The translations under genes and the position numbers were made by a program. Below, in pieces: positions 1-64,000 of a stretch of DNA of 64,000 bases. This DNA is from Micropruina glycogenica (lineage in GTDB: Bacteria; Actinomycetota; Actinomycetes; Propionibacteriales; Propionibacteriaceae). Positions within the stretch are counted from its first letter, which is position 1. Each line of letters begins with the position of its first letter. The notes beneath the pieces were generated by a model. That model made no database searches. It saw only the letters and a program-made list of their open reading frames with translations, and had not been told where the DNA came from. The stretch lies in contig NZ_LT985188.1 of the NCBI RefSeq assembly GCF_900289045.1, positions 3,472,001 through 3,536,000 on the forward strand. The letters run 5' to 3'.

Positions 1-841
1 CCCGAATCAGCATGGCCTTGGCCATGCCGTTGACCTGTACCCGCCGCCTCTCGGCGAAGCCCAGCACCTCGGTGTACCAGCGCACGCTGCGGTCGAGGTC
101 GCTGACGCTCAGGGTGATGTGGTGAATGCCGTCGATGCTTGGAGTTTCAGCCATGGGCATCAGTGAACACCCTCGGGCAGTGGGGGGCAGCGGTTGCAGG
201 GTGCGCAAGACGATGCCGTACAGGGCGTCCACAACGTCTGCACTCTCGGACGTGACCTGAATGCTGAACACCCCGCGGTCATTGCGCGCCCAGAGCACAT
301 GGCCGGGCACCCTGAGCGCGCCGCCGAAGAGCGTCAGCGTGCTGCGTAGCGTGGTGGCCGGCCCGAACACGGTCTCGGTTCGACCCCACCGCACGGCATC
401 CATCTGCAGCGCTCGCACCTCGTCGGCCAGTTCGGCGGGCGTGGGCACGTGCTCGGACGGCGTGCGCATCACGTTGACGCTCGTGCCGTCTTCGGCCACG
501 GCGAAGGCGTCGACGCCGGTCACCTGATGATGGGTCCACTCGTCCACGGTCGCCCCCGTGCGGTCGGCCATCTCTTGAAAAGTCACGAGTGCTCCGTACT
601 CGGTCAGCAGGGAGTCGGGCCGGGTAAGCACCAGGTCGTCGGGAATCGCGAAACGAAGGCAGAAGTTCGGCGACTGCAGAAAGTGGAAGCCTGCCGGCAA
701 CGACATCACTGGCACTGGGTTGACCGGCGTGCTGAGCAGCCGAAAGGTGCCGGGGGCGAGCGCTGCACCCAGGGTTGTCGCGGCGGCGAGACAGATCGCA
801 CGGCGGCGAGAGACCTCACCGGCAGGCTCGTGCCAACGCAT
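1..841 (-). CDS. Tat/lipoprotein-like domain fused to VOC (glyoxalase) domain, partial
   Basis: The frame is open from an ATG at 841 to the window edge, so the C-terminus is missing. Residues 10-30 (RRR followed by an Ala-rich stretch) look like a Tat-type signal. Residues 50-215 resemble the secreted LpqN-type actinobacterial domain, a weak match made by eye. From residue 228 the frame continues without a stop into a typical VOC start (DGIHHITLSVSDL, then RSVRWYTEVLGF), the glyoxalase/dioxygenase fold. An internal ATG at 160, with GAGGG about nine bases upstream, could start a separate VOC gene, and a TGA in another frame overlaps it as TGATG. So this is either a true fusion or two genes joined by an indel. 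Function is unknown beyond the folds. Confidence 0.6.
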   Translation of the reverse strand, partial: MRWHEPAGEVSRRRAICLAAATTLGAALAPGTFRLLSTPVNPVPVMSLPAGFHFLQSPNFCLRFAIPDDLVLTRPDSLLTEYGALVTFQEMADRTGATVDEWTHHQVTGVDAFAVAEDGTSVNVMRTPSEHVPTPAELADEVRALQMDAVRWGRTETVFGPATTLRSTLTLFGGALRVPGHVLWARNDRGVFSIQVTSESADVVDALYGIVLRTLQPLPPTARGCSLMPMAETPSIDGIHHITLSVSDLDRSVRWYTEVLGFAERRRVQVNGMAKAMLIR

Positions 842-1252
842 ACCGCACCCTATCCAGAGCTCCAGGCGGTCGGTTGCCCCACCGTTCGAGCGCCCCGGCC
901 GGTGCCGGCGATCGCGGTGCCGTGCTCTCGGTTGCGCCCGTGAAGACCACCGACGACCCGGCAGCGATCGAGAGGCCCGACGGTAGGGTTCTTGGCACCT
1001 CATGCGCACCGTCACTGCCCGTGCGGACGAGGGCCGATGAACTGCCCAAGGGTTGGCGAAGCCGGCCGAAGTGCAGTCCGCAGCCCGTCGAAACCAACCA
1101 GTTCACGTGGGTCGCCCACCTGAGCGTGCCGAAACCCCTGGCCGCACGAAGGTTCTCGAAGCGCTCGGCGAAAGAAGGTCAGCACTCCCGTCATCCCGGC
1201 GCAGGTCGGGATCTCGCGTATCCGGCGGGTTGGTGCGCGCGCTGACAGCTGA
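842..1252. other. Gene-free stretch between two minus-strand genes
   Basis: No frame here shows a recognisable protein, a good ribosome binding site or coding-like composition. It holds one dispersed palindromic repeat (1190-1216) and degenerate sequence such as a CCCGTCGAAACC tract near 1083 that resembles the second repeat family. The upstream part must contain the promoter of the gene starting at 841, but no clear -35/-10 pair is visible. Confidence 0.5.
1190..1216. repeat. Dispersed palindromic repeat, family A (copy 1)
   Basis: GTCATCCCGGCGCAGGTCGG followed by GATCTCG. The arms ATCCCGGC and the imperfect GGTCGGGAT can form a short hairpin. Near-identical copies lie at 2704-2729 (opposite orientation) and 17026-17052, always between genes. 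Confidence 0.7.
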
Positions 1253-2596
1253 TCAGGTGCGCATGGGTGCGGTGAAGCGGTTGTGGATTCGTGGTGTTTG
1301 TTTGGGGTCGACGCGTCGGGGTGGGATGACGTGGGCCGGGCCGTTCGCTGGTAGTCGTACTTGCCAGCGGTCTGCTGTGGGGTTGTGGCTGGGTTCGATG
1401 ATGCCGTGGTGGTGGGGGCAGACCAGCACGAGGTTGTGCAGGGCGGTCACGCCGCCGGCCCACCAGGGCATGATGTGGTGGGCGTGGCAGGCGTTCGGGG
1501 CCTTGTCGCAGCCGGGGAACACGCACCCGCCGTCACGGATTTCGAGGGCTGCGCGGATGGCGGGGGTGACGAGCCGTTGCGCACGGCCCACATCCAGCAC
1601 CGCAGAGCGTGACCCGAGCACGGTGGGCATGATGTCGGCGTCGCACAGCAACTGCCGAAGCGTCGAGGCGGCGATCGGCTCACCGGTGCCGAGCTGGTCA
1701 CCGTGCAGCAGGCCGGCGTCGGTGGCGGTTTTCACCAGCACGTCATACGACATGGCGACCACGACGCGTGGCCGGTCGCCACCGTGACTGGGCGCCAACG
1801 ACTGGGCCAGGTGCCGGTCGATCATGGCGGTGAGTGCGTCGGCCCGGCGTTGTGCCGGTGTGGTGGTTTCGGTCAGGGGGTCGAGCCGGTCGATGCCGCG
1901 CGCGGCGTGCGCGGTGTAGCTGTCGATCAGCCGAATGAACGGTTCCGCATCAACCACCGGCAGGCTGCCTCTGATGCGGACCGATCCGTGACCATCGTGA
2001 TCAAAGGTGAGGTGCCGGTTGTTCTTCGCGGCGCGCAGGTCGCGTTCCAACCGGGCCGCTTCCCGCGCCTGGACCGTGTCGGGGTCGAGCACCTCCACCA
2101 GGTAGCGCGACAGGCTGCGCAGGTCGTGGGCGTTGTGGGTGTCGGCGAACCCCACCAGCAACTCTTCGGCCTGCCGCAACTGGCCGGTGTCGAAATCGGT
2201 GGGCAGCCCGTCCAGCACCTGCGTGATCGCCTGGGCCTGTTCGGGCAGCACGCACCCCTCGGCAGCGGCGGCTGCGACGGTCGGGAACCGGGTCAGTCGT
2301 TGCCCCTCGATCACCAACCGGCCCGCCGCACGACGCGTCATGCAGGTAGCGTCGGCCAGCCAGGTGACGGTGGAGGTGCCATGCTCGGCCACCGCCACCC
2401 CGGACTGTTCCACCTCGGCCGCTAACGCCGACCGCCACGCCGACAACCGGGCATCCAACCGCACCGCATCAACCAACAGTTGCAGCCGCTGCTTTCCGTT
2501 CTGGAGCCGGACCCGGTCATCGGTCAGAGCCGCCACGGCAGCATCGATCACGGCCACCAGGGCCGCATCGCCCAGCTGCTCGAAGGTCAACTCCAT
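1253..2596 (-). CDS. 13E12-family DUF222/HNH endonuclease-like protein
   Basis: A 447-residue protein with the two-part layout of the actinobacterial 13E12 REP family: a long helical DUF222 region (about 1-330) and a C-terminal HNH nuclease motif (GGCVFPGCDKAP, then CHAHHIMPWWAGG and CPHHHG). The paired Cys residues are expected to bind zinc and the His residues to coordinate the catalytic metal. These genes are multicopy and probably mobile; their biological role is not established. It is transcribed alone and ends 411 bases from the next minus-strand gene. A second, diverged member lies at 58033-59343. The start ATG at 2596 fits the family N-terminus. Confidence 0.88.
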   Translation of the reverse strand: MELTFEQLGDAALVAVIDAAVAALTDDRVRLQNGKQRLQLLVDAVRLDARLSAWRSALAAEVEQSGVAVAEHGTSTVTWLADATCMTRRAAGRLVIEGQRLTRFPTVAAAAAEGCVLPEQAQAITQVLDGLPTDFDTGQLRQAEELLVGFADTHNAHDLRSLSRYLVEVLDPDTVQAREAARLERDLRAAKNNRHLTFDHDGHGSVRIRGSLPVVDAEPFIRLIDSYTAHAARGIDRLDPLTETTTPAQRRADALTAMIDRHLAQSLAPSHGGDRPRVVVAMSYDVLVKTATDAGLLHGDQLGTGEPIAASTLRQLLCDADIMPTVLGSRSAVLDVGRAQRLVTPAIRAALEIRDGGCVFPGCDKAPNACHAHHIMPWWAGGVTALHNLVLVCPHHHGIIEPSHNPTADRWQVRLPANGPAHVIPPRRVDPKQTPRIHNRFTAPMRT

Positions 2597-2703
2597 GCCA
2601 GCAACGCTACCGACCGCCCCTGACAGTTTCGAACACGTGTGCAGTTATCCACAAGCTGATTTGGTGCTCTTTTTCACTGTGGGTAACACGGCCTGCTAGT
2701 TCG

Positions 2704-2729
2704 GAGATCCCGGCATCCGCCGGATGACG
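2704..2729. repeat. Dispersed palindromic repeat, family A (copy 2)
   Basis: The reverse complement reads CGTCATCCGGCGGATGCCGG then GATCTC, matching the copies at 1190 and 17026. It lies between two minus-strand genes. The remaining intergenic sequence at 2597-2761 has an AT-richer patch near 2640-2690 that may hold the 13E12 promoter. Confidence 0.7.
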
Positions 2730-2761
2730 CAAGCCTCCCCAGCCGCAGACATCCGCCGAGA

Positions 2762-4018
2762 TCACAACCCGTCCGCGGGCGGTGGCACCATTCCCGGCGG
2801 CGACGGCGGTTGCAGCCCCGTGACCTGAAGGTGCCGGCGCCACTGCAGGTAGCCGACCACCGTCAGCAGCAACGCGGTCGCTGCCAGCGCCGGCAGCGAC
2901 ACCGCCACCAGCGGCGCCAGCACGCCGGCGATCAGCGCGTTGGCCACCAGAGACACGAAGCTCTGCACCGACGCCGCCGCGCCCCGGTTGGCCGGGAACA
3001 GATCGAGCATGGCGAGGGTCAGGATCGGGAACGCCATCGCGACGCCGAAGGTGTAGACGGGCAGCAACATCACCGCCCAGGGCAGGGCTTGGGCCGCCGG
3101 CACCAGCATCAGGGACAGGTTCGCCGCCCCGCCGCCCAGGCTGATCCAGTAGCCGACGGTGGCCAGCCGAGCTCCCTTGACGCGCCCCGCCAGCCGTCCG
3201 GAGAACCACGAGCCGATCACCATGCCCGAGATCAGCGGCACGAACAACACCCAGAAGTCCTGCTCGCCCATGTGCAGCATCGACACCACGATGTAGGGCG
3301 CCGAACTGATGTACAGAAACATGCCGGCGAAGTTCACCATCGCGGTCAGCGCGAGCCGCCGACCGTGCGGGTTGCACCACACCGCCCACAGCGAGGCGAA
3401 CAACGGCCCGAGGTGCAGCGGCACCCGATGCTCCGGCGGGTGGGTCTCGGGTAGCAGCAGCCACACCAGCACCAGCAACGCCAGACCCAGCCCGGTCAGG
3501 GCCCAGAAGATCTCGCGCCAACTGCCGTGCACCAGAATCCAGCCGCCGACGATGGGCGCCAGGGCGGGGGCGAGGCCGAAGATCATGGCGATCTGCGACA
3601 TCACCTGTTGTGCCCGGGCGTCGGCGAACACGTCACGCACCATGGTGCGGCTGATGATCTGGCCGGCGCCGGCGCTGAGACCCTGCACGGCCCGTCCGAC
3701 CAGCAGCAGTGACAGGTTGGGTGCCACCGCGCAGGCCAGGGACGCCAGCACGAACATCGCCGTGCCGCCCAGAATCACCGGCTTGCGGCCGACGGCGTCA
3801 GACAGCGGGCCGTGAAACAGGCTCGCCACCGCGAACGACAGCAGGTACACGCTGATCAGTTGCTGCAGCGCCACCGGTGTGGTGTCGAGATCGATGGCCA
3901 TCTGGGCGAACGCCGGGAACATGGTGTCGATCGAGAACGGCCCGACCATGCCCAGCCCCGCCAGAATGGTCAGCAGAATCCACTGCGGGGGCAGTGCGGA
4001 ACGATCCTTTTCGGCCAC
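2762..4018 (-). CDS. Bcr/CflA-type MFS drug efflux transporter
   Basis: A 418-residue membrane protein with about 12 hydrophobic segments. Landmarks are the substrate-binding-side start ILLTILAGLGMVGPFSIDTM, the loop-2 motif GPLSDAVGRKPVILGG (MFS motif A) and RAVQGLSAGAGQIISRTMVRD in segment 4-5, characteristic of Bcr/CflA proton-coupled drug exporters. Family members export bicyclomycin, chloramphenicol and similar compounds; the substrate here cannot be read. It begins three bases after the mshB stop at 4022, so it is probably the last gene of the mshA-mshB operon. Coupling of an exporter to mycothiol genes would fit removal of mycothiol conjugates, which is inference. Confidence 0.88.
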   Translation of the reverse strand: MAEKDRSALPPQWILLTILAGLGMVGPFSIDTMFPAFAQMAIDLDTTPVALQQLISVYLLSFAVASLFHGPLSDAVGRKPVILGGTAMFVLASLACAVAPNLSLLLVGRAVQGLSAGAGQIISRTMVRDVFADARAQQVMSQIAMIFGLAPALAPIVGGWILVHGSWREIFWALTGLGLALLVLVWLLLPETHPPEHRVPLHLGPLFASLWAVWCNPHGRRLALTAMVNFAGMFLYISSAPYIVVSMLHMGEQDFWVLFVPLISGMVIGSWFSGRLAGRVKGARLATVGYWISLGGGAANLSLMLVPAAQALPWAVMLLPVYTFGVAMAFPILTLAMLDLFPANRGAAASVQSFVSLVANALIAGVLAPLVAVSLPALAATALLLTVVGYLQWRRHLQVTGLQPPSPPGMVPPPADGL

Positions 4019-4021
4019 CGA

Positions 4022-4777
4022 TCAGGCCCGGCGCCGCACGCCGGTGCGCAACTGCAGCGGCTCGCGCTGGCCGCCGGAGTGAATCGCGTCGCGGCCGTCC
4101 ACCGTGAACTGTGAGGCGTGCGCCGTCAGGGCCGGCATCAGCTCGTGGTAGTACTCGTCGAAGTCGAACCACTCCACCCCCGCGGAGTCCGGTTGGCTGC
4201 CGTCGCGCGGAATCGAGACCACCTCGGCGAACGGCACGCCGGCCAACTCGGCCGCGTGCACGCCGACGTGATGCGCGTGTACGTGATCGGGGTGCCCGTA
4301 GCCGCCGTCACTCTCGTAGCTGACGACCAGGTCGGCGCGCCAGAATCGCACGAACGCGGCCAGGTCGGCCGCGGCCTGAGCCACCTCGGCCGCGGTGAAG
4401 GCGTCCGGCCCCGCCTCGTCGCCCGGCCCCGCGACGGTGGGAGTGATCCAGCGCATGCCCGAGTCGGTGTAGCGACGCGGGGCCAACCCGATGGCCCTGG
4501 CCGGGGGATCGCCCAGAAAGTACGGCCCCTCGGCGCCCAGTGCCCGCAATGCCGCGGTGAGTTCGCCGACCCGGTGCGGCTCCAGCTCGGGTGTGCCTTC
4601 GAGTGCCGACAGCGGGCCGGGCACCACCGCCCCCAGCTCGCCGCGGGTCGCGGTGACCACGGCGACCGCGACGCCCGAGCGGGTCAGGTGCTGGATCAGT
4701 GCGCCGGTGGCCAGGGTTTCGTCGTCGGGGTGGGCGTGGGCGAACACCACCCGCCGGACGCCGTCGAACGCGCTCAT
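4022..4777 (-). CDS. mshB: Mycothiol biosynthesis deacetylase MshB
   Basis: A 251-residue PIG-L-family zinc deacetylase that removes the acetyl group from GlcNAc-inositol, the second chemical step of mycothiol synthesis. The zinc and catalytic motif AHAHPDDE is at residues 13-20 and the third ligand region is GYGHPDHVHAHH near residue 160. Start ATG 4777 overlaps the mshA stop in an ATGA junction, so translation is probably coupled. Adjacency to mshA makes MshB more likely than the paralogous amidase Mca. Length is slightly short of the usual 290-300 residues. Confidence 0.85.
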   Translation of the reverse strand: MSAFDGVRRVVFAHAHPDDETLATGALIQHLTRSGVAVAVVTATRGELGAVVPGPLSALEGTPELEPHRVGELTAALRALGAEGPYFLGDPPARAIGLAPRRYTDSGMRWITPTVAGPGDEAGPDAFTAAEVAQAAADLAAFVRFWRADLVVSYESDGGYGHPDHVHAHHVGVHAAELAGVPFAEVVSIPRDGSQPDSAGVEWFDFDEYYHELMPALTAHASQFTVDGRDAIHSGGQREPLQLRTGVRRRA

Positions 4778-6006
4778 GAGGCCAGCTCGCGGTAGTGCGC
4801 CTCGAGCAGCCGGGCCGTCCACCCCCAGTTGAACCGGCGGGCGTGAATCTGCGCGACCACCCCCATGCGGTCGAGCAGCCACGGCTTGGCCAGCAGCCGG
4901 GTGATCGCGGTGCCCCAGTCTTCGGGTTGGCGCGAGTCCATCAACTGCCCGGTCTCGCCATGGACGACGGCCTCGCGCAGCCCGCCCGCCGCCGACGCGA
5001 TCACGGGGGTGCCACACGACTCGGCCTCGAGCGCGATCAGCCCGAACGTCTCGGAATGCGACGGCACCAGCACGATGCGCGCACCGCGCATCAGCTCGGC
5101 CAGCCGCGGCCGTGGCTGCGGCCCGATGAACCGCACTGAGTCGCCGAGCCCGCTGGCTGCGACCAGGGCGTGCAGGTCTGCCTCGTAGGCGGCGAAATCC
5201 ACCGACACGTCGCCGGCGATCAGCAGGTCTGGACGAAGCTGCTCCGGCACCTCGAGCAGCGCGCGGATCGCGAGGTCGGGCCCTTTCAACGGCTGCAGCC
5301 TGGCGGCGTACAGCAGGTAGCCGTTGGGGTTGGTGGAGACGGGGGTCTCGACGGGCTCGACCGACGATTGGGTCTGGACGGGCTCGACCGGCCGACCCGC
5401 GTGGAACAGGGTGCGATCGACGCCGGGCGGAACGATGACCACCCGCTCGGGGTCGGCCCCGCAACGCTCCACCACGGTGCGCGCCTCGGCCGCGCTGATG
5501 GCGATCACCAGGTCTGATTCGGTGGCGACCAGGCGCTCGCCCGGCACCCGGGCCGGCGACTCGGGCGGCTCGCCATCGCTCAACGCCGAGCCGGGCAACG
5601 CGGCCACCGAATGAAAGCTCTGCAGGTGCGGCACGCCCCACGCGCGGGCCACCGGAAGCGCCGCGACCCCCGACATCCAGTGGTGCGAATGCAGCACGTC
5701 GTACGGCTGCAGCAGCCCGAGGTGGGTCGAGAACTCGTCGATGTGGGCGTCGATCAGACTCTTGGCGAGCTTCGTCGCAGGGCCGGCGGGTAGATGCAAC
5801 AGCCGCACCCGATCGGACAACTCCACCACGTCGGCCTGGCCCGGGTCGCTGCGTCGGGTGATCAGGTCGACCCGATGGCCCAGCTCGGCCAGCGCGAAAG
5901 CCTGGTGGTACTCGACCACGTTCATGCCGCCGGCGTCGCCCGAACCGGGCAGGTCGGCGGGGGAGGTGTGCATCGAGACGAAGCCGATGCGCAACGATTC
6001 ACTCAT
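4774..6006 (-). CDS. mshA: D-inositol-3-phosphate glycosyltransferase MshA
   Basis: A 410-residue GT4 glycosyltransferase that transfers GlcNAc from UDP-GlcNAc to inositol-3-phosphate, the first committed step of mycothiol synthesis. The MshA signature GSGDAGGMNVVEY lies at residues 21-33, HSHHWMSG at 106-113 and the C-terminal sugar-nucleotide motif PSHSETFGLIALEAESCGTP near residue 320. Residues 206-228 are an extra Val/Glu/Pro/Thr-rich loop encoded by dispersed repeat DNA (see the repeat entry), at the linker between the two Rossmann domains. First gene of the mshA-mshB-Bcr unit. Confidence 0.92.
   Translation of the reverse strand: MSESLRIGFVSMHTSPADLPGSGDAGGMNVVEYHQAFALAELGHRVDLITRRSDPGQADVVELSDRVRLLHLPAGPATKLAKSLIDAHIDEFSTHLGLLQPYDVLHSHHWMSGVAALPVARAWGVPHLQSFHSVAALPGSALSDGEPPESPARVPGERLVATESDLVIAISAAEARTVVERCGADPERVVIVPPGVDRTLFHAGRPVEPVQTQSSVEPVETPVSTNPNGYLLYAARLQPLKGPDLAIRALLEVPEQLRPDLLIAGDVSVDFAAYEADLHALVAASGLGDSVRFIGPQPRPRLAELMRGARIVLVPSHSETFGLIALEAESCGTPVIASAAGGLREAVVHGETGQLMDSRQPEDWGTAITRLLAKPWLLDRMGVVAQIHARRFNWGWTARLLEAHYRELAS
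5323..5391. repeat. Family B repeat captured in the mshA coding frame
   Basis: The stretch holds two tandem versions of the CTCGACGGGCTCGACC motif also found between genes at 10174-10245, 13783-13812, 17084-17127 and 26924-26970. Its length keeps the reading frame and it encodes the repeated peptide VEPV in MshA residues 206-228. Confidence 0.75.
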
Positions 6007-6128
6007 CGCCGGTCAGCCTAGTGCTGTGTGCTCGCGCTGCGCGGTCGGATGGACACGACAGCAGGTGCGCACCTCGCTGTATCAACCGACCCGGGCGGCC
6101 CTCCTCCAATCGACCGAGAGGACCCGCC

Positions 6129-7463
6129 ATGACCACGCTGATCGCAGCCCCCGTCGACGCAGCCGCCGAGTTGGTTACGACCCCCCGCCTGATGCTCAGC
6201 CCCCGCGCGATCACCCGCAGCTATCGGGCGCTGCGCGCCGCCCTCGGCGACGTGACCCTGTACTACGCGGTGAAGGCGAACCCGCACCCCGCCGTGTTGG
6301 CGGCGATAGCCGAGGCCGGCGGCTGCTTCGACGTGGCGAGCCCGGCCGAGACCGGCGCCGCGCTCGCGACGGGCGCGGACGCCTCGCGGCTGCTGTCGTC
6401 GAACCCGATGCAGTCGCGCCCGGCGATTCGCCACCACCACGCCGCCGGCATCGACACCTTCGTGGTCGACAGCCTCGACGAGGCCCACAAGGTCGCGGCC
6501 GAAGCGCCCGGCGCCACCCTGCTGGCCCGGCTGGCCACGTCGGGTGCCGGTTCGGACTGGTCGCTGGCCGGCAAGTTCGGCGCAGACCCCGCCGAGGTGT
6601 TCGCGATTCTCGACCTGGCGCCACAGCTCGGCCTGCAGGCTGCCGGGGTCGCGTTTCACGTCGGCTCGCAGCAGCGCGAGCCCGAACGCTGGATCGCCCC
6701 CATCGACACCGCGGCTGGCATCTTCACCGCGCTGCGCGAGCACGGACACCGTCCGTGGCTGCTCGACCTGGGCGGCGGCTTTCCGGCGTCCCACGCCGTG
6801 CCCTGCCCGCCGCTGGCCGTGTACGGACGCACCATTGAAGCGGCCGTACAGGCAGCCTTCGGCGCGCATCGTCCGCGGTTGATCGCCGAACCCGGACGCG
6901 CTCTGGTCGGCGACGCAGGCGTGCTCGAAGCGAGCGTGCTCGGCGTCGCGCACCGGGCCGGACGCCGCTGGGTGTACCTCGATGCCGGCATCTTCAACGG
7001 CCTCACCGAAACCCTGGGCGAGGCGATCCACTACCGCCTGCGCACCTCGGCCACGGGCGCACCGGCCGCGGCCGTGCTGGCCGGACCCACCTGCGACTCG
7101 GCCGACGTCATGTACCGCTGCGTCGACCTGCCCGACGACTTGGCCGAGGGTGACCGGGTCTGGTTCGCCGCGGCCGGCGTCTACACCACCTCGTACGCGT
7201 CGGCGTTCAACGGGTTCGCCCCGCTGCGCACCGAACTGACCGACACACTGCCATGCGTCGGCTGCTCACGTCCCACGCCCTGGCCGGCACCGCGGTGGCG
7301 TTGCCCTGGCCGGCGCTGCTGGCCGCCGTCTGGCAGACCACGGACGACCCCACGCTGCTCGGCCTCGCCGGTGCGGCCAGGTTCGCGCCGTGCGTGCTGC
7401 TGTCGGCGTTTCTGGGCGGCATCGGCGACCGGTTCGGACGGTTTCGCACCGTGCGCGTGGTGA
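6129..7463 (+). CDS. Fold-type III PLP decarboxylase (ornithine/lysine decarboxylase-like) with aberrant C-terminus
   Basis: Residues 1-376 form a complete alanine-racemase-fold decarboxylase. The PLP lysine is in YYAVKANPHP (K49), the phosphate loop is LDLGGGFPA (213-221), EPGRALVGDAG is at 254-264, and CDSADV (322-327) supplies the cysteine from the partner subunit. YTTSYASAFNGF (352-363) is where ornithine decarboxylases normally end. These enzymes make putrescine or cadaverine, or diaminopimelate-derived lysine; ODC-type best fits the motifs. The frame then runs 70 more codons into the next gene, where it reads Arg/Pro/Cys-rich shadow sequence, so the natural stop seems lost. ATG 6129 was chosen because the protein starts there normally; upstream codons are not conserved-looking. 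Confidence 0.8.
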   Translation: MTTLIAAPVDAAAELVTTPRLMLSPRAITRSYRALRAALGDVTLYYAVKANPHPAVLAAIAEAGGCFDVASPAETGAALATGADASRLLSSNPMQSRPAIRHHHAAGIDTFVVDSLDEAHKVAAEAPGATLLARLATSGAGSDWSLAGKFGADPAEVFAILDLAPQLGLQAAGVAFHVGSQQREPERWIAPIDTAAGIFTALREHGHRPWLLDLGGGFPASHAVPCPPLAVYGRTIEAAVQAAFGAHRPRLIAEPGRALVGDAGVLEASVLGVAHRAGRRWVYLDAGIFNGLTETLGEAIHYRLRTSATGAPAAAVLAGPTCDSADVMYRCVDLPDDLAEGDRVWFAAAGVYTTSYASAFNGFAPLRTELTDTLPCVGCSRPTPWPAPRWRCPGRRCWPPSGRPRTTPRCSASPVRPGSRRACCCRRFWAASATGSDGFAPCAW

Positions 7464-8602
7464 CCGCCCTTCGGCTGGCGCTGCTCGCGCTGGTGGCGGT
7501 GTTTCTCTACGCCGAGCTGCCCTGGGCTGCCGTGGCCGCGGCCACCTTGACCGTGGCTGCGGGTGTGCCCGCGTTTCCCAGCCTGGCCGCCCTGGTGCCT
7601 CAGGTGGCCGACGACCCCGAGCGGGCCACCGACACCCTGGTCACCTGGGAGATCAGCGCGTTCGTGATCGGACCGGCCCTGGGCGGGCTGCTGGTGGGCT
7701 TCGGGGGTTTCGCCTCGGGGGCTGCGAGTGTGCTGCTCATCGCGGCGGCCCTCGTGGTGCTGCCCCGCCGGGTTGGTGAGCAACGTCCGGACGACCAGCG
7801 GGTGCAGCTGAGGCACGGGCTGCGCGAGGTGCTGGCGGTGCCGGTGGTGCGCCGCGCCGTGGCCTCGGTGATGGCCCTGAACGCCGTGATCGGGGTGCTG
7901 GGCGTCACCCTGCTCAGCCTGGCGATGGGGTCGTGGCGTGCCGGGGTCACCGAGTACGGCTGGGCGACCGCCGTGCACGGGTTCGCCTCGCTGGCCGCCC
8001 CGGCGCTGATTCTGCTGCTGCGGCGGGTGCGTCCGACGCTCGCCGCCCAACTGGTGGTCGTGGTGCCCCTGGTGGCGGTCGCGCTGGCCCCCACGTGGAC
8101 GGTCGCGCTGCCGCCGCTGCTGCTGCTGGGCGCCGGGCTGACCATGGTCGAGTGCCGCACCACCCGCATGCTGCAACTCGGTGCCCCGCCGCGCTATCTG
8201 GCGCTGGCCCTCGGGGTGGCTGATGCGGCCCTGATCGCCGCCGCGATGCTGGCCGCCATGGCGGCGCCGGCGTTGATCGATGTGTTCGGCCCCCACGTGC
8301 TGCTGCTCGTGGTCGCCGCGGCCTGCGCAGCAGCGCTGGGTTGGGGGCTGCGCGCGCAGTCAGCTCGGCGACGAGTAGCCGACGATGGTGGTTTCGAGCT
8401 CGAAGCCGAGCCCGCGGTAGAGGGCGATGGCCGGCGCACGGTGGTGCTGAACGGTCAGGTTGACGTCGCGCTGCGGGGCGGCCTCGATGATCCATCGGCA
8501 GATCGTGGCCAGCAGGCCCAACCCGGCGCCGGTGCCACGGGCGTCCGGAGTGATCGCGATGAAGTCGAGGTAGCCCGAACCCTCGGGCTGTACGCGACCT
8601 GA
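7253..8602 (+). CDS. MFS transporter, reading into the opposite gene at its 3' end
   Basis: Residues 1-370 are hydrophobic with about 11-12 membrane segments and a motif A-like loop (GIGDRFGRFRTVRV). The C-terminal 80 codons lie antisense to the GNAT gene ending at 8360 and read as charged low-complexity sequence, so the real protein probably ended near residue 370 and the frame has lost its stop. It overlaps the decarboxylase by 211 bases, an unusually long same-strand overlap. Substrate is unknown; an exporter linked to the decarboxylase product (a polyamine) is possible by context only. Confidence 0.65.
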   Translation: MRRLLTSHALAGTAVALPWPALLAAVWQTTDDPTLLGLAGAARFAPCVLLSAFLGGIGDRFGRFRTVRVVTALRLALLALVAVFLYAELPWAAVAAATLTVAAGVPAFPSLAALVPQVADDPERATDTLVTWEISAFVIGPALGGLLVGFGGFASGAASVLLIAAALVVLPRRVGEQRPDDQRVQLRHGLREVLAVPVVRRAVASVMALNAVIGVLGVTLLSLAMGSWRAGVTEYGWATAVHGFASLAAPALILLLRRVRPTLAAQLVVVVPLVAVALAPTWTVALPPLLLLGAGLTMVECRTTRMLQLGAPPRYLALALGVADAALIAAAMLAAMAAPALIDVFGPHVLLLVVAAACAAALGWGLRAQSARRRVADDGGFELEAEPAVEGDGRRTVVLNGQVDVALRGGLDDPSADRGQQAQPGAGATGVRSDRDEVEVARTLGLYAT

Positions 8603-9238
8603 GCCGTAGCCCAGAAACCGTCCGTCTTCGGCTTCGCTGACCGCCACGATCAGCTCGCCGGAAATGCCGTCGGCCAACATCTGCCGGGTGGTCAGGTAGG
8701 TGTCGGGAAACTCGGCCAGGTGCAGCGGTTCCACGTCGTCGAAGTCGTCGAGCCTGGGTGCGCGCACCCGGGCGTCGTCGGCGGGCCACGCCGCGGCCAC
8801 CTCGGCGTTCACCCGAAACACGTGATTCGGCACCGACGCCGTCCAGCCGAGCGAATCGGCCAGCGCCGCCAGCCGCACGTTGGCCACGTCGCCGCAGATC
8901 TCGTGCCGGGTGACCTGGGCCGGGCAGCTCGCGATGGCCGCTTCGAGCAGCGGCAGCGCGAGCTCGTGCCACGCCTCGCCGGGCACCCAGGGGCCATAGA
9001 TCCAACTGCGGCCCAAGTCGACATCGACCTCGGCGAACGTGGCGCCCACCAGTCGTCCGTTCTCGACGGCGACGAGCGCCTGCTCGGGCCAGCCGTCCAG
9101 GGCTTCGAGTTCGAGGCGCAGCTCAGCGCGCTCGGTGCCGATGTAGCTGGTGCCCGTAGCCACGTTCGACTGCTCTGCCGTGATCAGGTCGAGTAGGGGC
9201 TCCACCTCGCCCTCGGCGAGCCGCCTGATGTCTGCCAT
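8360..9238 (-). CDS. Tandem GNAT-domain N-acetyltransferase
   Basis: A 292-residue protein with two GNAT folds. The N-terminal half has no clear acetyl-CoA loop. The C-terminal half has one: DFIAITPDARGTGAGLGLL (the R/Q-x-x-G-x-G/A pyrophosphate loop), followed by NLTVQHHRAPAIALYRGLGF. The two-domain layout and length recall mycothiol synthase MshD, and mshA/mshB are nearby, but MshD-diagnostic residues are not evident, so no symbol is given. ATG 9238 is preferred over an upstream start at 9388 because the extra sequence is Arg-rich and overlaps the neighbouring stop. The 3' end is antisense to the extended MFS frame. Confidence 0.7.
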   Translation of the reverse strand: MADIRRLAEGEVEPLLDLITAEQSNVATGTSYIGTERAELRLELEALDGWPEQALVAVENGRLVGATFAEVDVDLGRSWIYGPWVPGEAWHELALPLLEAAIASCPAQVTRHEICGDVANVRLAALADSLGWTASVPNHVFRVNAEVAAAWPADDARVRAPRLDDFDDVEPLHLAEFPDTYLTTRQMLADGISGELIVAVSEAEDGRFLGYGSGRVQPEGSGYLDFIAITPDARGTGAGLGLLATICRWIIEAAPQRDVNLTVQHHRAPAIALYRGLGFELETTIVGYSSPS

Positions 9239-9276
9239 GGGCCAATAGTGGTCGCTGGACGCGCCGCCCGGCAAGG

Positions 9277-9621
9277 TCAGGAGTGCCGCTCGGCGACCTC
9301 GCCACCGGTCTGCCAGGCGGCGGCGCGAGCCACTTCGAGGCCCAGGTCGACGTCTTCGTCGTGCAACACTGTCAGCCGGGTGCGCCACAGGTAGGCGGTT
9401 GCGCTCGGCCCACCCGGCGGCAGGGTGCCGGCCTGGTCAAGGTCGTCGAGGCGCACCGACGGCCACGCCTCGATGAGTGGACGGTCGCAATGGCTGACCC
9501 GCCACTGCTCGCCGAGGTCGGACACCTCCCACGGCCGCCCCTGGTGAACGGCGGCGACTGCGGCCGACAAGTCGGCGGCCGAGAGCGCGCGCGAACTGAC
9601 GATCCAAAGATCGTGCGACAT
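9277..9621 (-). CDS. Hypothetical protein, 114 residues
   Basis: Not recognised. It is a small soluble protein beginning MSHDLWIVSSRALSAADL, with mixed alpha/beta character and no membrane segment or metal motif. Start ATG 9621 is set by a strong ribosome binding site (GGGGGGAA, five bases away); an in-frame ATG at 9651 lies upstream of that site. It ends 39 bases before the GNAT gene and is probably co-transcribed with it. The divergent upstream region (9622-9753) contains a GTCACC-n5-GGTGAC inverted repeat at 9698-9714 and a GCACAC/GTGTGC hairpin at 9646-9661. Confidence 0.65.
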   Translation of the reverse strand: MSHDLWIVSSRALSAADLSAAVAAVHQGRPWEVSDLGEQWRVSHCDRPLIEAWPSVRLDDLDQAGTLPPGGPSATAYLWRTRLTVLHDEDVDLGLEVARAAAWQTGGEVAERHS

Positions 9622-9697
9622 GAAGATTCCCCCCGTTGTCTTCAGGCACACGCAAGTGTGCGGCCATAGTGTTACAGGTCAGAAGTTCAGCGTGATA

Positions 9698-9714
9698 GTC
9701 ACCGTACGGGTGAC
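9698..9714. promoter_or_regulatory. Inverted repeat in divergent promoter region
   Basis: GTCACC and GGTGAC flank a five-base centre between the divergent genes starting at 9621 and 9754. It could be an operator or a leader hairpin; nothing identifies the regulator. Confidence 0.3.
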
Positions 9715-9753
9715 ACCAGGGCAGCACTGCCCGCCCCCTGCGACACTGTTCAC

Positions 9754-10167
9754 ATGGCTGACACCGACATCGCCTGCGAGATCATCGAGGGCCGGTTGGC
9801 CGCCGAAATCGTGCTGCGCACGCCCGACGTGATCGCCTTTCTCGACCACCGCCCGGTGTTCAAGGGCCACGTGCTGGTGTGCCCGACCCGCCACGTCGAC
9901 ACCATGCTCGACCTGCCGGCCGAACTGGTGGTGCCGTTGTTCGACGCGTGCCGCCGGATCGCCGCCGCGATGACGACGGCGCTGGGCGCGCAGGGCACCT
10001 TCGTGGCGGTCAACAACGTGGTCAGTCAGTCGGTGCCGCACCTGCACGTGCACGTGGTGCCGCGCAGCAAGGGGGACGGCCTGCGCGGCTTCTTCTGGCC
10101 GCGCACCCGCTACGCCGAGGGTGAGTTGGCCGCGTACGGGCAGGTGCTGCGCGACGCCCTGGCGTAG
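9754..10167 (+). CDS. HIT-family nucleotide hydrolase
   Basis: A 137-residue histidine-triad protein. The catalytic motif HLHVHVVPR is near residues 94-102, and FLDHRPVFKGHVLVCPTRHV is the usual HIT core strand and loop. Members hydrolyse AMP-lysine, AMP-NH2 or dinucleoside polyphosphates through a nucleotidylated His. It stands alone: divergent on the left, and followed by repeat DNA and the convergent glpD remnant on the right. Confidence 0.88.
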   Translation: MADTDIACEIIEGRLAAEIVLRTPDVIAFLDHRPVFKGHVLVCPTRHVDTMLDLPAELVVPLFDACRRIAAAMTTALGAQGTFVAVNNVVSQSVPHLHVHVVPRSKGDGLRGFFWPRTRYAEGELAAYGQVLRDALA

Positions 10168-10173
10168 AAGGTC

Positions 10174-10245
10174 GGTCGAGCTCGTCGAGACTAGAGGGTC
10201 GGTCGGTCGAGCTCGTCGAGACCAGGGTTTCGACAAGCTCAAGCA
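10174..10245. repeat. Dispersed repeat family B, three units
   Basis: Two direct copies of GGTCGGTCGAGCTCGTCGAG, then an inverted-type unit GGTTTCGACAAGCTCAAGCA. They sit exactly between the convergent HIT gene and the glpD remnant and can fold into hairpins that may terminate transcription. Confidence 0.65.
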
Positions 10246-10247
10246 GC

Positions 10248-10745
10248 TCAGCCGACGGTGACGTCGACCACCTCGGGCGCGGCTGCCCGGGCCTCGGCGG
10301 CACTCGCGTCGTCCGGCTGCTCGGACGCCGCCCGCTCGGCCTCGACCCGCTCGGTGTACGCCCTGATCTCGGCGTCGCGGCGCTCGTCGTTCCAGCCCAG
10401 CCGCGGCGCGGCCAGGACAGCGATCTCGGGTAGGGCGGCCAGGCCCGAGTCGGCGATCTCGTAGGTCAGCCGGGTGCGGTGGGTGAGCAGGTCCTCCAGG
10501 TGCAGCGCGCCCTCATGCGTGCAGCCGTAGGCGATCTCTGCCCGCAGGTAGTCGGGGGCGTGCTGCAGCGGCTCGGCCAGGTCGGCCTGCTCACGGCACA
10601 GGGCCATCAGGGTGTGGATCTCGCTGCCGTAGCGGTCGAGCAGGTGCCGCACCCGGCGGCCGTCCCAGCCGAACTCGGCCCCCACCGTGTCGGCCTGCGC
10701 CGACAGCGACTGGACGGTCAGCAATAATGCAACTGAACCGTTCAC
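10248..10745 (-). pseudogene. glpD: C-terminal remnant of glycerol-3-phosphate dehydrogenase GlpD
   Basis: About 125 residues match the C-terminal (DAO_C) domain of GlpD: LLDRYGSEIHTLMAL, then LAEPLQHAPDYLRAEIAYG, then HEGALHLEDLLTHRTRLTYE, and a tail AAPRLGWNDERRDAEI. The FAD-binding N-terminal domain, some 400 residues, is absent; upstream lies the hppA promoter region. The frame stays open to 10922 but that extension is not GlpD-like. It is best read as a 5'-truncated pseudogene, though a stand-alone expressed domain starting at a GTG near 10745 cannot be excluded. Confidence 0.72.
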
Positions 10746-10869
10746 ATAATCGTTGTGGCGGTCCGGGTGCCGCGCGGGTTGCTTCACCCGTAGACTCCGA
10801 CAATCTCCCCGGATCCGGGGGGCGAGCGACGCTGAACCAGGCCACAAGCCGTTGGGTCGAGGAGGATTC

Positions 10870-13236
10870 ATGCTGCAGTTGGGCCCGACGAGCCTGGCCA
10901 TCGTGTGGACGATCGCTGGCATCGCGGCGATCAGTCTGCTCTACGCGGTGTGGCTGCGACGCAAGGTGCTCGCCGAAGACGAGGGCACCACGCGCATGCA
11001 AGAGATCGCGCGGGCCGTGCAAGAGGGTGCCTCGGCCTACCTCAACCGCCAGTTCCGCACGTTGGGACTCTTCGCAGCGATCGCCTTCGGGCTTCTGTTC
11101 CTGCTGCCGGGTGACCTGTCGATCAAGATCGGCAGGTCGATTTTCTTTCTGCTGGGCGCCGGCTTCTCTGCCTCGATCGGCTACCTGGGCATGTGGCTGG
11201 CGGTGCGCGCCAACGTGCGCGTGGCGGCCGCCGCGATGCGCGACAACGGACGCTTCGAGGGCGCCCGCATCGCGTTCCGCACCGGCGGAGTGGTGGGCAT
11301 GAGCGTGGTCGGCCTCGGACTGCTCGGCGCCGCCGCGGTGGTGCTGATCTACCGCGACCAGGCCCCCTCGGTGCTCGAGGGCTTCGGCTTCGGCGCGGCC
11401 ATGCTGGCCATGTTCATGCGCGTCGGCGGCGGCATCTTCACCAAGGCCGCCGACGTCGGCGCCGACCTGGTGGGCAAGGTCGAGCAGTCGATTCCCGAGG
11501 ACGACCCGCGCAACGCCGCGACCATCGCCGACAACGTCGGCGACAACGTGGGCGACTGCGCCGGCATGGCGGCCGACCTGTTCGAGTCGTACGCGGTCAC
11601 CCTGGTGGCCGCCCTGATTCTGGGCAAGGCCGCCTTCGGCGAACAGGGGCTGGTGTTTCCGCTACTGGTGCCGGCCATCGGCGCCCTGACCGCGGTGCTG
11701 GGCATCGCGACCACCCGCATTCGGGGCTCCGAGTCCGGGCTGAGCGCGATCTACCGCGGCTTCTACACCTCGGCCGCCGCCGGCGCCCTGCTGGCCGCGG
11801 TGACCGCCTTCGTGTACCTGCCCAGCACGTTCGCAGCCCTACCGGGGGTGCCGGCGGCGGTGGCGGGCCTACCCGGCGACCCGCGGCTGATGGCGGCCGC
11901 GTCGGTGGTGATCGGCATCGTGCTGGCCGGCATCATCTTGTGGCTCACCGGCTACTTCACCGGCACCGACTCAAACCCCACCATGCACGTGGCGCGCACC
12001 TCGCTGACCGGCCCGGCCACCGTGGTGCTGTCGGGCATCGGGGTCGGTTTCGAGTCGGCGGTCTACACCGCCGGAATCATCGCCGCGGCGATCTGCGGGG
12101 TGTTCCTGATCTCGGGCGGCTCGATGATCCTGTCGCTGTTCATGATCGCCCTGGCCGGCTGCGGCCTGCTCACCACGGTGGGCGTGATCGTGGCCATGGA
12201 CACCTTCGGACCGGTCAGCGACAACGCCCAGGGCATCGCTGTGATGAGCCACGATGTCGACGAGAAGGGCGAGCAGATTCTCACCGCCCTGGACGCCGAC
12301 GGCAACACCACGAAGGCCATCACCAAGGGCATCGCGATCGCCACGGCGGTGCTGGCGGCCACGGCCCTGTTCGGCTCGTACACCGACGCGGTCAACCACG
12401 CGCTCGGTTCGCTGAGCGAACTCGCCGGCAGCCCGATCGTGCAGTCGATGCTCACCTACGAGATCGTGTCGCCGATCACCCTGGTCGGGGTGATCCTGGG
12501 GGCCGCGACCGTGTTCTTGTTCTCTGGCCTGGCGATCGACGCGGTCACCCGCGCGGCCGGCGCGATCGTGTTCGAGGTGCGCCGCCAGTTCGCCGAGATT
12601 CCCGGCATCATGACCGGCGAAGCGCGGCCCGAGTACGGCAAGGTCGTCGATATCTGCACCCGCGACTCGCTGCGCGAACTGGCCACGCCGGGCCTGCTCG
12701 CGGCGTCCGCGCCGATCGCGGTGGGCTTCGGACTGGGTGTCGGGCCGCTGGCCGGTTTTCTCGGCGGTGCGATCACCGCCGGTGTGCTGATGGCGGTGTT
12801 CCTGGCCAACTCGGGCGGCGCCTGGGACAACGCGAAGAAGCTCGTCGAAGACGGCCACTACGGCGGCAAGCATTCCGACGCCCATGCGGCCACGGTGATC
12901 GGCGACACCGTCGGCGACCCGTTCAAAGACACCGCCGGCCCCGCCATCAACCCGCTGATCAAGGTGATGAACCTGGTGGCGGTGCTGATCGCACCCGCGG
13001 TGGTAGCTCTGTCGGTGGGCGAGGGCGCCAACCCGGTGTTGCGCATCGGAATCGGCCTGGCCGCGGCCCTGGTGGCCATGGGCGGCGTGGTCTGGTCGCG
13101 GGTGCGCGCCCACCGTGTCGACGTCGAGGCGCGGCTCGAGCGTGAGATGCACCTGGTCGAAGAAGACGGCGAGACCCCGGTGGTCGTGCAGCCCGACGCG
13201 CAGAGCGACCTGGGTCAGCAAGAACAGGTGCGCTGA
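10870..13236 (+). CDS. hppA: Membrane-bound proton-translocating pyrophosphatase
   Basis: A 788-residue, roughly 16-helix ion pump that couples pyrophosphate hydrolysis to H+ export. Conserved sites include the substrate motif DVGADLVGKVE, DNVGDNVGDCAGMAADLFES, and the second acidic site HSDAHAATVIGDTVGDPFKD. The motif GNTTKAITKG has Lys where K+-dependent enzymes have Ala, so a K+-independent H+-PPase is predicted. ATG 10870 follows GGAGGA (10861-10866) closely, which decides the start against upstream in-frame codons. The region 10715-10760 is AT-richer and includes CATAAT, a candidate -10. The last codons are part of a 43-bp tandem duplication. Confidence 0.95.
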   Translation: MLQLGPTSLAIVWTIAGIAAISLLYAVWLRRKVLAEDEGTTRMQEIARAVQEGASAYLNRQFRTLGLFAAIAFGLLFLLPGDLSIKIGRSIFFLLGAGFSASIGYLGMWLAVRANVRVAAAAMRDNGRFEGARIAFRTGGVVGMSVVGLGLLGAAAVVLIYRDQAPSVLEGFGFGAAMLAMFMRVGGGIFTKAADVGADLVGKVEQSIPEDDPRNAATIADNVGDNVGDCAGMAADLFESYAVTLVAALILGKAAFGEQGLVFPLLVPAIGALTAVLGIATTRIRGSESGLSAIYRGFYTSAAAGALLAAVTAFVYLPSTFAALPGVPAAVAGLPGDPRLMAAASVVIGIVLAGIILWLTGYFTGTDSNPTMHVARTSLTGPATVVLSGIGVGFESAVYTAGIIAAAICGVFLISGGSMILSLFMIALAGCGLLTTVGVIVAMDTFGPVSDNAQGIAVMSHDVDEKGEQILTALDADGNTTKAITKGIAIATAVLAATALFGSYTDAVNHALGSLSELAGSPIVQSMLTYEIVSPITLVGVILGAATVFLFSGLAIDAVTRAAGAIVFEVRRQFAEIPGIMTGEARPEYGKVVDICTRDSLRELATPGLLAASAPIAVGFGLGVGPLAGFLGGAITAGVLMAVFLANSGGAWDNAKKLVEDGHYGGKHSDAHAATVIGDTVGDPFKDTAGPAINPLIKVMNLVAVLIAPAVVALSVGEGANPVLRIGIGLAAALVAMGGVVWSRVRAHRVDVEARLEREMHLVEEDGETPVVVQPDAQSDLGQQEQVR

Positions 13237-13295
13237 CGTCGTGTCCCTCCCCCTGGGTCAGCAAGAACAGGTGCGCTGACGTCGTGTCCCTCCCC
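13210..13295. repeat. Perfect 43-bp tandem duplication over the hppA stop codon
   Basis: Positions 13210-13252 are repeated exactly at 13253-13295. The unit encodes the last residues of HppA (LGQQEQVR) and its TGA, so the second copy is non-coding. Confidence 0.95.
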
Positions 13296-13584
13296 GGGTG
13301 GACGCTGGCTTCGGTGCGTCCTTTGCCCTCCCGGCCACCGATGCCGCCATCGGTGACAGGTGCCGGGTGGTGAGACTAGTGCCGGCATATAACGCGGCGC
13401 CGGTGATGTTTCACGGCACCAGACGGCGATGCCGGCATCGATCGGTGGGAACGGCAGCCCTTGATCGCGCTCCCGATAGGTCACGGTGCGGCAACATTTT
13501 TCGTGGATTGCGCAATTCTGCCTAGTCCGCTGCGGCCCGGCGGTGCTTACATTGTTGGTGAACAGTCGGTCCAGGGGGGAAGAG

Positions 13585-13746
13585 ATGTTCAGCAACGATC
13601 CTGCTGCCGTGCGCGCGGCGATTCTCGCAGGCACCATTCAACAGGTTCAGGCCGAACCGGCCCGGCAGGCAGCACGGCCGGCCGCCGTGCGCGGTTCACT
13701 GTCCGGGCACGGCACGAGCGGGGCGGCGGCGCACCGCAGGTTGTAG
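13585..13746 (+). CDS. Small hypothetical protein, 53 residues
   Basis: Not recognised. ATG 13585 follows a purine-rich site GGGGGGAAGAG. The product starts MFSNDPAAVRAAILAGTIQQ and is Ala/Arg-rich, predicted helical, with no membrane segment. The 285 bases before it (13300-13584) hold no gene, and probably its promoter; they contain AT-rich spots near 13385 and 13495. It is supported mainly by its ribosome binding site. Confidence 0.4.
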   Translation: MFSNDPAAVRAAILAGTIQQVQAEPARQAARPAAVRGSLSGHGTSGAAAHRRL

Positions 13747-13782
13747 GCAACGCCGCTCGAGCATGCGGGACCGCTCCCGGCC

Positions 13783-13812
13783 AGTGGTTTCGACACGCTC
13801 AACCAGCGGCGC
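13783..13812. repeat. Dispersed repeat family B, single unit
   Basis: GGTTTCGACACGCTCAACCA followed by GCGGCG, the same unit as at 26944-26972. It overlaps the 3' end of the DUF1992 remnant, as the 26 kb copy overlaps the end of an MFS gene. Confidence 0.65.
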
Positions 13813-14110
13813 GCCAGGTGGCGAGTTCGGCCTCGACGTCGACCAGTCTCACCGCAATGAGCGGGCCCGCCGACGGCCGCGCGTAGTACGCGCGAATGCG
13901 ATCGTTCAAATCGGCCAGAATCGCCCGCGCCACGGCTTCGGACGCTACGTCGGCCAGCGTGGCCTGCACCCGCTCGACCTCGCGCCGCAGCATCAGCGGC
14001 CCGGGTAGCGCCGGTTCGAGGTTCCCGCGCTCGATCTTGGCCTTGATCCACCAGTCGGGGTCGTCGCTGAGGTGCTGCGGCTTGCCGGCCCCGGGCAGGT
14101 TGTCGAAGGC
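13799..14110 (-). pseudogene. 5'-truncated DUF1992 (DnaJ-associated) gene
   Basis: The frame reads AFDNLPGAGKPQHL, then DDPDWWIKAKIERGN, then LRREVERVQATL and ILADLNDRIRAYY. This is the core of the DUF1992/DNAJC28-conserved domain. The start of the domain (usually IREA...RGEFDNLPGAGKP) is missing because the sequence joins, out of frame, to an ltrA N-terminus at about 14111. The remaining 100 codons have no proper start. Its stop lies at the edge of a family B repeat. Confidence 0.72.
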
Positions 14111-14111
14111 G

Positions 14112-14258
14112 CGCCACGACGAAGGTCAGGTCCATCAGCAGTTCCAGCGGCGTCGACGTACGGTGCTGCCCGTCGACGTCCCTGCCGGTCATGCGGCGAA
14201 GCAGGGCAGGCTGCTTGGCCATCACGGGCGGACGGTCGGCCGGTGCGGCTTCGCTCAT
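14112..14258 (-). pseudogene. N-terminal remnant of LtrA-family protein
   Basis: About 49 codons from ATG 14258 read MSEAAPADRPP and then RTSTPLELLMDLTFVVA, the N-terminus of low-temperature-requirement A proteins (usual form TPLELFFDLVFVVA). Directly after this the DNA continues as DUF1992 in a different frame, so the membrane body of LtrA (about 350 residues) is gone. The frame continues as Arg-rich shadow sequence to 13647. Confidence 0.7.
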
Positions 14259-14391
14259 GGCCGGTCACCCGAATCGAGTCCGTCGTCCCCGGCGAGGCAG
14301 GTCACGATGGGGTATCAATCGGCGATCCGCGACCCGGCTGTAACAAAGCTGCGACAGTATGCCCCAAAGATTCCACTATCGAGGAGTAACT

Positions 14392-15240
14392 GTGTTTCAC
14401 CGCAACAAGCCGCTGCGCGCGGCCCTCGCCGGCGTCGCGGCGCTCAGCCTCAGCATGCTCGCAGCCTGCGCCAACTACTCCACGCCGACCACCGCCGCCC
14501 CGGCCGGGTCGGCCACTGGCGGCGGGGCGGCCGCGCCGACGCTGGTCAGCGCAGGCAAGTTCACTGTCTGCACCCACCTCGCCTACCGTCCGTTCCAGTT
14601 CAAGGACGACGCGGGCAAGACCGTCGGCTTCGACGTCGATCTGATGGATCTGGTGGCCAAGAAGCTGGGCGTCACCCAGGAGATCGTCGACATCGAGTTC
14701 GAGCAGATCACCTCCGGTGCGGTGTTCGCGGCCAAGAAGTGCGACGCGGGTGCCGCGGCCATCACCATCACCGACAAGCGCAAGCAGGCCACGGGCTTCT
14801 CCGACCCGTACTTCGCCGCCACCCAGGCGCTGCTGGTCAAGAGCGACTCGACGGTCACCGACCTGGCCGGGCTCAAGGGCCAGACCCTCGCGGTGCAGGC
14901 CGGCACCACCGGCCACGACTACGCCAAGAAGAACGCCGACGCCAACGGCTACACGGTCAAGGTGTTCGACGACATGCCCAGCGGCGCCAACGCGGTGCTG
15001 GCGGGCACCGTCGCCGCCGCGATCAACGACAACGGCGTGCTGTACGACTTCGCCAAGCAGAACCCCACCACCAAGGTCGCCACGGAGTTCGCCACCGGCG
15101 AGCACTACGGCTTCAACATGGCCAAGGACAACACCGCACTGCTCACCGTGGTCAACGAGGTGCTCAAGACCGCCAAGTCCGACGGCACCTACAACGACAT
15201 CTACAAGAAGTGGTTCGGCACCGACGCTCCCAAGGAGTGA
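14392..15240 (+). CDS. Polar amino-acid ABC transporter, substrate-binding lipoprotein
   Basis: A 282-residue solute-binding protein (family 3). The lipoprotein signal has its lipobox LAAC with the modified cysteine at residue 26. Type 2 periplasmic-binding landmarks are [39 protein letters not shown] and [17 protein letters not shown], ending at NDIYKKWFG. The start is GTG 14392, five bases after GAGGAG. It captures an amino acid (Glu/Gln/Asp/His/Arg class not resolved) for the permease and ATPase downstream. An 80-base gap with a stem-loop precedes the permease gene. Confidence 0.9.
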
Positions 15241-15256
15241 CGGCGCCCCGTCCATT

Positions 15257-15291
15257 CGGGTGCCCGGCCGGCCAGTCCGGGCGGGCACCCG
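15257..15291 (+). terminator. Intra-operon stem-loop after the binding-protein gene
   Basis: Arms CGGGTGCCCG (15257-15266) and CGGGCACCCG (15282-15291) pair perfectly over ten bases. No T-tract follows, so it is more likely an mRNA-stabilising or attenuating hairpin that allows more binding protein than permease to be made. Confidence 0.55.
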
Positions 15292-15320
15292 CCCCGTCCG
15301 CACCCGTGAAAGGGCTCTAG

Positions 15321-16142
15321 ATGACGGCAACCTCGGCCCCGGCCAAGAAGAAACTCTCACCCCGCAAGCGCGCGCAACGCATGCGCTGGATCAACTACGC
15401 CGTCCTGGCGGTCGTCGTGGTGCTGCTTGTCTTGTTCATGGACGGCCGGCAACTGCAGCAGGTCTTCTTCCGTCCCGACATGATCGCCCGCACGGTCGGG
15501 CCCGACCTGCTCAACGCGTTGAAGAACACGATCCTCTACACGATCGGCGCGTTCGTGTTCGGCCTGGTGCTGGGCACGGTCCTGGCGTTGATGAAGCTCT
15601 CCCAGATCCGGCCCTACCGGTGGTTGGCAACCATCTACACCGAGTTCTTCCGCGGCGTCCCGGCGATCATCGTGTTGCTGGCGTTCAGCCTGCTACCGCT
15701 GGCGATCCCCGGGCTGCAGATTCCGCTGGAACCGTTCGGGGCGGTCTGGACGGCGTTGGGCCTGGTGTCGGCCGCTTACATGTCCGAGACCATCCGGGCC
15801 GGCGTGCTGGCGGTTCCCAAGGGCCAGACCGAGGCCGCCCGCTCGCTGGGTATGCCCTCAGGCATGGCGACCCAGCGGATCGTGCTGCCGCAGGCCTTCC
15901 GCATCGTCACCCCACCGCTGACCAACGAGTTGGTGCTGCTCACCAAGGACTCCTCGCTGATCTACGTGCTGGGGCTGACCGCCGAGGCGTTCGACCTGAC
16001 CAAGTACGGCCGCGACCTGACCAACACCTACGCCAACATGACGCCTCTGGTGATCGCCGGTCTCACCTACCTGGTGATCACCCTGCCGCTGACGTACCTG
16101 GTGCGTCGCATGGAGGCCAAGCAGCGAAAGGCCACCCGATGA
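15321..16142 (+). CDS. Polar amino-acid ABC transporter, permease
   Basis: A 273-residue membrane protein of the His/Glu/Gln/Arg/opine permease family. It has a basic cytoplasmic N-terminus, about five membrane helices and the EAA loop [20 protein letters not shown] that contacts the ATPase. [17 protein letters not shown] is the usual family segment. Homodimer or paired with itself, since no second permease gene is present. It overlaps the ATPase gene by four bases (ATGA). Confidence 0.92.
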
Positions 16143-17011
16143 CCCAAACGATCCCCACGGGCAACCGCGACGACGAGATCCAGATCTACGACCTGCACAA
16201 GAGCTTCGGCCAGATCGAGGTGCTCAAGGGCATCTCGACGATCGTGCGACGCGGTGAAGTGGTCTGTGTGATCGGGCCCTCCGGCTCCGGCAAGTCGACC
16301 CTCCTGCGGTGTGTGAACCTGCTGGAGCAGCCCACGCAGGGCCGGATCTTCATCCTCAACGACGAGATCACCGATCTCGACGCCGACGTGGACGAGATCC
16401 GCACCAAGATGGGCATGGTCTTTCAGCAGTTCAACCTGTTTCCACATCTCACCGCCATGCAGAACTGCACCATCGCCCCGATCCGGGTGCTGAAGAAGGA
16501 CAAGGCCGAGGCCGAGGGCAATGCCCAGGCCAACCTCGACAAGGTGGGCCTGGGTGATCGGGGCGACGCCTACCCGGCGCAGTTGTCGGGCGGCCAGCAG
16601 CAGCGGGTGGCGATCGCCCGGGCACTCTCGATGGATCCCGAGCTGATGCTGTTCGACGAGCCCACCTCGGCGCTCGACCCTGAGCTGGTCGGCGACGTGC
16701 TGTCGGTCATGCGCGACCTGGCGAAGTCGGGCATGACCATGATGGTGGTCACCCACGAGATGGCGTTCGCCCGCGAGGTGGCCGACCGGGTGATCTTCAT
16801 GGACGGCGGCGTGATCGTCGAAGAGGGTCCACCCGATGAGGTGATCGGCAACCCGCAGCACGAGCGCACCCGCACCTTCCTGCGCCGGGTGCTCGACCCC
16901 ACCCATGTCGACACCGGTGCCGAGGACGAGGCATACCAACAGCGACACGCGGCGGACGAGTCGAAGGCGACCCAGGGCGTCGACACCTCGGCGCACAGCC
17001 CGGAGCGCTGA
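16139..17011 (+). CDS. Polar amino-acid ABC transporter, ATP-binding protein
   Basis: A 290-residue ATPase. Walker A is GPSGSGKST, the Q-loop is [12 protein letters not shown], the signature is [15 protein letters not shown], Walker B is [12 protein letters not shown] and the H-loop is VVTHEM. It powers uptake with the two genes upstream. The last 35 residues, after the typical end, are polar and variable. ATG 16139 overlaps the permease stop. Two dispersed repeats follow the gene at 17026-17127. Confidence 0.94.
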
Positions 17012-17025
17012 GCTCCCGGTTGTGC

Positions 17026-17052
17026 CGTCATCCCGGCGAAGGCCGGGATCTC
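17026..17052. repeat. Dispersed palindromic repeat, family A (copy 3)
   Basis: CGTCATCCCGGCGAAGGCCG then GGATCTC. The arms ATCCCGGC and GCCGGGAT pair perfectly across a short loop. Same element as at 1190 and 2704. Confidence 0.75.
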
Positions 17053-17083
17053 AGGAGTGGTGGGTGGCGCCGTGCTTCCAGCT

Positions 17084-17127
17084 CCACCACTCGACAAGCT
17101 CCGGGTTTCGCGCTCGACCAGCGGTGG
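17084..17127. repeat. Dispersed repeat family B inside CCACC/GGTGG arms
   Basis: A diverged family B unit (CTCGACAAGCTCCGGGTTTC, GCGCTCGACCAGCG) bounded by CCACC and GGTGG, so the whole can fold as a hairpin. It lies between the ABC operon and the glycosyltransferase gene. Confidence 0.55.
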
Positions 17128-17196
17128 GCCCGGCTCAACGGCTCGAGCAGCGGTATCGTGCTGGACGGAGGTCGCGTCCCACCAGCGAGGAGAGTC

Positions 17197-18351
17197 ATGG
17201 CCGAGCCGTCCGGGCGCAAACGGGTGCTGTTCCTGTTCTCAGACACCGGCGGGGGTCACCGCTCGGCCACCAACGCCATGATCGAGGCGATGGGGCTGGA
17301 GTTTCCCGACACCTTCGACTGCAAGATGGTGGACGTCTTTCGCGACTACCTGCCCGCCCCGCTGCGCTACGCGCCCGAGATCTACCCCCCGATGACGAAG
17401 TTTCCCGAAACCTGGGCGATCTCGTACCGCACCACCGACGGCAAGCGCCGCTCGCGCGCGGTGATCAGGCTGCTGTTCCCCTACGTCGCCCGCTCGATTC
17501 GCCGGCTGTACCGCGAGAACCCGGCCGACATCATCGTGTCGGTGCACCCGCTGGTGAACACGGCGATGTTGCGCACGATGAAGAAGCACCCCACGCCCTT
17601 CATGACCGTGGTCACCGACATGGTCACCACCCACGCGTTCTGGTTCGACCGCCGCGCCGACCTGGTGGTGGTGCCCACCGACGAGGCGCGTGAGGTTGCG
17701 ATCGAGTACGGCATTCCGGCCGGCAACGTGCGCGTGGTGGGCCTGCCGACCGCCGAGCGGTTCCGGGTGCCGCCGGCCGACCCGATGGCCTTTCGCGACG
17801 CCGAAGGCTGGCGACGCGACCTGCCGGTGATTCTGGTGGTCGGCGGCGGTGACGGCATGGGGCCGATGGAGGCCGTGGTCAAGGCGATCAACGAGGCCGA
17901 ACCGAACGCCACGCTGGTCGCCATCTGCGGTCGCAACGAGGCGCTGCAGGAGCGTCTGCGGGCCCTGCCCTGGACCATGCCGCACCACATCTACGGCTTC
18001 ACCAGCCAGATGCCCGAGTTCATGGCCGCCAGCGACATGCTGGTCACCAAGGCGGGCCCGGGCACCATCAGCGAGGGCTTCATCGCCGGGTTGCCGCTGG
18101 TGATCTACTCGCGCCTGCCCGGCCAGGAAGACGGCAACGTGCAGTACGTGGTCGACCAGAAGGCCGGCGTGTGGGCGCCGCGGCCGCACCAGGTGGTCGA
18201 GGCCGTGCGGCGCTGGGTGAACGACCCCGCTGCCAGGCAGGCGGCGTCCGAGGCGAGCCGGCGGGTGGCCAAACCCAACGCCGCCCGGCAGATCGCGCAG
18301 ATCATCGCCGACCGGGTCGGGGTGTTTTCGCCGGCGCGGCGGAGCGCCTGA
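17197..18351 (+). CDS. MGDG-synthase-like glycosyltransferase (GT28 family)
   Basis: A 384-residue protein with the MGDG synthase N-terminal motif LFLFSDTGGGHRSAT and the GT28 C-terminal nucleotide-sugar region (VTKAGPGTISEGFIAGLPLV, about residue 285). The N-domain binds a lipid acceptor at the membrane; the C-domain binds UDP-galactose, glucose or GlcNAc. Likely roles are galactolipid or glycolipid synthesis or a glycosylated membrane component; the sugar and acceptor cannot be read. ATG 17197 is preceded by GCGAGGAGAG. It converges on the haemoglobin gene with a three-base gap. Confidence 0.82.
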   Translation: MAEPSGRKRVLFLFSDTGGGHRSATNAMIEAMGLEFPDTFDCKMVDVFRDYLPAPLRYAPEIYPPMTKFPETWAISYRTTDGKRRSRAVIRLLFPYVARSIRRLYRENPADIIVSVHPLVNTAMLRTMKKHPTPFMTVVTDMVTTHAFWFDRRADLVVVPTDEAREVAIEYGIPAGNVRVVGLPTAERFRVPPADPMAFRDAEGWRRDLPVILVVGGGDGMGPMEAVVKAINEAEPNATLVAICGRNEALQERLRALPWTMPHHIYGFTSQMPEFMAASDMLVTKAGPGTISEGFIAGLPLVIYSRLPGQEDGNVQYVVDQKAGVWAPRPHQVVEAVRRWVNDPAARQAASEASRRVAKPNAARQIAQIIADRVGVFSPARRSA

Positions 18352-18354
18352 GGC

Positions 18355-18765
18355 TCACTCGTCGAAGCTGTTCACCATGAAGTGGGCGGCTCGGGTCAGG
18401 TAATCGCGCATCTCGGCATCGTCATCGGCGGGCAACTGCAGCGAGTCCAAGGCGGCCAGCATGTGGTGCAGCCAGCGGTCGCGTTGGGTCGGGGTGACCG
18501 CGTAGGGCCCGTGCCGCAGCCGCAGCCGCGGGTGCCCACGCTGCTCGGAGTACGTCTTGGGCCCGCCGAAGTACTGCTCCAAAAACATGCGCAGCCGGAC
18601 GTTCGCCGGGCCCAGATCGGCTTCGGGGTAGAGGTCGCGCAGCGGCGGATCGTTCGCGACGCCGGCGTAGAACCGGTCGACCAGCGCCACGAACGTGTCA
18701 TGCCCGCCGACCTTGTCGAAGAAACTCTCAGGCTGCGACACGCTCGGGTTGGGATTATTGGTCAC
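18355..18765 (-). CDS. glbO: Group II truncated haemoglobin (GlbO-like)
   Basis: A 136-residue 2-on-2 globin. It begins FFDKVGGHDTFVALVDRFYAGVANDP, with the F-helix His in RHGPYAVT replaced in its usual context by RLRHGPYAV, and the G-helix Trp in RDRWLHHML, typical of group II. YFGGPKTYSEQRGHPRLR is the usual loop. It binds O2 or NO and is linked to nitrosative stress defence or O2 delivery. The start is taken as GTG 18765 because upstream ATGs run into the divergent promoter region; the ribosome binding site is weak. Confidence 0.88.
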   Translation of the reverse strand: MTNNPNPSVSQPESFFDKVGGHDTFVALVDRFYAGVANDPPLRDLYPEADLGPANVRLRMFLEQYFGGPKTYSEQRGHPRLRLRHGPYAVTPTQRDRWLHHMLAALDSLQLPADDDAEMRDYLTRAAHFMVNSFDE

Positions 18766-18820
18766 TTTGACTACCCTGGATCGTGAGGTTGGAAACCCCG
18801 CAAGCATATTTGAGTGACTA

Positions 18821-19567
18821 GTGACTGATACCAAGACCCTGACCAAGAACACCGCGGCCGACAAGGCCGAAACCACCACCACCGAAACCGCCGCGAAGGC
18901 GAAGCTGTTCAACCTGCCCCAGATCGGTGGCGGCGCGATGGCCGCCGTCACCACCGCCGTGGTCGGCTCGCAGTTGGGCGTGGCCGGCACCCTGATCGGC
19001 GCCGCCGTGGCCAGCGTGGTCGCCGCCATCGCCAGCACCTTGTACACCAAGGGCCTGGAGCGCACCCGAGACGGCGTCAAGAAGATCGTGCTGCGCGACG
19101 CCTCCGGCGACACCGAGGTGCTCGTCGTGCCCGACGAAGGCGCGAGCGAAAGCTCGGTGCAGACCACCGCCGTGCCGGCGACCAGCCGATCTGCGGCAGT
19201 CAAGCGTTCGGTCTGGCGCAGCCCCTGGGCCGTCGCCGGCGGCATGCTGGCCACCGCCCTGGCCACGTTCGCCGTTGCGCTCGTGGTGATCACCGGCTGG
19301 GAGTCGGCCAGCGGGCAGAGCCTCAACGGCTCCAACGGCACCACGGTGGGCCAGGTGGCCAACCGCAAGGCGTCCGCCACCCCGACCGCGACGGTGACGG
19401 CCACCGCGACCAGCACCAGCCCCGCAACCCCGACGTCGAGCGAAACCCCGACCGCGACGACGAGCGCCACCCCGACCGCGACACCGTCGGCCACGCCGAC
19501 CGCGAGCGCCACGCCGACGGCCGATGTCACCGAGGCGCCGGCCGACGGAGCAGCGGCCGGCGAGTAG
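18821..19567 (+). CDS. Membrane protein with Thr/Pro-rich repeat tail
   Basis: A 248-residue protein of unknown function. Residues 35-75 are a glycine/alanine-rich hydrophobic hairpin (two short membrane segments), residues 80-105 are soluble, residues 133-158 form a second membrane segment, and the last 75 residues are a low-complexity Ala/Thr/Pro tract with repeated ATPTAT units, probably exposed outside. GTG 18821 lacks a clear ribosome binding site; a leaderless transcript from the 55-base divergent region is possible. Not recognised beyond this layout. Confidence 0.7.
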   Translation: MTDTKTLTKNTAADKAETTTTETAAKAKLFNLPQIGGGAMAAVTTAVVGSQLGVAGTLIGAAVASVVAAIASTLYTKGLERTRDGVKKIVLRDASGDTEVLVVPDEGASESSVQTTAVPATSRSAAVKRSVWRSPWAVAGGMLATALATFAVALVVITGWESASGQSLNGSNGTTVGQVANRKASATPTATVTATATSTSPATPTSSETPTATTSATPTATPSATPTASATPTADVTEAPADGAAAGE

Positions 19568-19614
19568 CTCGCGGCTGCCATCGAACTGTCGGTGGCGTCG
19601 GCCATGCTGAACAC

Positions 19615-20015
19615 ATGGCCGACACCCAGACGCGCACCCTCGACACCCACAGCGCCTTCTCGCTTCGCGAGGCGGCGCTGTTCGGTTTCGGGCACCGTGC
19701 CGAGAGCGATTACGACGGCGGTTGTCGGCCGCGCACCCTCAGCAACTCGGCCAGGCGGCGGCCGAAGACGAGTTGCGCACCCTGCCCGGCATCGGGCCCT
19801 GCTACAGCCAGTTGATCTCGATGCGTGGTTCGGGCCTCGACGACGCGCTGCCGTTGGCCGAGGCGAAGGCCCGCGAGGTCGCGGGCGAGCTCGACGGCAT
19901 CGACGTGAGCGGCGACCACGACTACCTGGCATTGGCCGAGCGGTGGCGTCCGGTGCGTGCCTGGGCCACGGTGCTCATCAGGGCAACGGCTGAGCGGTCG
20001 GTAACGGCGAGCTGA
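19615..20015 (+). pseudogene. Internally deleted DNA-3-methyladenine glycosylase (alkA-like)
   Basis: The first frame, from ATG 19615, gives FSLREAALFGFGHR then YDGG, the N-terminal part seen in actinobacterial HhH-GPD glycosylases. After about 19720 a different frame gives DELRTLPGIGPCYSQLI (the helix-hairpin-helix), the downstream MRGSGLDDALPLAEAK and LAERWRPVRAWATVLIRA, the C-terminus of the same family. The middle, some 130-150 residues, is missing and the halves are out of frame. The catalytic Asp region (usually FP..D) is altered to ALPLAE. It is therefore not expected to be active in base-excision repair. Confidence 0.75.
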
Positions 20016-20027
20016 CACACTGGGCCC

Positions 20028-20540
20028 GTGACGATCCACGACACCCACCCGTTCGCGGCGAGCGGCCAGCCCCGGCGTCCGCTGCGACGGTTTCGTGGCC
20101 GGTTGCCGGCACCGGTGACCATCTGGGCGACGTACACCCCGCGCGGCCCGGTGGGGCTCACCGTGTCGTCGGTCGCGGTGGCCGACGGCGAGCCGGGTGA
20201 GGTGGTCGGCCTGGTCGACCCCGCGTCCGACCTGTTCGATGCGGTGCTGGCGACCGGGCGGTGGGCGGTCAGCCTGCTCGGCCACGCCGACCGGCAACTG
20301 GCCGACGCCATGGCCGGCTTGGCGCCCGCGCCCGGCGGCCCGTTTCGGCTCGCGCAGTGGCGAGAGACCGACTGGGGCCCGGTGCTGGCCGGTTCGCCCG
20401 GTTGGCTGGGTGCGCACCTGCTCACCGACCCGGTCGAGGCCGGCTGGTCGATGCTGGTGCGTGGCGTGGTCGATCACAGCGAGATCGACGAGTCGCACGC
20501 ACCCGTCGCGTACGTGCGGGGCCAATACCGAGAGCTGTGA
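20028..20540 (+). CDS. Flavin reductase-like FMN-binding protein
   Basis: A 170-residue split-barrel flavoprotein. RLPAPVTIWATYTPRGPVGLTVSS is the FMN/flavin-binding start and FDAVLATGRWAVSLLGHADRQLADAMAG the following core of flavin reductase domain proteins. Such proteins supply reduced flavin to monooxygenases or act as stand-alone reductases; no partner monooxygenase lies beside it. GTG 20028 begins 12 bases after the alkA remnant. Confidence 0.82.
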   Translation: MTIHDTHPFAASGQPRRPLRRFRGRLPAPVTIWATYTPRGPVGLTVSSVAVADGEPGEVVGLVDPASDLFDAVLATGRWAVSLLGHADRQLADAMAGLAPAPGGPFRLAQWRETDWGPVLAGSPGWLGAHLLTDPVEAGWSMLVRGVVDHSEIDESHAPVAYVRGQYREL

Positions 20541-20692
20541 GTGCCTCTCGTTGCCACGATTCGTTCGCCGATCACGGCACATCGGCGCCGAACAGAGCCG
20601 CACTAAGGTCGGCGAATCGCACCTATGCAGGGTGAGCGGGCTGGTTTACTTTGAGGATCATCGGCTCGGGCGTGGCCGAGAGAAGGATCCGG

Positions 20693-20962
20693 ATGAATCC
20701 CATGTGGATGATTGGGGTTTCGCTGGCAGCGGTCGCCGTGCTCTTCGGCGTATTCGTGCTGCAGCACCGTTTGGCGCGCCGTCGCAAGGCTCGTTCGCCC
20801 CTGCCGCCGCTGTGCACCACTGATCAGCATGCGGCAACGCCCTTGCGGGGGCTCACCGACGTGCATGGTTGGGACCAGACGCCCCAAGGCGGTAACGCCG
20901 TCGATCTCGACGGCACGGTCGCTGCCGGCGCCGACCCGTCCCTGGTCGACCGCGAGCGTTGA
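20693..20962 (+). CDS. Small single-pass membrane protein, 89 residues
   Basis: Not recognised. MNPMWMIGVSLAAVAVLFGV is a membrane segment at residues 1-22, followed by a basic stop-transfer cluster (HRLARRRKAR) and an acidic/polar cytoplasmic tail. ATG 20693 follows GAAGGAT. It converges on the DUF1353 gene with a four-base gap. The 150 bases upstream (20541-20692) hold no other feature I can support. Confidence 0.6.
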   Translation: MNPMWMIGVSLAAVAVLFGVFVLQHRLARRRKARSPLPPLCTTDQHAATPLRGLTDVHGWDQTPQGGNAVDLDGTVAAGADPSLVDRER

Positions 20963-20966
20963 GACC

Positions 20967-21992
20967 TCAGCCGCGCGGCCCGTCCACGGTGTTGGTGGGG
21001 ATCTCGACGGTGTTGATCGGTCCACACGAGGCCGGCGAGAACGCGTCCGGAATCCACAGCAGGTAGAGCACGACCACCGTCACCCCCGCCACCAGGCCAA
21101 CCCAGGGGCCGGCCAGCGCCACGACCAGCGGCAGCAGCGCGTCACGGCGCACCGGTGACGCCGCAAGCACACCCGACCCGGCCACGAACAGCGCCAAGGC
21201 GGCCAGGCCCGCCCAGCCGGGCAGCGCGAGGCCGAACACCGGCGGCCAGGGCAGCGACGAGAAGGTGGCAGCCGCCAGCAGCGCGATCGTCAACGCCACC
21301 AGCGCCTGGCTGATCCACCGGTCGGCCGTTCGCCCTGATCGCTGCACCCGAATCGCCACCTGGCCGGCCACCCCCAGCACGACCAGCGACACCACCAACA
21401 GCACCGCTGCCGCGAGCGGTTGAGCCGGCCCGGCGATCGACTGGGCCAGCCACCACCCGGCGAGCCACAGCCCGAGGGTGGCGCCGGCCAGGGCCACGAA
21501 ACCGGGGCGGTTGAACCGCCAATAGCGAGCCGCCGACACCCCCGCCCACAACACCAGCGAGCGAAACCAGGGGGCTCTGAAGTCGGGGCGACCCGGGTCG
21601 CGCAGGGCCTGAAAGAACACCTCGTCGGCGGCGGTCTGGCGCACGAACCGTTCACCCTCGGCGCCCTCGTCGGCGTAGGCGCTGAGTCGATCGTGCACGA
21701 GCACGGCCAGGGTGTGCCGTCCGTAGCTGGCGATCAGGCCCCAGAGCACCCCGGGCACGCTAGCCAGATCGGTCAGCGGTGGCCGACGCTCGTCGCCGAC
21801 CTTGAGCCAGCGCGCCGAATCGTCCGGCGGGTCCGGCGCAGTGGCCGGCAGACCGGCGTCCAGGCCGGCCGGCAGGGGGCGTTCGGGGGCGTACCAGAAC
21901 GGTGTCATCAGGCTGAACAGCCGCGGGGTGTCGAGGCGCAACTGCACCGCGGTGGTCGCCGGGTTCGAGCCGGCCGGTAGCACATACGGCAT
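20967..21992 (-). CDS. DUF1353 domain membrane protein
   Basis: A 341-residue protein. Residues 60-130 match DUF1353: LTDLASVPGVLWGLI and LAVLVHDRLSAYADEG, with the conserved Asp/His pair suggestive of a hydrolase site. Five to six hydrophobic helices follow (about 160-330). The function of DUF1353 is not established; it is often phage-linked when alone, but this membrane-fused form is chromosomal. The gene starts 23 bases from the divergent racemase gene. Confidence 0.7.
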   Translation of the reverse strand: MPYVLPAGSNPATTAVQLRLDTPRLFSLMTPFWYAPERPLPAGLDAGLPATAPDPPDDSARWLKVGDERRPPLTDLASVPGVLWGLIASYGRHTLAVLVHDRLSAYADEGAEGERFVRQTAADEVFFQALRDPGRPDFRAPWFRSLVLWAGVSAARYWRFNRPGFVALAGATLGLWLAGWWLAQSIAGPAQPLAAAVLLVVSLVVLGVAGQVAIRVQRSGRTADRWISQALVALTIALLAAATFSSLPWPPVFGLALPGWAGLAALALFVAGSGVLAASPVRRDALLPLVVALAGPWVGLVAGVTVVVLYLLWIPDAFSPASCGPINTVEIPTNTVDGPRG

Positions 21993-22015
21993 GTCGCGAA
22001 GGCTACCGTTGCGCC

Positions 22016-22717
22016 GTGAGCGGGCAACGGGTGATCGGGCTGATCGGCGGCATGAGCTGGGCCTCGACGGTCGAGTACTACCGGTTGGCGAACGAACTGG
22101 TGGCGCAACGCCTGGGCGGGTTTCACTCGGCCCGCATCATCGTGGCCTCGGTCGACTTCGCCGACGTCGAAGCGTGTCAGGTCGAGGGTCGGTGGAACGA
22201 CGCCGGCGAGTTGCTCGCCGAACAGGCCCGCGCCCTCGAAGCCGCCGGTGCCGATTTCGTGCTGATCGGCGCGAACACCATGCACAAGGTCGCGCCGGCG
22301 GTGGCGGCGGCCGTGAGCATTCCGCTGGTGCACATCGCCGACGCGATCGCGCAGGCGGCGCAGCGCGCCGGGGTGCACACCGTGGGGCTGCTGGGCACCG
22401 CCTACACCATGGAGCAGGACTTCATCAGCGGGCCGTTGCGGGCGGCCGGGCTGACCGTGCTGACACCCCGGGCCGACGATCGGGTCGAGGTGCACCGGGT
22501 GATCTATGGCGAGTTGGTCAAGGGTGAGGTCGCCGACCCGTCGCGGTTGTTCCACCAGCAGGTGATCGCGCGGCTGGTCGAGCGTGGCGCGCAAGGCATC
22601 GTGCTGGGGTGTACCGAGCTGGAGTTGCTGATCGGGCCCGACGACAGCCCCGTCCCCCTGTTTCCGACGGCTCGGCTGCACGTCGAGGCGGCCGTCGAGC
22701 GGGCACTGGCGCGGTAA
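22016..22717 (+). CDS. Aspartate/glutamate racemase family protein
   Basis: A 233-residue member of the Asp/Glu racemase family (YgeA-like). GLIGGMSWASTVEYYRLANE is the usual N-terminus, and the second catalytic Cys is present in LGCTELELL (C199). The first catalytic position (Cys or Thr before NTMH) is Ala86 in GANTMHK. PLX-independent racemisation uses two bases, so activity may be changed. GTG 22016 is only 23 bases from the divergent DUF1353 start. tdh follows 30 bases downstream, so co-transcription is likely. Confidence 0.8.
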   Translation: MSGQRVIGLIGGMSWASTVEYYRLANELVAQRLGGFHSARIIVASVDFADVEACQVEGRWNDAGELLAEQARALEAAGADFVLIGANTMHKVAPAVAAAVSIPLVHIADAIAQAAQRAGVHTVGLLGTAYTMEQDFISGPLRAAGLTVLTPRADDRVEVHRVIYGELVKGEVADPSRLFHQQVIARLVERGAQGIVLGCTELELLIGPDDSPVPLFPTARLHVEAAVERALAR

Positions 22718-22747
22718 CGTCGAGGCCGAGACGACAAGGGGGTGGCG

Positions 22748-23785
22748 ATGCGCGCGCTGGCCAAGGTGACGGCCGGGCCGGGCCTGGAGCTGATCGAGCG
22801 ACCCGAACCGGTGTGCGGGCCGTGGGGCGTGAAGATCAGGGTGCTGCGGGCGGGGTTGTGCGGCACCGACCTGCACCTGCAGCAGTGGGACGACTGGGCG
22901 GCGTCGCAGGTGCACCCACCGCAGACGATCGGGCACGAGTTCTACGGCGAGATCGTCGAGATCGGCTCAGAGGTCAAGGAGCTCAAGCCGGGTGACACGT
23001 GCTCGGCCGAGGGTCACATCGTCTGCGGCTACTGCCGCAACTGCCGGGCCGGGCGTCGCCACCAGTGCATTCGCACCGTGGGCCTGGGGGTCAACACCGA
23101 CGGCGCGTTCGCCGACTACGTGGTGGTTCCGGTCGAGAACGTGTGGAAGCACCCGGCGTGGGTCGACCCCGACCTGGGCGCCATCTTCGACCCGCTGGGC
23201 AACGCCACCCACACCGCCCTGCAGTGGCCGTTGGTGGGCGAGGACGTGCTGATCACCGGTGCCGGCCCGATCGGCGTGATGGCGGCCGCCATCGCCCGGC
23301 ACGCGGGGGCGCGGCACGTGGTGGTCACCGACCTGTCCGAGGTGCGGCTGGCGCTGGCGAAGGCCGCCGGCGCCGACCTGACCGTCGACGTCGGCTCGAC
23401 CCGCATCGCGCAGGCGCAGCGCGAACTGGGCATGCGCGAAGGGTTCGACGTCGCGCTCGAGATGTCGGGCTCGCCGCAGGCGGTGGCCGAACTGATCGAC
23501 AACATGAACCACGGCGGCAAGGTGGCCATGCTGGGGTTGCCGAAGAACCCCTACCCGATCGACTGGGGCAAGGTGATCACGCACATGCTCACCATCAAGG
23601 GCATCTACGGCCGCGAGATGTTCGAAACCTGGTACCTGATGACGTCCATGCTGTCGACGTCGCCCACCCTGGCCGACGCGGTGCGCTCGGTGATCACCCA
23701 CCGGTTCGCCGCCGAGCAGTGGCAGGACGCGTTCGACGTAGCCAGATCGGGTAACTGCGGCAAGGTGCTCTTGGATTGGAGCTGA
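22748..23785 (+). CDS. tdh: L-threonine 3-dehydrogenase
   Basis: A 345-residue zinc medium-chain dehydrogenase that oxidises L-threonine to 2-amino-3-ketobutyrate with NAD+. Catalytic-zinc residues are in AGLCGTDLHL and TIGHEFYGEI; the structural-zinc cluster is CGYCRNCRAGRRHQC; the NAD fold is GAGPIGVMAAAIARHAG. The C-terminal KGIYGREMFETWY is diagnostic for Tdh. ATG 22748 was chosen over GTG 22742 because of AAGGGG at the proper distance and the family N-terminus. Its partner kbl is 1.9 kb downstream, beyond an ABC pair. Confidence 0.94.
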   Translation: MRALAKVTAGPGLELIERPEPVCGPWGVKIRVLRAGLCGTDLHLQQWDDWAASQVHPPQTIGHEFYGEIVEIGSEVKELKPGDTCSAEGHIVCGYCRNCRAGRRHQCIRTVGLGVNTDGAFADYVVVPVENVWKHPAWVDPDLGAIFDPLGNATHTALQWPLVGEDVLITGAGPIGVMAAAIARHAGARHVVVTDLSEVRLALAKAAGADLTVDVGSTRIAQAQRELGMREGFDVALEMSGSPQAVAELIDNMNHGGKVAMLGLPKNPYPIDWGKVITHMLTIKGIYGREMFETWYLMTSMLSTSPTLADAVRSVITHRFAAEQWQDAFDVARSGNCGKVLLDWS

Positions 23786-23804
23786 TGCAGGCTAGCCTCG
23801 ACGC

Positions 23805-24770
23805 ATGAGCGACCACCCCCAGTCGCCGGCCGTACGCATCGTCGGCCTGCGCAAGACCTACCGTTCGATCGTCGCGGTCGACGACCTCACCATGACCGTG
23901 CCGTTGCGCGGTGTGCACGGCTTTCTCGGGCCCAACGGCTCGGGTAAGACCACCACGATTCGCATGCTGCTCGGGTTGATGCGGGCCGATCAAGGCACCA
24001 TGGAGTTGTTCGGCGAGCCGGTGCCGGGGCGGCTGCCCGAGGTGATCAACCGGGTGGGGGCCATCGTCGAGCAGCCGAGGTTCTTCGAGAACTTTTCGGG
24101 CCGCAAGAACCTGGCCCTGCTGGCCCAGGGCATCGCCGTGCCGATCTCGCGGGTCGGTGCGGTGCTCGAGCAGGTGGGCCTGAGCGATCGCGCCGGCAGT
24201 GCCTTCGGCACTTACTCGCTGGGCATGAAGCAGCGGCTGGCGGTGGCCGCCACCCTGCTGAAAGACCCCGAGCTGTTGATCTTCGACGAGCCCACCAACG
24301 GCCTCGACCCGCAGGGCATTCACGAGTTTCGCAGCACCATGCGCTCGCTGGCCGACGCCGGCCGCACCGTGCTGGTGTCGAGCCACATTCTCGCCGAGGT
24401 GCAGCAGATCGCCGACACGGTCACCATCATCGGGCGTGGCCGCACCCTGGCCGAAGGCCCGGTCGCCAGCCTGCTGGCGGGTGCGGCCGACCCGGTGCGC
24501 GTGGTGGTCGACGACGCCGACCGGGCCGCGGCCGTGCTGCGCGCGGCCGGCCTGGACGTGCGCCCGCACGAGGGTGCGCTGCTCGTCAGCCGGGCCTCCG
24601 GGCAGGTGCCGCCGGCCGAGGTGAGCCGGCTGCTCGGCGAGCAGGGGTTGTGGATCAGTGAGCTGACCGTGCAGCGGCGCAACCTCGAAGAGTTGTACCT
24701 GCAACTCACCGAGGCCGGGCCCACCCAGCAGCCCGACCTGCACTGGGCCCGTCCGGAGGGAGCGGCATGA
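23805..24770 (+). CDS. ABC transporter ATP-binding protein (ABC-2 type)
   Basis: A 321-residue ATPase of the drug/antibiotic-export type. Walker A is GPNGSGKTTT, the signature YSLGMKQRLAVAATL, Walker B LLIFDEPTNGLD and the H-loop LVSSHI. The C-terminal 90 residues are the accessory domain usual for this class. It overlaps its permease gene by four bases (ATGA). The unit lies inside the tdh-kbl pair with 19- and 13-base gaps, so all four genes are probably one transcript. Confidence 0.9.
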   Translation: MSDHPQSPAVRIVGLRKTYRSIVAVDDLTMTVPLRGVHGFLGPNGSGKTTTIRMLLGLMRADQGTMELFGEPVPGRLPEVINRVGAIVEQPRFFENFSGRKNLALLAQGIAVPISRVGAVLEQVGLSDRAGSAFGTYSLGMKQRLAVAATLLKDPELLIFDEPTNGLDPQGIHEFRSTMRSLADAGRTVLVSSHILAEVQQIADTVTIIGRGRTLAEGPVASLLAGAADPVRVVVDDADRAAAVLRAAGLDVRPHEGALLVSRASGQVPPAEVSRLLGEQGLWISELTVQRRNLEELYLQLTEAGPTQQPDLHWARPEGAA

Positions 24771-25717
24771 GCAACCTGCTGAAAGCCGAAGTCAACCGGT
24801 GGTTCAGCCGACGGTTGTGGTGGGCCATGCTGCTCGCGGCGGTGGCCCTGGCCGGGCTCTCGGTGCTGAGCATCAGTCAGGTGTACGCGCCGCAGACGCC
24901 GGCCGAGATCGCTCAGGCCGAAAAAGACTGGCAGAACATTCAAAGCAGCGCCCAGCAAGATCTGCAAGAGTGCATCGACGACGGCAACTCGGCCGAAGAC
25001 TGTCGAGAAATGCTGCCGTCGCGCAGCAACTTCATTCGTGATCCACCGACCTACCAGACGCTGGTCGAGGTCGGCGCCCAGTCGGCGGGCCAGATCGCGC
25101 AGCTTGCGGCCCTGATCGTGGCCGCGTCGTTCATCGGCGCCGAGTTCAAGTCGGGCAGCCTGGCCACGTGGCTCACCTATGTGCCGCGCCGGGTGCCGGT
25201 GTTCGCGAGCAAGGCGCTGGTGGCAGTGCTGGGCTCGGCCGTGCTGGGCGTCGTCGTGCACGCCTTGGTGCAGGGCGGCATCGCGCTGTTGGCCGCGAAC
25301 TGGCTGGGTGCTGCCGGGCTGACTGGTGCGACGGAGGGTTGGCAGATGGTCGGTCGCACGTTGGTGGTGGTGGTGGGCTCGGGGCTGTTCGGGTTCTGTC
25401 TGGCGGCCCTGTTCGGCAGCACCATCGCACCGTTGGCCGGCCTGCTGGGCGTGTTCGTGGTGCTGATGTTGGTGGGTGGCCTGCTGCAAAGCGTGCCTGT
25501 GGTGGCGTGGCTGATCGTGCTGCTGCCCGACAACAACCTGAACGCCTATATCTACGGCAGTTGGCAAACCAGCTACTACGAGCGGGCTGCGAGTGGGTCA
25601 GACATCGAACGGGTGCTGCGCATCGAACTGGGCCAGGCGTCGCTCTATCTGGCCTGCCTGATGGCCGTGATCGTGGCGGTCACCCTGTGGCGGTTCACCA
25701 GGCGCGAGGTGCGGTAG
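24767..25717 (+). CDS. ABC-2 type transporter permease
   Basis: A 316-residue membrane protein with six predicted helices. The first helix is at about 20-40; a polar extracytoplasmic loop follows (about 45-100, with acidic and Gln-rich sequence and two Cys, [12 protein letters not shown]); the remaining helices run from 105 to 310. It pairs with the preceding ATPase as an exporter. The substrate is unknown; position between threonine-catabolic genes is suggestive of an amino-acid-derived or small-molecule substrate but proves nothing. Confidence 0.85.
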
Positions 25718-25730
25718 TAGCGTCGCGGGT

Positions 25731-26918
25731 GTGTATGGATCACTGCGCGACCAACTAACCGAGACTCTGAGCGAGATTCGCGCTGCGGGTCTCTACAAGT
25801 CCGAACGCGAACTGGGCACCCCGCAAGCGGCCCACATCGCCACCGTGGACGGCCCGGCGCTCAACTTCTGCGCCAACAACTACCTAGGGCTGGCCGACCA
25901 CCCCGATGTGGTGGCCGCGGCGCACGCAGGCCTCGACGAGTGGGGCTTCGGCATGGCGTCGGTGCGGTTCATCTGCGGCACCCAGAGCCAGCACCGCGCC
26001 CTGGAAAGCGAACTCGCCGCGTTTCTGGGCACCGACGACGCGATTCTGTACTCGTCGTGCTTCGACGCCAACGGGGGAGTGTTCGAAACCCTGTTCGGCG
26101 GCGACGACGCCATCATCTCCGACGAGCTCAATCACGCCTCGATCATCGACGGGGTGCGCTTGAGCAAGGCGGCCCGCTACCGCTATCGCAACGCCGACCT
26201 GGCCGACCTCGAGGCACAACTGGTGGCCGCGTCGGGGGCGCGCCGGCGGGTGATCGTCACCGATGGGGTGTTCTCGATGGACGGCAGCTACGCGCCGCTG
26301 CAGGGCATCTGCGACCTGGCCGAGCGCTACGACGCGCTGGTGTTCGTCGACGACAGTCACGCCGTCGGCTTCGTCGGCGAGGGCGGCCGGGGCACCCCGG
26401 AACTGTTCGGCGTCAGCGACCGGGTCGACATTCTCACCGGCACCCTGGGCAAGGCGTTGGGTGGGGCGTCCGGCGGGTATGTGGCGGCACACGCCGAGAT
26501 CGTGGCGCTGCTGCGGCAGCGCTCCAGGCCGTATCTGTTCAGCAACTCGGTGGCGCCCAGCGTGGTAGCGGGGTCACGCAAGGCGCTCGAACTGGTGGCC
26601 ACCCAGGGCGAGGCGCGTGAGCGGCTGGCCGCGAACGCGTCCCTGTTTCGCGAGCTGATGACCGCCGCCGGTTTCGACCTGCTGCCCGGCAGCCACCCGA
26701 TCGTGCCGGTGATGTTCCCCGGTGACGACGGTGCCCGGCTGGCCACCCAGATCGCCGACCGGATGCTCGCCGACGGCGTGTACGTCATCGCGTTCAGCTT
26801 TCCGGTGGTGCCGCGCGGCAGGGCACGCATCAGGGTGCAGCTCTCGGCGGCACACTCCGAACGGGACGTCCGGTCCTGCGTCGAGGCGTTCGTCGCGGCA
26901 CGGGAGTCCGTCGGGTGA
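25731..26918 (+). CDS. kbl: Glycine C-acetyltransferase (2-amino-3-ketobutyrate CoA ligase)
   Basis: A 395-residue alpha-oxoamine synthase. It cleaves 2-amino-3-ketobutyrate from Tdh with CoA to glycine and acetyl-CoA. The N-terminus [29 protein letters not shown], the PLP region [16 protein letters not shown] and the lysine loop [14 protein letters not shown] closely match the Kbl family. GTG 25731 gives the family start; the ribosome binding site is weak. The gene is followed by a family B repeat. Confidence 0.94.
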
Positions 26919-26923
26919 GTCGC

Positions 26924-26970
26924 GCTGATCGAGCTTGTCGAGATCCTGGTTTCGACACGCTCAACCAGCG
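26924..26970. repeat. Dispersed repeat family B, providing the MFS stop codon
   Basis: CTGATCGAGCTTGTCGAGAT then GGTTTCGACACGCTCAACCA GCG as two inverted half-units. The TCA at 26961-26963, within the second half, is the TGA stop of the minus-strand MFS gene. It separates convergent kbl and MFS genes and may act as a terminator. Confidence 0.7.
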
Positions 26971-28289
26971 GCGGCTTCTGCCGCGGCGATCGTCTTGGAG
27001 TTGGCTTCACGCCGCGCGTAGCCGACCAGGGCCAGGTGGCCCAGCCCGGCCAGCACGAACACCGCCCGCAGGGCCCAGTCGCGGCTGAGGAACGTCTCGC
27101 CCAGGCCCACCAGCACCCCGCCGAGGGCGGTGCCGATGGCGATCGTGCCCCAGCCGAAGAACCGGTACACCGAGTTCACCCGGCCGAGCAGCCGATCAGG
27201 TATCAGCCGCTGCCGCAACGACACCGTGATCACGTTCCACAGCACCACGAACACGCCCTCGGCCACCCCGCAGATCCAGAACGCGGCCGCCCACGGCAGC
27301 AGCGCCATGGCAAGCAGCGACACCCCCATGCCGACGATCGACACCAGGAGCGCCGTGCCCGGCGACAACCCCTTGGTGATGCGTTCGGCCAGCAGCGAAC
27401 CGATCACCGCCCCCAACGCGAAACCCGTGGTGGCCAGCGCGAACTGCCAGCCCTCGAACAACCCGAGCACCTCTTGGGCGAACAGCACGCTGGTGGCGAA
27501 GGCCACATTGCTGAGCAGATTCAACAGGCCCAGCAGAATCGCCAGGGTGCGAATCAGCCGATGGTTCCAGAGCCAGCCGAAGCCCTCGGCGATCTCGCGC
27601 CTCCAGTCGATGCGGGTGCGGACGCCCGTCGGCTCACCGCCCTTGGCCGCGAAGCTGCCGGCCAGCGCGAACACCAGGGCGGCGCTCACCGCCAACAACC
27701 CGGCATTGAGCAGGAACGGCAGCGCCAGCGCGACTGTGATCAGCACCCCGCCGAGCGCGGGCCCGACGAAGCTGTTCATGGTCGTCTCGGACGCCCACAT
27801 GCGCCCGTTCGCCTTCTCGAGCTGATCGCGCTCGACCACCGAGGGCATCAGGGTCTGCGCGGTGTTGTCGCGCAGCACCTCGGCGCACCCGAGCAGCAGC
27901 GAGGCGACGCACAGCGCCGTCACCAGCAGCGGCCCCGACGAGGGTTCCGGCGCGCCGGCGGCCAACTGCTCCGGCGTGGGCAGGCCGCTCTGATAGCGCA
28001 GCACCAGCAGGCCCAGGGCAGCCACTACGACGAACCGGCAGACGTCCATCGAGCCCACGAGCGTGCGCCGGTCGAACCGGTCGCTGATCACGCCCGCCGG
28101 CAGGCTGAACACCAGCCACGGAATGCGTCCGGCCACCCCCACCAGGGCGATCAGCATGGCGTCGCGGGTGACTGCCGAGGCGAGCCACACCAAGGCCACG
28201 CTCATCAGCCCGTCGCCCAGGTTGGCGGCGGTGGCCGAGGCGAACAGCTTGCGGTAGTTGGCGCCCAGCGGCCGCGCCGCGGTGCTCAC
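26961..28289 (-). CDS. MFS transporter (MFS_3/EntS-like)
   Basis: A 442-residue, 12-helix transporter. The N-terminus NYRKLFASATAANLGDGLM, motif A-like AGVISDRFDRRTLVGSMD and NSVYRFFGWGTIAIGTALGG are usual for the EntS/arabinose-efflux-like group of MFS_3 exporters. GTG 28289 overlaps the regulator stop as GTGA, so the two are translated together. The protein's last residues and stop lie in repeat DNA. The substrate is unknown; regulation by the ArsR-type protein is likely. Confidence 0.85.
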   Translation of the reverse strand: MSTAARPLGANYRKLFASATAANLGDGLMSVALVWLASAVTRDAMLIALVGVAGRIPWLVFSLPAGVISDRFDRRTLVGSMDVCRFVVVAALGLLVLRYQSGLPTPEQLAAGAPEPSSGPLLVTALCVASLLLGCAEVLRDNTAQTLMPSVVERDQLEKANGRMWASETTMNSFVGPALGGVLITVALALPFLLNAGLLAVSAALVFALAGSFAAKGGEPTGVRTRIDWRREIAEGFGWLWNHRLIRTLAILLGLLNLLSNVAFATSVLFAQEVLGLFEGWQFALATTGFALGAVIGSLLAERITKGLSPGTALLVSIVGMGVSLLAMALLPWAAAFWICGVAEGVFVVLWNVITVSLRQRLIPDRLLGRVNSVYRFFGWGTIAIGTALGGVLVGLGETFLSRDWALRAVFVLAGLGHLALVGYARREANSKTIAAAEAAAG

Positions 28290-28831
28290 GACTCGGTCTC
28301 GGACGGCAGCGGCGCCCGGTCGGTGGGGAACAGAGCGAACACGAGCGAGTAGGTCACCTCGCCCGCTGCGTCCTGCGTGCCGAACTCGACCAGCAACTCG
28401 TTCATGCGGTGCATCCACTCATGGGCGCGCTCGGCCGAGATGCGGATGTCGCGCCGATTGGCCGTCGTGACGGCGTCGTCGGGCACGCGGCGCAGGTCGT
28501 CCAGAGCGCTGCTGAGCGTACGCGCCTCCTGGCCGACAGCCGCGTGGGCCCGGTCGTAGAAGAACACCCGTGCGGTGCGTCCGTAGTACTTGGCCTCGAG
28601 CGCGCGCACCTTCTTGGTGCGAACCACGTGCACCAACCCCGCCTCGCCCAACACTTTGAGGTGGTGCCCGATCGTGCCCTTGGGCTTGCCCAGCACCTGG
28701 GCCAGTTCGGACGTGGTTGCGGCCCGTTCGAGCAGCAGCGACACGATCTGCTGCCGGGTGGGTTCGAACAACGCCCGGTACTGCGCGGGGTCGGTGAGCC
28801 GCAGCTCGTCCGGCATCGAATAGTCGGCCAT
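28286..28831 (-). CDS. ArsR-type winged-helix transcription regulator
   Basis: A 181-residue regulator. The winged helix is at about residues 15-85: LTDPAQYRALFEPTRQQIVSL, then TTSELAQVLGKPKGTIGHHLKVLGEAGLV (recognition helix) and the wing VRTKKVRALEAKYY. The C-terminal 90 residues are a helical effector/dimer domain without an obvious metal-binding Cys cluster. It is the first gene of a two-gene operon with an MFS exporter and probably represses itself through the 16-bp palindrome just upstream. Confidence 0.85.
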   Translation of the reverse strand: MADYSMPDELRLTDPAQYRALFEPTRQQIVSLLLERAATTSELAQVLGKPKGTIGHHLKVLGEAGLVHVVRTKKVRALEAKYYGRTARVFFYDRAHAAVGQEARTLSSALDDLRRVPDDAVTTANRRDIRISAERAHEWMHRMNELLVEFGTQDAAGEVTYSLVFALFPTDRAPLPSETES

Positions 28832-28840
28832 TGCCGTATG

Positions 28841-28860
28841 GTCGGCAATTGCCGACTATA
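28841..28860 (-). promoter_or_regulatory. Palindromic operator and -10 ahead of the ArsR-MFS operon
   Basis: GTCGGCAATTGCCGAC (28841-28856) is a perfect 16-bp palindrome. TATAGT, reading on the minus strand at 28860-28855, overlaps its edge and is a good -10. The start codon is only ten bases from the palindrome, and part of the half-site (TAGTCGGCCATTGCC, 28821-28835) recurs over the start codon itself. A repressor bound here would block transcription. Confidence 0.65.
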
Positions 28861-28863
28861 AAG

Positions 28864-29655
28864 TCAAGCTGCTACGGGAGCCCGCGCGACCAGCCGGCGG
28901 GTCAGCAGCGTGCCGCCGGCCGTGGCGATCGGAAAGATGACCAGCGCCAGCACCGGCACCGACAGCAGCAAGAAGGTCGGCACCCCGAATCCGAGCACCA
29001 CCCAGGGGTCGCGGCCCAGCAGCTGCAGGCGTTGACGCAGGCTTCTGATGCCGCGCCGTCCGGCCGCCGAGCCGATCATCTCGACGGTGATCATCCAGCC
29101 GCCGAACAGGGCCGAGCCGACGGCGGCCAGCACGCCACCGACAACGGGGATCAGCCCCACCAGCAGCAGCACCACCCCGACGGGCAGGGTGATCGCGGCC
29201 ACCGTGACCAGATGCTTCAGGGTCGACCAGAAGGCGCGCAGTGGTTTTTCGTCGGGTTGCCGATCGAGACTGCCGGCGTGGGCGTCCACCTCTTCAGAGA
29301 TGCGGTCGTACAGCGGGGCCCCCAGGGCCAGCGTGGTGGCGGTGAACAGCAGCACCAGCAGCACCCCGCTGGTCACCACCACGAGCAGCGCCACCAACCC
29401 CCGCAGTGCCTCGGCGCCCGCCCAGCCGTCAGCGAACGGGGTCACCCATACCGCGACGCGTTGCGAGACCCAGCTCGCCGACACGAAAAGACCGATGAAC
29501 ACGAGGCCGGTGATCAGCGGGGGAATCAGGCCGAGCCCGAACAATCGGGCGCGCCGAAGTACCAGACCTGCGCCCGTGATCAACAGCCCGATGCCGCGTG
29601 CCAGGCCGCCGATCGGATTCGACCGAAGGCGTGGCGGTGCCGATGGATTGCTCAC
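28864..29655 (-). CDS. EI24-domain (CysZ-like) membrane protein
   Basis: A 263-residue protein with about six hydrophobic segments. NPIGGLARGIGLLITGAGLV and the loop RARLFGLGLIPPLITGLVF are typical of the EI24/CysZ family, whose bacterial members include a sulfate permease. Basic tail RRLVARAPVAA. GTG 29655 follows GGAGGGGGG. Sulfate uptake is possible; substrate is not shown by the sequence. The gene ends 33 bases from the regulator start on the same strand but the operator between them argues for separate transcription. Confidence 0.75.
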   Translation of the reverse strand: MSNPSAPPRLRSNPIGGLARGIGLLITGAGLVLRRARLFGLGLIPPLITGLVFIGLFVSASWVSQRVAVWVTPFADGWAGAEALRGLVALLVVVTSGVLLVLLFTATTLALGAPLYDRISEEVDAHAGSLDRQPDEKPLRAFWSTLKHLVTVAAITLPVGVVLLLVGLIPVVGGVLAAVGSALFGGWMITVEMIGSAAGRRGIRSLRQRLQLLGRDPWVVLGFGVPTFLLLSVPVLALVIFPIATAGGTLLTRRLVARAPVAA

Positions 29656-29734
29656 GGCCCCCCTCCCCGATAGGCCGAATGCTGCCGACCACCTTACGGC
29701 ACGGCCCAACGAAACCGGGTAATCGTGATCTGGT

Positions 29735-30553
29735 TCACAGGTTCGCGGCCAGTTCGACCAGCGTTTCGGACGTTCCGCCGTCGATTCTCACGGTGGCCAA
29801 CTCGTCGCCTCTGGTGGGCCCTCGGTTGATGATCGCCACCGGTTTGCCGGCCTTCGCGGCGTGCCGTACGAAGCGCAGCCCCGACATCACCGTGAGTGAC
29901 GATCCGGCCACCAGCACTTCGGCCTCGTCGACCACCCGGTACGACACGGCCACCCGCTCGGGCGGTACCGATTCGCCGAAGAACACCACGTCGGGCTTCA
30001 GCACACCGCCACACCGGTCACACGGCAACACCACGAAGTCGCCCCACTGCTCGACCACGGCGTCGCCGTCGGGCCGCAGCCGGGCGTCGTCCAACTCGGC
30101 CCGGCCGGCCGCGACCTTGCCCTCGACGCCCGGGTTGGCCGCCTCCAGCCGTCGCTGCAGCTCGGTGCGCGCCGACACCGCGCCGCAGCTGAGGCAGATC
30201 ACCCGGTCGATGCGTCCGTGCAGGTCGATGACCGACGGGCTGCCGGCGGCCTGGTGCAGGCCGTCCACGTTCTGGGTGATCACCGTGCGCAGCCCGCTCT
30301 CGCGCAGCGCGACGAGGGCGTCGTGGCCGGGGTTGGGCCGAGCGACCCCGAAGCTGCGAAAGCCCAGCAGCGAGCGAGCCCAGTAGCGCCGGCGGACGCT
30401 CTCGGCGCCCAGAAAGTCGGCGTACTGAATAGGGTTGGTCGGCCGGGCTCCGGCGCCGCGGTAATCGGGTATGCCCGAGTCGGTGCTGATGCCGGCACCG
30501 GTGAGGGCCACCCAGCGGCGGCCCCGCAACAACTCGGCCAGCTGCCCGGTCAC
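29735..30553 (-). CDS. SIR2-family NAD-dependent protein deacylase
   Basis: A 272-residue sirtuin. The NAD site is ALTGAGISTDSGIPDYRG, TQNVDGLHQAAG is the ribose loop, LHGRID holds the catalytic His, and zinc is bound by CLSCG and CDRCGG. The phrase VVFFGESVP and GSSLTV complete the Rossmann fold. It removes acyl groups from lysine, for example on acetyl-CoA synthetase. GTG 30553 overlaps the rhomboid stop as GTGA, so the two proteins are translationally coupled, an odd pairing. Confidence 0.92.
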   Translation of the reverse strand: MTGQLAELLRGRRWVALTGAGISTDSGIPDYRGAGARPTNPIQYADFLGAESVRRRYWARSLLGFRSFGVARPNPGHDALVALRESGLRTVITQNVDGLHQAAGSPSVIDLHGRIDRVICLSCGAVSARTELQRRLEAANPGVEGKVAAGRAELDDARLRPDGDAVVEQWGDFVVLPCDRCGGVLKPDVVFFGESVPPERVAVSYRVVDEAEVLVAGSSLTVMSGLRFVRHAAKAGKPVAIINRGPTRGDELATVRIDGGTSETLVELAANL

Positions 30554-31476
30554 TGCAGCATCATCGCCCGCACCGCGATGGCCACCAGCAGCGCCGCGGT
30601 CAGAGCTGCCACGCCCGGCCACTGCCAGCGGTCGCGCCGCAGACGCGGCGGCAGCACCAGCACCGCGGCCGTGGCCAGCCCGCCCAGCAGCCCGCCCAGA
30701 TGACCCTGCCATGAGATGCCGGCCCCGCCCACCACGGTGATCACCACGTTGATGCCCAGCCACATCAGAATCGTCTGATAGTTGCCGCCCGACTTGCGGG
30801 CGATCACCAGCAGGGCGCCGAGCATGCCGAAGATCGCCCCGGACGCACCCAGCGCTGAGCTGTCGGGTGCGGCCAGCCACATCACGGCTGCGGACGCCGC
30901 CAGCGCGCTGACCAGGTACACGGCCAGAAACCGCGCCCGTCCCAGCACCTGTTCGAGCGGGGGCCCGAGAAAGTACAGCGCCAGCATGTTGGCGCCCAGG
31001 TGAATCAGTTCGGCGTGGGTGAAGGCGCTGGTGAGCACCTGCCACCAGGCTCCGGTGGCGACCCCGGCGGCCCAGTAGGCGCCTTCGACGACGCTGCAGG
31101 CCTGCTCACCGACGCCGGGGTAGTAGCGGCCGCTGCCGTCGTTCACCAGGCACGAGCCCCAGGGGCTGATCGACAGCCGCACGCCCCAGGTGCCGTAACC
31201 GCCGCCGCTGAGCAGCACCAGCAGGTACACCGCCAGGTTGACCCCCAGCAGCGTGAAGGTGGTGAGCTGCGGTTTCACCGACCGGCGACCGCCGTAGGGG
31301 CCCTCGCCCTGCCGGGTGGCCCGAGCCCCCGCGTGCACGCAGTCGGGGCATTGCACGCCCACCGAGGCCGGCACCATGCAATCGGGGCACACCGGACGAC
31401 GGCAGCGCTGGCACCCGATCAGCGTCGCGCGGTCGGGGTGCCGGTAACAGCCCTGTGGCTGGGGTGGCTGGCTCAT
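30550..31476 (-). CDS. Rhomboid intramembrane serine protease with N-terminal zinc ribbon
   Basis: A 308-residue protein. Residues 10-46 hold a Cys/His zinc-binding module (CYRHPDR, CQRCRRPVCPDC, CPDC). Six membrane helices follow from residue 72. Rhomboid sites are the HLGANMLALYFLG oxyanion helix, the nucleophile Ser in GASGAIFGMLG and the catalytic His in WQGHLGGLLGG. It cleaves membrane proteins in the bilayer; substrate unknown. It is co-transcribed with the sirtuin downstream. Confidence 0.93.
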   Translation of the reverse strand: MSQPPQPQGCYRHPDRATLIGCQRCRRPVCPDCMVPASVGVQCPDCVHAGARATRQGEGPYGGRRSVKPQLTTFTLLGVNLAVYLLVLLSGGGYGTWGVRLSISPWGSCLVNDGSGRYYPGVGEQACSVVEGAYWAAGVATGAWWQVLTSAFTHAELIHLGANMLALYFLGPPLEQVLGRARFLAVYLVSALAASAAVMWLAAPDSSALGASGAIFGMLGALLVIARKSGGNYQTILMWLGINVVITVVGGAGISWQGHLGGLLGGLATAAVLVLPPRLRRDRWQWPGVAALTAALLVAIAVRAMMLQ

Positions 31477-31480
31477 CGGC

Positions 31481-32500
31481 TCACGGCAGCGTGCGACTGC
31501 GCTGGTCGATGCCCAACTCGCCGTAGGGGTAGTCGGGTAGCGCGGGTTCCGACACCTCGGTGAGGCGGCGGGCCGCGTCGCCGTCGAGGTGCACCTCAGC
31601 GACGGCCAGCGAGCCCTGCAACTGCTCCAGCGTGCGGGCGCCGACGATCGGTGAGGTCACCTGCGGACGATCGGCCAGCCAGGCCAGCGCCGCCTGCGCC
31701 ATGGTGAGCCCGGACTGCTTCGCCACGTCTTCGAGCGCGTCGAGCACGGCCCAGGTGGCGTCGGTGTTGCGCCGGTCGTAGGCCTCCATGCCGCGGGCCG
31801 GGTTGTCGCCCAGTCGGCTCGCACCGCTCGGTCGCGTGTCACGCCGGTACTTGCCCGTCAGCCAGCCTCCGGCCAGCGGGCTCCACGGCATCAGGCCAAG
31901 CCCGTACCGCTCGCAGGCGGGCACGATCTCGAGCTCGATGTAGCGGGTCAGCAGGTTGTACTGCGGCTGCAGCGACACCGGCACCGTCCACCCTTGGGCG
32001 GCGGCTCGTTCGGCCACGGCGGTGAGTTGCCAGCCGACGAAGTTCGACAGCCCGAAGTAGTGCACCTTGCCGGCACCGATCGCGTCGTCGATGAAGCGCA
32101 GGTATTCGTCGATCGGCGTCAACGGATCCCACGCGTGCAGTTGGTAGAGGTCGATCGATTCGACGCCCAGCCGGCGCAGGCTGGCCTCCAGGGCGTCGTG
32201 CAGGTGCCGGCGTGACAGCCCGACGCCGTTCGGGCCGTCGTTCATCGGGAAGCGGCCTTTGGTGGCCAGCACGACCTGGTCACGCGCGTCGGCGCGCTCG
32301 CCGAGCCAGTCGCCCACGAGCTGCTCCGAGACGCCGCGCGAGTACACGTCCGCGGTGTCGATGAACGTGCCGCCGGCTTCGACGAACGCGTCGAGTTGGG
32401 CGAACGATCCGGCCCGGTCGGTTTCGGCGCCGAAGGTCATGGTGCCCAGGCAGAGCCGCGAGACAGCGAGCCCGCTGTCGCCGAGAAGTCGGTATTCCAT
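31481..32500 (-). CDS. Aldo/keto reductase
   Basis: A 339-residue TIM-barrel NADPH oxidoreductase of the YajO/potassium-channel-beta-like group. Catalytic residues are in TFIDTADVYSRG (Asp, Tyr), VVLATKGRF (Lys) and YQLHAWDP (His). It reduces aldehydes or ketones; natural substrate unknown. It ends four bases before the rhomboid start and is probably the first gene of a three-gene unit. The divergent NUDIX gene starts 50 bases away. Confidence 0.9.
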   Translation of the reverse strand: MEYRLLGDSGLAVSRLCLGTMTFGAETDRAGSFAQLDAFVEAGGTFIDTADVYSRGVSEQLVGDWLGERADARDQVVLATKGRFPMNDGPNGVGLSRRHLHDALEASLRRLGVESIDLYQLHAWDPLTPIDEYLRFIDDAIGAGKVHYFGLSNFVGWQLTAVAERAAAQGWTVPVSLQPQYNLLTRYIELEIVPACERYGLGLMPWSPLAGGWLTGKYRRDTRPSGASRLGDNPARGMEAYDRRNTDATWAVLDALEDVAKQSGLTMAQAALAWLADRPQVTSPIVGARTLEQLQGSLAVAEVHLDGDAARRLTEVSEPALPDYPYGELGIDQRSRTLP

Positions 32501-32549
32501 GGCCCAACCCTAGGCGGAACGGTCAGTCGATCGGGACTACGCTGTTCGG

Positions 32550-33035
32550 GTGCCCGTGCCCGACTTCATCATCGAACTGCGTGAAAAGGTGGGCCACAGC
32601 ATGTTGTGGCTGTCGGGGGCGACCGCGGTGGTGCTGCGCTCGTCGAACGACGGCGAGCAGGTGCTGCTGGTGCGCCGGGCGGACGACGGTGCGTGGTCAC
32701 CGGTGGCGGGCATCGTCGATCCGGGTGAGGATCCTCACGTCACCGCGATCCGAGAGGCGGCCGAAGAGGCGGGGGTCGAGATCGAGGTCGAACGGCTCGC
32801 CTGGCTGAACGTCACCGAGCCGGTGGTGTACGCCAACGGCGACGTGACCCAGTACATCGACCACACCTTTCGCTGCCGCTGGGTGGCCGGAGACCCGGTG
32901 CCGCACGACGGTGAGGCCACCGATGCCGCGTTCTTCAGTCTCGACGCGCTGCCTGAGATGCCCGACCATTACCTCGAACGCATCATGATGGCGGTGGAAG
33001 ACCGCCCCGACACGGTGCTGGGCCGACGCGCCTGA
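32550..33035 (+). CDS. NUDIX hydrolase
   Basis: A 161-residue pyrophosphohydrolase. The Nudix box is complete: GIVDPGEDPHVTAIREAAEE followed by AGV. An N-terminal helix, VPDFIIELREKVGHSMLWL, is shared with actinobacterial ADP-ribose or NDP-sugar type Nudix enzymes. GTG 32550 or the in-frame GTG 32556 could start it. Two tiny genes follow closely on the same strand. Confidence 0.9.
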   Translation: MPVPDFIIELREKVGHSMLWLSGATAVVLRSSNDGEQVLLVRRADDGAWSPVAGIVDPGEDPHVTAIREAAEEAGVEIEVERLAWLNVTEPVVYANGDVTQYIDHTFRCRWVAGDPVPHDGEATDAAFFSLDALPEMPDHYLERIMMAVEDRPDTVLGRRA

Positions 33036-33055
33036 CCGATTCGAAGGGAGCCCCC

Positions 33056-33202
33056 ATGACCGACAACGCCGCCGACGAGGCCCGCGACGACATCGTCAGC
33101 CAGGACGTCGCGCATCAGGGCGATGAGGTCGATGACGTGACGGTGCGCGATCTGCCACCGGTCGACGACGACACGCTGAACCGGCTCGACGAGCCGACGT
33201 GA
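33056..33202 (+). CDS. Small acidic protein, 48 residues
   Basis: Not recognised. ATG 33056 follows GAAGGGAG. The product begins MTDNAADEARDDIVSQDV and is nearly a quarter Asp, predicted disordered and strongly acidic. Its TGA (33200-33202) shares a base with the ATG of the next gene (TGATG), which indicates a coupled pair and supports it as real. It resembles in character, not in sequence, the acidic product at 36124-36306. Confidence 0.6.
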   Translation: MTDNAADEARDDIVSQDVAHQGDEVDDVTVRDLPPVDDDTLNRLDEPT

Positions 33203-33597
33203 TGCAACCCGAGCCGCAGACGCATCTCGAACGTCTTCTGGCCCGGGCCCACGCCAACCCCACCGACGCCAAGGCGTACACCGCGTTCGTCAAAGAGCTG
33301 ATCGCCACCACCGTCGGGGTGCTCGGGCACGCCGAGCCGCACGGCTTTCAGCCGCTCGCGCTCACACCGTCCGGCTCGCTCGGCGTGTGCGTGTTCACCC
33401 ACCCGGTGCGCTACGACGCGTTCACGGCAACGCAGTTGCCCGCGCTCGATTGGCAGGTGCGCCCCGATCGCGCCAGGCCGCTTTTCGAATGGGCCGTGGC
33501 CAACGACTTGTTCGTGCTGCTCAATCCCGGCAGTCCTTTGAGCAAGGACTTTCCACCCTTCGAACTCAACGATGTACTGCACGGGCGCTGGATTTGA
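33202..33597 (+). CDS. SseB-like protein, 131 residues
   Basis: A small protein with features of SseB N-terminal domain proteins: an N-terminal helix (THLERLLARAHANPTDAKAY), a central strand pair (GVCVFTHPVRYDAF) and the C-terminal LFVLLNPGSPLSKDFPPFEL. SseB domains occur in type VII/III and rhodanese-linked contexts; a specific role is not known. ATG 33202 is joined to the previous stop; GTG 33199 is an alternative. Confidence 0.6.
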   Translation: MQPEPQTHLERLLARAHANPTDAKAYTAFVKELIATTVGVLGHAEPHGFQPLALTPSGSLGVCVFTHPVRYDAFTATQLPALDWQVRPDRARPLFEWAVANDLFVLLNPGSPLSKDFPPFELNDVLHGRWI

Positions 33598-33684
33598 ATC
33601 GACTCACAACCGCGTGCCCGAACTCGTTCGACATTTCTCGCCCCTGGTTGCAACGTTTTGGGCGGCTGCTGCGTTTATAGGGTC

Positions 33685-33792
33685 ATGAGCGTTCTGCCCA
33701 CCCCCGGTCAGACCCTGCTGCGCATCGTCACCCTGGCGGTCGCCACCATGGTGGCGGCCGGTCTGTTGCTGGCGGGGCTGCTGTCGGGCTGA
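33685..33792 (+). CDS. Very small membrane peptide, 35 residues
   Basis: ATG 33685 opens a frame giving a short polar start (MSVLPTPGQTLLR) and one membrane helix (IVTLAVATMVAAGLLLAGLL). TTTATAG lies five bases upstream, a position consistent with a -10 for a leaderless transcript. It could be a genuine small membrane protein or the surviving N-terminal anchor of a larger gene, given other truncations in this window. No family match. Confidence 0.4.
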   Translation: MSVLPTPGQTLLRIVTLAVATMVAAGLLLAGLLSG

Positions 33793-33807
33793 GCTTCGCG
33801 TCACCCG

Positions 33808-34761
33808 TCAGCGACGGCGCTGCAGTATGTGCCAGCGAAAGCCCACCACCGTGCTCTCGATGGCTTCGAGGTAGCGGTGCACGCTCTTGTCGACCCCCAG
33901 CGCGACCGGCTCCGACACCGTTGGCGGCCGGTCGAGCGCCGGCCATTCGCTCCACCACACCTGCACGGGCAGACGCAGGTGATGAAACTGCACCCGCAGG
34001 TCGAGGTTGTCGACCCGTCCGCGGCTGGCCCGGCGAAACTCCTGCGCGGGCGGCGTGCGGTACCAGAAGGTCGTTTCGTACTCCATCGACGCGGTTTCGC
34101 CCGGCTCGAGCGGCGTGGTCAGCATGATGTCCACGGCGTACAGCCCGTTGTCGAGGGCGTACGGACGGCCCGCACGCCCGCCCTGAACCACGCGCACGGT
34201 GGCGGCGTCGGTGTCGAAGATGTAGGGGTACCTGTCGAGCCGTTCGTTGGCCCGAATGACGTGCACCGTGCGGTGCGACTCGGGTAGGCCGTCGGGGCCG
34301 ACCCGGTGCCACTCGTGCAGCGACACCGTCTGATGAAATCGTGGCGGCAGCACACCCGGGGCCACCACCGACCCGCCGACCACCGTGTCGCCGGGGGCCC
34401 GCGAGCCGGCCAGGCGCAGCAGGGCGGCGGTGTCGTCGGGGCTCATCTCGAACGCCTCGATGAACCAGCGCAGGGTGCCGAGGCTCAGCGACTGGCCGCC
34501 CAGGGCGCGGTAGACACGGTCTTTCAGCTTGCGTGGCAATGCCTCATCAGCGGTGGGCTGCAGGCCATTGCGCCACAGATATTCGGCGATCACCTGGCAG
34601 ATGCCACTTTGATGTAAAGCATGGCTCTGCCGACGGCCGATGTTCGCCTGCCAGCGTTCGGCGTACGGCGCTTCCAGCAGCAACTCACGCAGCTTTCGCG
34701 ACGTGTCGTCGATTGACTTCCTGTCCAACGGGGCCTTCTTGGGGGGTGTCTTTTTAAGCAT
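33808..34761 (-). CDS. Protein with N-terminal HTH-like region, function unknown
   Basis: A 317-residue soluble protein. Residues 1-125 are helical and include LSLGTLRWFIEAFEMSPDDTAALLRLAG, resembling the helix-turn-helix segment of XRE-type regulators. Residues 130-310 are beta-rich (FHQTVSLHEWHRVGPDGLPE, YPYIFDTDAATVRVVQGG), with many aromatic and His residues. The lysine-rich start MLKKTPPKKAP suggests nucleic-acid contact. ATG 34761 is preferred; GTG 34791 is an in-frame alternative. It is divergent from serA across 79 bases. Confidence 0.6.
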   Translation of the reverse strand: MLKKTPPKKAPLDRKSIDDTSRKLRELLLEAPYAERWQANIGRRQSHALHQSGICQVIAEYLWRNGLQPTADEALPRKLKDRVYRALGGQSLSLGTLRWFIEAFEMSPDDTAALLRLAGSRAPGDTVVGGSVVAPGVLPPRFHQTVSLHEWHRVGPDGLPESHRTVHVIRANERLDRYPYIFDTDAATVRVVQGGRAGRPYALDNGLYAVDIMLTTPLEPGETASMEYETTFWYRTPPAQEFRRASRGRVDNLDLRVQFHHLRLPVQVWWSEWPALDRPPTVSEPVALGVDKSVHRYLEAIESTVVGFRWHILQRRR

Positions 34762-34840
34762 GCTAATCAACCAGCCCGCAACCACCAACACTGATCACTT
34801 TCGGGCGCGTCCACCCGGTGCCACGAGTAGCCTGACAGCC

Positions 34841-36040
<1,200 letters not shown>

Positions 36041-36123
36041 GGGCGGCCGACATTTCACCCGCAGGGAGATGGGCAGCACGGCCCGCTGCCGTCACACTGG
36101 GTGAACCGCCAAAGGAGGCAACC

Positions 36124-36306
36124 ATGACCAGTCAGCCCACCGTGCCCGGTTACACCCCGCGCGACGACGAAGATCTCGATCCGGCCCCCGACGCCGCCGC
36201 GCCGCAAGAGGGCATGGAGGTTCAAGGCACCCCGGTGATCGATGCCACCAAGGTGGATGCCGACCAGATCGACGCCGACCCCGACAACGCGGCCAGCGAG
36301 CAGTAG
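36124..36306 (+). CDS. Small acidic protein, 60 residues
   Basis: Not recognised. An excellent ribosome binding site (AAAGGAGG) sits seven bases before ATG 36124. The product is acidic, rich in Asp, Ala and Pro, predicted disordered (PRDDEDLDPAPDAAAPQEG, then DADQIDADPDNAASEQ). It has no membrane segment or Cys. It lies 83 bases after serA and before a large hairpin; the strong translation signal argues that it is expressed. Confidence 0.65.
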   Translation: MTSQPTVPGYTPRDDEDLDPAPDAAAPQEGMEVQGTPVIDATKVDADQIDADPDNAASEQ

Positions 36307-36330
36307 CCGCCGCCGCAGCGTGCGGTGCGA

Positions 36331-36398
36331 ACGTAACTGCCTTTCTGACACGTGACTGCCTGCACGCGGGCAGCGACGTGTCACAAAGGCAGCTACGT
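36331..36398. terminator. Large palindrome between convergent genes
   Basis: A 68-base inverted repeat: ACGTAACTGCCTTTCTGACA on the left pairs with the reverse complement of TGTCACAAAGGCAGCTACGT on the right, with only a few mismatches, and the inner part continues as CGTGACTGCC/GGGCAGCGACG. It fits a bidirectional terminator, or a mobile palindromic element. Confidence 0.7.
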
Positions 36399-36406
36399 CG
36401 TCGGCT

Positions 36407-37180
36407 TCAGGTCGGGGAGCCGTCCGAAGGGGTCAGCCGGCGAAAGAAGTCGAGCGACTCGGCGAAGATCAACTCGGCGTCGTTGTCGAGCGTGGCCACG
36501 TGGTAGCTGTCTTGCAGCACGATGTGGGTGACCTCGGCCGACCCGACGCGGTCGAGAAACGTGCGCCACGACAGCGCCGGCACCACGTGGTCGACCGCTG
36601 AGGTGAGCAGCAGCACCGGCAACCGAAGCTGTGGCAGGTCTTCGACCACGATGCGCCACAGCTTGGTCTGGCTGTACATGGCCTGCAGTGGGTTGCGGTC
36701 GTAGGCCAGTTCGGTCACGCCCGACTTCTTGATGTCGCCGGCGATGCCGCCCAGCGACGGCACCACGTGCCGCAACATCGGCAGCACCAACAGAGCCGGG
36801 CTGTTGTGCTTGAAGATCGGGTTCACCAGTACCAGGCCGGCCAAGGACGGCCTCTCTTGCGCCAGCTTGGTCGCCAGCAGCCCGCCCATCGACAACCCGG
36901 CCGCGAACACGGTGCTGCAGCGCGCAGCCAACTCGTCGTGGGCGCGTTCCAGTTCGCCGTACCAGTCGTGCCAGGTGGTGGCGTTGAGGTCTTTCCAGTG
37001 GGTGCCCATGCCGGGCAGCAGCGGCACCCGAACCGTGTAACCGGCCGCGCCCAGGTGTTCGGCCCAGCCGCGCATCGATTGCGGGGTGCTGGGGTAGCCG
37101 TGGCACAGCACGACGCCGACGTCACCGCCGTCGATGCTGATCGGTTCGGCGCCTGACATGATCGTCATGCCGCCCATCAT
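36407..37180 (-). CDS. Alpha/beta hydrolase (monoacylglycerol lipase/carboxylesterase-like)
   Basis: A 257-residue serine hydrolase. The oxyanion strand is GVVLCHGYPSTPQSM, the nucleophile elbow is FAAGLSMGGLLA (GLSMG), the acid is in LLTSAVDHVVP and the catalytic His in DSYHVATLDND. This pattern is that of Est30-like and monoacylglycerol-lipase-type esterases. Several starts are possible (ATG 37180, 37168 or 37159, the last giving MSGAEPI as in relatives). It is divergent from the response-regulator gene. Confidence 0.82.
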   Translation of the reverse strand: MMGGMTIMSGAEPISIDGGDVGVVLCHGYPSTPQSMRGWAEHLGAAGYTVRVPLLPGMGTHWKDLNATTWHDWYGELERAHDELAARCSTVFAAGLSMGGLLATKLAQERPSLAGLVLVNPIFKHNSPALLVLPMLRHVVPSLGGIAGDIKKSGVTELAYDRNPLQAMYSQTKLWRIVVEDLPQLRLPVLLLTSAVDHVVPALSWRTFLDRVGSAEVTHIVLQDSYHVATLDNDAELIFAESLDFFRRLTPSDGSPT

Positions 37181-37266
37181 GGCAGGGCGCCGCGATCAGT
37201 GGTGGGTTCAGCAAATCTGCAGGTTGTCTCAAGGTTCGCGGCAGCGGGCTGTGCGACGCTAGCGGC

Positions 37267-37953
37267 ATGGCAGCCCCCGCGACCGTGCTGGTGGTCGACG
37301 ACGAGGAGAACATCAACTACCTGGTCGCATCGGCGCTGCAGTTGGCCGGACTGCGCACCCTGCGGGCGGCCACCGGCGCGGCCGCTCTCGACCTGGCGCT
37401 CGGTGAAAGCCCGGACGCCATCGTGCTCGACGTGATGCTGCCCGATCTCGACGGCTTCGAGGTGCTGCGCCGGCTGCGCGAGGCGGGCTGCCGGGCGCCG
37501 GTGCTGTTTCTCACCGCCCGAACGGCCACCGCCGACCGCGTGCGGGGTCTGACCGCCGGCGGCGACGACTACATCGTCAAGCCGTTCGCGTTGGAAGAAC
37601 TGGTGGCGCGGGTGCAACTGGCCCTGCGCCGGGTCGGTGGCGCGCCCACCCAGGCCGGGCGGCTGCAGGTGCACGACCTGGTGCTCGACACCGAGGCGCA
37701 CCGGGTGTGGCGTGGGGACGTGGAGGCCAATCTGACCGCCACCGAGTTCAGCCTGCTGCGGCTGCTGCTGGTCAACGCCGGACGCGTGGTCACCCGCGCC
37801 CAGATTCTCGACCACGTGTGGCAGTACGACTTCTCGGGCGAGTCGGCGATCATCGAGTCGTTCGTCTCGACCCTTCGCCGCAAGGTCGACGCAGTCGAAC
37901 CCAAGCTGATTCACACCGTGCGGGGCGTCGGCTACTCGGTGCGAGAACCCTGA
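37267..37953 (+). CDS. OmpR-family response regulator
   Basis: A 228-residue two-domain regulator. The receiver has acidic DDEEN, the phosphoacceptor Asp in VLDVMLPDLDGFEVL, Thr in LFLTARTAT and Lys in DYIVKPF. The winged helix (from about residue 130) has EFSLLRLLLVNAGRVVTRAQI and TVRGVGYSVREP. Its stop shares one base with the kinase ATG (TGATG), so RR and kinase are made together. Signal and targets cannot be read here. Confidence 0.93.
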   Translation: MAAPATVLVVDDEENINYLVASALQLAGLRTLRAATGAAALDLALGESPDAIVLDVMLPDLDGFEVLRRLREAGCRAPVLFLTARTATADRVRGLTAGGDDYIVKPFALEELVARVQLALRRVGGAPTQAGRLQVHDLVLDTEAHRVWRGDVEANLTATEFSLLRLLLVNAGRVVTRAQILDHVWQYDFSGESAIIESFVSTLRRKVDAVEPKLIHTVRGVGYSVREP

Positions 37954-39305
37954 TGACCCTGCGGCGGCGGTTGTTGTTCGCCCTGTTCTCGCTGGCGCTC
38001 ACCTTCGGCGTGTTCGGCGCCGGGGTGGTCGCTGTGCAGCGGCACTATCTGATCGGCCAGGTGGACGCCCAGCTGGCCGGCTACGCGTCGTCCCCACGGC
38101 TGGTGATCGGGCTGTCGGGTACCGACCGGGCCCAGGTGGCCTTGTCTGAGGTCTACGTCGGACGGCTGTTCGCCGACGGTCGGCTGGTCACGGTGTTCTC
38201 GCCCACCGACGACCCCGACCTGCTGCCCGCGGTGGGCAAGGGCGATGTGCTCAGCCAACCGGAGGGCCGCGGCACGACCGCCGGCCAGGCCCGGGGCGTC
38301 CGGGTGGTGACGGCGCCGCTGCGCACCGACGTGCAGGCCGTGTTCGCCATACCGACCACGCAGGTCGACCAGGCGATCGCCCAGCTCGCGGCCACCCTCA
38401 CTGCCGGTGGGTTCGCGGTGCTGGGCGTGGTGGGGCTGGTGATCTGGTGGACCTACCGGCTGGGGCTCAAGCCCTTCGCCGACCTCACCGACGCCGCCCG
38501 GGCGATCACCCGGGGCGAGCGGCGGCGCCGGGTCACGCCGGGGCCGTCGGGCACCGAGGCCAACGAGCTGGCCAGGGCGTTCAACACGATGCTCGACGCC
38601 AACCAGGCGTCCGAAGAGCGCATGCGCCGGTTCGTCGCGGACGCCTCGCACGAGTTGCGCACGCCGCTGACCACGCTGACCGGCTACTCGTCGCTGTACA
38701 CCCGGCCGGCCACGGCCGCGGGTGCGTACGGGCTGGTCGACGCCCAAGGCATCGGCGACGCCATGCGGCGCATCAACGCCGAGGCGACCCGCATGACCCG
38801 CATCGTGAACGACCTGTTTCTACTCAACGAGTTGGACGCGGGGGCGGCCGGCGCGGGCGCCGAGGTCGATCTGGGGGCCGTACTGCGCGACGTTGCCGCC
38901 GACATCAAGGTGATTCAGCCCGAGCGTCCGGTGCAGGTCGAGGCCGGCGACGGGCTGATCGTGACGGGCGACCAGGATCGGTTGGTGCAGGCGGTCACGG
39001 CGTTCACGTCCAACGCGTTGCGCTACACGCCGGTCACCGCGGCCCTGACCATCAGGGGGTTCAAGGTGGGCAAGCAACGGGTGCGGGTCGAGGTGTCTGA
39101 CGGCGGCCCGGGCATTGCCGCGGGGGAGTTGCCGCACCTGTACGACCGGTTCTACCGCGCCGACCCGGGCCGGGGCCGCGGCAGTGGCGGCAGCGGCCTC
39201 GGGCTGGCCATCGTGGCCGCCATCGTGGGCGCCCACCGGGGGCAGTACGGGGTGTCGTCGGTGCCCGGCCAGGGCAGCGTGTTCTGGTTCGAGCTACCCA
39301 CCTGA
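37953..39305 (+). CDS. Sensor histidine kinase
   Basis: A 450-residue HK. Membrane segments are at about 8-28 and 145-165, enclosing a roughly 115-residue extracellular sensor without a known fold. A HAMP linker follows, then the H-box VADASHELRTPLTTLTG, the N-box FTSNALRYTP, G1 DGGPGIAAG and G2 GSGLGLAIV. It phosphorylates the response regulator encoded just upstream. It converges on osmC across a strong hairpin. Confidence 0.93.
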   Translation: MTLRRRLLFALFSLALTFGVFGAGVVAVQRHYLIGQVDAQLAGYASSPRLVIGLSGTDRAQVALSEVYVGRLFADGRLVTVFSPTDDPDLLPAVGKGDVLSQPEGRGTTAGQARGVRVVTAPLRTDVQAVFAIPTTQVDQAIAQLAATLTAGGFAVLGVVGLVIWWTYRLGLKPFADLTDAARAITRGERRRRVTPGPSGTEANELARAFNTMLDANQASEERMRRFVADASHELRTPLTTLTGYSSLYTRPATAAGAYGLVDAQGIGDAMRRINAEATRMTRIVNDLFLLNELDAGAAGAGAEVDLGAVLRDVAADIKVIQPERPVQVEAGDGLIVTGDQDRLVQAVTAFTSNALRYTPVTAALTIRGFKVGKQRVRVEVSDGGPGIAAGELPHLYDRFYRADPGRGRGSGGSGLGLAIVAAIVGAHRGQYGVSSVPGQGSVFWFELPT

Positions 39306-39333
39306 GCGCCGTTGGTTGAGAGTGGCGGGGGTT

Positions 39334-39368
39334 GGGGACGGTTCTCCAGCGGTTGGAGAACCGTCCCC
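39334..39368. terminator. Bidirectional hairpin terminator
   Basis: GGGGACGGTTCTCC (39334-39347) and GGAGAACCGTCCCC (39355-39368) pair perfectly over 14 bases with a seven-base loop, between the convergent kinase and osmC genes. Confidence 0.8.
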
Positions 39369-39378
39369 CTGAATCGGA

Positions 39379-39807
39379 TCAGGCGACGAACTCGGTGGTC
39401 AGCGTGATCGGAATCGCGGCCAGGGCGGCCGACACCGGGCAGCCGGCCTTGGCCCCCTCGGCGAAGGTCTTGAACTCGTCTTCGGTGAGCCCCGGCACCT
39501 TGGCCTTGACCGTCAGGTCGCTGCCGGTGATGCCGACGCCGGGCTGAAAGCCCACCACGGCGACGGTGTCGATCGAGGTGGCGGGGGTGCCGTTGCCGGC
39601 CAGGGCGTGCGACAGCGCCATCGAGTAGCAGGACGCGTGCGCCGCGGCGATCAGCTCCTCAGGGTTGGTGCCACCCGCGGACGCCTCGGCCCGCTTGGCC
39701 CACGTCAACGGAAACTGACCGACCTCAGAGGTGACCAGTTCGACGTTGCCGGCGCCGTCCATCAGGGTGCCTTCCCAGTGCGCGTGCGCCTTGCTGTGCG
39801 TTGCCAT
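39379..39807 (-). CDS. osmC: OsmC-family peroxiredoxin
   Basis: A 142-residue organic hydroperoxide reductase. The two redox Cys are in AAAHASCYSMALSHAL and AKAGCPVSAAL. The N-terminus HAHWEGTLMDGAGNVELVTS and TNPEELIAAAH are typical of OsmC rather than Ohr. It detoxifies organic peroxides, in actinobacteria using mycothiol or lipoamide systems. ATG 39807 follows AAGGAG, which excludes the upstream in-frame start. Confidence 0.92.
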   Translation of the reverse strand: MATHSKAHAHWEGTLMDGAGNVELVTSEVGQFPLTWAKRAEASAGGTNPEELIAAAHASCYSMALSHALAGNGTPATSIDTVAVVGFQPGVGITGSDLTVKAKVPGLTEDEFKTFAEGAKAGCPVSAALAAIPITLTTEFVA

Positions 39808-39858
39808 CCGGCTGCTCCTTCGGTTCGTGGGGGACGGAGTGTCCGCCCGCAACGAACC

Positions 39859-40344
39859 CTACCGGGCCAGAAATTCGTCGATCTGGTTGATCGCCGAGCG
39901 GGAGCCCTCTTCCATGCCCATGTCGAGCACCTGCTGCAGCGCCTCGGCCGAGTCGTAGCCGCTCACGTAGGTGGCCCGGGTGCCGCCGTCGCGTTCGACG
40001 AAGGCATAAGTGCAATGCGACGCGGGCAGCGAGGTGTCGGGCTCGAAATCGGCGTTGGCGAAGAAGTCGTCGAAGGCGAATCGGTCGGGAGCGGCCACCT
40101 CGCCCACCACCCAGCAGCCGTGGTAGCGATCGCCCTCGGGACTGGTCATGTAGTAAGTCACCCGGCCGCCGGGGGCCAGGTCGTGGTCGACGAAGGTGGC
40201 CGGGTATTCGGGCGGCCCCCAGACCTGTTCGAGCTGGCGGGGGTCGGCGTACAGCTGCCACACCCGCTCGACGGGGGCGGCGAAGTCGGCGACGATCGTC
40301 AGGGTCAGGGCGTCGAGGTCTTTGGTGATGTCGACAACGGGCAT
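39859..40344 (-). CDS. SRPBCC (AHSA1-type) domain protein
   Basis: A 161-residue START-like fold protein. The N-terminus TLTIVADFAAPVERVWQLYADPRQLEQVWGP, then YYMTSPEGDRYHGCWVVGEV, are AHSA1/activator-of-Hsp90-like. It binds a hydrophobic ligand or acts as a stress protein. It lies five bases after the ArsR gene stop and has GGAGTGACCGAA before its ATG. The ArsR + AHSA1 pairing is common. Confidence 0.85.
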   Translation of the reverse strand: MPVVDITKDLDALTLTIVADFAAPVERVWQLYADPRQLEQVWGPPEYPATFVDHDLAPGGRVTYYMTSPEGDRYHGCWVVGEVAAPDRFAFDDFFANADFEPDTSLPASHCTYAFVERDGGTRATYVSGYDSAEALQQVLDMGMEEGSRSAINQIDEFLAR

Positions 40345-40349
40345 TTCGG

Positions 40350-40682
40350 TCACTCCTTGAGTTGGTCGAGCAGGGCGTCGATGCGGTCGATGCGGCCGCG
40401 CCACGCGTGCTCGAGTTCGGTCAGCAGTGCGGCGGTCGACCGCACCACCTGCAGATCACCCCTGGCCAGCGCCTCGCGGCCCTGTCGACGCTTGGTCAAC
40501 AGGCCCGCGCGCTCGAGTACCGCGACGTGCTTCTGCACGGCGGCGAAGCTCATGTTGTAGTGCGACGCCAGGGCGCTGATCGAGTGCTCGCCGCCCAGTA
40601 CTCGGCGCAGAATGTCGCGCCTGGTGCGGTCGGCGAGGGCGTGGAAGAGCGCGTCCGCCCGATCCTCGTCGTTCTCGATCAC
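40350..40682 (-). CDS. ArsR-family regulator of the SRPBCC operon
   Basis: A 110-residue winged-helix regulator. FHALADRTRRDILRRVLGGEHS, then HYNMSFAAVQKHVAVLERAGLL (recognition helix) and TKRRQGREALA (wing). No metal-binding Cys pair is seen, so it is probably a non-metal ArsR. It is first in a two-gene operon with the SRPBCC gene and probably autoregulates at the palindrome 12 bases upstream. Confidence 0.9.
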   Translation of the reverse strand: MIENDEDRADALFHALADRTRRDILRRVLGGEHSISALASHYNMSFAAVQKHVAVLERAGLLTKRRQGREALARGDLQVVRSTAALLTELEHAWRGRIDRIDALLDQLKE

Positions 40683-40693
40683 GATTCAAAACG

Positions 40694-40711
40694 TACAACC
40701 AAATGATTGTA
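40694..40711. promoter_or_regulatory. Candidate operator of the ArsR-SRPBCC operon
   Basis: TACAACCAAATGATTGTA is an 18-bp imperfect palindrome (TACAAnCA..TGnTTGTA) placed just before the regulator start. Location and symmetry suit an ArsR operator; no evidence of binding. Confidence 0.5.
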
Positions 40712-40812
40712 GATTGCAAGAGGGCGTTGGGAGTTGACTTCGAGCATTCGACACCCCGTCGGCAATGAGGCCGGCCGGTGAACCCCCAAGGTCGAATGAA
40801 GGAGTTTCGTCG

Positions 40813-42078
40813 ATGTCCACCCCTGTTCGCCGCCGCACGCTGCTCGTGGGCGGTGCCGCCACCGCGGCGCTCACCCTGCCGACCGTCACCGCCCAGGCCG
40901 GTGACCGAGGCAGCGGCGGCCGCACCACGTTCACCCTCAACGCAGAGACCCTGGACGGCGGTGAGCAGGTCGTCGCGCTCACCCTGAACACCGCGGGGCT
41001 CGGCCCGATCGATCCCCGCAGCCTGACCGCGGCAACCTTCAGCGTGCACGTCAAGGCGACCAGCCCCATCGACGTGCCCGCCACCGACATCTACAGCGTG
41101 TACGACCTCGACCGAACGGTCACCGCAGCACGCCTGGACCGGCGCGGCAACATCGTGCTCGACCTCGAATACGCCGAGGGCGTGGTCGGCGGCGGCACCC
41201 TGGGGTACATCGTCAGCCTGGCCCGCAACGTGCGCCTCGATCTGGCCTACACCGTCACCCAGAACGCACCTCTGAAGCTTCGCAACGGCCGCAGCCTCAC
41301 CCTGAGCCGGCTCGTGCAGGGCAAGCTGTCGAACCCCGAGGTGGACGCCTTCGGCTACGCCGCCACCGATGACCTGAAGTACCGTCTGTACGCGCCCCGC
41401 GACGGCCGGCGCGGCGACCGCCGTCCGTTGATCGTGTGGCTGCACGGCGGCGGCGAGGGCGGTGCGCTGGCCCAGGGCTACTACGACAACGAGACCACTT
41501 TGCGCGCCAACCGCGGCGCACTCGGCTTCGCCACTCCCGAGGCACAGCGCATCTTCGGCGGCGCCTACGTGGTGGCGCCGCAGTCCACCTCGTACTGGCT
41601 CGAGGACGGCGACGCGTTCGCCCCGATGATCGCCGACGTGATCGCCGAGGTCGCCCGCCGGCACCCGATCGATCGCGACCGCATCCACGTGGTCGGCTGC
41701 AGCAACGGCGGCTACATGACCATGAAGATGACGGTCGAGTACCCGCGGGCGTTCGCCGCCGCCGTGCCGATCTGCGGGGTGGTGGCACCCTTCCGCACCA
41801 CCGAGCCGATGATCACCGACGCCGAACTCAAGTCGATTCGCACCCCGACGTGGCTCGTCGCCTCTGCCGACGACACCACCGTCGACCCGGTGACCAACAG
41901 CGTGCACGCCCATGACCTGATCGCCCGCTCGTACCTCAGCCTGTACGACCACGTGATTTGGAACGGCCACCAGTTCGCCGGCCACTGGTCGTGGATCTAC
42001 GTGGCACGCAACGATCCGAGCCGGCGCGGTCAGCACATCTGGCAGTGGATGGCGCAGCAGTCCACCCGCAGGCACTGA
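40813..42078 (+). CDS. Tat-exported alpha/beta hydrolase (esterase/peptidase-like)
   Basis: A 421-residue secreted enzyme. A Tat signal with RRRTLLVGGAATAALTLP spans residues 6-24. Residues 30-190 are a beta-rich N-domain, and the catalytic domain follows: oxyanion LIVWLHGGGEGG, nucleophile VVGCSNGGYMTMKM (GCSNG) and an acid in VASADDTTVDP. His occurs in NGHQFAGHWSW. It resembles predicted peptidases/feruloyl-esterase-type hydrolases acting outside the cell. ATG 40813 follows AAGGAG. Substrate unknown. Confidence 0.85.
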   Translation: MSTPVRRRTLLVGGAATAALTLPTVTAQAGDRGSGGRTTFTLNAETLDGGEQVVALTLNTAGLGPIDPRSLTAATFSVHVKATSPIDVPATDIYSVYDLDRTVTAARLDRRGNIVLDLEYAEGVVGGGTLGYIVSLARNVRLDLAYTVTQNAPLKLRNGRSLTLSRLVQGKLSNPEVDAFGYAATDDLKYRLYAPRDGRRGDRRPLIVWLHGGGEGGALAQGYYDNETTLRANRGALGFATPEAQRIFGGAYVVAPQSTSYWLEDGDAFAPMIADVIAEVARRHPIDRDRIHVVGCSNGGYMTMKMTVEYPRAFAAAVPICGVVAPFRTTEPMITDAELKSIRTPTWLVASADDTTVDPVTNSVHAHDLIARSYLSLYDHVIWNGHQFAGHWSWIYVARNDPSRRGQHIWQWMAQQSTRRH

Positions 42079-42081
42079 CTG

Positions 42082-42174
42082 GTGGTGGACGTGCTGCCCA
42101 ACCCCGACGACTCGGGCAAAGACCTGGGCGTGTTCGCCATCGCCGACGCACTGCCGCAGACCTTTGACCCGGCC
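42082..42174 (+). pseudogene. Short MFS transporter C-terminal fragment
   Basis: About 31 codons read VVDVLPNPDDSGKDLGVFAI then ADALPQTFDPA. This is the conserved segment near the C-terminus of sugar/drug MFS proteins (QVLP...GRDLGVLNIANALPQ). Nothing before or after it matches, and the preceding sequence is the esterase stop. It is a deletion scar. Confidence 0.6.
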
Positions 42175-42234
42175 GGCAACATCACCCGATCAAGAAGGTG
42201 CGCCAACCGCACCCCCTGACGGTGGTGGCGCGAC

Positions 42235-42263
42235 GTTTACGAATGCGTTTACAGGCCGTTTAC
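42235..42263 (+). promoter_or_regulatory. Three phased CGTTTAC direct repeats
   Basis: GTTTAC occurs at 42235-42240, 42247-42252 and 42258-42263, each preceded by C; the steps are 12 and 11 bases, one helical turn apart. Two copies of the same motif (GTTTAT, GTTTAC), again 11 bases apart, lie upstream of the BTAD regulator at 45286-45302. Phased direct repeats are the usual binding sites of SARP/BTAD regulators. The nearest downstream sequence to 42360 has no gene I can support. Confidence 0.5.
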
Positions 42264-42360
42264 AACGCGGGCGCAGACTTCTAGCAATCCCAGTTGTGGA
42301 GCCGGTGGTAGCCAGGGGGAAGGCCATCGACGGGGGCCGGAGCGCCGCGCAGGGGTTATG

Positions 42361-42407
42361 ACCGGCGGTCAGGAGAGGACTGGGGGGTTCCTCTCCTTAC
42401 CGCCGGA
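42361..42407. terminator. Hairpin terminator, esterase 3' side
   Basis: ACCGGCGGTCAGGAGAGGA (42361-42379) pairs with TCCTCTCCTTACCGCCGGA (42389-42407) with one or two mismatches. It lies just after the minus-strand carboxylesterase stop at 42422 and can end transcription from both sides. Confidence 0.7.
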
Positions 42408-42421
42408 TTGACGTCTGCGAA

Positions 42422-43930
42422 TCACTGATCGCCGGTGAGTTCGACCTCGAACCCATACGCCGACTCGTCGAACGCCGGCTCGTCGCCATAGACCCGAGCC
42501 GCGCCGATCGGCGCCTCGGCCACCGCCGGCCACCCCACGGTGCCGTCGGTGATGAACCGCACCCAGTCGGCGTGCATGCGGTCGGCCAACTGCTGCGGCG
42601 GCTCGGCGCCGAGCACCCGCTCGACTCCCGGGGCGTCGAGCACGTCCCAACTGAACGGCAGGTCGTAGCAGTGGCTCGACGTGCCGTCGACCGCGGAGTG
42701 GTGGGCGAAGTCGTACAGCCAGGTGCGCTGACCCGCCCCCCGGCGCGACCGTTCGGCCCCCACATGCACCGCCGGTGCTCGAAACATCTGCGCCACCGCG
42801 AGCTGGCTGGCCGCGTACGCGGGGCCCAACCGGTCGACCTCAAGCCGGTAGCGCGCCACGGCCGCCTCGGTGCAACCGGCTGCGCTCGCGGCGGCCACGA
42901 TCTCGCGCACCGACGCCGCCCCGGGAATGGGAAATGCGAACTCGTTGCGGGTGGCGCCCAGCAGCAGCGGCACCTCGGCGCCCGCTCCGGCGCGGATCGC
43001 CTCGACCGGAGCCAGCACGATCTCGTCGTCGACCACCGGCGCGAAGGCCAGCGGCAGCGAGCCGGCCGGCGTGCGGCGTGCCGCCGCGATGAGCTCGGTG
43101 GGCGGGCTGGCCATACCCGGAACGTCCGGCACCTGGTTGAACTCGGTCTGCCGGTCGAGGATCTGATCCTCGGTGAGCGACCGCCAGCCCGACAGGTCGG
43201 GCGAGACGCCGATGGCGGCGGCGAAGCGACGCCCGGTCCGCTCGGCACCAGCGGCCGACAGCGCGCCGGCGGCACCTGACTGAGAAATGGCGCCCCGGAA
43301 CAGGCCAGCAGCGCGCGGCGAGGTCAGCAGCGCCAGCACACTGCCGCCGCCCGCCGACTGGCCGGCGATCGTCACGCGAGCCGGATCGCCGCCGAAGCCG
43401 CGAATGTTGTCGCGCACCCACTCGAGCGCGGCGATCTGGTCGAGCAGGCCGCGGTTCAGCGGAGCGCCGTCGATCCACCCGAAGCCGTCGAAACCGAGCC
43501 GGTACGACAGCACCACGGTGACCACGCCGTCGCGCGCGAAGCTGCGTCCGTCGTACCAGGGGCTGGCGGGCGACCCGGCGAAGTAGCCGCCGCCGTGCAC
43601 CCACACCAGCACCGGCTGCAGGGCGTCACGGTCGCCGGGGGCCGGCGTGAACACGTTCACGTTGAGCGTGTCGTCGCCGGCGTTGGACGGCTCGGGAATC
43701 GTGGTCACGTCACCGAACGGACGCCGCTGGGGCGTCGGCCCCGACGCGTCGCAGGCGCGCACCCCGTGCCACGGCACCGGTGGTTGCGGCGCCAGAAAGC
43801 GGCGCTCACCGGTGGGGGGTGCCGCGAACGGCACCCCGAGATAGGCGGCCGAATCGGGTCGTTGCACGCCCGAGACCGTGCCGGCACTGGTCGAAATGGT
43901 CGGCGCGACTCGGTTCGACTGCCCGCTCAT
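42422..43930 (-). CDS. Type-B carboxylesterase
   Basis: A 502-residue carboxylesterase/lipase. YLGVPFAAPPTGERRFLAP is the family N-terminus, VLVWVHGGGYFAGS the oxyanion hole, VTIAGQSAGGGSVLAL the nucleophile elbow (GQSAG), and ATRNEFAFP and HHSAVDGT supply the acid and His regions. No signal peptide, so cytoplasmic. It hydrolyses esters such as p-nitrobenzyl types; natural substrate unknown. ATG 43930 begins 86 bases from the divergent MFS gene. Confidence 0.9.
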   Translation of the reverse strand: MSGQSNRVAPTISTSAGTVSGVQRPDSAAYLGVPFAAPPTGERRFLAPQPPVPWHGVRACDASGPTPQRRPFGDVTTIPEPSNAGDDTLNVNVFTPAPGDRDALQPVLVWVHGGGYFAGSPASPWYDGRSFARDGVVTVVLSYRLGFDGFGWIDGAPLNRGLLDQIAALEWVRDNIRGFGGDPARVTIAGQSAGGGSVLALLTSPRAAGLFRGAISQSGAAGALSAAGAERTGRRFAAAIGVSPDLSGWRSLTEDQILDRQTEFNQVPDVPGMASPPTELIAAARRTPAGSLPLAFAPVVDDEIVLAPVEAIRAGAGAEVPLLLGATRNEFAFPIPGAASVREIVAAASAAGCTEAAVARYRLEVDRLGPAYAASQLAVAQMFRAPAVHVGAERSRRGAGQRTWLYDFAHHSAVDGTSSHCYDLPFSWDVLDAPGVERVLGAEPPQQLADRMHADWVRFITDGTVGWPAVAEAPIGAARVYGDEPAFDESAYGFEVELTGDQ

Positions 43931-44015
43931 GGCACCGACTGTAGCGAGGCGAACAGATGATTTCGTCACCGAACGACTATTCGACTTAGGATGGTACGGA
44001 TGACCACGGGCCGAC

Positions 44016-45275
44016 ATGAGTGAAACAGACAGCGAAGCTGCCGCACTCGCGCCCGTGCACACGTTCGCCTCGCTGGCCGTGCGCAACTACCGGCTGCTGT
44101 TTCTGGGGTCACTCACCTCGAACGTGGGCACCTGGATGGCCCGTGTGGCGCAGGACTGGCTGGTGCTCACCCAGCTCACCGACAACTCCGCCACCGCCCT
44201 GGGCTACGTGACCGCACTGCAGTTCGCGCCCGGGGTGTTGATCTCGCCCATCGCCGGCGCCGTGGCCGACCGGTTCGGCAAGCGCAGCATCATGATGGTC
44301 ACCCAGGCCGGCACCGGTCTGGTGTTCGCCGCCCTGACCGCCCTGGTGGCCACCGGCACGGTGCAACTGTGGCACGTCTACCTCAGCGCCGTGCTGGCCG
44401 GCGTCCTGTGGGGCTTCGACGCCCCGGCCCGGCAGGCCTTCGTGAGCGAAGTGGTGCCCGACCACCTGCTCAGTAATGCGGTGGGCCTGAACAGCGCGTC
44501 GTTCAACGGGGCCCGGCTGCTGGGCCCCGCCATCGCCGGCCTGATGATCGCCTGGGTGGGCATCTGGCCGGTGTTCGCGGTGAACACGTTGAGCTTCGTG
44601 GCCGTGCTGGCGGGCCTGGTGTCGATGAACCCCGGCGACCTGCACCCGGCCCCCGTGCGGCGTGGCCGCGGAGCCATTCGCGAGGGTCTGGCCTACGTGC
44701 GCGACCGCCCCGACCTGCAGTTGATCCTGTTCTGCATCTTCATGCTGGGCACGTTCGGGCTGAACTTTCAGATCACCAACGCGCTGATGGCCACGCAGGT
44801 GTTCGGGGTGGGGCCAGAGGGCTACGGCCTGCTCGGCTCGGTGATGGCGGCCGGCACCCTGGCCGCGGCCCTGCTGGCGGCCCGGCGCCGCCGCCCCCGC
44901 CTGCGCCTGCTGGTTGGTTCGCTGGCCGGGTTCGCGGTGATCACCACCCTGCTGGCCCTGGCGCCCACCTACTGGGTGTACGCCGCGCTGCTGGTGCCGG
45001 TGGGATTGTCGTCGCTGACGGTGATGACTGCTGCCAACACCACGGTGCAACTGACCACCGAGCCGGCCATGCGCGGCCGGGTGATGAGCCTGTACATGGC
45101 CATCTTCACCGGCGGCACGCCGCTGGGTGCGCCGCTGATCGGCTGGGTCGGCGACGCCTGGGGCCCGCGGTGGACGCTGCTCGTGGGCGCGATCGCCACC
45201 GGCCTGGCCGCCCTGCTGGCCGCCGGTTATGTGTGGAACCGCATGGGTCGCCCTCGTCGGTTGAGAGGGTTGTAG
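44016..45275 (+). CDS. MFS transporter (EntS/arabinose efflux-like, MFS_3)
   Basis: A 419-residue, 12-helix transporter. NYRLLFLGSLTSNVGTWMAR, VADRFGKRSIMMVTQAGTGL (motif A) and MRGRVMSLYMAIFTGGTPLG are the MFS_3 landmarks. It probably exports a siderophore or small drug; substrate not readable. It is transcribed away from the carboxylesterase and precedes the BTAD regulator by 158 bases, where CGTTTAC repeats occur, so the two are not clearly one operon. Confidence 0.88.
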   Translation: MSETDSEAAALAPVHTFASLAVRNYRLLFLGSLTSNVGTWMARVAQDWLVLTQLTDNSATALGYVTALQFAPGVLISPIAGAVADRFGKRSIMMVTQAGTGLVFAALTALVATGTVQLWHVYLSAVLAGVLWGFDAPARQAFVSEVVPDHLLSNAVGLNSASFNGARLLGPAIAGLMIAWVGIWPVFAVNTLSFVAVLAGLVSMNPGDLHPAPVRRGRGAIREGLAYVRDRPDLQLILFCIFMLGTFGLNFQITNALMATQVFGVGPEGYGLLGSVMAAGTLAAALLAARRRRPRLRLLVGSLAGFAVITTLLALAPTYWVYAALLVPVGLSSLTVMTAANTTVQLTTEPAMRGRVMSLYMAIFTGGTPLGAPLIGWVGDAWGPRWTLLVGAIATGLAALLAAGYVWNRMGRPRRLRGL

Positions 45276-45285
45276 TCCCGACGTC

Positions 45286-45302
45286 GTTTATCGCACGTTT
45301 AC
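45286..45302 (+). promoter_or_regulatory. Two phased GTTTA(T/C) repeats before the BTAD regulator
   Basis: CGTTTAT (45285-45291) and CGTTTAC (45296-45302) have an 11-base step, the same motif and spacing as at 42235-42263. It would suit binding and autoregulation by the BTAD protein encoded at 45434. Confidence 0.5.
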
Positions 45303-45433
45303 GCCGTGTGGAGAGGCTGGTCTGCGTGAACCAGGCCAGGGGCGGCGCGTGTCACTGAACACCGAGAACTCTCCCGCGCGGCGCGCGGGTTGGTTAGGGT
45401 GCCCAGTAACCCCCTGCCGCCCTCGGAGGTTCG

Positions 45434-47557
45434 ATGCCAGCGGTCGATTTTCGCGTTCTCGGCCGTGTTGGCGTGACCGTGGACGGCGAGCCGCGCCGGC
45501 TGCGTCCGATGGAGACCACTGTGTTGGCCGTGCTGTTGGCCGACGCGAACCGCGTTGTCAGCCTCGATTCACTGCTCGATCGGGTGTGGCGCGGTGAACC
45601 GCCCCGCACCGCCAGCACCGCCATTCGGGTGCACGTCGACCGGTTGCGCTCGGCGCTCGGGACGGGGCAGTCGGCACGGCTCGCCACCGCGGGCGGCGGC
45701 TACCGGCTGCAGGTCGCGCCGAACGAACTGGACGCGTCACGCTTCGAAGCCGCCCTGGGTCGCGGCCGCGAGATCGACCGGCGTGACCCGCCGGCGGGAG
45801 CCGCCGCGTTGCGCGATGGGCTGCTCGAGTGGCGCGGGGTGCCCTTCGAGGGCATCGAAGGCATCGAGCCGATCACGATGATGCGCAGCTACCTCGAGCG
45901 CCGCCGAGCCGAACTGCTCACCGAGCTGGCCGAACTCGAACTGGCCGCCGGCAATCACTCCGGTGCGGTCGCCGACCTGCGCCGGTGGACCATGGAGTTT
46001 CCCGAGTCCGAGGCGTTGGCCTCGAGCCTGGTGATCGCGCTGTACCGCAGCGGCGACCCGATCGGTGCGCTCGATGAGTGCCGGTCGTTCATCACCCGGT
46101 TCGCCGATGAGTACGGCCTGGACGCAAGTCGCGCCTTCCGCCGGCTCGAAACGGACGTGTTGAACCAGAATCCGGTGCTCGACGCCCCGCTGCCGCTGGC
46201 CAGCCCGGCAGCCCTCGCGCAATCGGCCCGTGACGGCGCCGACCAGGCTGCCCGGCTCGTCGCCGACGGTGACCTGCTCACCGGAGCCGAGGGGTATGCC
46301 CGGGCGGTCGAACTGGCGCGTCGCGCCGAGCTGCCTCCGTCGAGTTGGCTGCCCTGGGAGTTGGAGGCGGTGAACGCGCTCAGCCTGGGCGGCCGTATCG
46401 AACAGGCCATGGAGCGGGCGGGCGAGGTCGCGGTGGCGGCCCGCCGGGCCGGCGAGCCCGTGCTGTTCGCGCAGGCGGCGTTGGCGGTGGCCAGCCCCTG
46501 GGTGCCGCTGGGCGCCGACGCCCGCCGCGCCCAGTTGCTGATCGGCGAGGCGCTGGACTGGTTGCCGCTCGAGCACGGCGCGTGGCGCGTCCGGCTCATC
46601 GAGGGCTACCTGCGTGCCGGCAAGGCCGGCGACCTCAGCATGCTGGCGCGGCTCGGCGACGTCGAACCCGAACTGCGCCGGCAGGCCTCGGCCGCCGACC
46701 CGGCCGTGGCGCTGGACGCCCTGCGGGCCCTGCACTCGCTCACCTGGCCCGGCGGGCAGTCGCCGCGGAGGCGGCTCGAACTGGCCCAAGAGATCGCGCT
46801 CAAGGCCGCCCGGGTCGACAGTGCCGAGGCCGAACTCGACGCCCTGCGGTTGATCGTGGCGGGCCACATCGAGCTGGCCGACCGGTTGGCGGCGGCGGCC
46901 TCGGCGGCCGACTACGCGCGGCGCGCCGAGAGCGCCGGCTCGGGGTTGCACCAGTGGTTCGCCGCCCGCTGGCTCGAACTGCTGGCCACCCTGGGCGGGC
47001 AGTCGTCGCTGGCGGCGCGGCACGCCGGGCGGGCGGCGGCCCTGGCCGACGGGGTGGACGCCGAGACGGTGCTGGTGGCCGATCACGAACGCATGCTCAG
47101 CGACGCGCTGCGCGACGGCGCCTTGGTCGAACTGGCCGGCGACATGGCCGCGCTCGACGACGACATGACCGCCGTCGACCCGCTGTACCAGATCGCCGGC
47201 GCGGCGATCGGGGCCGCGGCCGGCGTGCCGGTGCCCCACGACCAGCTGGCGCAACTGTGGCAGAGCGTGCGGGGCACGTTTCGGGCCGGCGCGGGGGCGG
47301 CCCTGCTGGTGGCGGCGTGCGGCGATCACGCGCCCGCTCAACCGCTGGCCGGCGAACTGGCCGATCAGTTGGCCGTGCTGAGCGGCTGCTGGCTGCCGGT
47401 CGGCGGATCGGCCGGAGTGGGGCCGGCCGACGCCCACCTGGCCCGGCTGCTCGCCCTGCAGGGCGACGCCGAGGCGAGCGCGCGGCACCGCGACCTGGCC
47501 ACGTCGCTCGCGCACAGGTTTGCACCCGCCTGGGTGCGCTTCACACAGAAGGAGTGA
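45434..47557 (+). CDS. BTAD-domain (SARP-type) transcription activator, large
   Basis: A 707-residue regulator. The N-terminal OmpR-like winged helix (residues 1-95) contains LRPMETTVLAVLLADANRVV and STAIRVHVDRLRSALG, and the bacterial transcription activation domain (about 100-245) includes LDECRSFITRFADEYGLDAS. The remaining 450 residues are Ala/Leu/Arg-rich helical repeats, TPR-like, with no ATP-binding site. SARPs activate secondary-metabolite or stress genes. ATG 45434 has CGGAGG eight bases before. The next gene follows by three bases. Confidence 0.85.
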   Translation: MPAVDFRVLGRVGVTVDGEPRRLRPMETTVLAVLLADANRVVSLDSLLDRVWRGEPPRTASTAIRVHVDRLRSALGTGQSARLATAGGGYRLQVAPNELDASRFEAALGRGREIDRRDPPAGAAALRDGLLEWRGVPFEGIEGIEPITMMRSYLERRRAELLTELAELELAAGNHSGAVADLRRWTMEFPESEALASSLVIALYRSGDPIGALDECRSFITRFADEYGLDASRAFRRLETDVLNQNPVLDAPLPLASPAALAQSARDGADQAARLVADGDLLTGAEGYARAVELARRAELPPSSWLPWELEAVNALSLGGRIEQAMERAGEVAVAARRAGEPVLFAQAALAVASPWVPLGADARRAQLLIGEALDWLPLEHGAWRVRLIEGYLRAGKAGDLSMLARLGDVEPELRRQASAADPAVALDALRALHSLTWPGGQSPRRRLELAQEIALKAARVDSAEAELDALRLIVAGHIELADRLAAAASAADYARRAESAGSGLHQWFAARWLELLATLGGQSSLAARHAGRAAALADGVDAETVLVADHERMLSDALRDGALVELAGDMAALDDDMTAVDPLYQIAGAAIGAAAGVPVPHDQLAQLWQSVRGTFRAGAGAALLVAACGDHAPAQPLAGELADQLAVLSGCWLPVGGSAGVGPADAHLARLLALQGDAEASARHRDLATSLAHRFAPAWVRFTQKE

Positions 47558-47559
47558 CC

Positions 47560-47955
47560 ATGCCCAAAAGTGGCATCGAAGACATCAACGTCGTCGACAC
47601 GGCCCGGTTCGTGCAGTGGTGGAACGACTGGTCGACCGCGGGCGACCGGCAGCAGCTCTACGCCGCGGCCTGGAAGGTGAACCACCGCAGCGCGCTCGAG
47701 TTCGTGCGCGCACTGGCGCAGGCGCGCACGCCGAAGGTTGCGGTGCCCGAGCACATCGCGGCGTACCTCACCAAGCACGACGACTTCTCGCCCACGTTCT
47801 TCAAGGCGTTCAAGAAGGTCAGGCGAAACAACTGGCGGCTCGGCGTGGTGGTCGATCAGACCGACCTGAGCTATCCGCCCGCGGTGACAGTGGCCGAGAA
47901 CAAGCGGGCCGAGATCGTGATGCTGTACGTGGTGGGCGACAACAGCATCGACTGA
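47560..47955 (+). CDS. Hypothetical protein co-transcribed with BTAD regulator
   Basis: Not recognised. A 131-residue soluble protein, basic in the middle (SPTFFKAFKKVRRNNWRLGVVV) and with a Trp-rich N-half (ARFVQWWNDWSTAGDRQQLYAAAWKVNHRSALEF). AGAAGGAG precedes ATG 47560, and the regulator stop is two bases away, so they share a transcript. Confidence 0.6.
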   Translation: MPKSGIEDINVVDTARFVQWWNDWSTAGDRQQLYAAAWKVNHRSALEFVRALAQARTPKVAVPEHIAAYLTKHDDFSPTFFKAFKKVRRNNWRLGVVVDQTDLSYPPAVTVAENKRAEIVMLYVVGDNSID

Positions 47956-47970
47956 TCGCGACCCGGTCGG

Positions 47971-48147
47971 TCAGCCGCCCGACTTGCGGCGGAACTGGCG
48001 CTTGCCGCCCTGGGCGTGAGTGTTCTTGGCGCTGCCGCGGTCGGCGTCGGTGTGATCGGCGCCCGACTGCTGGGCCTGCTTCTTGCGCTCCAGGGCCGCG
48101 GCGAAGGCGGCCTTGGTGTCGGCGTTCGGATCGCTGGCGTCCGGCAT
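47971..48147 (-). CDS. DUF5302 family protein, 58 residues
   Basis: The small basic protein begins MPDASDPNADTKAAFAAALE RKKQ and ends GGKRQFRRKSGG, the compact signature of actinobacterial DUF5302. AGGAGG lies seven bases before ATG 48147. Function unknown; the family is widespread and single-copy. Confidence 0.75.
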   Translation of the reverse strand: MPDASDPNADTKAAFAAALERKKQAQQSGADHTDADRGSAKNTHAQGGKRQFRRKSGG

Positions 48148-48242
48148 GGTGACCTCCTGGGCTGACGTGAGGCTCAACTCTAGTGTGTCGCCTCGCTCGC
48201 GAAGCGCCAGCGGCCGTCGTCGGCCTGGGTTCGGGGTCGTGG

Positions 48243-49112
48243 TCAGGCTAGGCGACCAGCGGTTCGCGCCCCGAGGTCGTGCCGCAGCGTCTCGGCGGCT
48301 GCGCTCACCGAATGCCCCAGCGGACGTGCCAGGTCGGCCACCGCGTCCTGGCTGCCGCCGCCGGCCAGCAGCAACGGCGCGTCGGCACCGCCGAGGTCGT
48401 GCAGGGCCAGCAGGCAGCGCCGTGCGCCGGCCACGTCGTCGGCCGTGGGCACGGCGATCACCACCGCAGCCGGCGGATGCTCCTCGACCGCGCCCACCCA
48501 GGCGTCCTCGGGCAGGTCGGCGCCCAGGTAGGCCACGCCGAGTCCGGCCATGCGAGCCAGCACGTTGAACGCGGCGAGACCCACCTCGTGATGGCTGCCG
48601 CTCGGCAGGCCGGTGAGCACCAACGGGCCGGTGGGAACCGGGGCCGACTCGAACGCCACGTGCAACTGGCGCAGCACGGCGGCGGCGACGGCGTGCTCCT
48701 GCCACACCGTGACTCTGCCGCAGCTCCAGGCCAGACCCAGTTCGTGCAGCATCGGCATCAGCCACTGCTCGATCACCACCGGCAGCGGGGCCGCCTGAAA
48801 CCGGGCGGCCAGCACCGCCTCGCGCCGGCCGGGCGCCAGCCCTGCGGCCACCGCCTCGACGAACTCGGTCGGGGACGGCAGCGACGAGACGTCGGCCGAA
48901 TCGTGCAGGGCCATCGCGGCCGCGTTGCGGGGCGTCCAACCGGCCTTGACCAGCCGGTCCATCAGTCGCACCCGCGACAGGGCGGCGTCGTCGTAGAGCC
49001 GGTAGCCGCCGGGTGAGCGATGCGGGGCGGGCAGTGGGTAGCGCCGCTCCCAGGCGCGTAGGGTCGCCGAGGGAACCCCCGTCAGCTCTGCCGCCTGCTT
49101 GATCGTGTACAC
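48243..49112 (-). CDS. litR: LitR/CarH-like B12-dependent MerR-type regulator
   Basis: A 289-residue protein. Residues 1-70 are a MerR winged helix (YTIKQAAELTGVPSATLRAW ERRY, the recognition helix, and GGYRLYDDAALSRVRLM). The middle is a helical bundle with W129-x9-E139-H140 (WSCGRVTVWQEH), the WX9EH signature of adenosylcobalamin photoreceptors. The Rossmann B12-binding part has SHHEVG (residues 173-178) in the place of E-x-H-x-x-G, with the lower-ligand His as H175. In LitR/CarH, dark B12-bound tetramers repress carotenoid genes, and light releases them. GTG 49112 is preferred because GGAGG lies five bases before it. It is divergent from the idi-crtE operon. Confidence 0.85.
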   Translation of the reverse strand: MYTIKQAAELTGVPSATLRAWERRYPLPAPHRSPGGYRLYDDAALSRVRLMDRLVKAGWTPRNAAAMALHDSADVSSLPSPTEFVEAVAAGLAPGRREAVLAARFQAAPLPVVIEQWLMPMLHELGLAWSCGRVTVWQEHAVAAAVLRQLHVAFESAPVPTGPLVLTGLPSGSHHEVGLAAFNVLARMAGLGVAYLGADLPEDAWVGAVEEHPPAAVVIAVPTADDVAGARRCLLALHDLGGADAPLLLAGGGSQDAVADLARPLGHSVSAAAETLRHDLGARTAGRLA

Positions 49113-49158
49113 CTGGGCCTCCGCCGCCGCTCTGCGGAATGGTATCGACCCGCTAACC

Positions 49159-49168
49159 TTAGACAAAG
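49159..49168 (+). promoter_or_regulatory. TTAGACAAAG motif before idi-crtE
   Basis: The motif lies 53 bases before the idi-crtE start and within the 108-base divergent region shared with litR. The same core (TTAGACAAAC) occurs at 58030-58021 before the crtYc operon, in the same orientation relative to the gene. A candidate LitR operator or promoter element. Confidence 0.5.
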
Positions 49169-49220
49169 CTTCGACATGGCGACAGACTGATGGCCATTCG
49201 GCCGCAGATGAGGAGTGATA

Positions 49221-50843
49221 GTGCTGAACCGCTCGGTGACCGATGACGCGGTCGTGCTGCTCAGCGAGCACGGGAAGCCGATCGGAACGGCGTCTCGGTT
49301 GAGCGTGCACACCGGCGACACCCCGCTGCACCTCGCGTTCTCAAGCTACCTTTTCGACTCCGACGGACGGCTGCTGATCACCCGGCGCGCGCTCGCCAAG
49401 CGCACCTGGCCCGGGGTGTGGACGAACTCGTGCTGCGGCCACCCGAGCCCCGACGAAGACGGCGAACAGGCCGTCCGGCGGCGGGTGCGGCAAGAACTGG
49501 GCGTCGAGATCGACGACCTGACGCTGGTGCTGCCCGACTTTCGCTACCGGGCCGTCGACGACGGCGGGGTGGTCGAGAACGAGATCTGTCCGGTGTGGGT
49601 CGGCCGCATCGACCCGGCCGGCGTCTACCCCGACCCCGACGAGATCGCAGCGTGCGAGTGGGTGCCCTGGCCCGATCTGGTGCGCTCGGTGACCGCCACG
49701 CCGCGGGCGTTCAGCCCGTGGGCGGCGCTTCAGGTGCCGCAACTGGCACCCGTGATCGACGAGCGCGGCACACCGGTGATCGAGCGGGGGGCGTGCGAAC
49801 CCCTGCCCGACGAGGCCGCCACGGTGGCCGCCGTCGACGCCCTGGTGGCCGCTGAACTGGCCGACCTGACCGGGCTCTGGCACACCTGGGTGCCCGACGT
49901 CGAGGTGCTGGCCGCCGACCTGCCCGAATGGCTGGCCGCGCTGGCGGCCCTGGGCGGCAAGCGTTTCAGGCCGCGATTGACCCACTGGGCGTTCGTGGCC
50001 GCGGGCGGACGCGTCGGTTCGGCCTACGACGACATGGTGCGGGCCGCCGCAGCGCTGGAGTTGCTGCACCTGTTCGCCCTGGTGCACGACGACGTGATGG
50101 ACGAATCGGCTTCGCGCCGGGGCGCGCCCTCGGCACACGTGCAGGCGGCGGCCTGGCACCGCGAGGCGGGCGCCGACGGCGACCCCGAGAAGTTCGGCCG
50201 CAACTTGGCCATACTGCTGGGCGATCTGGCCCACGCCCGCGCCACGCGATTGGCCGCGAGCCTGCCCGAACCGTTGCGCGGCACCTGGCACGAACTGTGC
50301 CTTGAGCTGATCGCCGGTCAGCGGGCCGACCTCACCGGTGCCGCTGCCGGACGCCGCGACCGGGTGCACGCCGAGCGCATCGCGCGGCTGAAGTCGGGCG
50401 CCTACTCGGTGGGGCGGCCGCTGCAGTTGGGCGCGCTGGCGGCGGGTGCCACAGCGGAGCAACTCGCCGTGCTGGCCGACTTCGGTGCCCACATCGGCCG
50501 GGCCTTCGCCCTGCGCGACGACCTGCTCGGCATCTGGGGCGACCCCGCGGTGACCGGCAAGCCCGCGGGCGACGACCTGGCCGAGGGCAAGGCCACGGTG
50601 ATTCTGGCTCTGGCCGCAGAAACCGTTCAGGGTGACGACGCCGACCTGCTGCGCCACCCCGAACGCGACGTGCCGGGTGCGATGCGGGCGTTGCAGCGGG
50701 CCAGCATCGATTCGAGGGTCGAAGAACTGATCTGTGACGACGTGCGGCTGGCCCGCGACGCGCTGGCCGGCGCACCGCTGGAGGCCGACGGGGTCTCGGG
50801 CCTGCTCGCGTTGGCCGCAACGATTGCGTGGCGCCAAGCATGA
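49221..50843 (+). CDS. Fusion of isopentenyl-diphosphate isomerase (type 1) and GGPP synthase
   Basis: A 540-residue protein with two complete enzymes. Residues 1-180 are type 1 IPP isomerase: catalytic Cys in TNSCCGHP (68-75) and Glu in VENEICPVW (118-126), in a Nudix-like fold. Residues 200-540 are a geranylgeranyl-diphosphate synthase: GGKRFRP (245-251), the first aspartate-rich motif HDDVMDE (289-295) and the second RDDLLGIWGD (432-441). It would supply IPP/DMAPP balance and C20 precursor for carotenoids in one chain. GTG 49221 follows AGGAG at five bases. CrtI overlaps by four bases. Split idi and crtE are the usual state, so the fusion is notable. Confidence 0.9.
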   Translation: MLNRSVTDDAVVLLSEHGKPIGTASRLSVHTGDTPLHLAFSSYLFDSDGRLLITRRALAKRTWPGVWTNSCCGHPSPDEDGEQAVRRRVRQELGVEIDDLTLVLPDFRYRAVDDGGVVENEICPVWVGRIDPAGVYPDPDEIAACEWVPWPDLVRSVTATPRAFSPWAALQVPQLAPVIDERGTPVIERGACEPLPDEAATVAAVDALVAAELADLTGLWHTWVPDVEVLAADLPEWLAALAALGGKRFRPRLTHWAFVAAGGRVGSAYDDMVRAAAALELLHLFALVHDDVMDESASRRGAPSAHVQAAAWHREAGADGDPEKFGRNLAILLGDLAHARATRLAASLPEPLRGTWHELCLELIAGQRADLTGAAAGRRDRVHAERIARLKSGAYSVGRPLQLGALAAGATAEQLAVLADFGAHIGRAFALRDDLLGIWGDPAVTGKPAGDDLAEGKATVILALAAETVQGDDADLLRHPERDVPGAMRALQRASIDSRVEELICDDVRLARDALAGAPLEADGVSGLLALAATIAWRQA

Positions 50844-52315
50844 GCCACGTCGTCGTGGTCGGCGCCGGGCTGGCCGGGCTGGCCGCCGCCTGCCACCTGG
50901 TGGGCCGCGGGCACCGGGTCACGGTGTTCGAGGCGCAGGATCGGCCCGGTGGCCGGGCCGGTGCCCTGACCCAAGACGGGTTCACCTTCGACACCGGCCC
51001 GGTGGTGCTGACCATGCGCGGGTTGCTCGCCGAGGCGTTCGAGGCCGCCGGCACCCGGCTGCAGGATCACCTGACGCTGCAGCGGCTCGACCCCGCGTAC
51101 CGGGCACACTTCGCCGACGGGTCGGTGCTGCACGTGCGGCACGGCCACGAGGCGATGCGTGACGAGATCGCCACCCACTGCGGGGCGCGTGACGCGGCTG
51201 CGTTCGACGGGTTCGTCACCTGGCTGAAGGCGCTGTACGCCGCCGAGTTGCCGCACTTCATCGACTCCAACTTCAACAGCCCCGCCGACCTGCTGCGGCA
51301 CCCGGGTGCGGCGGCCCGGCTGCTGCGACTCGGCGCCTTCGGGCGGCTCGGGCCGGCCATCGAGCGCAGGTTCGCCGACGAGCGGCTGCACCGGTTGTTC
51401 TCGTTTCAGGCCATGTACGCCGGGCTGGCGCCCGCACAGGCGCTCGCGCTGTACGCCGTGATCACCTACATGGACTCGATCGAGGGGGTCTGGTTTCCCG
51501 ACGGCGGCATGCGGGCCATCGGGCCCGCGCTGGCCGAGGCGATCACCGCAGCGGGCGGCGTCGTGCGTTGTCAGACCCCGGTCGCGCGGGTGCTGCGCCG
51601 CCCGGACGGCACGGTGACCGGCGTCCGGCTGGCCGACGGTGAGGCGGTGGCGGCCGACGCGGTGGTGCTCACCCCCGACCTGCCCGTGGCGTACGAGAAG
51701 CTGCTCGACCTGCCGCCGCCGGCGGTGCTGCGGCGCAGGCCGCGGTACTCACCCTCGTGCGTGGTGTGGCACGCCGGGGTGCTCGGCGAGCCAGAGCCGG
51801 ACGCGGCCCACCACACCATTCATTTCGGCGCCGACTGGGCGGGCGCGTTCGACGATCTGCTGCGGCGCGGGGTGCTGATGCGTGACCCGTCGCGGTTCGT
51901 CTGCCGGCCGAGCGTGCACGACGCGTCGGCCGCGCCGGCCGGCAGCCAGGCGCTGTACGTGCTCGAGCCGACGCCCAACCTTGCCGACGGCGAGCTCGAC
52001 TGGGGCGAGTCGGCGCGCTCGGCGATGCGTGACCGGCTGTTCGGGTTCATCGAGCGGGCGGGCTACTCCTCGGCGGTGCTCACCGAGCGGCTCGTCACCC
52101 CGCAGGACTGGGCCGATCAGGGCATGGCCGCGGGCACGCCGTTCGCGTTGGCCCACACGTTCGGCCAGACCGGGCCGTTCCGCCCGCAGAACGTGCGCAA
52201 GGACGCTCCGGGCCTGGTGTTCGCCGGCTCGGGCACCACACCTGGGGTGGGCATTCCGATGGTGCTGATCTCGGGCAAGCTGGCCGCCGACCGCGTCGAC
52301 GAGGTGCTGCGATGA
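50840..52315 (+). CDS. crtI: Phytoene desaturase
   Basis: A 491-residue FAD enzyme that dehydrogenates phytoene to lycopene. The N-terminal ADP-binding motif VVVGAGLAGLAAACHLVGRG and the RPGGRAG continuation, FDTGPVVLTM, and the C-terminal FAD signature FAGSGTTPGVGIPMVLISGK are the CrtI-type set. ATG 50840 overlaps the previous stop (ATGA) and its own stop overlaps crtB (ATGA), so E-I-B are one coupled operon. Confidence 0.92.
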   Translation: MSHVVVVGAGLAGLAAACHLVGRGHRVTVFEAQDRPGGRAGALTQDGFTFDTGPVVLTMRGLLAEAFEAAGTRLQDHLTLQRLDPAYRAHFADGSVLHVRHGHEAMRDEIATHCGARDAAAFDGFVTWLKALYAAELPHFIDSNFNSPADLLRHPGAAARLLRLGAFGRLGPAIERRFADERLHRLFSFQAMYAGLAPAQALALYAVITYMDSIEGVWFPDGGMRAIGPALAEAITAAGGVVRCQTPVARVLRRPDGTVTGVRLADGEAVAADAVVLTPDLPVAYEKLLDLPPPAVLRRRPRYSPSCVVWHAGVLGEPEPDAAHHTIHFGADWAGAFDDLLRRGVLMRDPSRFVCRPSVHDASAAPAGSQALYVLEPTPNLADGELDWGESARSAMRDRLFGFIERAGYSSAVLTERLVTPQDWADQGMAAGTPFALAHTFGQTGPFRPQNVRKDAPGLVFAGSGTTPGVGIPMVLISGKLAADRVDEVLR

Positions 52316-53136
52316 CCCGCACCCAGCAGTTGCTGCGCCGGCACGGCACGACCTACTGGTGGGGCACGCTGCTGCTGTCGCGCGAGCAGGCCGCAGACGT
52401 GGCCGCGGTGTACGCGGTGTGCCGGGTGGCCGACGACCTGGTCGACGAGCAGCCCGACGTCGAGGTGGCCACCCGTGACCTGTACGCCTACCGCGACGCG
52501 TTCTACGCCGCGTGGGACGGCGCCCCGACCGACGACGAGGTGCTGGCCGCGGCAACCGAGACGGTGCGCCGGCGGGGCATACCGAGGCACTGTTTCGACC
52601 GGTTCTTCGCCGCGATGGCACTCGACCTGACCCGCACGTCGTGGGCGTCGTGGCCCGACCTGCGCGACGGCTACATGGAGGGTTCGGCGGCCGTCATCGG
52701 CGAGATGATGCTGCCGGTGCTCGAACCGACCTCGCCCGGGGCGTTCGAGCCGGCCCGGTCGCTGGGCCTGGCGTTTCAGCTCACCAACTTCATTCGCGAC
52801 GTCGGCGAAGACCTCGACCGGGGTCGCGTCTACCTACCGGCCGACGAACTGGACGCCTACGGCGCCGACCCGTGGCTGCGCCGGGTGACCCCGCAGTGGC
52901 GGGCGTTTCTGGCCGCACAGCTCGTCCGCAACCGTGAGCTCTACGACGCGGCGCTGCCGGGGATCGCTTTGCTGCCGCCGCGCTCGGCCCGCTGCGTGGC
53001 CGCCGCGCATGGGCTGTATTCGCGTATTCTCGACCAGATCGAGGCGGCCGACTACGACGTGTTCAGCGCCCGCCGGCGCGTGCCGCGGGTCACCAAGGCG
53101 TTGACCGTCGCCCGGCTGATGGTCTCGGCGCGATAG
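52312..53136 (+). CDS. crtB: Phytoene synthase
   Basis: A 274-residue squalene/phytoene synthase that condenses two GGPP molecules. The first aspartate-rich motif is VADDLVDE, the second FIRDVGEDLDRGRVYLP, and the LTRTSWAS... segment between is usual. It begins within an ATGA overlap. The next gene, dcd, is nine bases downstream. Confidence 0.92.
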   Translation: MTRTQQLLRRHGTTYWWGTLLLSREQAADVAAVYAVCRVADDLVDEQPDVEVATRDLYAYRDAFYAAWDGAPTDDEVLAAATETVRRRGIPRHCFDRFFAAMALDLTRTSWASWPDLRDGYMEGSAAVIGEMMLPVLEPTSPGAFEPARSLGLAFQLTNFIRDVGEDLDRGRVYLPADELDAYGADPWLRRVTPQWRAFLAAQLVRNRELYDAALPGIALLPPRSARCVAAAHGLYSRILDQIEAADYDVFSARRRVPRVTKALTVARLMVSAR

Positions 53137-53145
53137 CCTCGCTGC

Positions 53146-53721
53146 GTGCTGCTTTCCGATCGCGACATCAGGGCCCAGATCGACGCCGGGCGTGTGGTGT
53201 TCGAGCCGTGGGATCAGGCCATGCTGCAGCCCAGCAGCGTGGACGTGCGGCTCGACAAGTTCTTCCGGCTGTTCGACAACCACAAGTACCGGGTGATCGA
53301 CCCGGCCGTCGACCAGCCCGACCTGACCCGGCTGGTCGAGGTCGACCCGTCCGAGGGTTTCGTGTTGCACCCCGGCGAGTTCGTGCTGGGCAGCACCTAC
53401 GAAACCATCACGCTGCCCGACGACCTGGCCGCCCGCGTCGAGGGCAAGTCGAGCCTCGGACGCCTGGGGCTGCTCACCCACGCCACCGCGGGTTTCGTCG
53501 ACCCCGGCTTCAGCGGCCACGTGACGCTGGAGCTGTCGAACGTCGCGACCCTGCCGATCATGCTGTGGCCGGGCATGAAGATCGGCCAGCTGGCGTTCTT
53601 TCAGCTCAGCAGCCCGTCCGAGAACCCCTACGGGTCACCGGTGTACGGCTCGCACTACCAGGGGCAGCGCGGCCCGACGGCCAGCCGCAGCCACGCGAAC
53701 TTTCACCGCGCCGAAGTCTGA
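53146..53721 (+). CDS. dcd: dCTP deaminase (dUMP-forming type)
   Basis: A 191-residue trimeric deaminase. [43 protein letters not shown] and VTLELSN are the family motifs, with the actinobacterial bifunctional type (dCTP to dUMP) indicated by the [13 protein letters not shown] segment. It makes dUMP for thymidylate. GTG 53146 is at the distal end of the crt operon; it has no known link to carotenoids. Its 3' end overlaps the convergent oxidoreductase gene by 19 bases. Confidence 0.93.
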
Positions 53722-54908
53722 AGCACCGCTTCGGCGGTACGGCGTCCCGACAGCAGGGCGCCCTGGATCGAGGCCCCTTCGACGTGGTCGCCGGCGAGGA
53801 ACACCCCGCCGCCGAGGTCGATCGGCGGACGCTGCAGGCCCGGCGGCGTGACCGGCAGGCTGTGCGGCACCTCGTGCACGGCGAGCAACTGCCAGTCGTC
53901 GGTGGGTGCGGCGTAGATCGCGGCCGCGTGGGCCAGTACCTCGGCCTCGGTCGGGGCGGGGCCGGTCAGCACGGCCGAGCACTGCACCACGTGTTGACCG
54001 GACGGCGCGTAGGTAGGGGCCACGTTCGACAGCACCGCGGAGTTCACCAGCGGGCCGCGGCGGGCGGCGTCCACGAACAGCAACCGACGCTGCGTGGGCG
54101 CCGTCGGCGCAGCGAACCACCAGGTGACCAGACCCCGCATGGGCACCGACGGTTGGCTGGTCAACTCGCCCACCGAAGCCGGGTCGACCGCCACCACGAC
54201 GGCCCGAGCCTGCAGCGGTTCGGCACCGTCGACGATCACCTCGACACCGCCTGGGCGGCGGTTGACCGCCACCGCACGGGTTTGCAGCCGCACGTCCAGT
54301 CCGTCGGTCAACGCGGCCGGCAGGGCGGCCATGCCCGCTGCCGGAACGCCCGGCGTGCCGCGCAGAAACCAGCCCACCAGCGACCGCACAAACGCCGCCG
54401 ACGTTTCGCCTTTCTCGTCGGCCAGCACGCCGGCCAGAAACGTGTCAGCCACATCACGCAGCGGCCCGGTGAAGCCTGCGGCGTCGAACGATTCGGCCAG
54501 GCGGCGGTCATCGGCCCTGGTGTCGTGCCCGTTCAGCCACCCGATCGCGGTGCGCAGTTGATGCGGCCGCAGGTACCGGCTGCCCGCGCCCCGTACCGCG
54601 GTGACCGGGTGCCGCAGCGGGTCGGCCAGCACGGTCAGGCCGTCGGCGTCGCGTACCGCCACCCCACGCTCGAACCCGCGGACGTCGAGTGACACAAGAT
54701 CGACCGCCGCGCGCAGTTCGGCGTAGGCGGGGTTCAGAAGCTGAAAGCCCCGGTCGAGCCGAAAGCCGTCCACCTCGTCGGTGGTCACCCGGCCACCCAC
54801 CCGATCGGACGCCTCGAGCACCACCACGGTGCGGCCGGCGTCGGCCAGCACCCTGGCGGCGCGCAGACCCGCGAGGCCGGCTCCGATCACGATCACGTCG
54901 GCGCTCAT
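53703..54908 (-). CDS. FAD-dependent oxidoreductase (amine-oxidase/CrtI superfamily)
   Basis: A 401-residue flavoprotein. The N-terminal [21 protein letters not shown] and [27 protein letters not shown] and the C-terminal [20 protein letters not shown] bind FAD. It is related to protoporphyrinogen oxidase and to CrtI-like desaturases, and such genes recur in actinobacterial carotenoid loci, but its substrate cannot be assigned. ATG 54908 overlaps the previous stop (ATGA). It is the last gene of the crtYc operon and overlaps dcd. Confidence 0.8.
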
Positions 54909-55228
54909 GCGGCCACCCTTTCGAGAACCAGTTCGTAGTCGGTGCGCCAGGCGGCGCCGTCGAAGGTCATCGCGAACAGCCGGTCGGTGCCGCGCTCGTC
55001 GTGGTACAGGGCGTGGTAGCTGTTGTCGGCGCCGCTGTGACCGAAGACCACCTGCAGGTCGGCACCGTCGGCGTGCCAGTGAAAGGTGACGAAGGCGTCC
55101 GACCACCAGTCGACCACCACGATGCCCGCGTTCTCGACGTCGGGTTCGGGCAGAAACCAGGCCTCGTGCATCGACGCCCGCCAGCGTCCGACCAGGGCGT
55201 CGAGTCGTTGCATCGACTCGCTACGCAT
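54905..55228 (-). CDS. Small hypothetical protein, 107 residues
   Basis: Not recognised with certainty. It has a beta-barrel-like pattern ([20 protein letters not shown], then [19 protein letters not shown] and [13 protein letters not shown]) like DUF1579-type lipocalin folds. ATG 55228 follows GAGGAG; GTG 55234 is possible. It overlaps the downstream flavoprotein gene by four bases and starts ten bases after crtU. A carrier or accessory role in carotenoid processing is a guess. Confidence 0.6.
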
Positions 55229-55237
55229 GGCCACTCC

Positions 55238-56674
55238 TCACCCCAGCAGCCCTTTCATGGGCACCGACCAGACCTCTTCGCCGGCCACCCCCCACTGGGC
55301 GAGCAGGGCGTTGGCGGCCAGCACGCCGGTGGTGGCCGCCCGCTCCATCAGGGCCACCGGAAGGTCGCAGCGCACCCAGTCGCCGGCCAGCACCAACGTC
55401 GGGTTCGGCGTGCTGACCCCGGGACGTTCGGCCCACGGCGCGGGGTCGACCAGCGCGCAGTCGTCGCGAATCAGCAGTTCACGATCGACGATGCCCGCGG
55501 TTGCGGTTTCGGGCCAGGCCCGATGCAGCTCGTCGATCAGCCGCTGCTCGATGTCGGTGGGGTCGTAGAGCGCGTAGCCGTGCAGTTCGACCACCGACCC
55601 ACCCGACGCCGCCGCCCACCTGGTGGCACCCGCCTCGAAGCGGTCGAGCACCGAGATGTTGTCGAGCGGACCGAAGCCGCTGGTGCCCACGAAGGCCGGC
55701 CGGGTTGCGTCCACCGGGGTGTCGAGCCACAGCCGCAGCACCGCGAACGGGGGAGCGTTGCGGGTGGCCGCGACCCGATCCACCCAGGTGGTGGACGCGG
55801 CGGTGCCCGCGATCAGCTCGCGGGCCGTGCGTGGGTCGGTGGCCAACACCACACCGTCGGCGCTCAGGTCGTCGAGCGACTCGACGCTGGTGTTCGTGTG
55901 CACCTCGACCCCGAGCGACGCCAGGTAGCGGCCGAGCGGCGCCCACAGGGCGGTGTCGTAGTCGTCGTCGGGCACGTCGAACAGCAGGCCCTCGGACGAG
56001 CCGAGAAAGTAGGTGTGAAACATCGCCACCAGTTCGCCGGCCGAGAACTCGTTCGGGTCGGCGAAGAAGCTGCGGGCGAACACCTCCAGGGCCAGGTCGC
56101 GGGCGGCGGCCGGAAACCGCAGCCGGTCGAGAAAGGCCGCGGCCGACTCGCCGTCGTAGTCGCTGTACGAGCCGGGAAAGTGCACCCGCACCAGTTCGAG
56201 CGCGCTGGGCAGGTCGACTTTGGGCAGGTCGGTCAGCTTGAAGGTAGGGCTGGCCAGCACGAAGCCGATGATGCTCCACGGTGGCGTGCGGGGCAGCCCG
56301 GTGAACGAATCGGTGAGTCCGTCTGGCCTGGTCAGCGGGTAGTCGTTGATCGGCAGCAGGCGGTCGAGGTTGGGGTCGGTGCGGCGCAGCAGGGCCCGCA
56401 GGTTGTAGTACTGCCGAAAGAACGCGTGAAACCCGCGACTCATGGTGCGGCCCTCGTCGAGCGGCCAGGCGCGCACCCGGCCGCCGAGTTGTGGCTCGGC
56501 CTCGTGGACGGTGACGCGCACACCTCGCTCGGCCAGCACGGTGGCGGCGGCCAGGCCGGCGATGCCGCCGCCGACCACGGCGACGTGCTGGTCGTCGGTT
56601 GCCCGAGCGGCGCCGCTGTGGCCCGGGTGCCGCACGGCCCGCGAGTCGCGGCCCGGTAGCCGTCGCGCGGTCAC
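55238..56674 (-). CDS. crtU: Isorenieratene synthase-like CrtU
   Basis: A 478-residue FAD-dependent carotenoid desaturase/methyltransferase-like protein. HVAVVGGGIAGLAAATVLAE is the dinucleotide motif, RGFHAFFRQYYNLRALLRRTDP and YFLGSSEGLLFDVP are marks of CrtU/CruE enzymes, which desaturate beta-ionone rings and move a methyl group to form aromatic end groups, and the C-terminal LAGDWVRCDLPVALMERA closes the FAD fold. GTG 56674 overlaps the crtT stop as GTGA. Together with a CrtYc/Yd cyclase this predicts isorenieratene, as in Brevibacterium linens. Confidence 0.78.
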   Translation of the reverse strand: MTARRLPGRDSRAVRHPGHSGAARATDDQHVAVVGGGIAGLAAATVLAERGVRVTVHEAEPQLGGRVRAWPLDEGRTMSRGFHAFFRQYYNLRALLRRTDPNLDRLLPINDYPLTRPDGLTDSFTGLPRTPPWSIIGFVLASPTFKLTDLPKVDLPSALELVRVHFPGSYSDYDGESAAAFLDRLRFPAAARDLALEVFARSFFADPNEFSAGELVAMFHTYFLGSSEGLLFDVPDDDYDTALWAPLGRYLASLGVEVHTNTSVESLDDLSADGVVLATDPRTARELIAGTAASTTWVDRVAATRNAPPFAVLRLWLDTPVDATRPAFVGTSGFGPLDNISVLDRFEAGATRWAAASGGSVVELHGYALYDPTDIEQRLIDELHRAWPETATAGIVDRELLIRDDCALVDPAPWAERPGVSTPNPTLVLAGDWVRCDLPVALMERAATTGVLAANALLAQWGVAGEEVWSVPMKGLLG

Positions 56675-57375
56675 GCCGGCCGCCCGGCGCGGATCACGTG
56701 CAGAATGCCCTGCTGCCAGCCCGGCACGGTGCGGCTTTCGACCTCGGTGAAACCAGTGGCGTGCAGGCGTCTGACGAAGCGCGGCACCGAGTCGAACTCG
56801 AGCACGCTGCGTTCGAGGTAACGGTAGAGGCCGTGGTTGCCGCCGGTCACGGTGGCCAAAGGTAGGATCACCGTTTCGCACACCGCGCGCCAGATGCGCG
56901 CCGCCCGGGCGTCGCCCGCCACCGAATACTCCAGCACCACCAGGGCACCGCGCGGGCGCAGCGCTTCGAACGCGTCGGCCAGGACCTGGTCACGCTCGCC
57001 TTCGGGCACGTTGCGAAACAGGTAGGAGGCGAGTACGCCGTCCACCGGTTCGTCGAGCAGCGAGGCCAGTTCACCGGCCCGTCCTTGGGTGAAGGTGACG
57101 CCGGCCGGCCACTGCTTGGCCCGGGCCTGATCGAGCATGCCGCCCGAGGCGTCGATGCCCGCGATGGTGACCACGTCGCCGAAGGCGCCGAGCAGGGCTT
57201 TGGTGGACGCCCCCGAGCCGCACCCCAGGTCGACCAGCGTGCGGGCGTTCGGCACCAGTTCGGCCAAGGCCTGCGCAGCGCGGCGCAGGTGCTGGTGGTA
57301 GCCGGGGTTGAGCCCGACCAGCAGGTCGTAGCGGGTGGCCCCGGCGTCGAACCCGCGGGTGACTTCTGCGCTCAT
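56671..57375 (-). CDS. SAM-dependent methyltransferase (CrtT-like)
   Basis: A 234-residue class I methyltransferase related to UbiE. The SAM motif is LVDLGCGSGASTKALL, then GIDASGGMLDQAR and LVVLEYSVAGDARAARIW. Methyltransferases of this kind (CrtT) sit beside crtU and crtY in Streptomyces; their step is not settled. ATG 57375 overlaps the crtYd stop by four bases and its own stop overlaps crtU, giving tight coupling. Confidence 0.78.
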   Translation of the reverse strand: MSAEVTRGFDAGATRYDLLVGLNPGYHQHLRRAAQALAELVPNARTLVDLGCGSGASTKALLGAFGDVVTIAGIDASGGMLDQARAKQWPAGVTFTQGRAGELASLLDEPVDGVLASYLFRNVPEGERDQVLADAFEALRPRGALVVLEYSVAGDARAARIWRAVCETVILPLATVTGGNHGLYRYLERSVLEFDSVPRFVRRLHATGFTEVESRTVPGWQQGILHVIRAGRPA

Positions 57376-57683
57376 TCAGCCCTCCGGTGGGTCAGTTTGT
57401 GCCAGGTCAGCAGGGTGAGGGTGACCATCGCGAAACCGAAGCCGAAGTCTTCGATCGGTATGTCGAACGGAAACCTGATGCCGCTGAACTGGTCGGGGTA
57501 GTAGATGACGATCGGGTCGGACAGTTTGGTCAGCCAGCCGTCGACCCAGATCTGAAAGAAGAACACCAGGGCCATCGACAGCCAGTACTGGGCGGTGCGC
57601 AGAATGCCGGTGCGTAACCAGAAGAACTCGATCGCGAGAACGCCCAGCACCGCAACGATGGTGAACAGCGTGTACTCACCCAT
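57372..57683 (-). CDS. crtYd: Lycopene cyclase subunit (CrtYd-type)
   Basis: A 103-residue membrane protein with three helices. The cyclase-domain motif is FDIPIEDFGFGFAMVTLTLL (PxE/D pair), and IYYPDQFSGIRFPF precedes it. It is the second subunit of the heterodimeric lycopene cyclase found in actinobacteria. Its start overlaps the crtYc end by eight bases. Confidence 0.82.
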   Translation of the reverse strand: MGEYTLFTIVAVLGVLAIEFFWLRTGILRTAQYWLSMALVFFFQIWVDGWLTKLSDPIVIYYPDQFSGIRFPFDIPIEDFGFGFAMVTLTLLTWHKLTHRRAE

Positions 57684-58002
57684 CGCGGCCTCGAAGTCGC
57701 TTGAGCACCGTGCCTACCGCTTCATAGGTGAGCAGGCCGCAGATCGGAATAACGATGAAGAACACCAGCTCTTCGAGCGGCATCACGCCCAAGTGCACGC
57801 CGGTGATGAAGTCGGGGTTGTACGTCCAGTGCAGGCGCACGATGCCGATCACGTCCCACACGCTGAAGAGCAGCACGGTGGGCACCAGCGCCAGCACCGC
57901 GAGCCGCCAGCGGGCGTACACCCGGGCACCCAAGACGAGTTCGAGGGGCAGGGTGATCACCAGGCAGCCGAGCATGAGCAGCAGGTACTGGTAGTGCTGC
58001 AC
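57676..58002 (-). CDS. crtYc: Lycopene cyclase subunit (CrtYc-type)
   Basis: A 108-residue, three-helix membrane protein: WTYNPDFITGVHLGVMPLEE LVFFIVIPICGLLT carries the conserved PLEE glutamates of the lycopene cyclase domain. It acts with CrtYd to form rings on lycopene; beta-rings are likely because crtU is present and crtEb absent, but epsilon-rings cannot be excluded. GTG 58002 follows GGGAGG; GTG 58008 overlaps that site. First gene of the six-gene operon. Confidence 0.85.
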   Translation of the reverse strand: MQHYQYLLLMLGCLVITLPLELVLGARVYARWRLAVLALVPTVLLFSVWDVIGIVRLHWTYNPDFITGVHLGVMPLEELVFFIVIPICGLLTYEAVGTVLKRLRGRDG

Positions 58003-58020
58003 GGCCACCTCCCGTCCAAG

Positions 58021-58030
58021 GTTTGTCTAA
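58021..58030 (-). promoter_or_regulatory. TTAGACAAAC motif before crtYc
   Basis: Reads TTAGACAAACCTTGG toward crtYc, 19-28 bases before its GTG. It shares the TTAGACAAA core and orientation with 49159-49168. Candidate element for co-regulation of both carotenoid operons. Confidence 0.5.
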
Positions 58031-58032
58031 CC

Positions 58033-59343
58033 CTATCGGTCGGGTGGCGGTGGGTGCGCGTCGAGGTGCCACATCATGGTTGTTTCGCCGGTTGACCAGG
58101 TGGTGAGGTCGTCGGTGGCTTGGTTGGTGACTCGGTAGTGCTGGTGGTGGGGGCTGGTCCACCAGAAGACGCCGCTGGTGGGTTGTCGTAAGTGCCAGCG
58201 TTTGGCGGTTTTGGCGCGGTGGACGCCTCTGGTGAGGGGGCCGAGGTTGTCGGGTCGGGTTTGGTTTTCGACGCCGTCGACGTAGGGGATGGTGTGGTCG
58301 AGGTCGAGCCGTCGGGCCGAGCGTGAACTGTGCGGGAAGATTTCGCAGACGTCGCGCAGCAGGACGGACTCTTGGATGCGGTCGGGTATTTCGTAACTGT
58401 CAACACCGGGTTCGGTGCCTTCGTGGATGACGGGGGTGATGGTGAGGCGGTGGGTGCCGAACAGGTCACGGAGTTGGTCACGCACCAGAGGGCCGAGGGT
58501 TTCACCACGGACGACGTGATTCTCGCCGGTGAGCATGGTGTCGGTGAGGTGCAGGTAGATCTTGGTGCGGGGCAGGTACCGCTTGTCGTCACGACCTTGG
58601 AGTAGAGCAAGAGCTCGTGCGGGGGTGGCGAGGATGCCGAGCGCTTTCGAACGGCGCACGTCGAGTTCGTCGGTGTCACCTTGGGCGGCCAGATTCTTGG
58701 CGATGGCGGCGATGGTTGCTTCGAGTTGCTGGGCGTCAGCGGTGTCGAGCCGTGCCCACAACTCAGTCACGACGGGTTGTTCGGTGGTGGCGGTGCGCAC
58801 GTAGCGTTCGGCGCGGGCTTGGTCGGCTGCTGCTTTCACGGCGTCGGCGGCGATGATTGCGATCAGCCCACGCGCGAGCCGCATCAACCGTGCCCAGCCG
58901 ATACGGCCGTACTTCGACGCGAGTCGTTGATCGAGATCGTGCGCTTGTTCGACGTTCAGGTCGTAACGGGCAGCCAACTGAGTGAGCTGAAACGCCCGGT
59001 ACGGCTGAACCTGGCCCTTCTGCACAGAACTCCACAGCATCGGGTGCCGGTCGTGCAGGTTCAGCACGTCACGAATCAACCAGGTCGCGGCAGCCACTGA
59101 GATCGCCTTGATCGCTGCCACTTCGAGGGGCAGGAACTCACCGACGAGTGCGGTGCCGTCGGCACCGATACGCACGGCCCGTTCACCGGTCACGTCGAAC
59201 TCGTCATTGGTGGTCCAGCCATGCTCGCAAGCCAGGTCTGCGACCGCCTGCAGTTCGATCGCGTCGGCTTGCCGGCGGAGGTCTTGAGCATGGCGCAGCC
59301 GTTGCACCGCTGACTGCGGCACCCCCTCAACAACTACGCTCAT
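58033..59343 (-). CDS. 13E12-family DUF222/HNH protein, second copy
   Basis: A 436-residue relative of the protein at 1253-2596. The DUF222 helical region is present, with WLIRDVLNLHDRHPMLWSSV and YRAFQLTQLAARYDLNV, but the C-terminal HNH lacks the zinc Cys residues: LDLDHTIPYVDGVENQ, then PDNLGPLTRGVHRAKT. The DNA is visibly less G+C-rich than the crt genes, a sign of separate history. It ends 31 bases before the crtYc GTG, on the promoter side, so it sits between that operon and unrelated DNA. Confidence 0.8.
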   Translation of the reverse strand: MSVVVEGVPQSAVQRLRHAQDLRRQADAIELQAVADLACEHGWTTNDEFDVTGERAVRIGADGTALVGEFLPLEVAAIKAISVAAATWLIRDVLNLHDRHPMLWSSVQKGQVQPYRAFQLTQLAARYDLNVEQAHDLDQRLASKYGRIGWARLMRLARGLIAIIAADAVKAAADQARAERYVRTATTEQPVVTELWARLDTADAQQLEATIAAIAKNLAAQGDTDELDVRRSKALGILATPARALALLQGRDDKRYLPRTKIYLHLTDTMLTGENHVVRGETLGPLVRDQLRDLFGTHRLTITPVIHEGTEPGVDSYEIPDRIQESVLLRDVCEIFPHSSRSARRLDLDHTIPYVDGVENQTRPDNLGPLTRGVHRAKTAKRWHLRQPTSGVFWWTSPHHQHYRVTNQATDDLTTWSTGETTMMWHLDAHPPPPDR

Positions 59344-59436
59344 GTGTTCGATTATAGATGTATATAGCGTACCAATCAAGCATTCTGATCATACTTATCC
59401 ATTCATCATCTTGGCAGCGGTGCTTGTGGGCTGGCA

Positions 59437-59655
59437 ATGCTCGCCGGGGCGGTCGTCCTGGGGACCGCAGCCTGTCGCGGGCCGGCGCGCGCGGGCGGTC
59501 GGCGCTTTCCGGGGTTGTTGATCCAAGGCGACACGCTGGCGTGCTTTGCACTGAAGACTGCGAGGTCGTGGCTCGCTGACTACGAGGCGATGATGCGAGA
59601 GGTGGGCCTTGAGTTGCCTTATGGACGACCCGTTGTCGACGATGGTGAGAAGTAG
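59437..59655 (+). CDS. DUF6959-like small protein
   Basis: A 72-residue product. RRFPGLLIQGDTLACFALKTA resembles the core of DUF6959 (FPGVxIQGDSL), followed by helices ending LELPYGRPVVDDG. The N-terminus is odd (MLAGAVVLGTAACRGPARAGG) and the domain's usual start is missing, so it may be truncated. Such small domains occur in polymorphic-toxin immunity loci. Its stop overlaps the next gene. The 93 bases upstream are AT-rich. Confidence 0.45.
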   Translation: MLAGAVVLGTAACRGPARAGGRRFPGLLIQGDTLACFALKTARSWLADYEAMMREVGLELPYGRPVVDDGEK

Positions 59656-60102
59656 TGAAGAGCTTCGTTCATATCTACTTCGATTTGGAGCGCGACGCTG
59701 ACGGCTACCCTCCCTGCGACTCTGAGGAGGTGGACGCCGTTGATCTGGGCAAACGGCAGCTTCGAGATTGCGGCGGCCCCTGTATTTGTGCACGGCGTTG
59801 CGCCGGGGGATGTCGTGCTAGCCGCCAGGCGGCCGGGTGATGACGGCCACTGGGTTCAGCGGATCGTGCACAACTCAGACAACTGGCTCGCACGAGTCGT
59901 GCCACGCGGCGGCCGCGATCTCGAGCCGGTGGTTGAGCAGTTCAGATCTTTGGGTTGCGAAGCCTAAGCCACTCGATATGGACTGGTCACGATCACGCTG
60001 CCGGTCGAGGTCGACGTCTCGACAATCATGGACCTGCTACGCGACGGCCAGGAGCGCGCCGGTTCCTGGTACTTCGACTTGGGCGTCGCGCCGCCGGCGT
60101 GA
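59655..60102 (+). pseudogene. DUF4265 gene with frameshift and in-frame stop
   Basis: The frame from GTG 59655 gives FVHIYFDLERDADGYPPCDSEEV. Near 59750 homology moves to another frame (NGSFEIAAAPVFVHGVAPGD, up to EQFRSLGCEA), then meets TAA at 59965-59967. In the same frame after it, homology continues as YGLVTITLPVEVDVSTIMDLL to a stop at 60100-60102. All parts together match one DUF4265 domain, so one frameshift and one nonsense change have inactivated it. Confidence 0.68.
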
Positions 60103-60333
60103 CGGGCATGAGCGTCGATGCGCGTGACGCTGATGAGATTGCCCATCGCTGGCACCAGCACGTTGGTTGACGCCGGGCGTGGTTAGTCGTCCGAGGCCTG
60201 CCACGCGTCGTCGGCAAGATCGACCGGCGGCTCGGTGGTAATCGCCGTCCGCCGCGTCTCACCGCGCCACGTTGTCGTGGTCGCTCGCGGTGCCTGACTT
60301 CCGCGTCCAAGGTCGATCCCCACCGTTATGCGC
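60103..60333. other. Gene-free stretch after the DUF4265 remnant
   Basis: A short minus-strand frame (60183-60386) is open but overlaps the end of ald and has no ribosome binding site or recognised domain. I see no gene. The composition is lower in G+C than that of ald. Confidence 0.4.
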
Positions 60334-61452
60334 TCAGTCGAGCACGTCCCGCAGGCTCGTCTCGGGCAGGTCGCTGAAGGCGTCACCGACGCCCTTGCAC
60401 GTGATCGCCCCGCCGACGGTGTTAAGCCCCAGGGCCAGCGCCTTCGACTCGGCGCACGCCTGCCGCCAGCCCTTGCCGGCCAGTTGCACCGAGTAGGGCA
60501 GGGTGGCGTTGGTCAGGCCCCAGGTGGACGTGTTGGGCACCGCGCCCGGCATGTTGGCCACGCAGTAGAACACCGAGTTGTGCACCCGAAACGTGGGGTC
60601 GGCGTGGGTGGTGGGGTGCGAGTCTTCGAAGCAGCCGCCCTGGTCGATCGCCACGTCGACCAGCACCGAGCCCGGCTTCATCTGCGCCACCATGTCGTTG
60701 GTCACCAGCTTGGGTGCCTTGGCCCCCGGAATCAGCACCGTGCCGATCACCAGGTCGGCGCTCAGCACCTGCTCGCGCACGCTCAGCGCGGTCGACACGA
60801 TGCCCTGAATGCGGTTGTCGTAGCGCCAGAAGGTCATGCGCAGCTTCTCAAGATCTGTGTCGAGAATCGTCACGTTGGCGCCCATGCCCAGCGCGATGTT
60901 GGCCGCGTTCTGGCCGGCCACGCCGCCGCCGAGCACGACCACCTTGGCGTTCGGCACGCCGCCCACGGCACCCATCAGCACGCCGCGGCCGCCCTCGGCC
61001 TTCATCATCGCGTGCGCCCCCACCTGCGGCGCCAGGCAGCCGGCCACCTCAGACATCGGGTACAGCAGCGGCAACATGCCGTTGGGCAGCTGCACGGTTT
61101 CGTAGGCGAGCGCGGTGGTGCCCGAGTTCAGCAGCGCCTCGGTGAGTGGACGGTCGGCCGCCAGGTGCAGGTAGGTGAACAGCAGCAGATCGTCACGCAG
61201 GTAGCCGTACTCGGCCGCGATCGGCTCCTTCACCTTCATCACCATCTCGCCCTCGGCCCAGGTGGCGTCGGCGTCGGGCAGAATCGTGGCGCCCTGCGCG
61301 ACATACTCCTCGTCGGTGATGGACGACCCCAGCCCGGCCCCCGACTGCACGAACACCTGATGCCCGCGGCGGACCAGTTCGTTCACTCCCACCGGGGTGA
61401 TGGCCACCCGGTACTCGTGATTCTTGACCTCGGTGGGAATGGCGATCTTCAT
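60334..61452 (-). CDS. ald: Alanine dehydrogenase
   Basis: A 372-residue NAD-dependent enzyme interconverting alanine with pyruvate and ammonia. [20 protein letters not shown] is the family start, with the catalytic Lys in [12 protein letters not shown] and His in [12 protein letters not shown]. The NAD fold is [21 protein letters not shown], and [18 protein letters not shown] is diagnostic. ATG 61452 has GAAGGAGC before it. It is divergent from the winged-helix gene. Confidence 0.95.
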
Positions 61453-61508
61453 CGATGCTCCTTCGCGCGACTCTGCCCGTGGATGAGTCTAGGGCTACGC
61501 TGCCCGTC

Positions 61509-62630
61509 ATGCTGACCTGGGCAGACCTCGCCGCCCGCACCCTGGCCAGGCAGTTTCCGGCCGAGCTCGAGCCGGGGGACGTCGCGGGCCTGATCGACCT
61601 GGTCGGGCCGATTCAGAGCCAAACCGCCCGGTCGGTGTTCATCGGCTCCGCAGCTCGGCTGCCCGGCGTCACCCGGCAGCAGATCACCGACGCCTACACC
61701 TCGGGTGCCATCGTGCGGGGCAGCACGCTGCGGGGCACGGTGCACACCAGCACCGCCGCCCTGCACCCGCTGCTCGAGGTCGCCACCCGCCTGGGGCAGC
61801 GGACGCTCTGGCATCGCACCCTCAAGCTGTCGGACACCACCCTCGAACACGTCTGGGCCGCGATCGAGGCCTACGCCGAACACCAGTGGCGCACTCCCGC
61901 CGAGCTCGCGGCCCACCTGCTCGAGTGGTTGCAGCGCAACGACCCTGCCTCGGCACCCCGGTTCGCCGGCACCCAGGGCCGCTACTTCGCCTTCGGGCAC
62001 GGCGGCCTGGTGCGACGTCCGATCAGAGGTGACTGGACGGGCCAGGCCGCACCCGAGTACCGCACGGCGGCCGCCGTGCTGGCCGATACCGCCCATCGCA
62101 CGGCTGCGCTGAACGCACCCGACGCGGCGGTTGCGGCAATGTTTCGGCACCAACTCGCTGCGGCCGGCCCGCTCAGCCGGCACGATCTGGCCTGGTGGTC
62201 GGGGCTGGGCCTGACCCGCGTCGACGCGGCCCTGGCGAGCCTGGATCTCACCACCAACGAGGGCCCCGACGGGCGCGTCTATCACGACCTGCCGGACGCG
62301 CCCCCGCCCGCGACCCTGGCCGGAGTGCATCTGCTGCCCGAGTTCGACGCCTTGTTCTGCGCCTTCGACCCCGCCGGACGCGCCCGCTTCGTCGACCCCG
62401 AGCACTACGACGTGCTGTGGAAGCAGGAGAACGGACTGCTACTCGCCCCCGTGCTGCTCGACGACCGGCTGCGCGGCCACTGGCGGCTCACCGGCACCGG
62501 CCCCCGGCGGGCCCTGCACGTCACCTTGTTCCCCGGCACGCGCGACCTCGAGGACGACGACCTGACCGGCCCGATCGTGGCGCTCGAACTGGCGCTGGGC
62601 ATCACCATCCACGACGTGCGGTTGAACTGA
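61509..62630 (+). CDS. Winged-helix DNA-binding domain protein (HTH_42/YcaQ-like)
   Basis: A 373-residue protein of the HTH_42 family. Motifs include LIDLVGPIQSQTARSVFIGS near the N-terminus, RGTVHTSTAALHPLLEVATR, and C-terminal LLPEFDALFCAFDPAGRARF. E. coli YcaQ-type members are DNA glycosylases acting on crosslinks; this actinobacterial subgroup is not characterised, and key YcaQ residues cannot be confirmed by eye. It ends about 110 bases before the presumed IS end. Confidence 0.72.
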   Translation: MLTWADLAARTLARQFPAELEPGDVAGLIDLVGPIQSQTARSVFIGSAARLPGVTRQQITDAYTSGAIVRGSTLRGTVHTSTAALHPLLEVATRLGQRTLWHRTLKLSDTTLEHVWAAIEAYAEHQWRTPAELAAHLLEWLQRNDPASAPRFAGTQGRYFAFGHGGLVRRPIRGDWTGQAAPEYRTAAAVLADTAHRTAALNAPDAAVAAMFRHQLAAAGPLSRHDLAWWSGLGLTRVDAALASLDLTTNEGPDGRVYHDLPDAPPPATLAGVHLLPEFDALFCAFDPAGRARFVDPEHYDVLWKQENGLLLAPVLLDDRLRGHWRLTGTGPRRALHVTLFPGTRDLEDDDLTGPIVALELALGITIHDVRLN

Positions 62631-62811
62631 CACCGTGCGCTGGCGAAAGCGCGAATATCCATCGGGCGCGGCGGAATCAATTGCTGGTGAATGACGCCTA
62701 GGCTGCCCGCAACCGTCGCAACGTCTGCGCCGGGGAACAGGAGTGAGGTGTGTGGCTCTCACCGGACAGTGACCGAAGAAGGGAGAATCTCCCGAGGAGG
62801 AGAACAGGTCA

Positions 62812-63096
62812 ATGTCCAAGTACAAGAAATATACGCAGGAATACCGTGACGAGGCGGTGAGGATGGCGCTGGAGAATGATCAGCCGATCGCGAAGGTTGC
62901 GCGGGATCTGGGGATCAATGAGGGCACGTTGGGGAACTGGGTCAACAAGTATCGGCGTGAGCACCCGGTGAGTGAGGAGCTTTCGTTGCCGGATCGTGCC
63001 CGGTTGCGGGAACTCGAACGTGAGAATCGAGAACTTCGGTTGATGAACGACTTCCTGAAAAAAGCAGCGGCCTACTTCGCGAGGGAGCAACAGTGA
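62812..63096 (+). CDS. IS3-family transposase OrfA
   Basis: A 94-residue protein with an HTH_Tnp_1-type helix-turn-helix (YRDEAVRMALENDQPIAKVA RDLGINEGTLGNWV) and a C-terminal leucine-zipper-like helix (LRELERENRELRLMNDFLKK). It binds the IS ends. AGGAGGAG is seven to ten bases before ATG 62812. Confidence 0.92.
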   Translation: MSKYKKYTQEYRDEAVRMALENDQPIAKVARDLGINEGTLGNWVNKYRREHPVSEELSLPDRARLRELERENRELRLMNDFLKKAAAYFAREQQ

Positions 63097-64000
63097 GCGA
63101 CAAGTACGCGCTCATTGCCGCGGAGCAGGCCATGAGCGGACCGGCTCCCTCGGTGAGTGCGATGTGCGCCGGCTTGGAGGTGTCCAGGTCGGGATTCTAC
63201 GACTGGCAGCGGGCCGTGCCGTCGCCGAGGCAGTTGCGCCGGGCCAAGCTCACCCGGCACGTGCACGCCGCCTTCGAGGCCGGCCGCGGTGTCTACGGGG
63301 TGCGGCGGGTGCATGCCGTCCTGGCCGGCTCCGCCGACCCGGAGGTGGCCTCGGCGTCGGTCGACCTGGTCCGCTCGATCATGCGCGAGGCGGGACTGGT
63401 CGCCTGCCAGCCCCGTGCCTACAAGGTCACCACCGAGCAGGACCCGGACGCTGACCCGATTCGTGACCGGGTCCAGCGGGACTTCACCGCCGAGGAGCCG
63501 GGGGTGAAGCTGGTGGGTGACATCACCTACATCAAGACCTGGCAGGGCTGGCTCTACCTGGCCACCGTCATCGATTGCTGCACCAAGCAGGTCCTCGGTT
63601 GGTCGATGGCCCCGCACATGCGCACCGACCTGATCTGTGACGCCCTCACGATGGCGGCCACCCGCCAACCACTCGCCCCTGGTGCAATCTTTCATTCCGA
63701 CCGGGGAGCCCAATACACCTCGACCCAATTCGCGAAGCATTTGGAGTCCCTTGGGATCGTCGGTTCGCTGGGGCGGACCGGTGTCTGCTGGGATAATGCG
63801 ATGGCCGAATCATTCTTCGCTGCTTTGAAGAACGAGCTCGTCTACCGGGTCGTGCTACCCACCCGGAAGAAGGCCCGCCGGCTCATTGCCGAATATATCG
63901 AAGTCTTCTACAATCGGACCCGTATTCACTCCGGGATCGGCTACAAGACACCCGCCCAGGTCGCCCTCGAATACCAGCAACACAAATCAGAAGCAGCGTG
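63093..64000 (+). CDS. IS3-family transposase OrfB (integrase core), reaching window end
   Basis: About 302 residues; the frame ends at the window edge with TG, so a TGA stop may fall at the next base. An N-terminal HTH_21 region (YGVRRVHAVLAG) precedes the rve domain. Catalytic DDE residues are in VGDITYIKT, FHSDRGAQYTS and CWDNAMAESFFAALKNELVY. GTG 63093 overlaps the orfA stop; expression is probably as OrfAB by frameshifting. Confidence 0.9.
   Translation, partial: MSDKYALIAAEQAMSGPAPSVSAMCAGLEVSRSGFYDWQRAVPSPRQLRRAKLTRHVHAAFEAGRGVYGVRRVHAVLAGSADPEVASASVDLVRSIMREAGLVACQPRAYKVTTEQDPDADPIRDRVQRDFTAEEPGVKLVGDITYIKTWQGWLYLATVIDCCTKQVLGWSMAPHMRTDLICDALTMAATRQPLAPGAIFHSDRGAQYTSTQFAKHLESLGIVGSLGRTGVCWDNAMAESFFAALKNELVYRVVLPTRKKARRLIAEYIEVFYNRTRIHSGIGYKTPAQVALEYQQHKSEAA

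Follow-up and report, generated by a model that had tools for sequence, protein, structure and literature searches.

The carotenoid gene cluster of the actinobacterium Micropruina glycogenica raises two questions: which carotenoid it would make, and whether the last two genes of its crtYc operon, encoding a 107-aa protein (P5) and an FAD oxidoreductase (P6), belong to the pathway. The cluster lies within a 64,000-nucleotide stretch of contig NZ_LT985188.1 (positions 3,472,001 to 3,536,000; hereafter the window). From sequence comparison, we consider it likely that this is a light-regulated isorenieratene-type cluster of two convergent operons, in which P5 is decaying and P6 is accessory.

Gene content and predicted pathway

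All six genes of the crtYc operon are present at 53703-58002 on the minus strand (Table 1), with the outer limits assigned in an initial sequence-only reading. As that reading described, they are joined by small overlaps (8, 4, 4 and 4 bases) and one short gap (9 bases). The operon is convergent with a plus-strand operon of idi-crtE, crtI, crtB and dcd. The sequence-only reading made no mention of this partner operon, of the LitR/CarH gene or of the shared operator-like sites. By Pfam and NCBIfam assignment, the genes for GGPP synthase, phytoene synthase and phytoene desaturase all fall within the crt locus, and a single strong CrtU and a single crtB-type gene were found in the genome. CrtU starts with GTG, and the NCBIfam models score under their cut-offs for crtT.

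Table 1. Features of the carotenoid locus, in window coordinates
Feature	Position	Strand	Basis and remarks
LitR/CarH-type regulator gene	48243..49112	-	MerR HTH + B12-binding domains; divergent from idi-crtE
Operator-like site 1	49159..49176	+	Between regulator and idi-crtE; two tandem 11-bp repeats
idi-crtE, IDI-GGPP synthase fusion	49215..50843	+	NF002995 254.6 bits, over cut-off; NUDIX + polyprenyl_synt domains
crtI, phytoene desaturase	50828..52315	+	TIGR02734 472 bits, over cut-off
crtB, phytoene synthase	52312..53136	+	Sole PF00494 match found in genome
dcd-like gene (putative dCTP deaminase, named by eye)	53146..53721	+	Adjoins crtB; 3' end overlaps P6 gene by 19 nt
P6, FAD oxidoreductase, amine-oxidase fold	53703..54908	-	PF01593; 4-base overlap with P5
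P5, 107-aa protein	54905..55228	-	9-base gap after crtU
crtU, beta-carotene desaturase/methyl-migrating aromatase (isorenieratene synthase type)	55238..56674	-	PF01593; 4-base overlap with crtT
crtT, UbiE-like methyltransferase	56671..57375	-	PF01209 over cut-off; 4-base overlap with crtYd
crtYd, lycopene cyclase subunit	57372..57683	-	PF18916/TIGR03462 over cut-off; 8-base overlap with crtYc
crtYc, lycopene cyclase subunit	57676..58002	-	PF18916/TIGR03462 over cut-off
Operator-like site 2	58014..58030	-	In front of crtYc

The order crtYc-crtYd-crtT-crtU is kept in Micropruina sp. KQZ13P-5 (G003/L192; 71-84% identity) and is therefore no accidental succession of open reading frames. The core gene set also recurs in Tessaracoccus, Enemella and others. 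In the CrtU tree, the window sequence pairs with that of KQZ13P-5 (support 100/100) inside one actinobacterial clade (100/100) with Brevibacterium linens ATCC 9172 and Streptomyces; the CrtU-like enzymes of Thiodictyon and Calothrix fall outside it. The sequence-only reading had named a CrtU outside the isorenieratene synthases as evidence against itself; by phylogeny, the enzyme nests within the clade. Protein families, gene order and the CrtU tree thus support its proposal of isorenieratene-type synthesis involving a split cyclase like that of Brevibacterium, together with crtT.

On the same three grounds we infer the order of the steps. The fused IDI-GGPP synthase would supply GGPP, which CrtB would convert to phytoene and CrtI to lycopene; the CrtYc/CrtYd pair would then yield beta-carotene, whose rings CrtU would aromatise to give isorenieratene. 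CrtT appears to be a conserved methyltransferase and is left unassigned in the pathway. A different product, a C50 or non-aromatic cyclic carotenoid, would follow if CrtYc/Yd behaved like CrtYe/Yf, and CrtYcd is indeed described as homologous to CrtYef (PMC2889829). However, crtU is present and placed in the actinobacterial CrtU clade, and many of the 80 named CrtU loci have a cyclase pair of the matching type next to crtU, making such a product very improbable. As judged from its genes, the cluster is an isorenieratene-type set of the ordinary bacterial aromatic-carotenoid kind.

A Rieske/DUF5914 protein has no match in this genome at E 1e-10, and none in the window. Of the 22 other genomes in the relatives set whose CrtU match is strong, 13 contain this protein. 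Its absence bears on the CrtU electron route and is counted against our preferred explanation.

The idi-crtE fusion is one 542-codon frame, possibly starting at a GTG two codons downstream, and such fusions also occur in relatives (17 of 31 testable named CrtU loci). Judged by titles and abstract openings, none of the papers listed deals with a natural IDI-GGPP synthase fusion, and those containing 'idi-crtE' look like engineered assemblies. The natural fusion offers a ready-made model for pathway engineering, where such assemblies are made artificially.

A CarH-like regulator and shared operator-like sites

The regulator scores over cut-off for PF13411 (60.5 bits) and PF02607 (29.7 bits) and below it for PF02310 (19.8 bits; cut-off 32.1). 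At 116.5 bits against a cut-off of 400, it is CarH-like but outside the NCBIfam CarH model. Its start is likely the GTG at 49112, and it carries Wx9EH and HHEVG; we take Wx9EH and HxxG to be the CarH/LitR B12-photoreceptor motifs. The LitR of S. coelicolor is reported to be a photoreceptor that depends on B12 (PMC5401885), and the published consensus of the 11-bp CarH operator repeat is nnnnTnnACAn (PMC9304148); in PMC10616846 the names litQ/litR/litS denote an unrelated cluster.

Site 1 holds two perfect tandem repeats (TAGACA and TCGACA) fitting the CarH consensus, and site 2 one perfect (TAGACA) and one imperfect repeat (TGGACG). The two operon fronts have a 17-bp site in common, with 15 of 17 bases alike. 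The exact 17-bp pattern, itself drawn from these two sites, matches twice in the window versus 0.04 expected, and nowhere else in the 3.84-Mb genome; a genome-wide operator search added one site with 2 mismatches (C1:557539). A degenerate tandem-repeat pattern also matched twice in the window against 0.39 expected, which is not significant alone (6 of 100 shuffles reach 2); one of these two matches, at 42248, is not in the crt region. Matching operator-like sites precede idi and crtYc in KQZ13P-5. Tested independently with the published CarH consensus, 6 of 7 loci with LitR have a tandem repeat upstream of idi, versus 3 of 40 without; L250 has LitR and no tandem repeat.

Because near-identical 17-bp CarH-like sites precede both pathway operons, light control of both appears likely. 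Regulator homology and operator pattern suggest a switch in which, in the dark, the adenosylcobalamin-bound regulator would occupy the 11-bp repeats ahead of idi-crtE and crtYc and repress both operons, until exposure to light released it. The compact operator is directly testable, and isorenieratene-type clusters under likely B12-light control are extended to Micropruina.

P5 is probably a decaying passenger

P5 has no Pfam or NCBIfam family match. A PDB sequence search returned a nanobody as its best match (E 0.0023), which is not believable. The P5 family is unnamed and about 147 aa long. Compared with nine relatives, P5 lacks about 36 internal residues in every case and so does not have the full-length C-terminal third, bearing the QRF and WE motifs, that the family shares. 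Relatives were found in none of the 80 named CrtU loci. The suggestion that P5 modifies the end product is not supported by this comparison; its sequence is probably that of a decaying, internally deleted passenger gene.

P6 is a recurrent accessory flavoprotein

P6, by its sequence, looks intact and looks like a member of a widespread flavoprotein family. It clears the cut-off only for general fold-level Pfam families, e.g., PF01593. As for known carotenoid flavoenzymes (CrtI, CrtD, CrtO and others), none of the best 25 of 94 NCBIfam models was over its cut-off, and the highest-scoring one listed was HpnE (68.6 bits; cut-off 283). Among 50 matches listed, a fold search turned up general amine-oxidase/protoporphyrinogen-oxidase relatives and nothing else. 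To our knowledge, classic isorenieratene gene sets are without a flavin oxidoreductase gene.

Could P6 be a general flavoprotein that has moved here, acts on no carotenoid and has been retained by chance or through light induction shared with the cluster? The family is found in 145 of 394 class genomes, its commonest neighbourhood is of the epimerase-P6-lipB type (26 of 62 loci examined have it at least in part), and its co-occurrence with CrtU is not beyond chance (26 of 77 CrtU genomes versus 119 of 317 others, p 0.6). Linkage to crt clusters nevertheless exceeds chance: of 25 other genomes in which both were found, 3 have P6 no more than 15 kb from CrtU (0.13 expected, Poisson p 3e-4). Such linkage also arose more than once, as a quick tree requires at least 5 label changes, and in S. 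atratus a P6 relative sits between a LitR-type gene and the crtY operon. We regard relocation without a carotenoid role as possible but less likely than not.

Streptomyces and Phycicoccus/Nostocoides have P6 relatives (35-50% identical) within their crt clusters, which marks P6 as a recurrent accessory gene. Relatives occur in 9 of the 80 named CrtU loci, and P6 directly adjoins crtU in genomes G016 and G319 as well. From these comparisons, P6 relatives appear to have joined crt clusters repeatedly, more than once independently. This repeated flavoprotein recruitment and the IDI-GGPP synthase fusion are the most original points of the locus.

The P6 trees used 85 distinct sequences out of 108 and left out an apparently broken copy from G024 (L114, 275 aa). 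L242, whose P6 is in two pieces through an apparent frameshift, is in the 9 of 80 but not in the tree giving at least 5 label changes; L160, first labelled crt-linked on a crtT-like match, counted there as not linked. For most class genomes 2-4 first-look candidates were scored, and paralogues may be missed. The literature search found no paper mentioning SCO0192, and the word Micropruina was absent from the papers among the matches listed.

On the idea raised by the sequence-only reading, P5 and P6 would be dedicated tailoring genes that turn isorenieratene into a new end product. Their shared direction and 4-base overlap agree with this, as do the repeated crt linkage and the other two cases of P6 beside crtU, but the deletion in P5 and the lack of any P5 relative found in the 80 named CrtU loci do not. 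Nor was P6 found in the closest relative, KQZ13P-5, or detected in 51 of 77 CrtU genomes, and the P6 of G133 belongs to a crt cluster that gave no CrtU match at E 1e-60. The lip-type contexts, and P6 genomes without CrtI, further weigh against dedicated tailoring, which we regard as unlikely. CrtI matches were strong (E 1e-85 or better) in 111 of the 145 P6 genomes, weak in 10 and absent at E 1e-50 in 24. Those 24 leave P6 as a strict carotenoid enzyme unsupported; strong CrtI is, for its part, commoner with P6 (111/145) than in the rest (141/249; Fisher p 8e-5, uncorrected for relatedness).

P6 does not replace the Rieske/DUF5914 protein as a rule: KQZ13P-5, G004, G011 and G013 have CrtU with neither gene matched, and G319 and S. 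atratus carry both.

The CrtU genomes without detectable P6 make an accessory role the preferred reading. P6 is probably co-transcribed and co-induced by light, and its part would be an ancillary redox step in carotenoid tailoring or photoprotection, dispensable for isorenieratene. A more ambitious version has P6 light-induced, acting in the carotenoid pathway (tailoring, or redox help for the absent Rieske/DUF5914 protein), recruited independently from the lip-locus family and, with the IDI-GGPP synthase fusion, marking an undescribed aromatic-carotenoid sub-type; this seems doubtful. The comparison tells a probable dead passenger (P5) apart from a comparatively supported flavoprotein (P6).

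Comparison with known systems

In B. linens (L219), as in the window, crtE, crtI, crtB and crtYc-crtYd-crtU form one block. Identities to ATCC 9172 are 62% for crtYc, 55% for crtYd and 58% for crtU, whereas for crtI and crtB identity is only about 29%, and no crtT, LitR or IDI was detected at the B. linens locus, unlike in the window. The Streptomyces cluster, which we take to be that named crtEIBV/crtYTU with lit genes, resembles the window in having crtT beside crtU, a LitR-type regulator and two convergent operons, and some Streptomyces crt clusters carry a P6 relative. It differs in using a CrtY-family lycopene cyclase in place of CrtYc/Yd and in carrying, at the crtV position, the Rieske/DUF5914 protein unmatched in our genome.

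KQZ13P-5 has the order of the window (LitR, idi-crtE fusion, crtI, crtB, dcd, crtU, crtT, crtYd, crtYc) but no P5 or P6 at the locus; about 0.8 kb holding a different reading frame, which looks broken, takes their place. Its crtYc is only about 59 bp from an AlaDH-like gene, too close for the DUF222-like gene of the window to fit in between. With CarH of Thermus, Bacillus and Myxococcales, the window regulator appears to share MerR and B12 domains, Wx9EH and tandem 11-bp TnnACA repeats; unlike CarH it falls below the NCBIfam CarH cut-off, and its light/B12 response is predicted from sequence. The cluster is a further case of a known aromatic-carotenoid cluster type.

Results and Discussion

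The sequence-only reading had described a six-gene carotenoid (crt) operon leading to isorenieratene, and its layout and gene names hold up. Six minus-strand genes occupy the proposed interval, with neighbors overlapping by 8, 4, 4, and 4 bases and separated once by a 9-base gap. Domain scans recover two lycopene-cyclase halves, a UbiE-like methyltransferase, and two FAD amine-oxidase-fold enzymes, and return no family match for the 107-residue protein, P5. The remaining pathway genes (an idi-crtE frame, crtI, crtB, and a dcd-like gene) lie on the plus strand, convergent with the operon; the 3′ end of the dcd-like frame reaches 19 bases into the end of the FAD oxidoreductase gene, P6, and a MerR-B12 regulator gene is divergent from idi-crtE. 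The genome is a single contig of 3.84 Mb, in which one PF00494 gene and one strong CrtU match were found.

Coordinates of the features discussed
Feature	Sequence	Position	Strand	Description
crt operon	window	53703-58002	-	crtYc, crtYd, crtT, crtU, P5, P6
P6	window	53703-54908	-	FAD oxidoreductase gene
P5	window	54905-55228	-	107-residue protein gene
idi-crtE	window	49215-50843	+	single reading frame: IPP isomerase domain and polyprenyl synthase domain
Regulator	window	48243-49112	-	MerR-B12, LitR/CarH type
Site 1	window	49159-49176		operator-like, before idi-crtE
Site 2	window	58014-58030		operator-like, before crtYc
Tandem-repeat match	window	42248-42264		TnnACA, outside the crt region
DUF222/HNH-endonuclease-like gene	window	58033-59379		assigned by eye
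Third operator-like site	G000:C1 (own genome), L284	557539-557555		two mismatches
Frame in place of P5-P6	L036 (KQZ13P-5)	8469-9242		apparently frameshifted
DUF5914 protein	L083	17450-18463		Rieske domain

A CrtU search of 57 genomes, the window's own included, gave some match in 55, mostly weak and short. Strong matches (E 2e-82 or better) occur in 22 further genomes; in two of these the match is split into two pieces. Genome G001 has a partial match at a contig edge. The CrtU tree comprised 31 rows: the window, 26 loci hand-chosen from the best 80 in a scan of named genomes (a set including B. linens ATCC 9172), two Streptomyces plasmid CrtUs, and two outside enzymes. Window CrtU pairs with Micropruina (100/100) inside a 100/100 actinobacterial clade with Brevibacterium and Streptomyces, in keeping with the isorenieratene assignment. 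Micropruina sp. KQZ13P-5 keeps the core gene order; there an AlaDH-like gene lies ~59 bp from crtYc, whereas in the window the DUF222/HNH-like gene stands between the two (AlaDH-like also by eye).

Of the best 80 named CrtU loci, 31 have IDI and GGPP synthase close together on the same strand; in 17 of these the two share one stop-free frame, and in 14 they are separate. The fusion is present in 7/12 genomes of the relatives set, and the genera with it include Propioniciclava, Tessaracoccus, Enemella, Ornithinimicrobium, Serinicoccus, and Kineosphaera. No natural IDI–GGPP synthase fusion appeared among the papers listed in literature searches, which is weak evidence of absence.

The crt cluster is likely under a light switch, judging by its regulator and operator-like sites. 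A 17-base site lies in front of idi-crtE and another in front of crtYc; the two agree at 15/17 positions and contain a common 9-base word. A pattern built from both matches the window at these two places only (0.04 expected), which are also its only exact matches genome-wide, and the KQZ13P-5 counterparts carry it with one mismatch before crtYc and two before idi. The CarH half-site is described in PMC9304148 as an 11-bp direct repeat, nnnnTnnACAn, arranged in tandem; site 1 has two such repeats, and site 2 has one plus an imperfect one. The degenerate repeat pattern by itself has two window matches against 0.39 expected. Among the 47/80 named loci with an IDI match and sufficient upstream DNA, nine carry a tandem pair upstream of idi (0.17 expected from the remainder of these loci), namely 6/7 with a LitR match versus 3/40 without (Fisher p 5e-5, ignoring relatedness). 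Although the Wx9EH and HHEVG motifs are present in the regulator, its score lies under the NCBIfam CarH cut-off. The further TnnACA tandem match in the window is within chance expectation, and the locus of the third operator-like site holds an aldo/keto-reductase-like frame (by eye).

P6 is a recurrent accessory flavoprotein. Its family is present in 145/394 class genomes, and P6 or a relative lies near crt genes in G002, G016, G024 (apparently broken), G133, G409, S. atratus, G247, and G319. The same holds for nine of the best 80 named CrtU loci, which come from Phycicoccus, Nostocoides, Ornithinibacter, and Streptomyces. Across class genomes, P6 and CrtU are found together no more often than chance predicts; they lie ≤15 kb apart in 4/26 genomes having both, or 3/25 without the window's own versus 0.13 expected (rough, each genome taken as one contig). 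On the quick P6 tree the crt-linked label changes six times, at least five forced by starred branches; the careful tree gave two changes, with fewer known linked rows and 51 ungrouped rows uncounted. Window P6 pairs with the G002 copy in both (99/79 careful, 83 quick). The structure model (mean pLDDT 82) has an amine-oxidase/protoporphyrinogen-oxidase fold, which, as modeled, points to no particular substrate. Among 62 hand-picked, non-random P6 neighborhoods, 26 show an at least partial epimerase–P6–lipB–lipA context; in these 26 loci (L131-L171), from many actinobacteria including small-genome lineages, P6 relatives lie between an epimerase (Epimerase and DUF1731) and lipB-lipA.

The P5 gene is probably dead. 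Relatives occur in 3/56 other genomes of the relatives set (E 0.01) and 8/393 of the class set (E 1e-4), with none at E 1e-6 in the best 80 named CrtU loci. An alignment to nine relatives, 139-158 residues long, shows that P5 is short of ~36 residues present in them; the gap falls between two positions that are tryptophan in most relatives and takes out the QRF and WE motifs common to 9/9. An assembly error could also account for this gap. Because KQZ13P-5 has an apparently frameshifted other frame in place of P5-P6, the position may be a variable insertion site; by eye, that frame resembles a sugar-binding regulator domain.

DUF5914 proteins near crtU/crtB bear a Rieske domain (L083 and relatives). 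Within the relatives set, 14 of the 56 other genomes have a match, and 13 of those 14 also have CrtU; no match was found in the window's genome or in several other CrtU genomes, e.g., KQZ13P-5 (G003), G002, G011, G034, and G052.

Isorenieratene is made by Streptomyces species. Brevibacterium is named as a producer in PMC2889829. The core of the crt cluster belongs to this already known kind of cluster.
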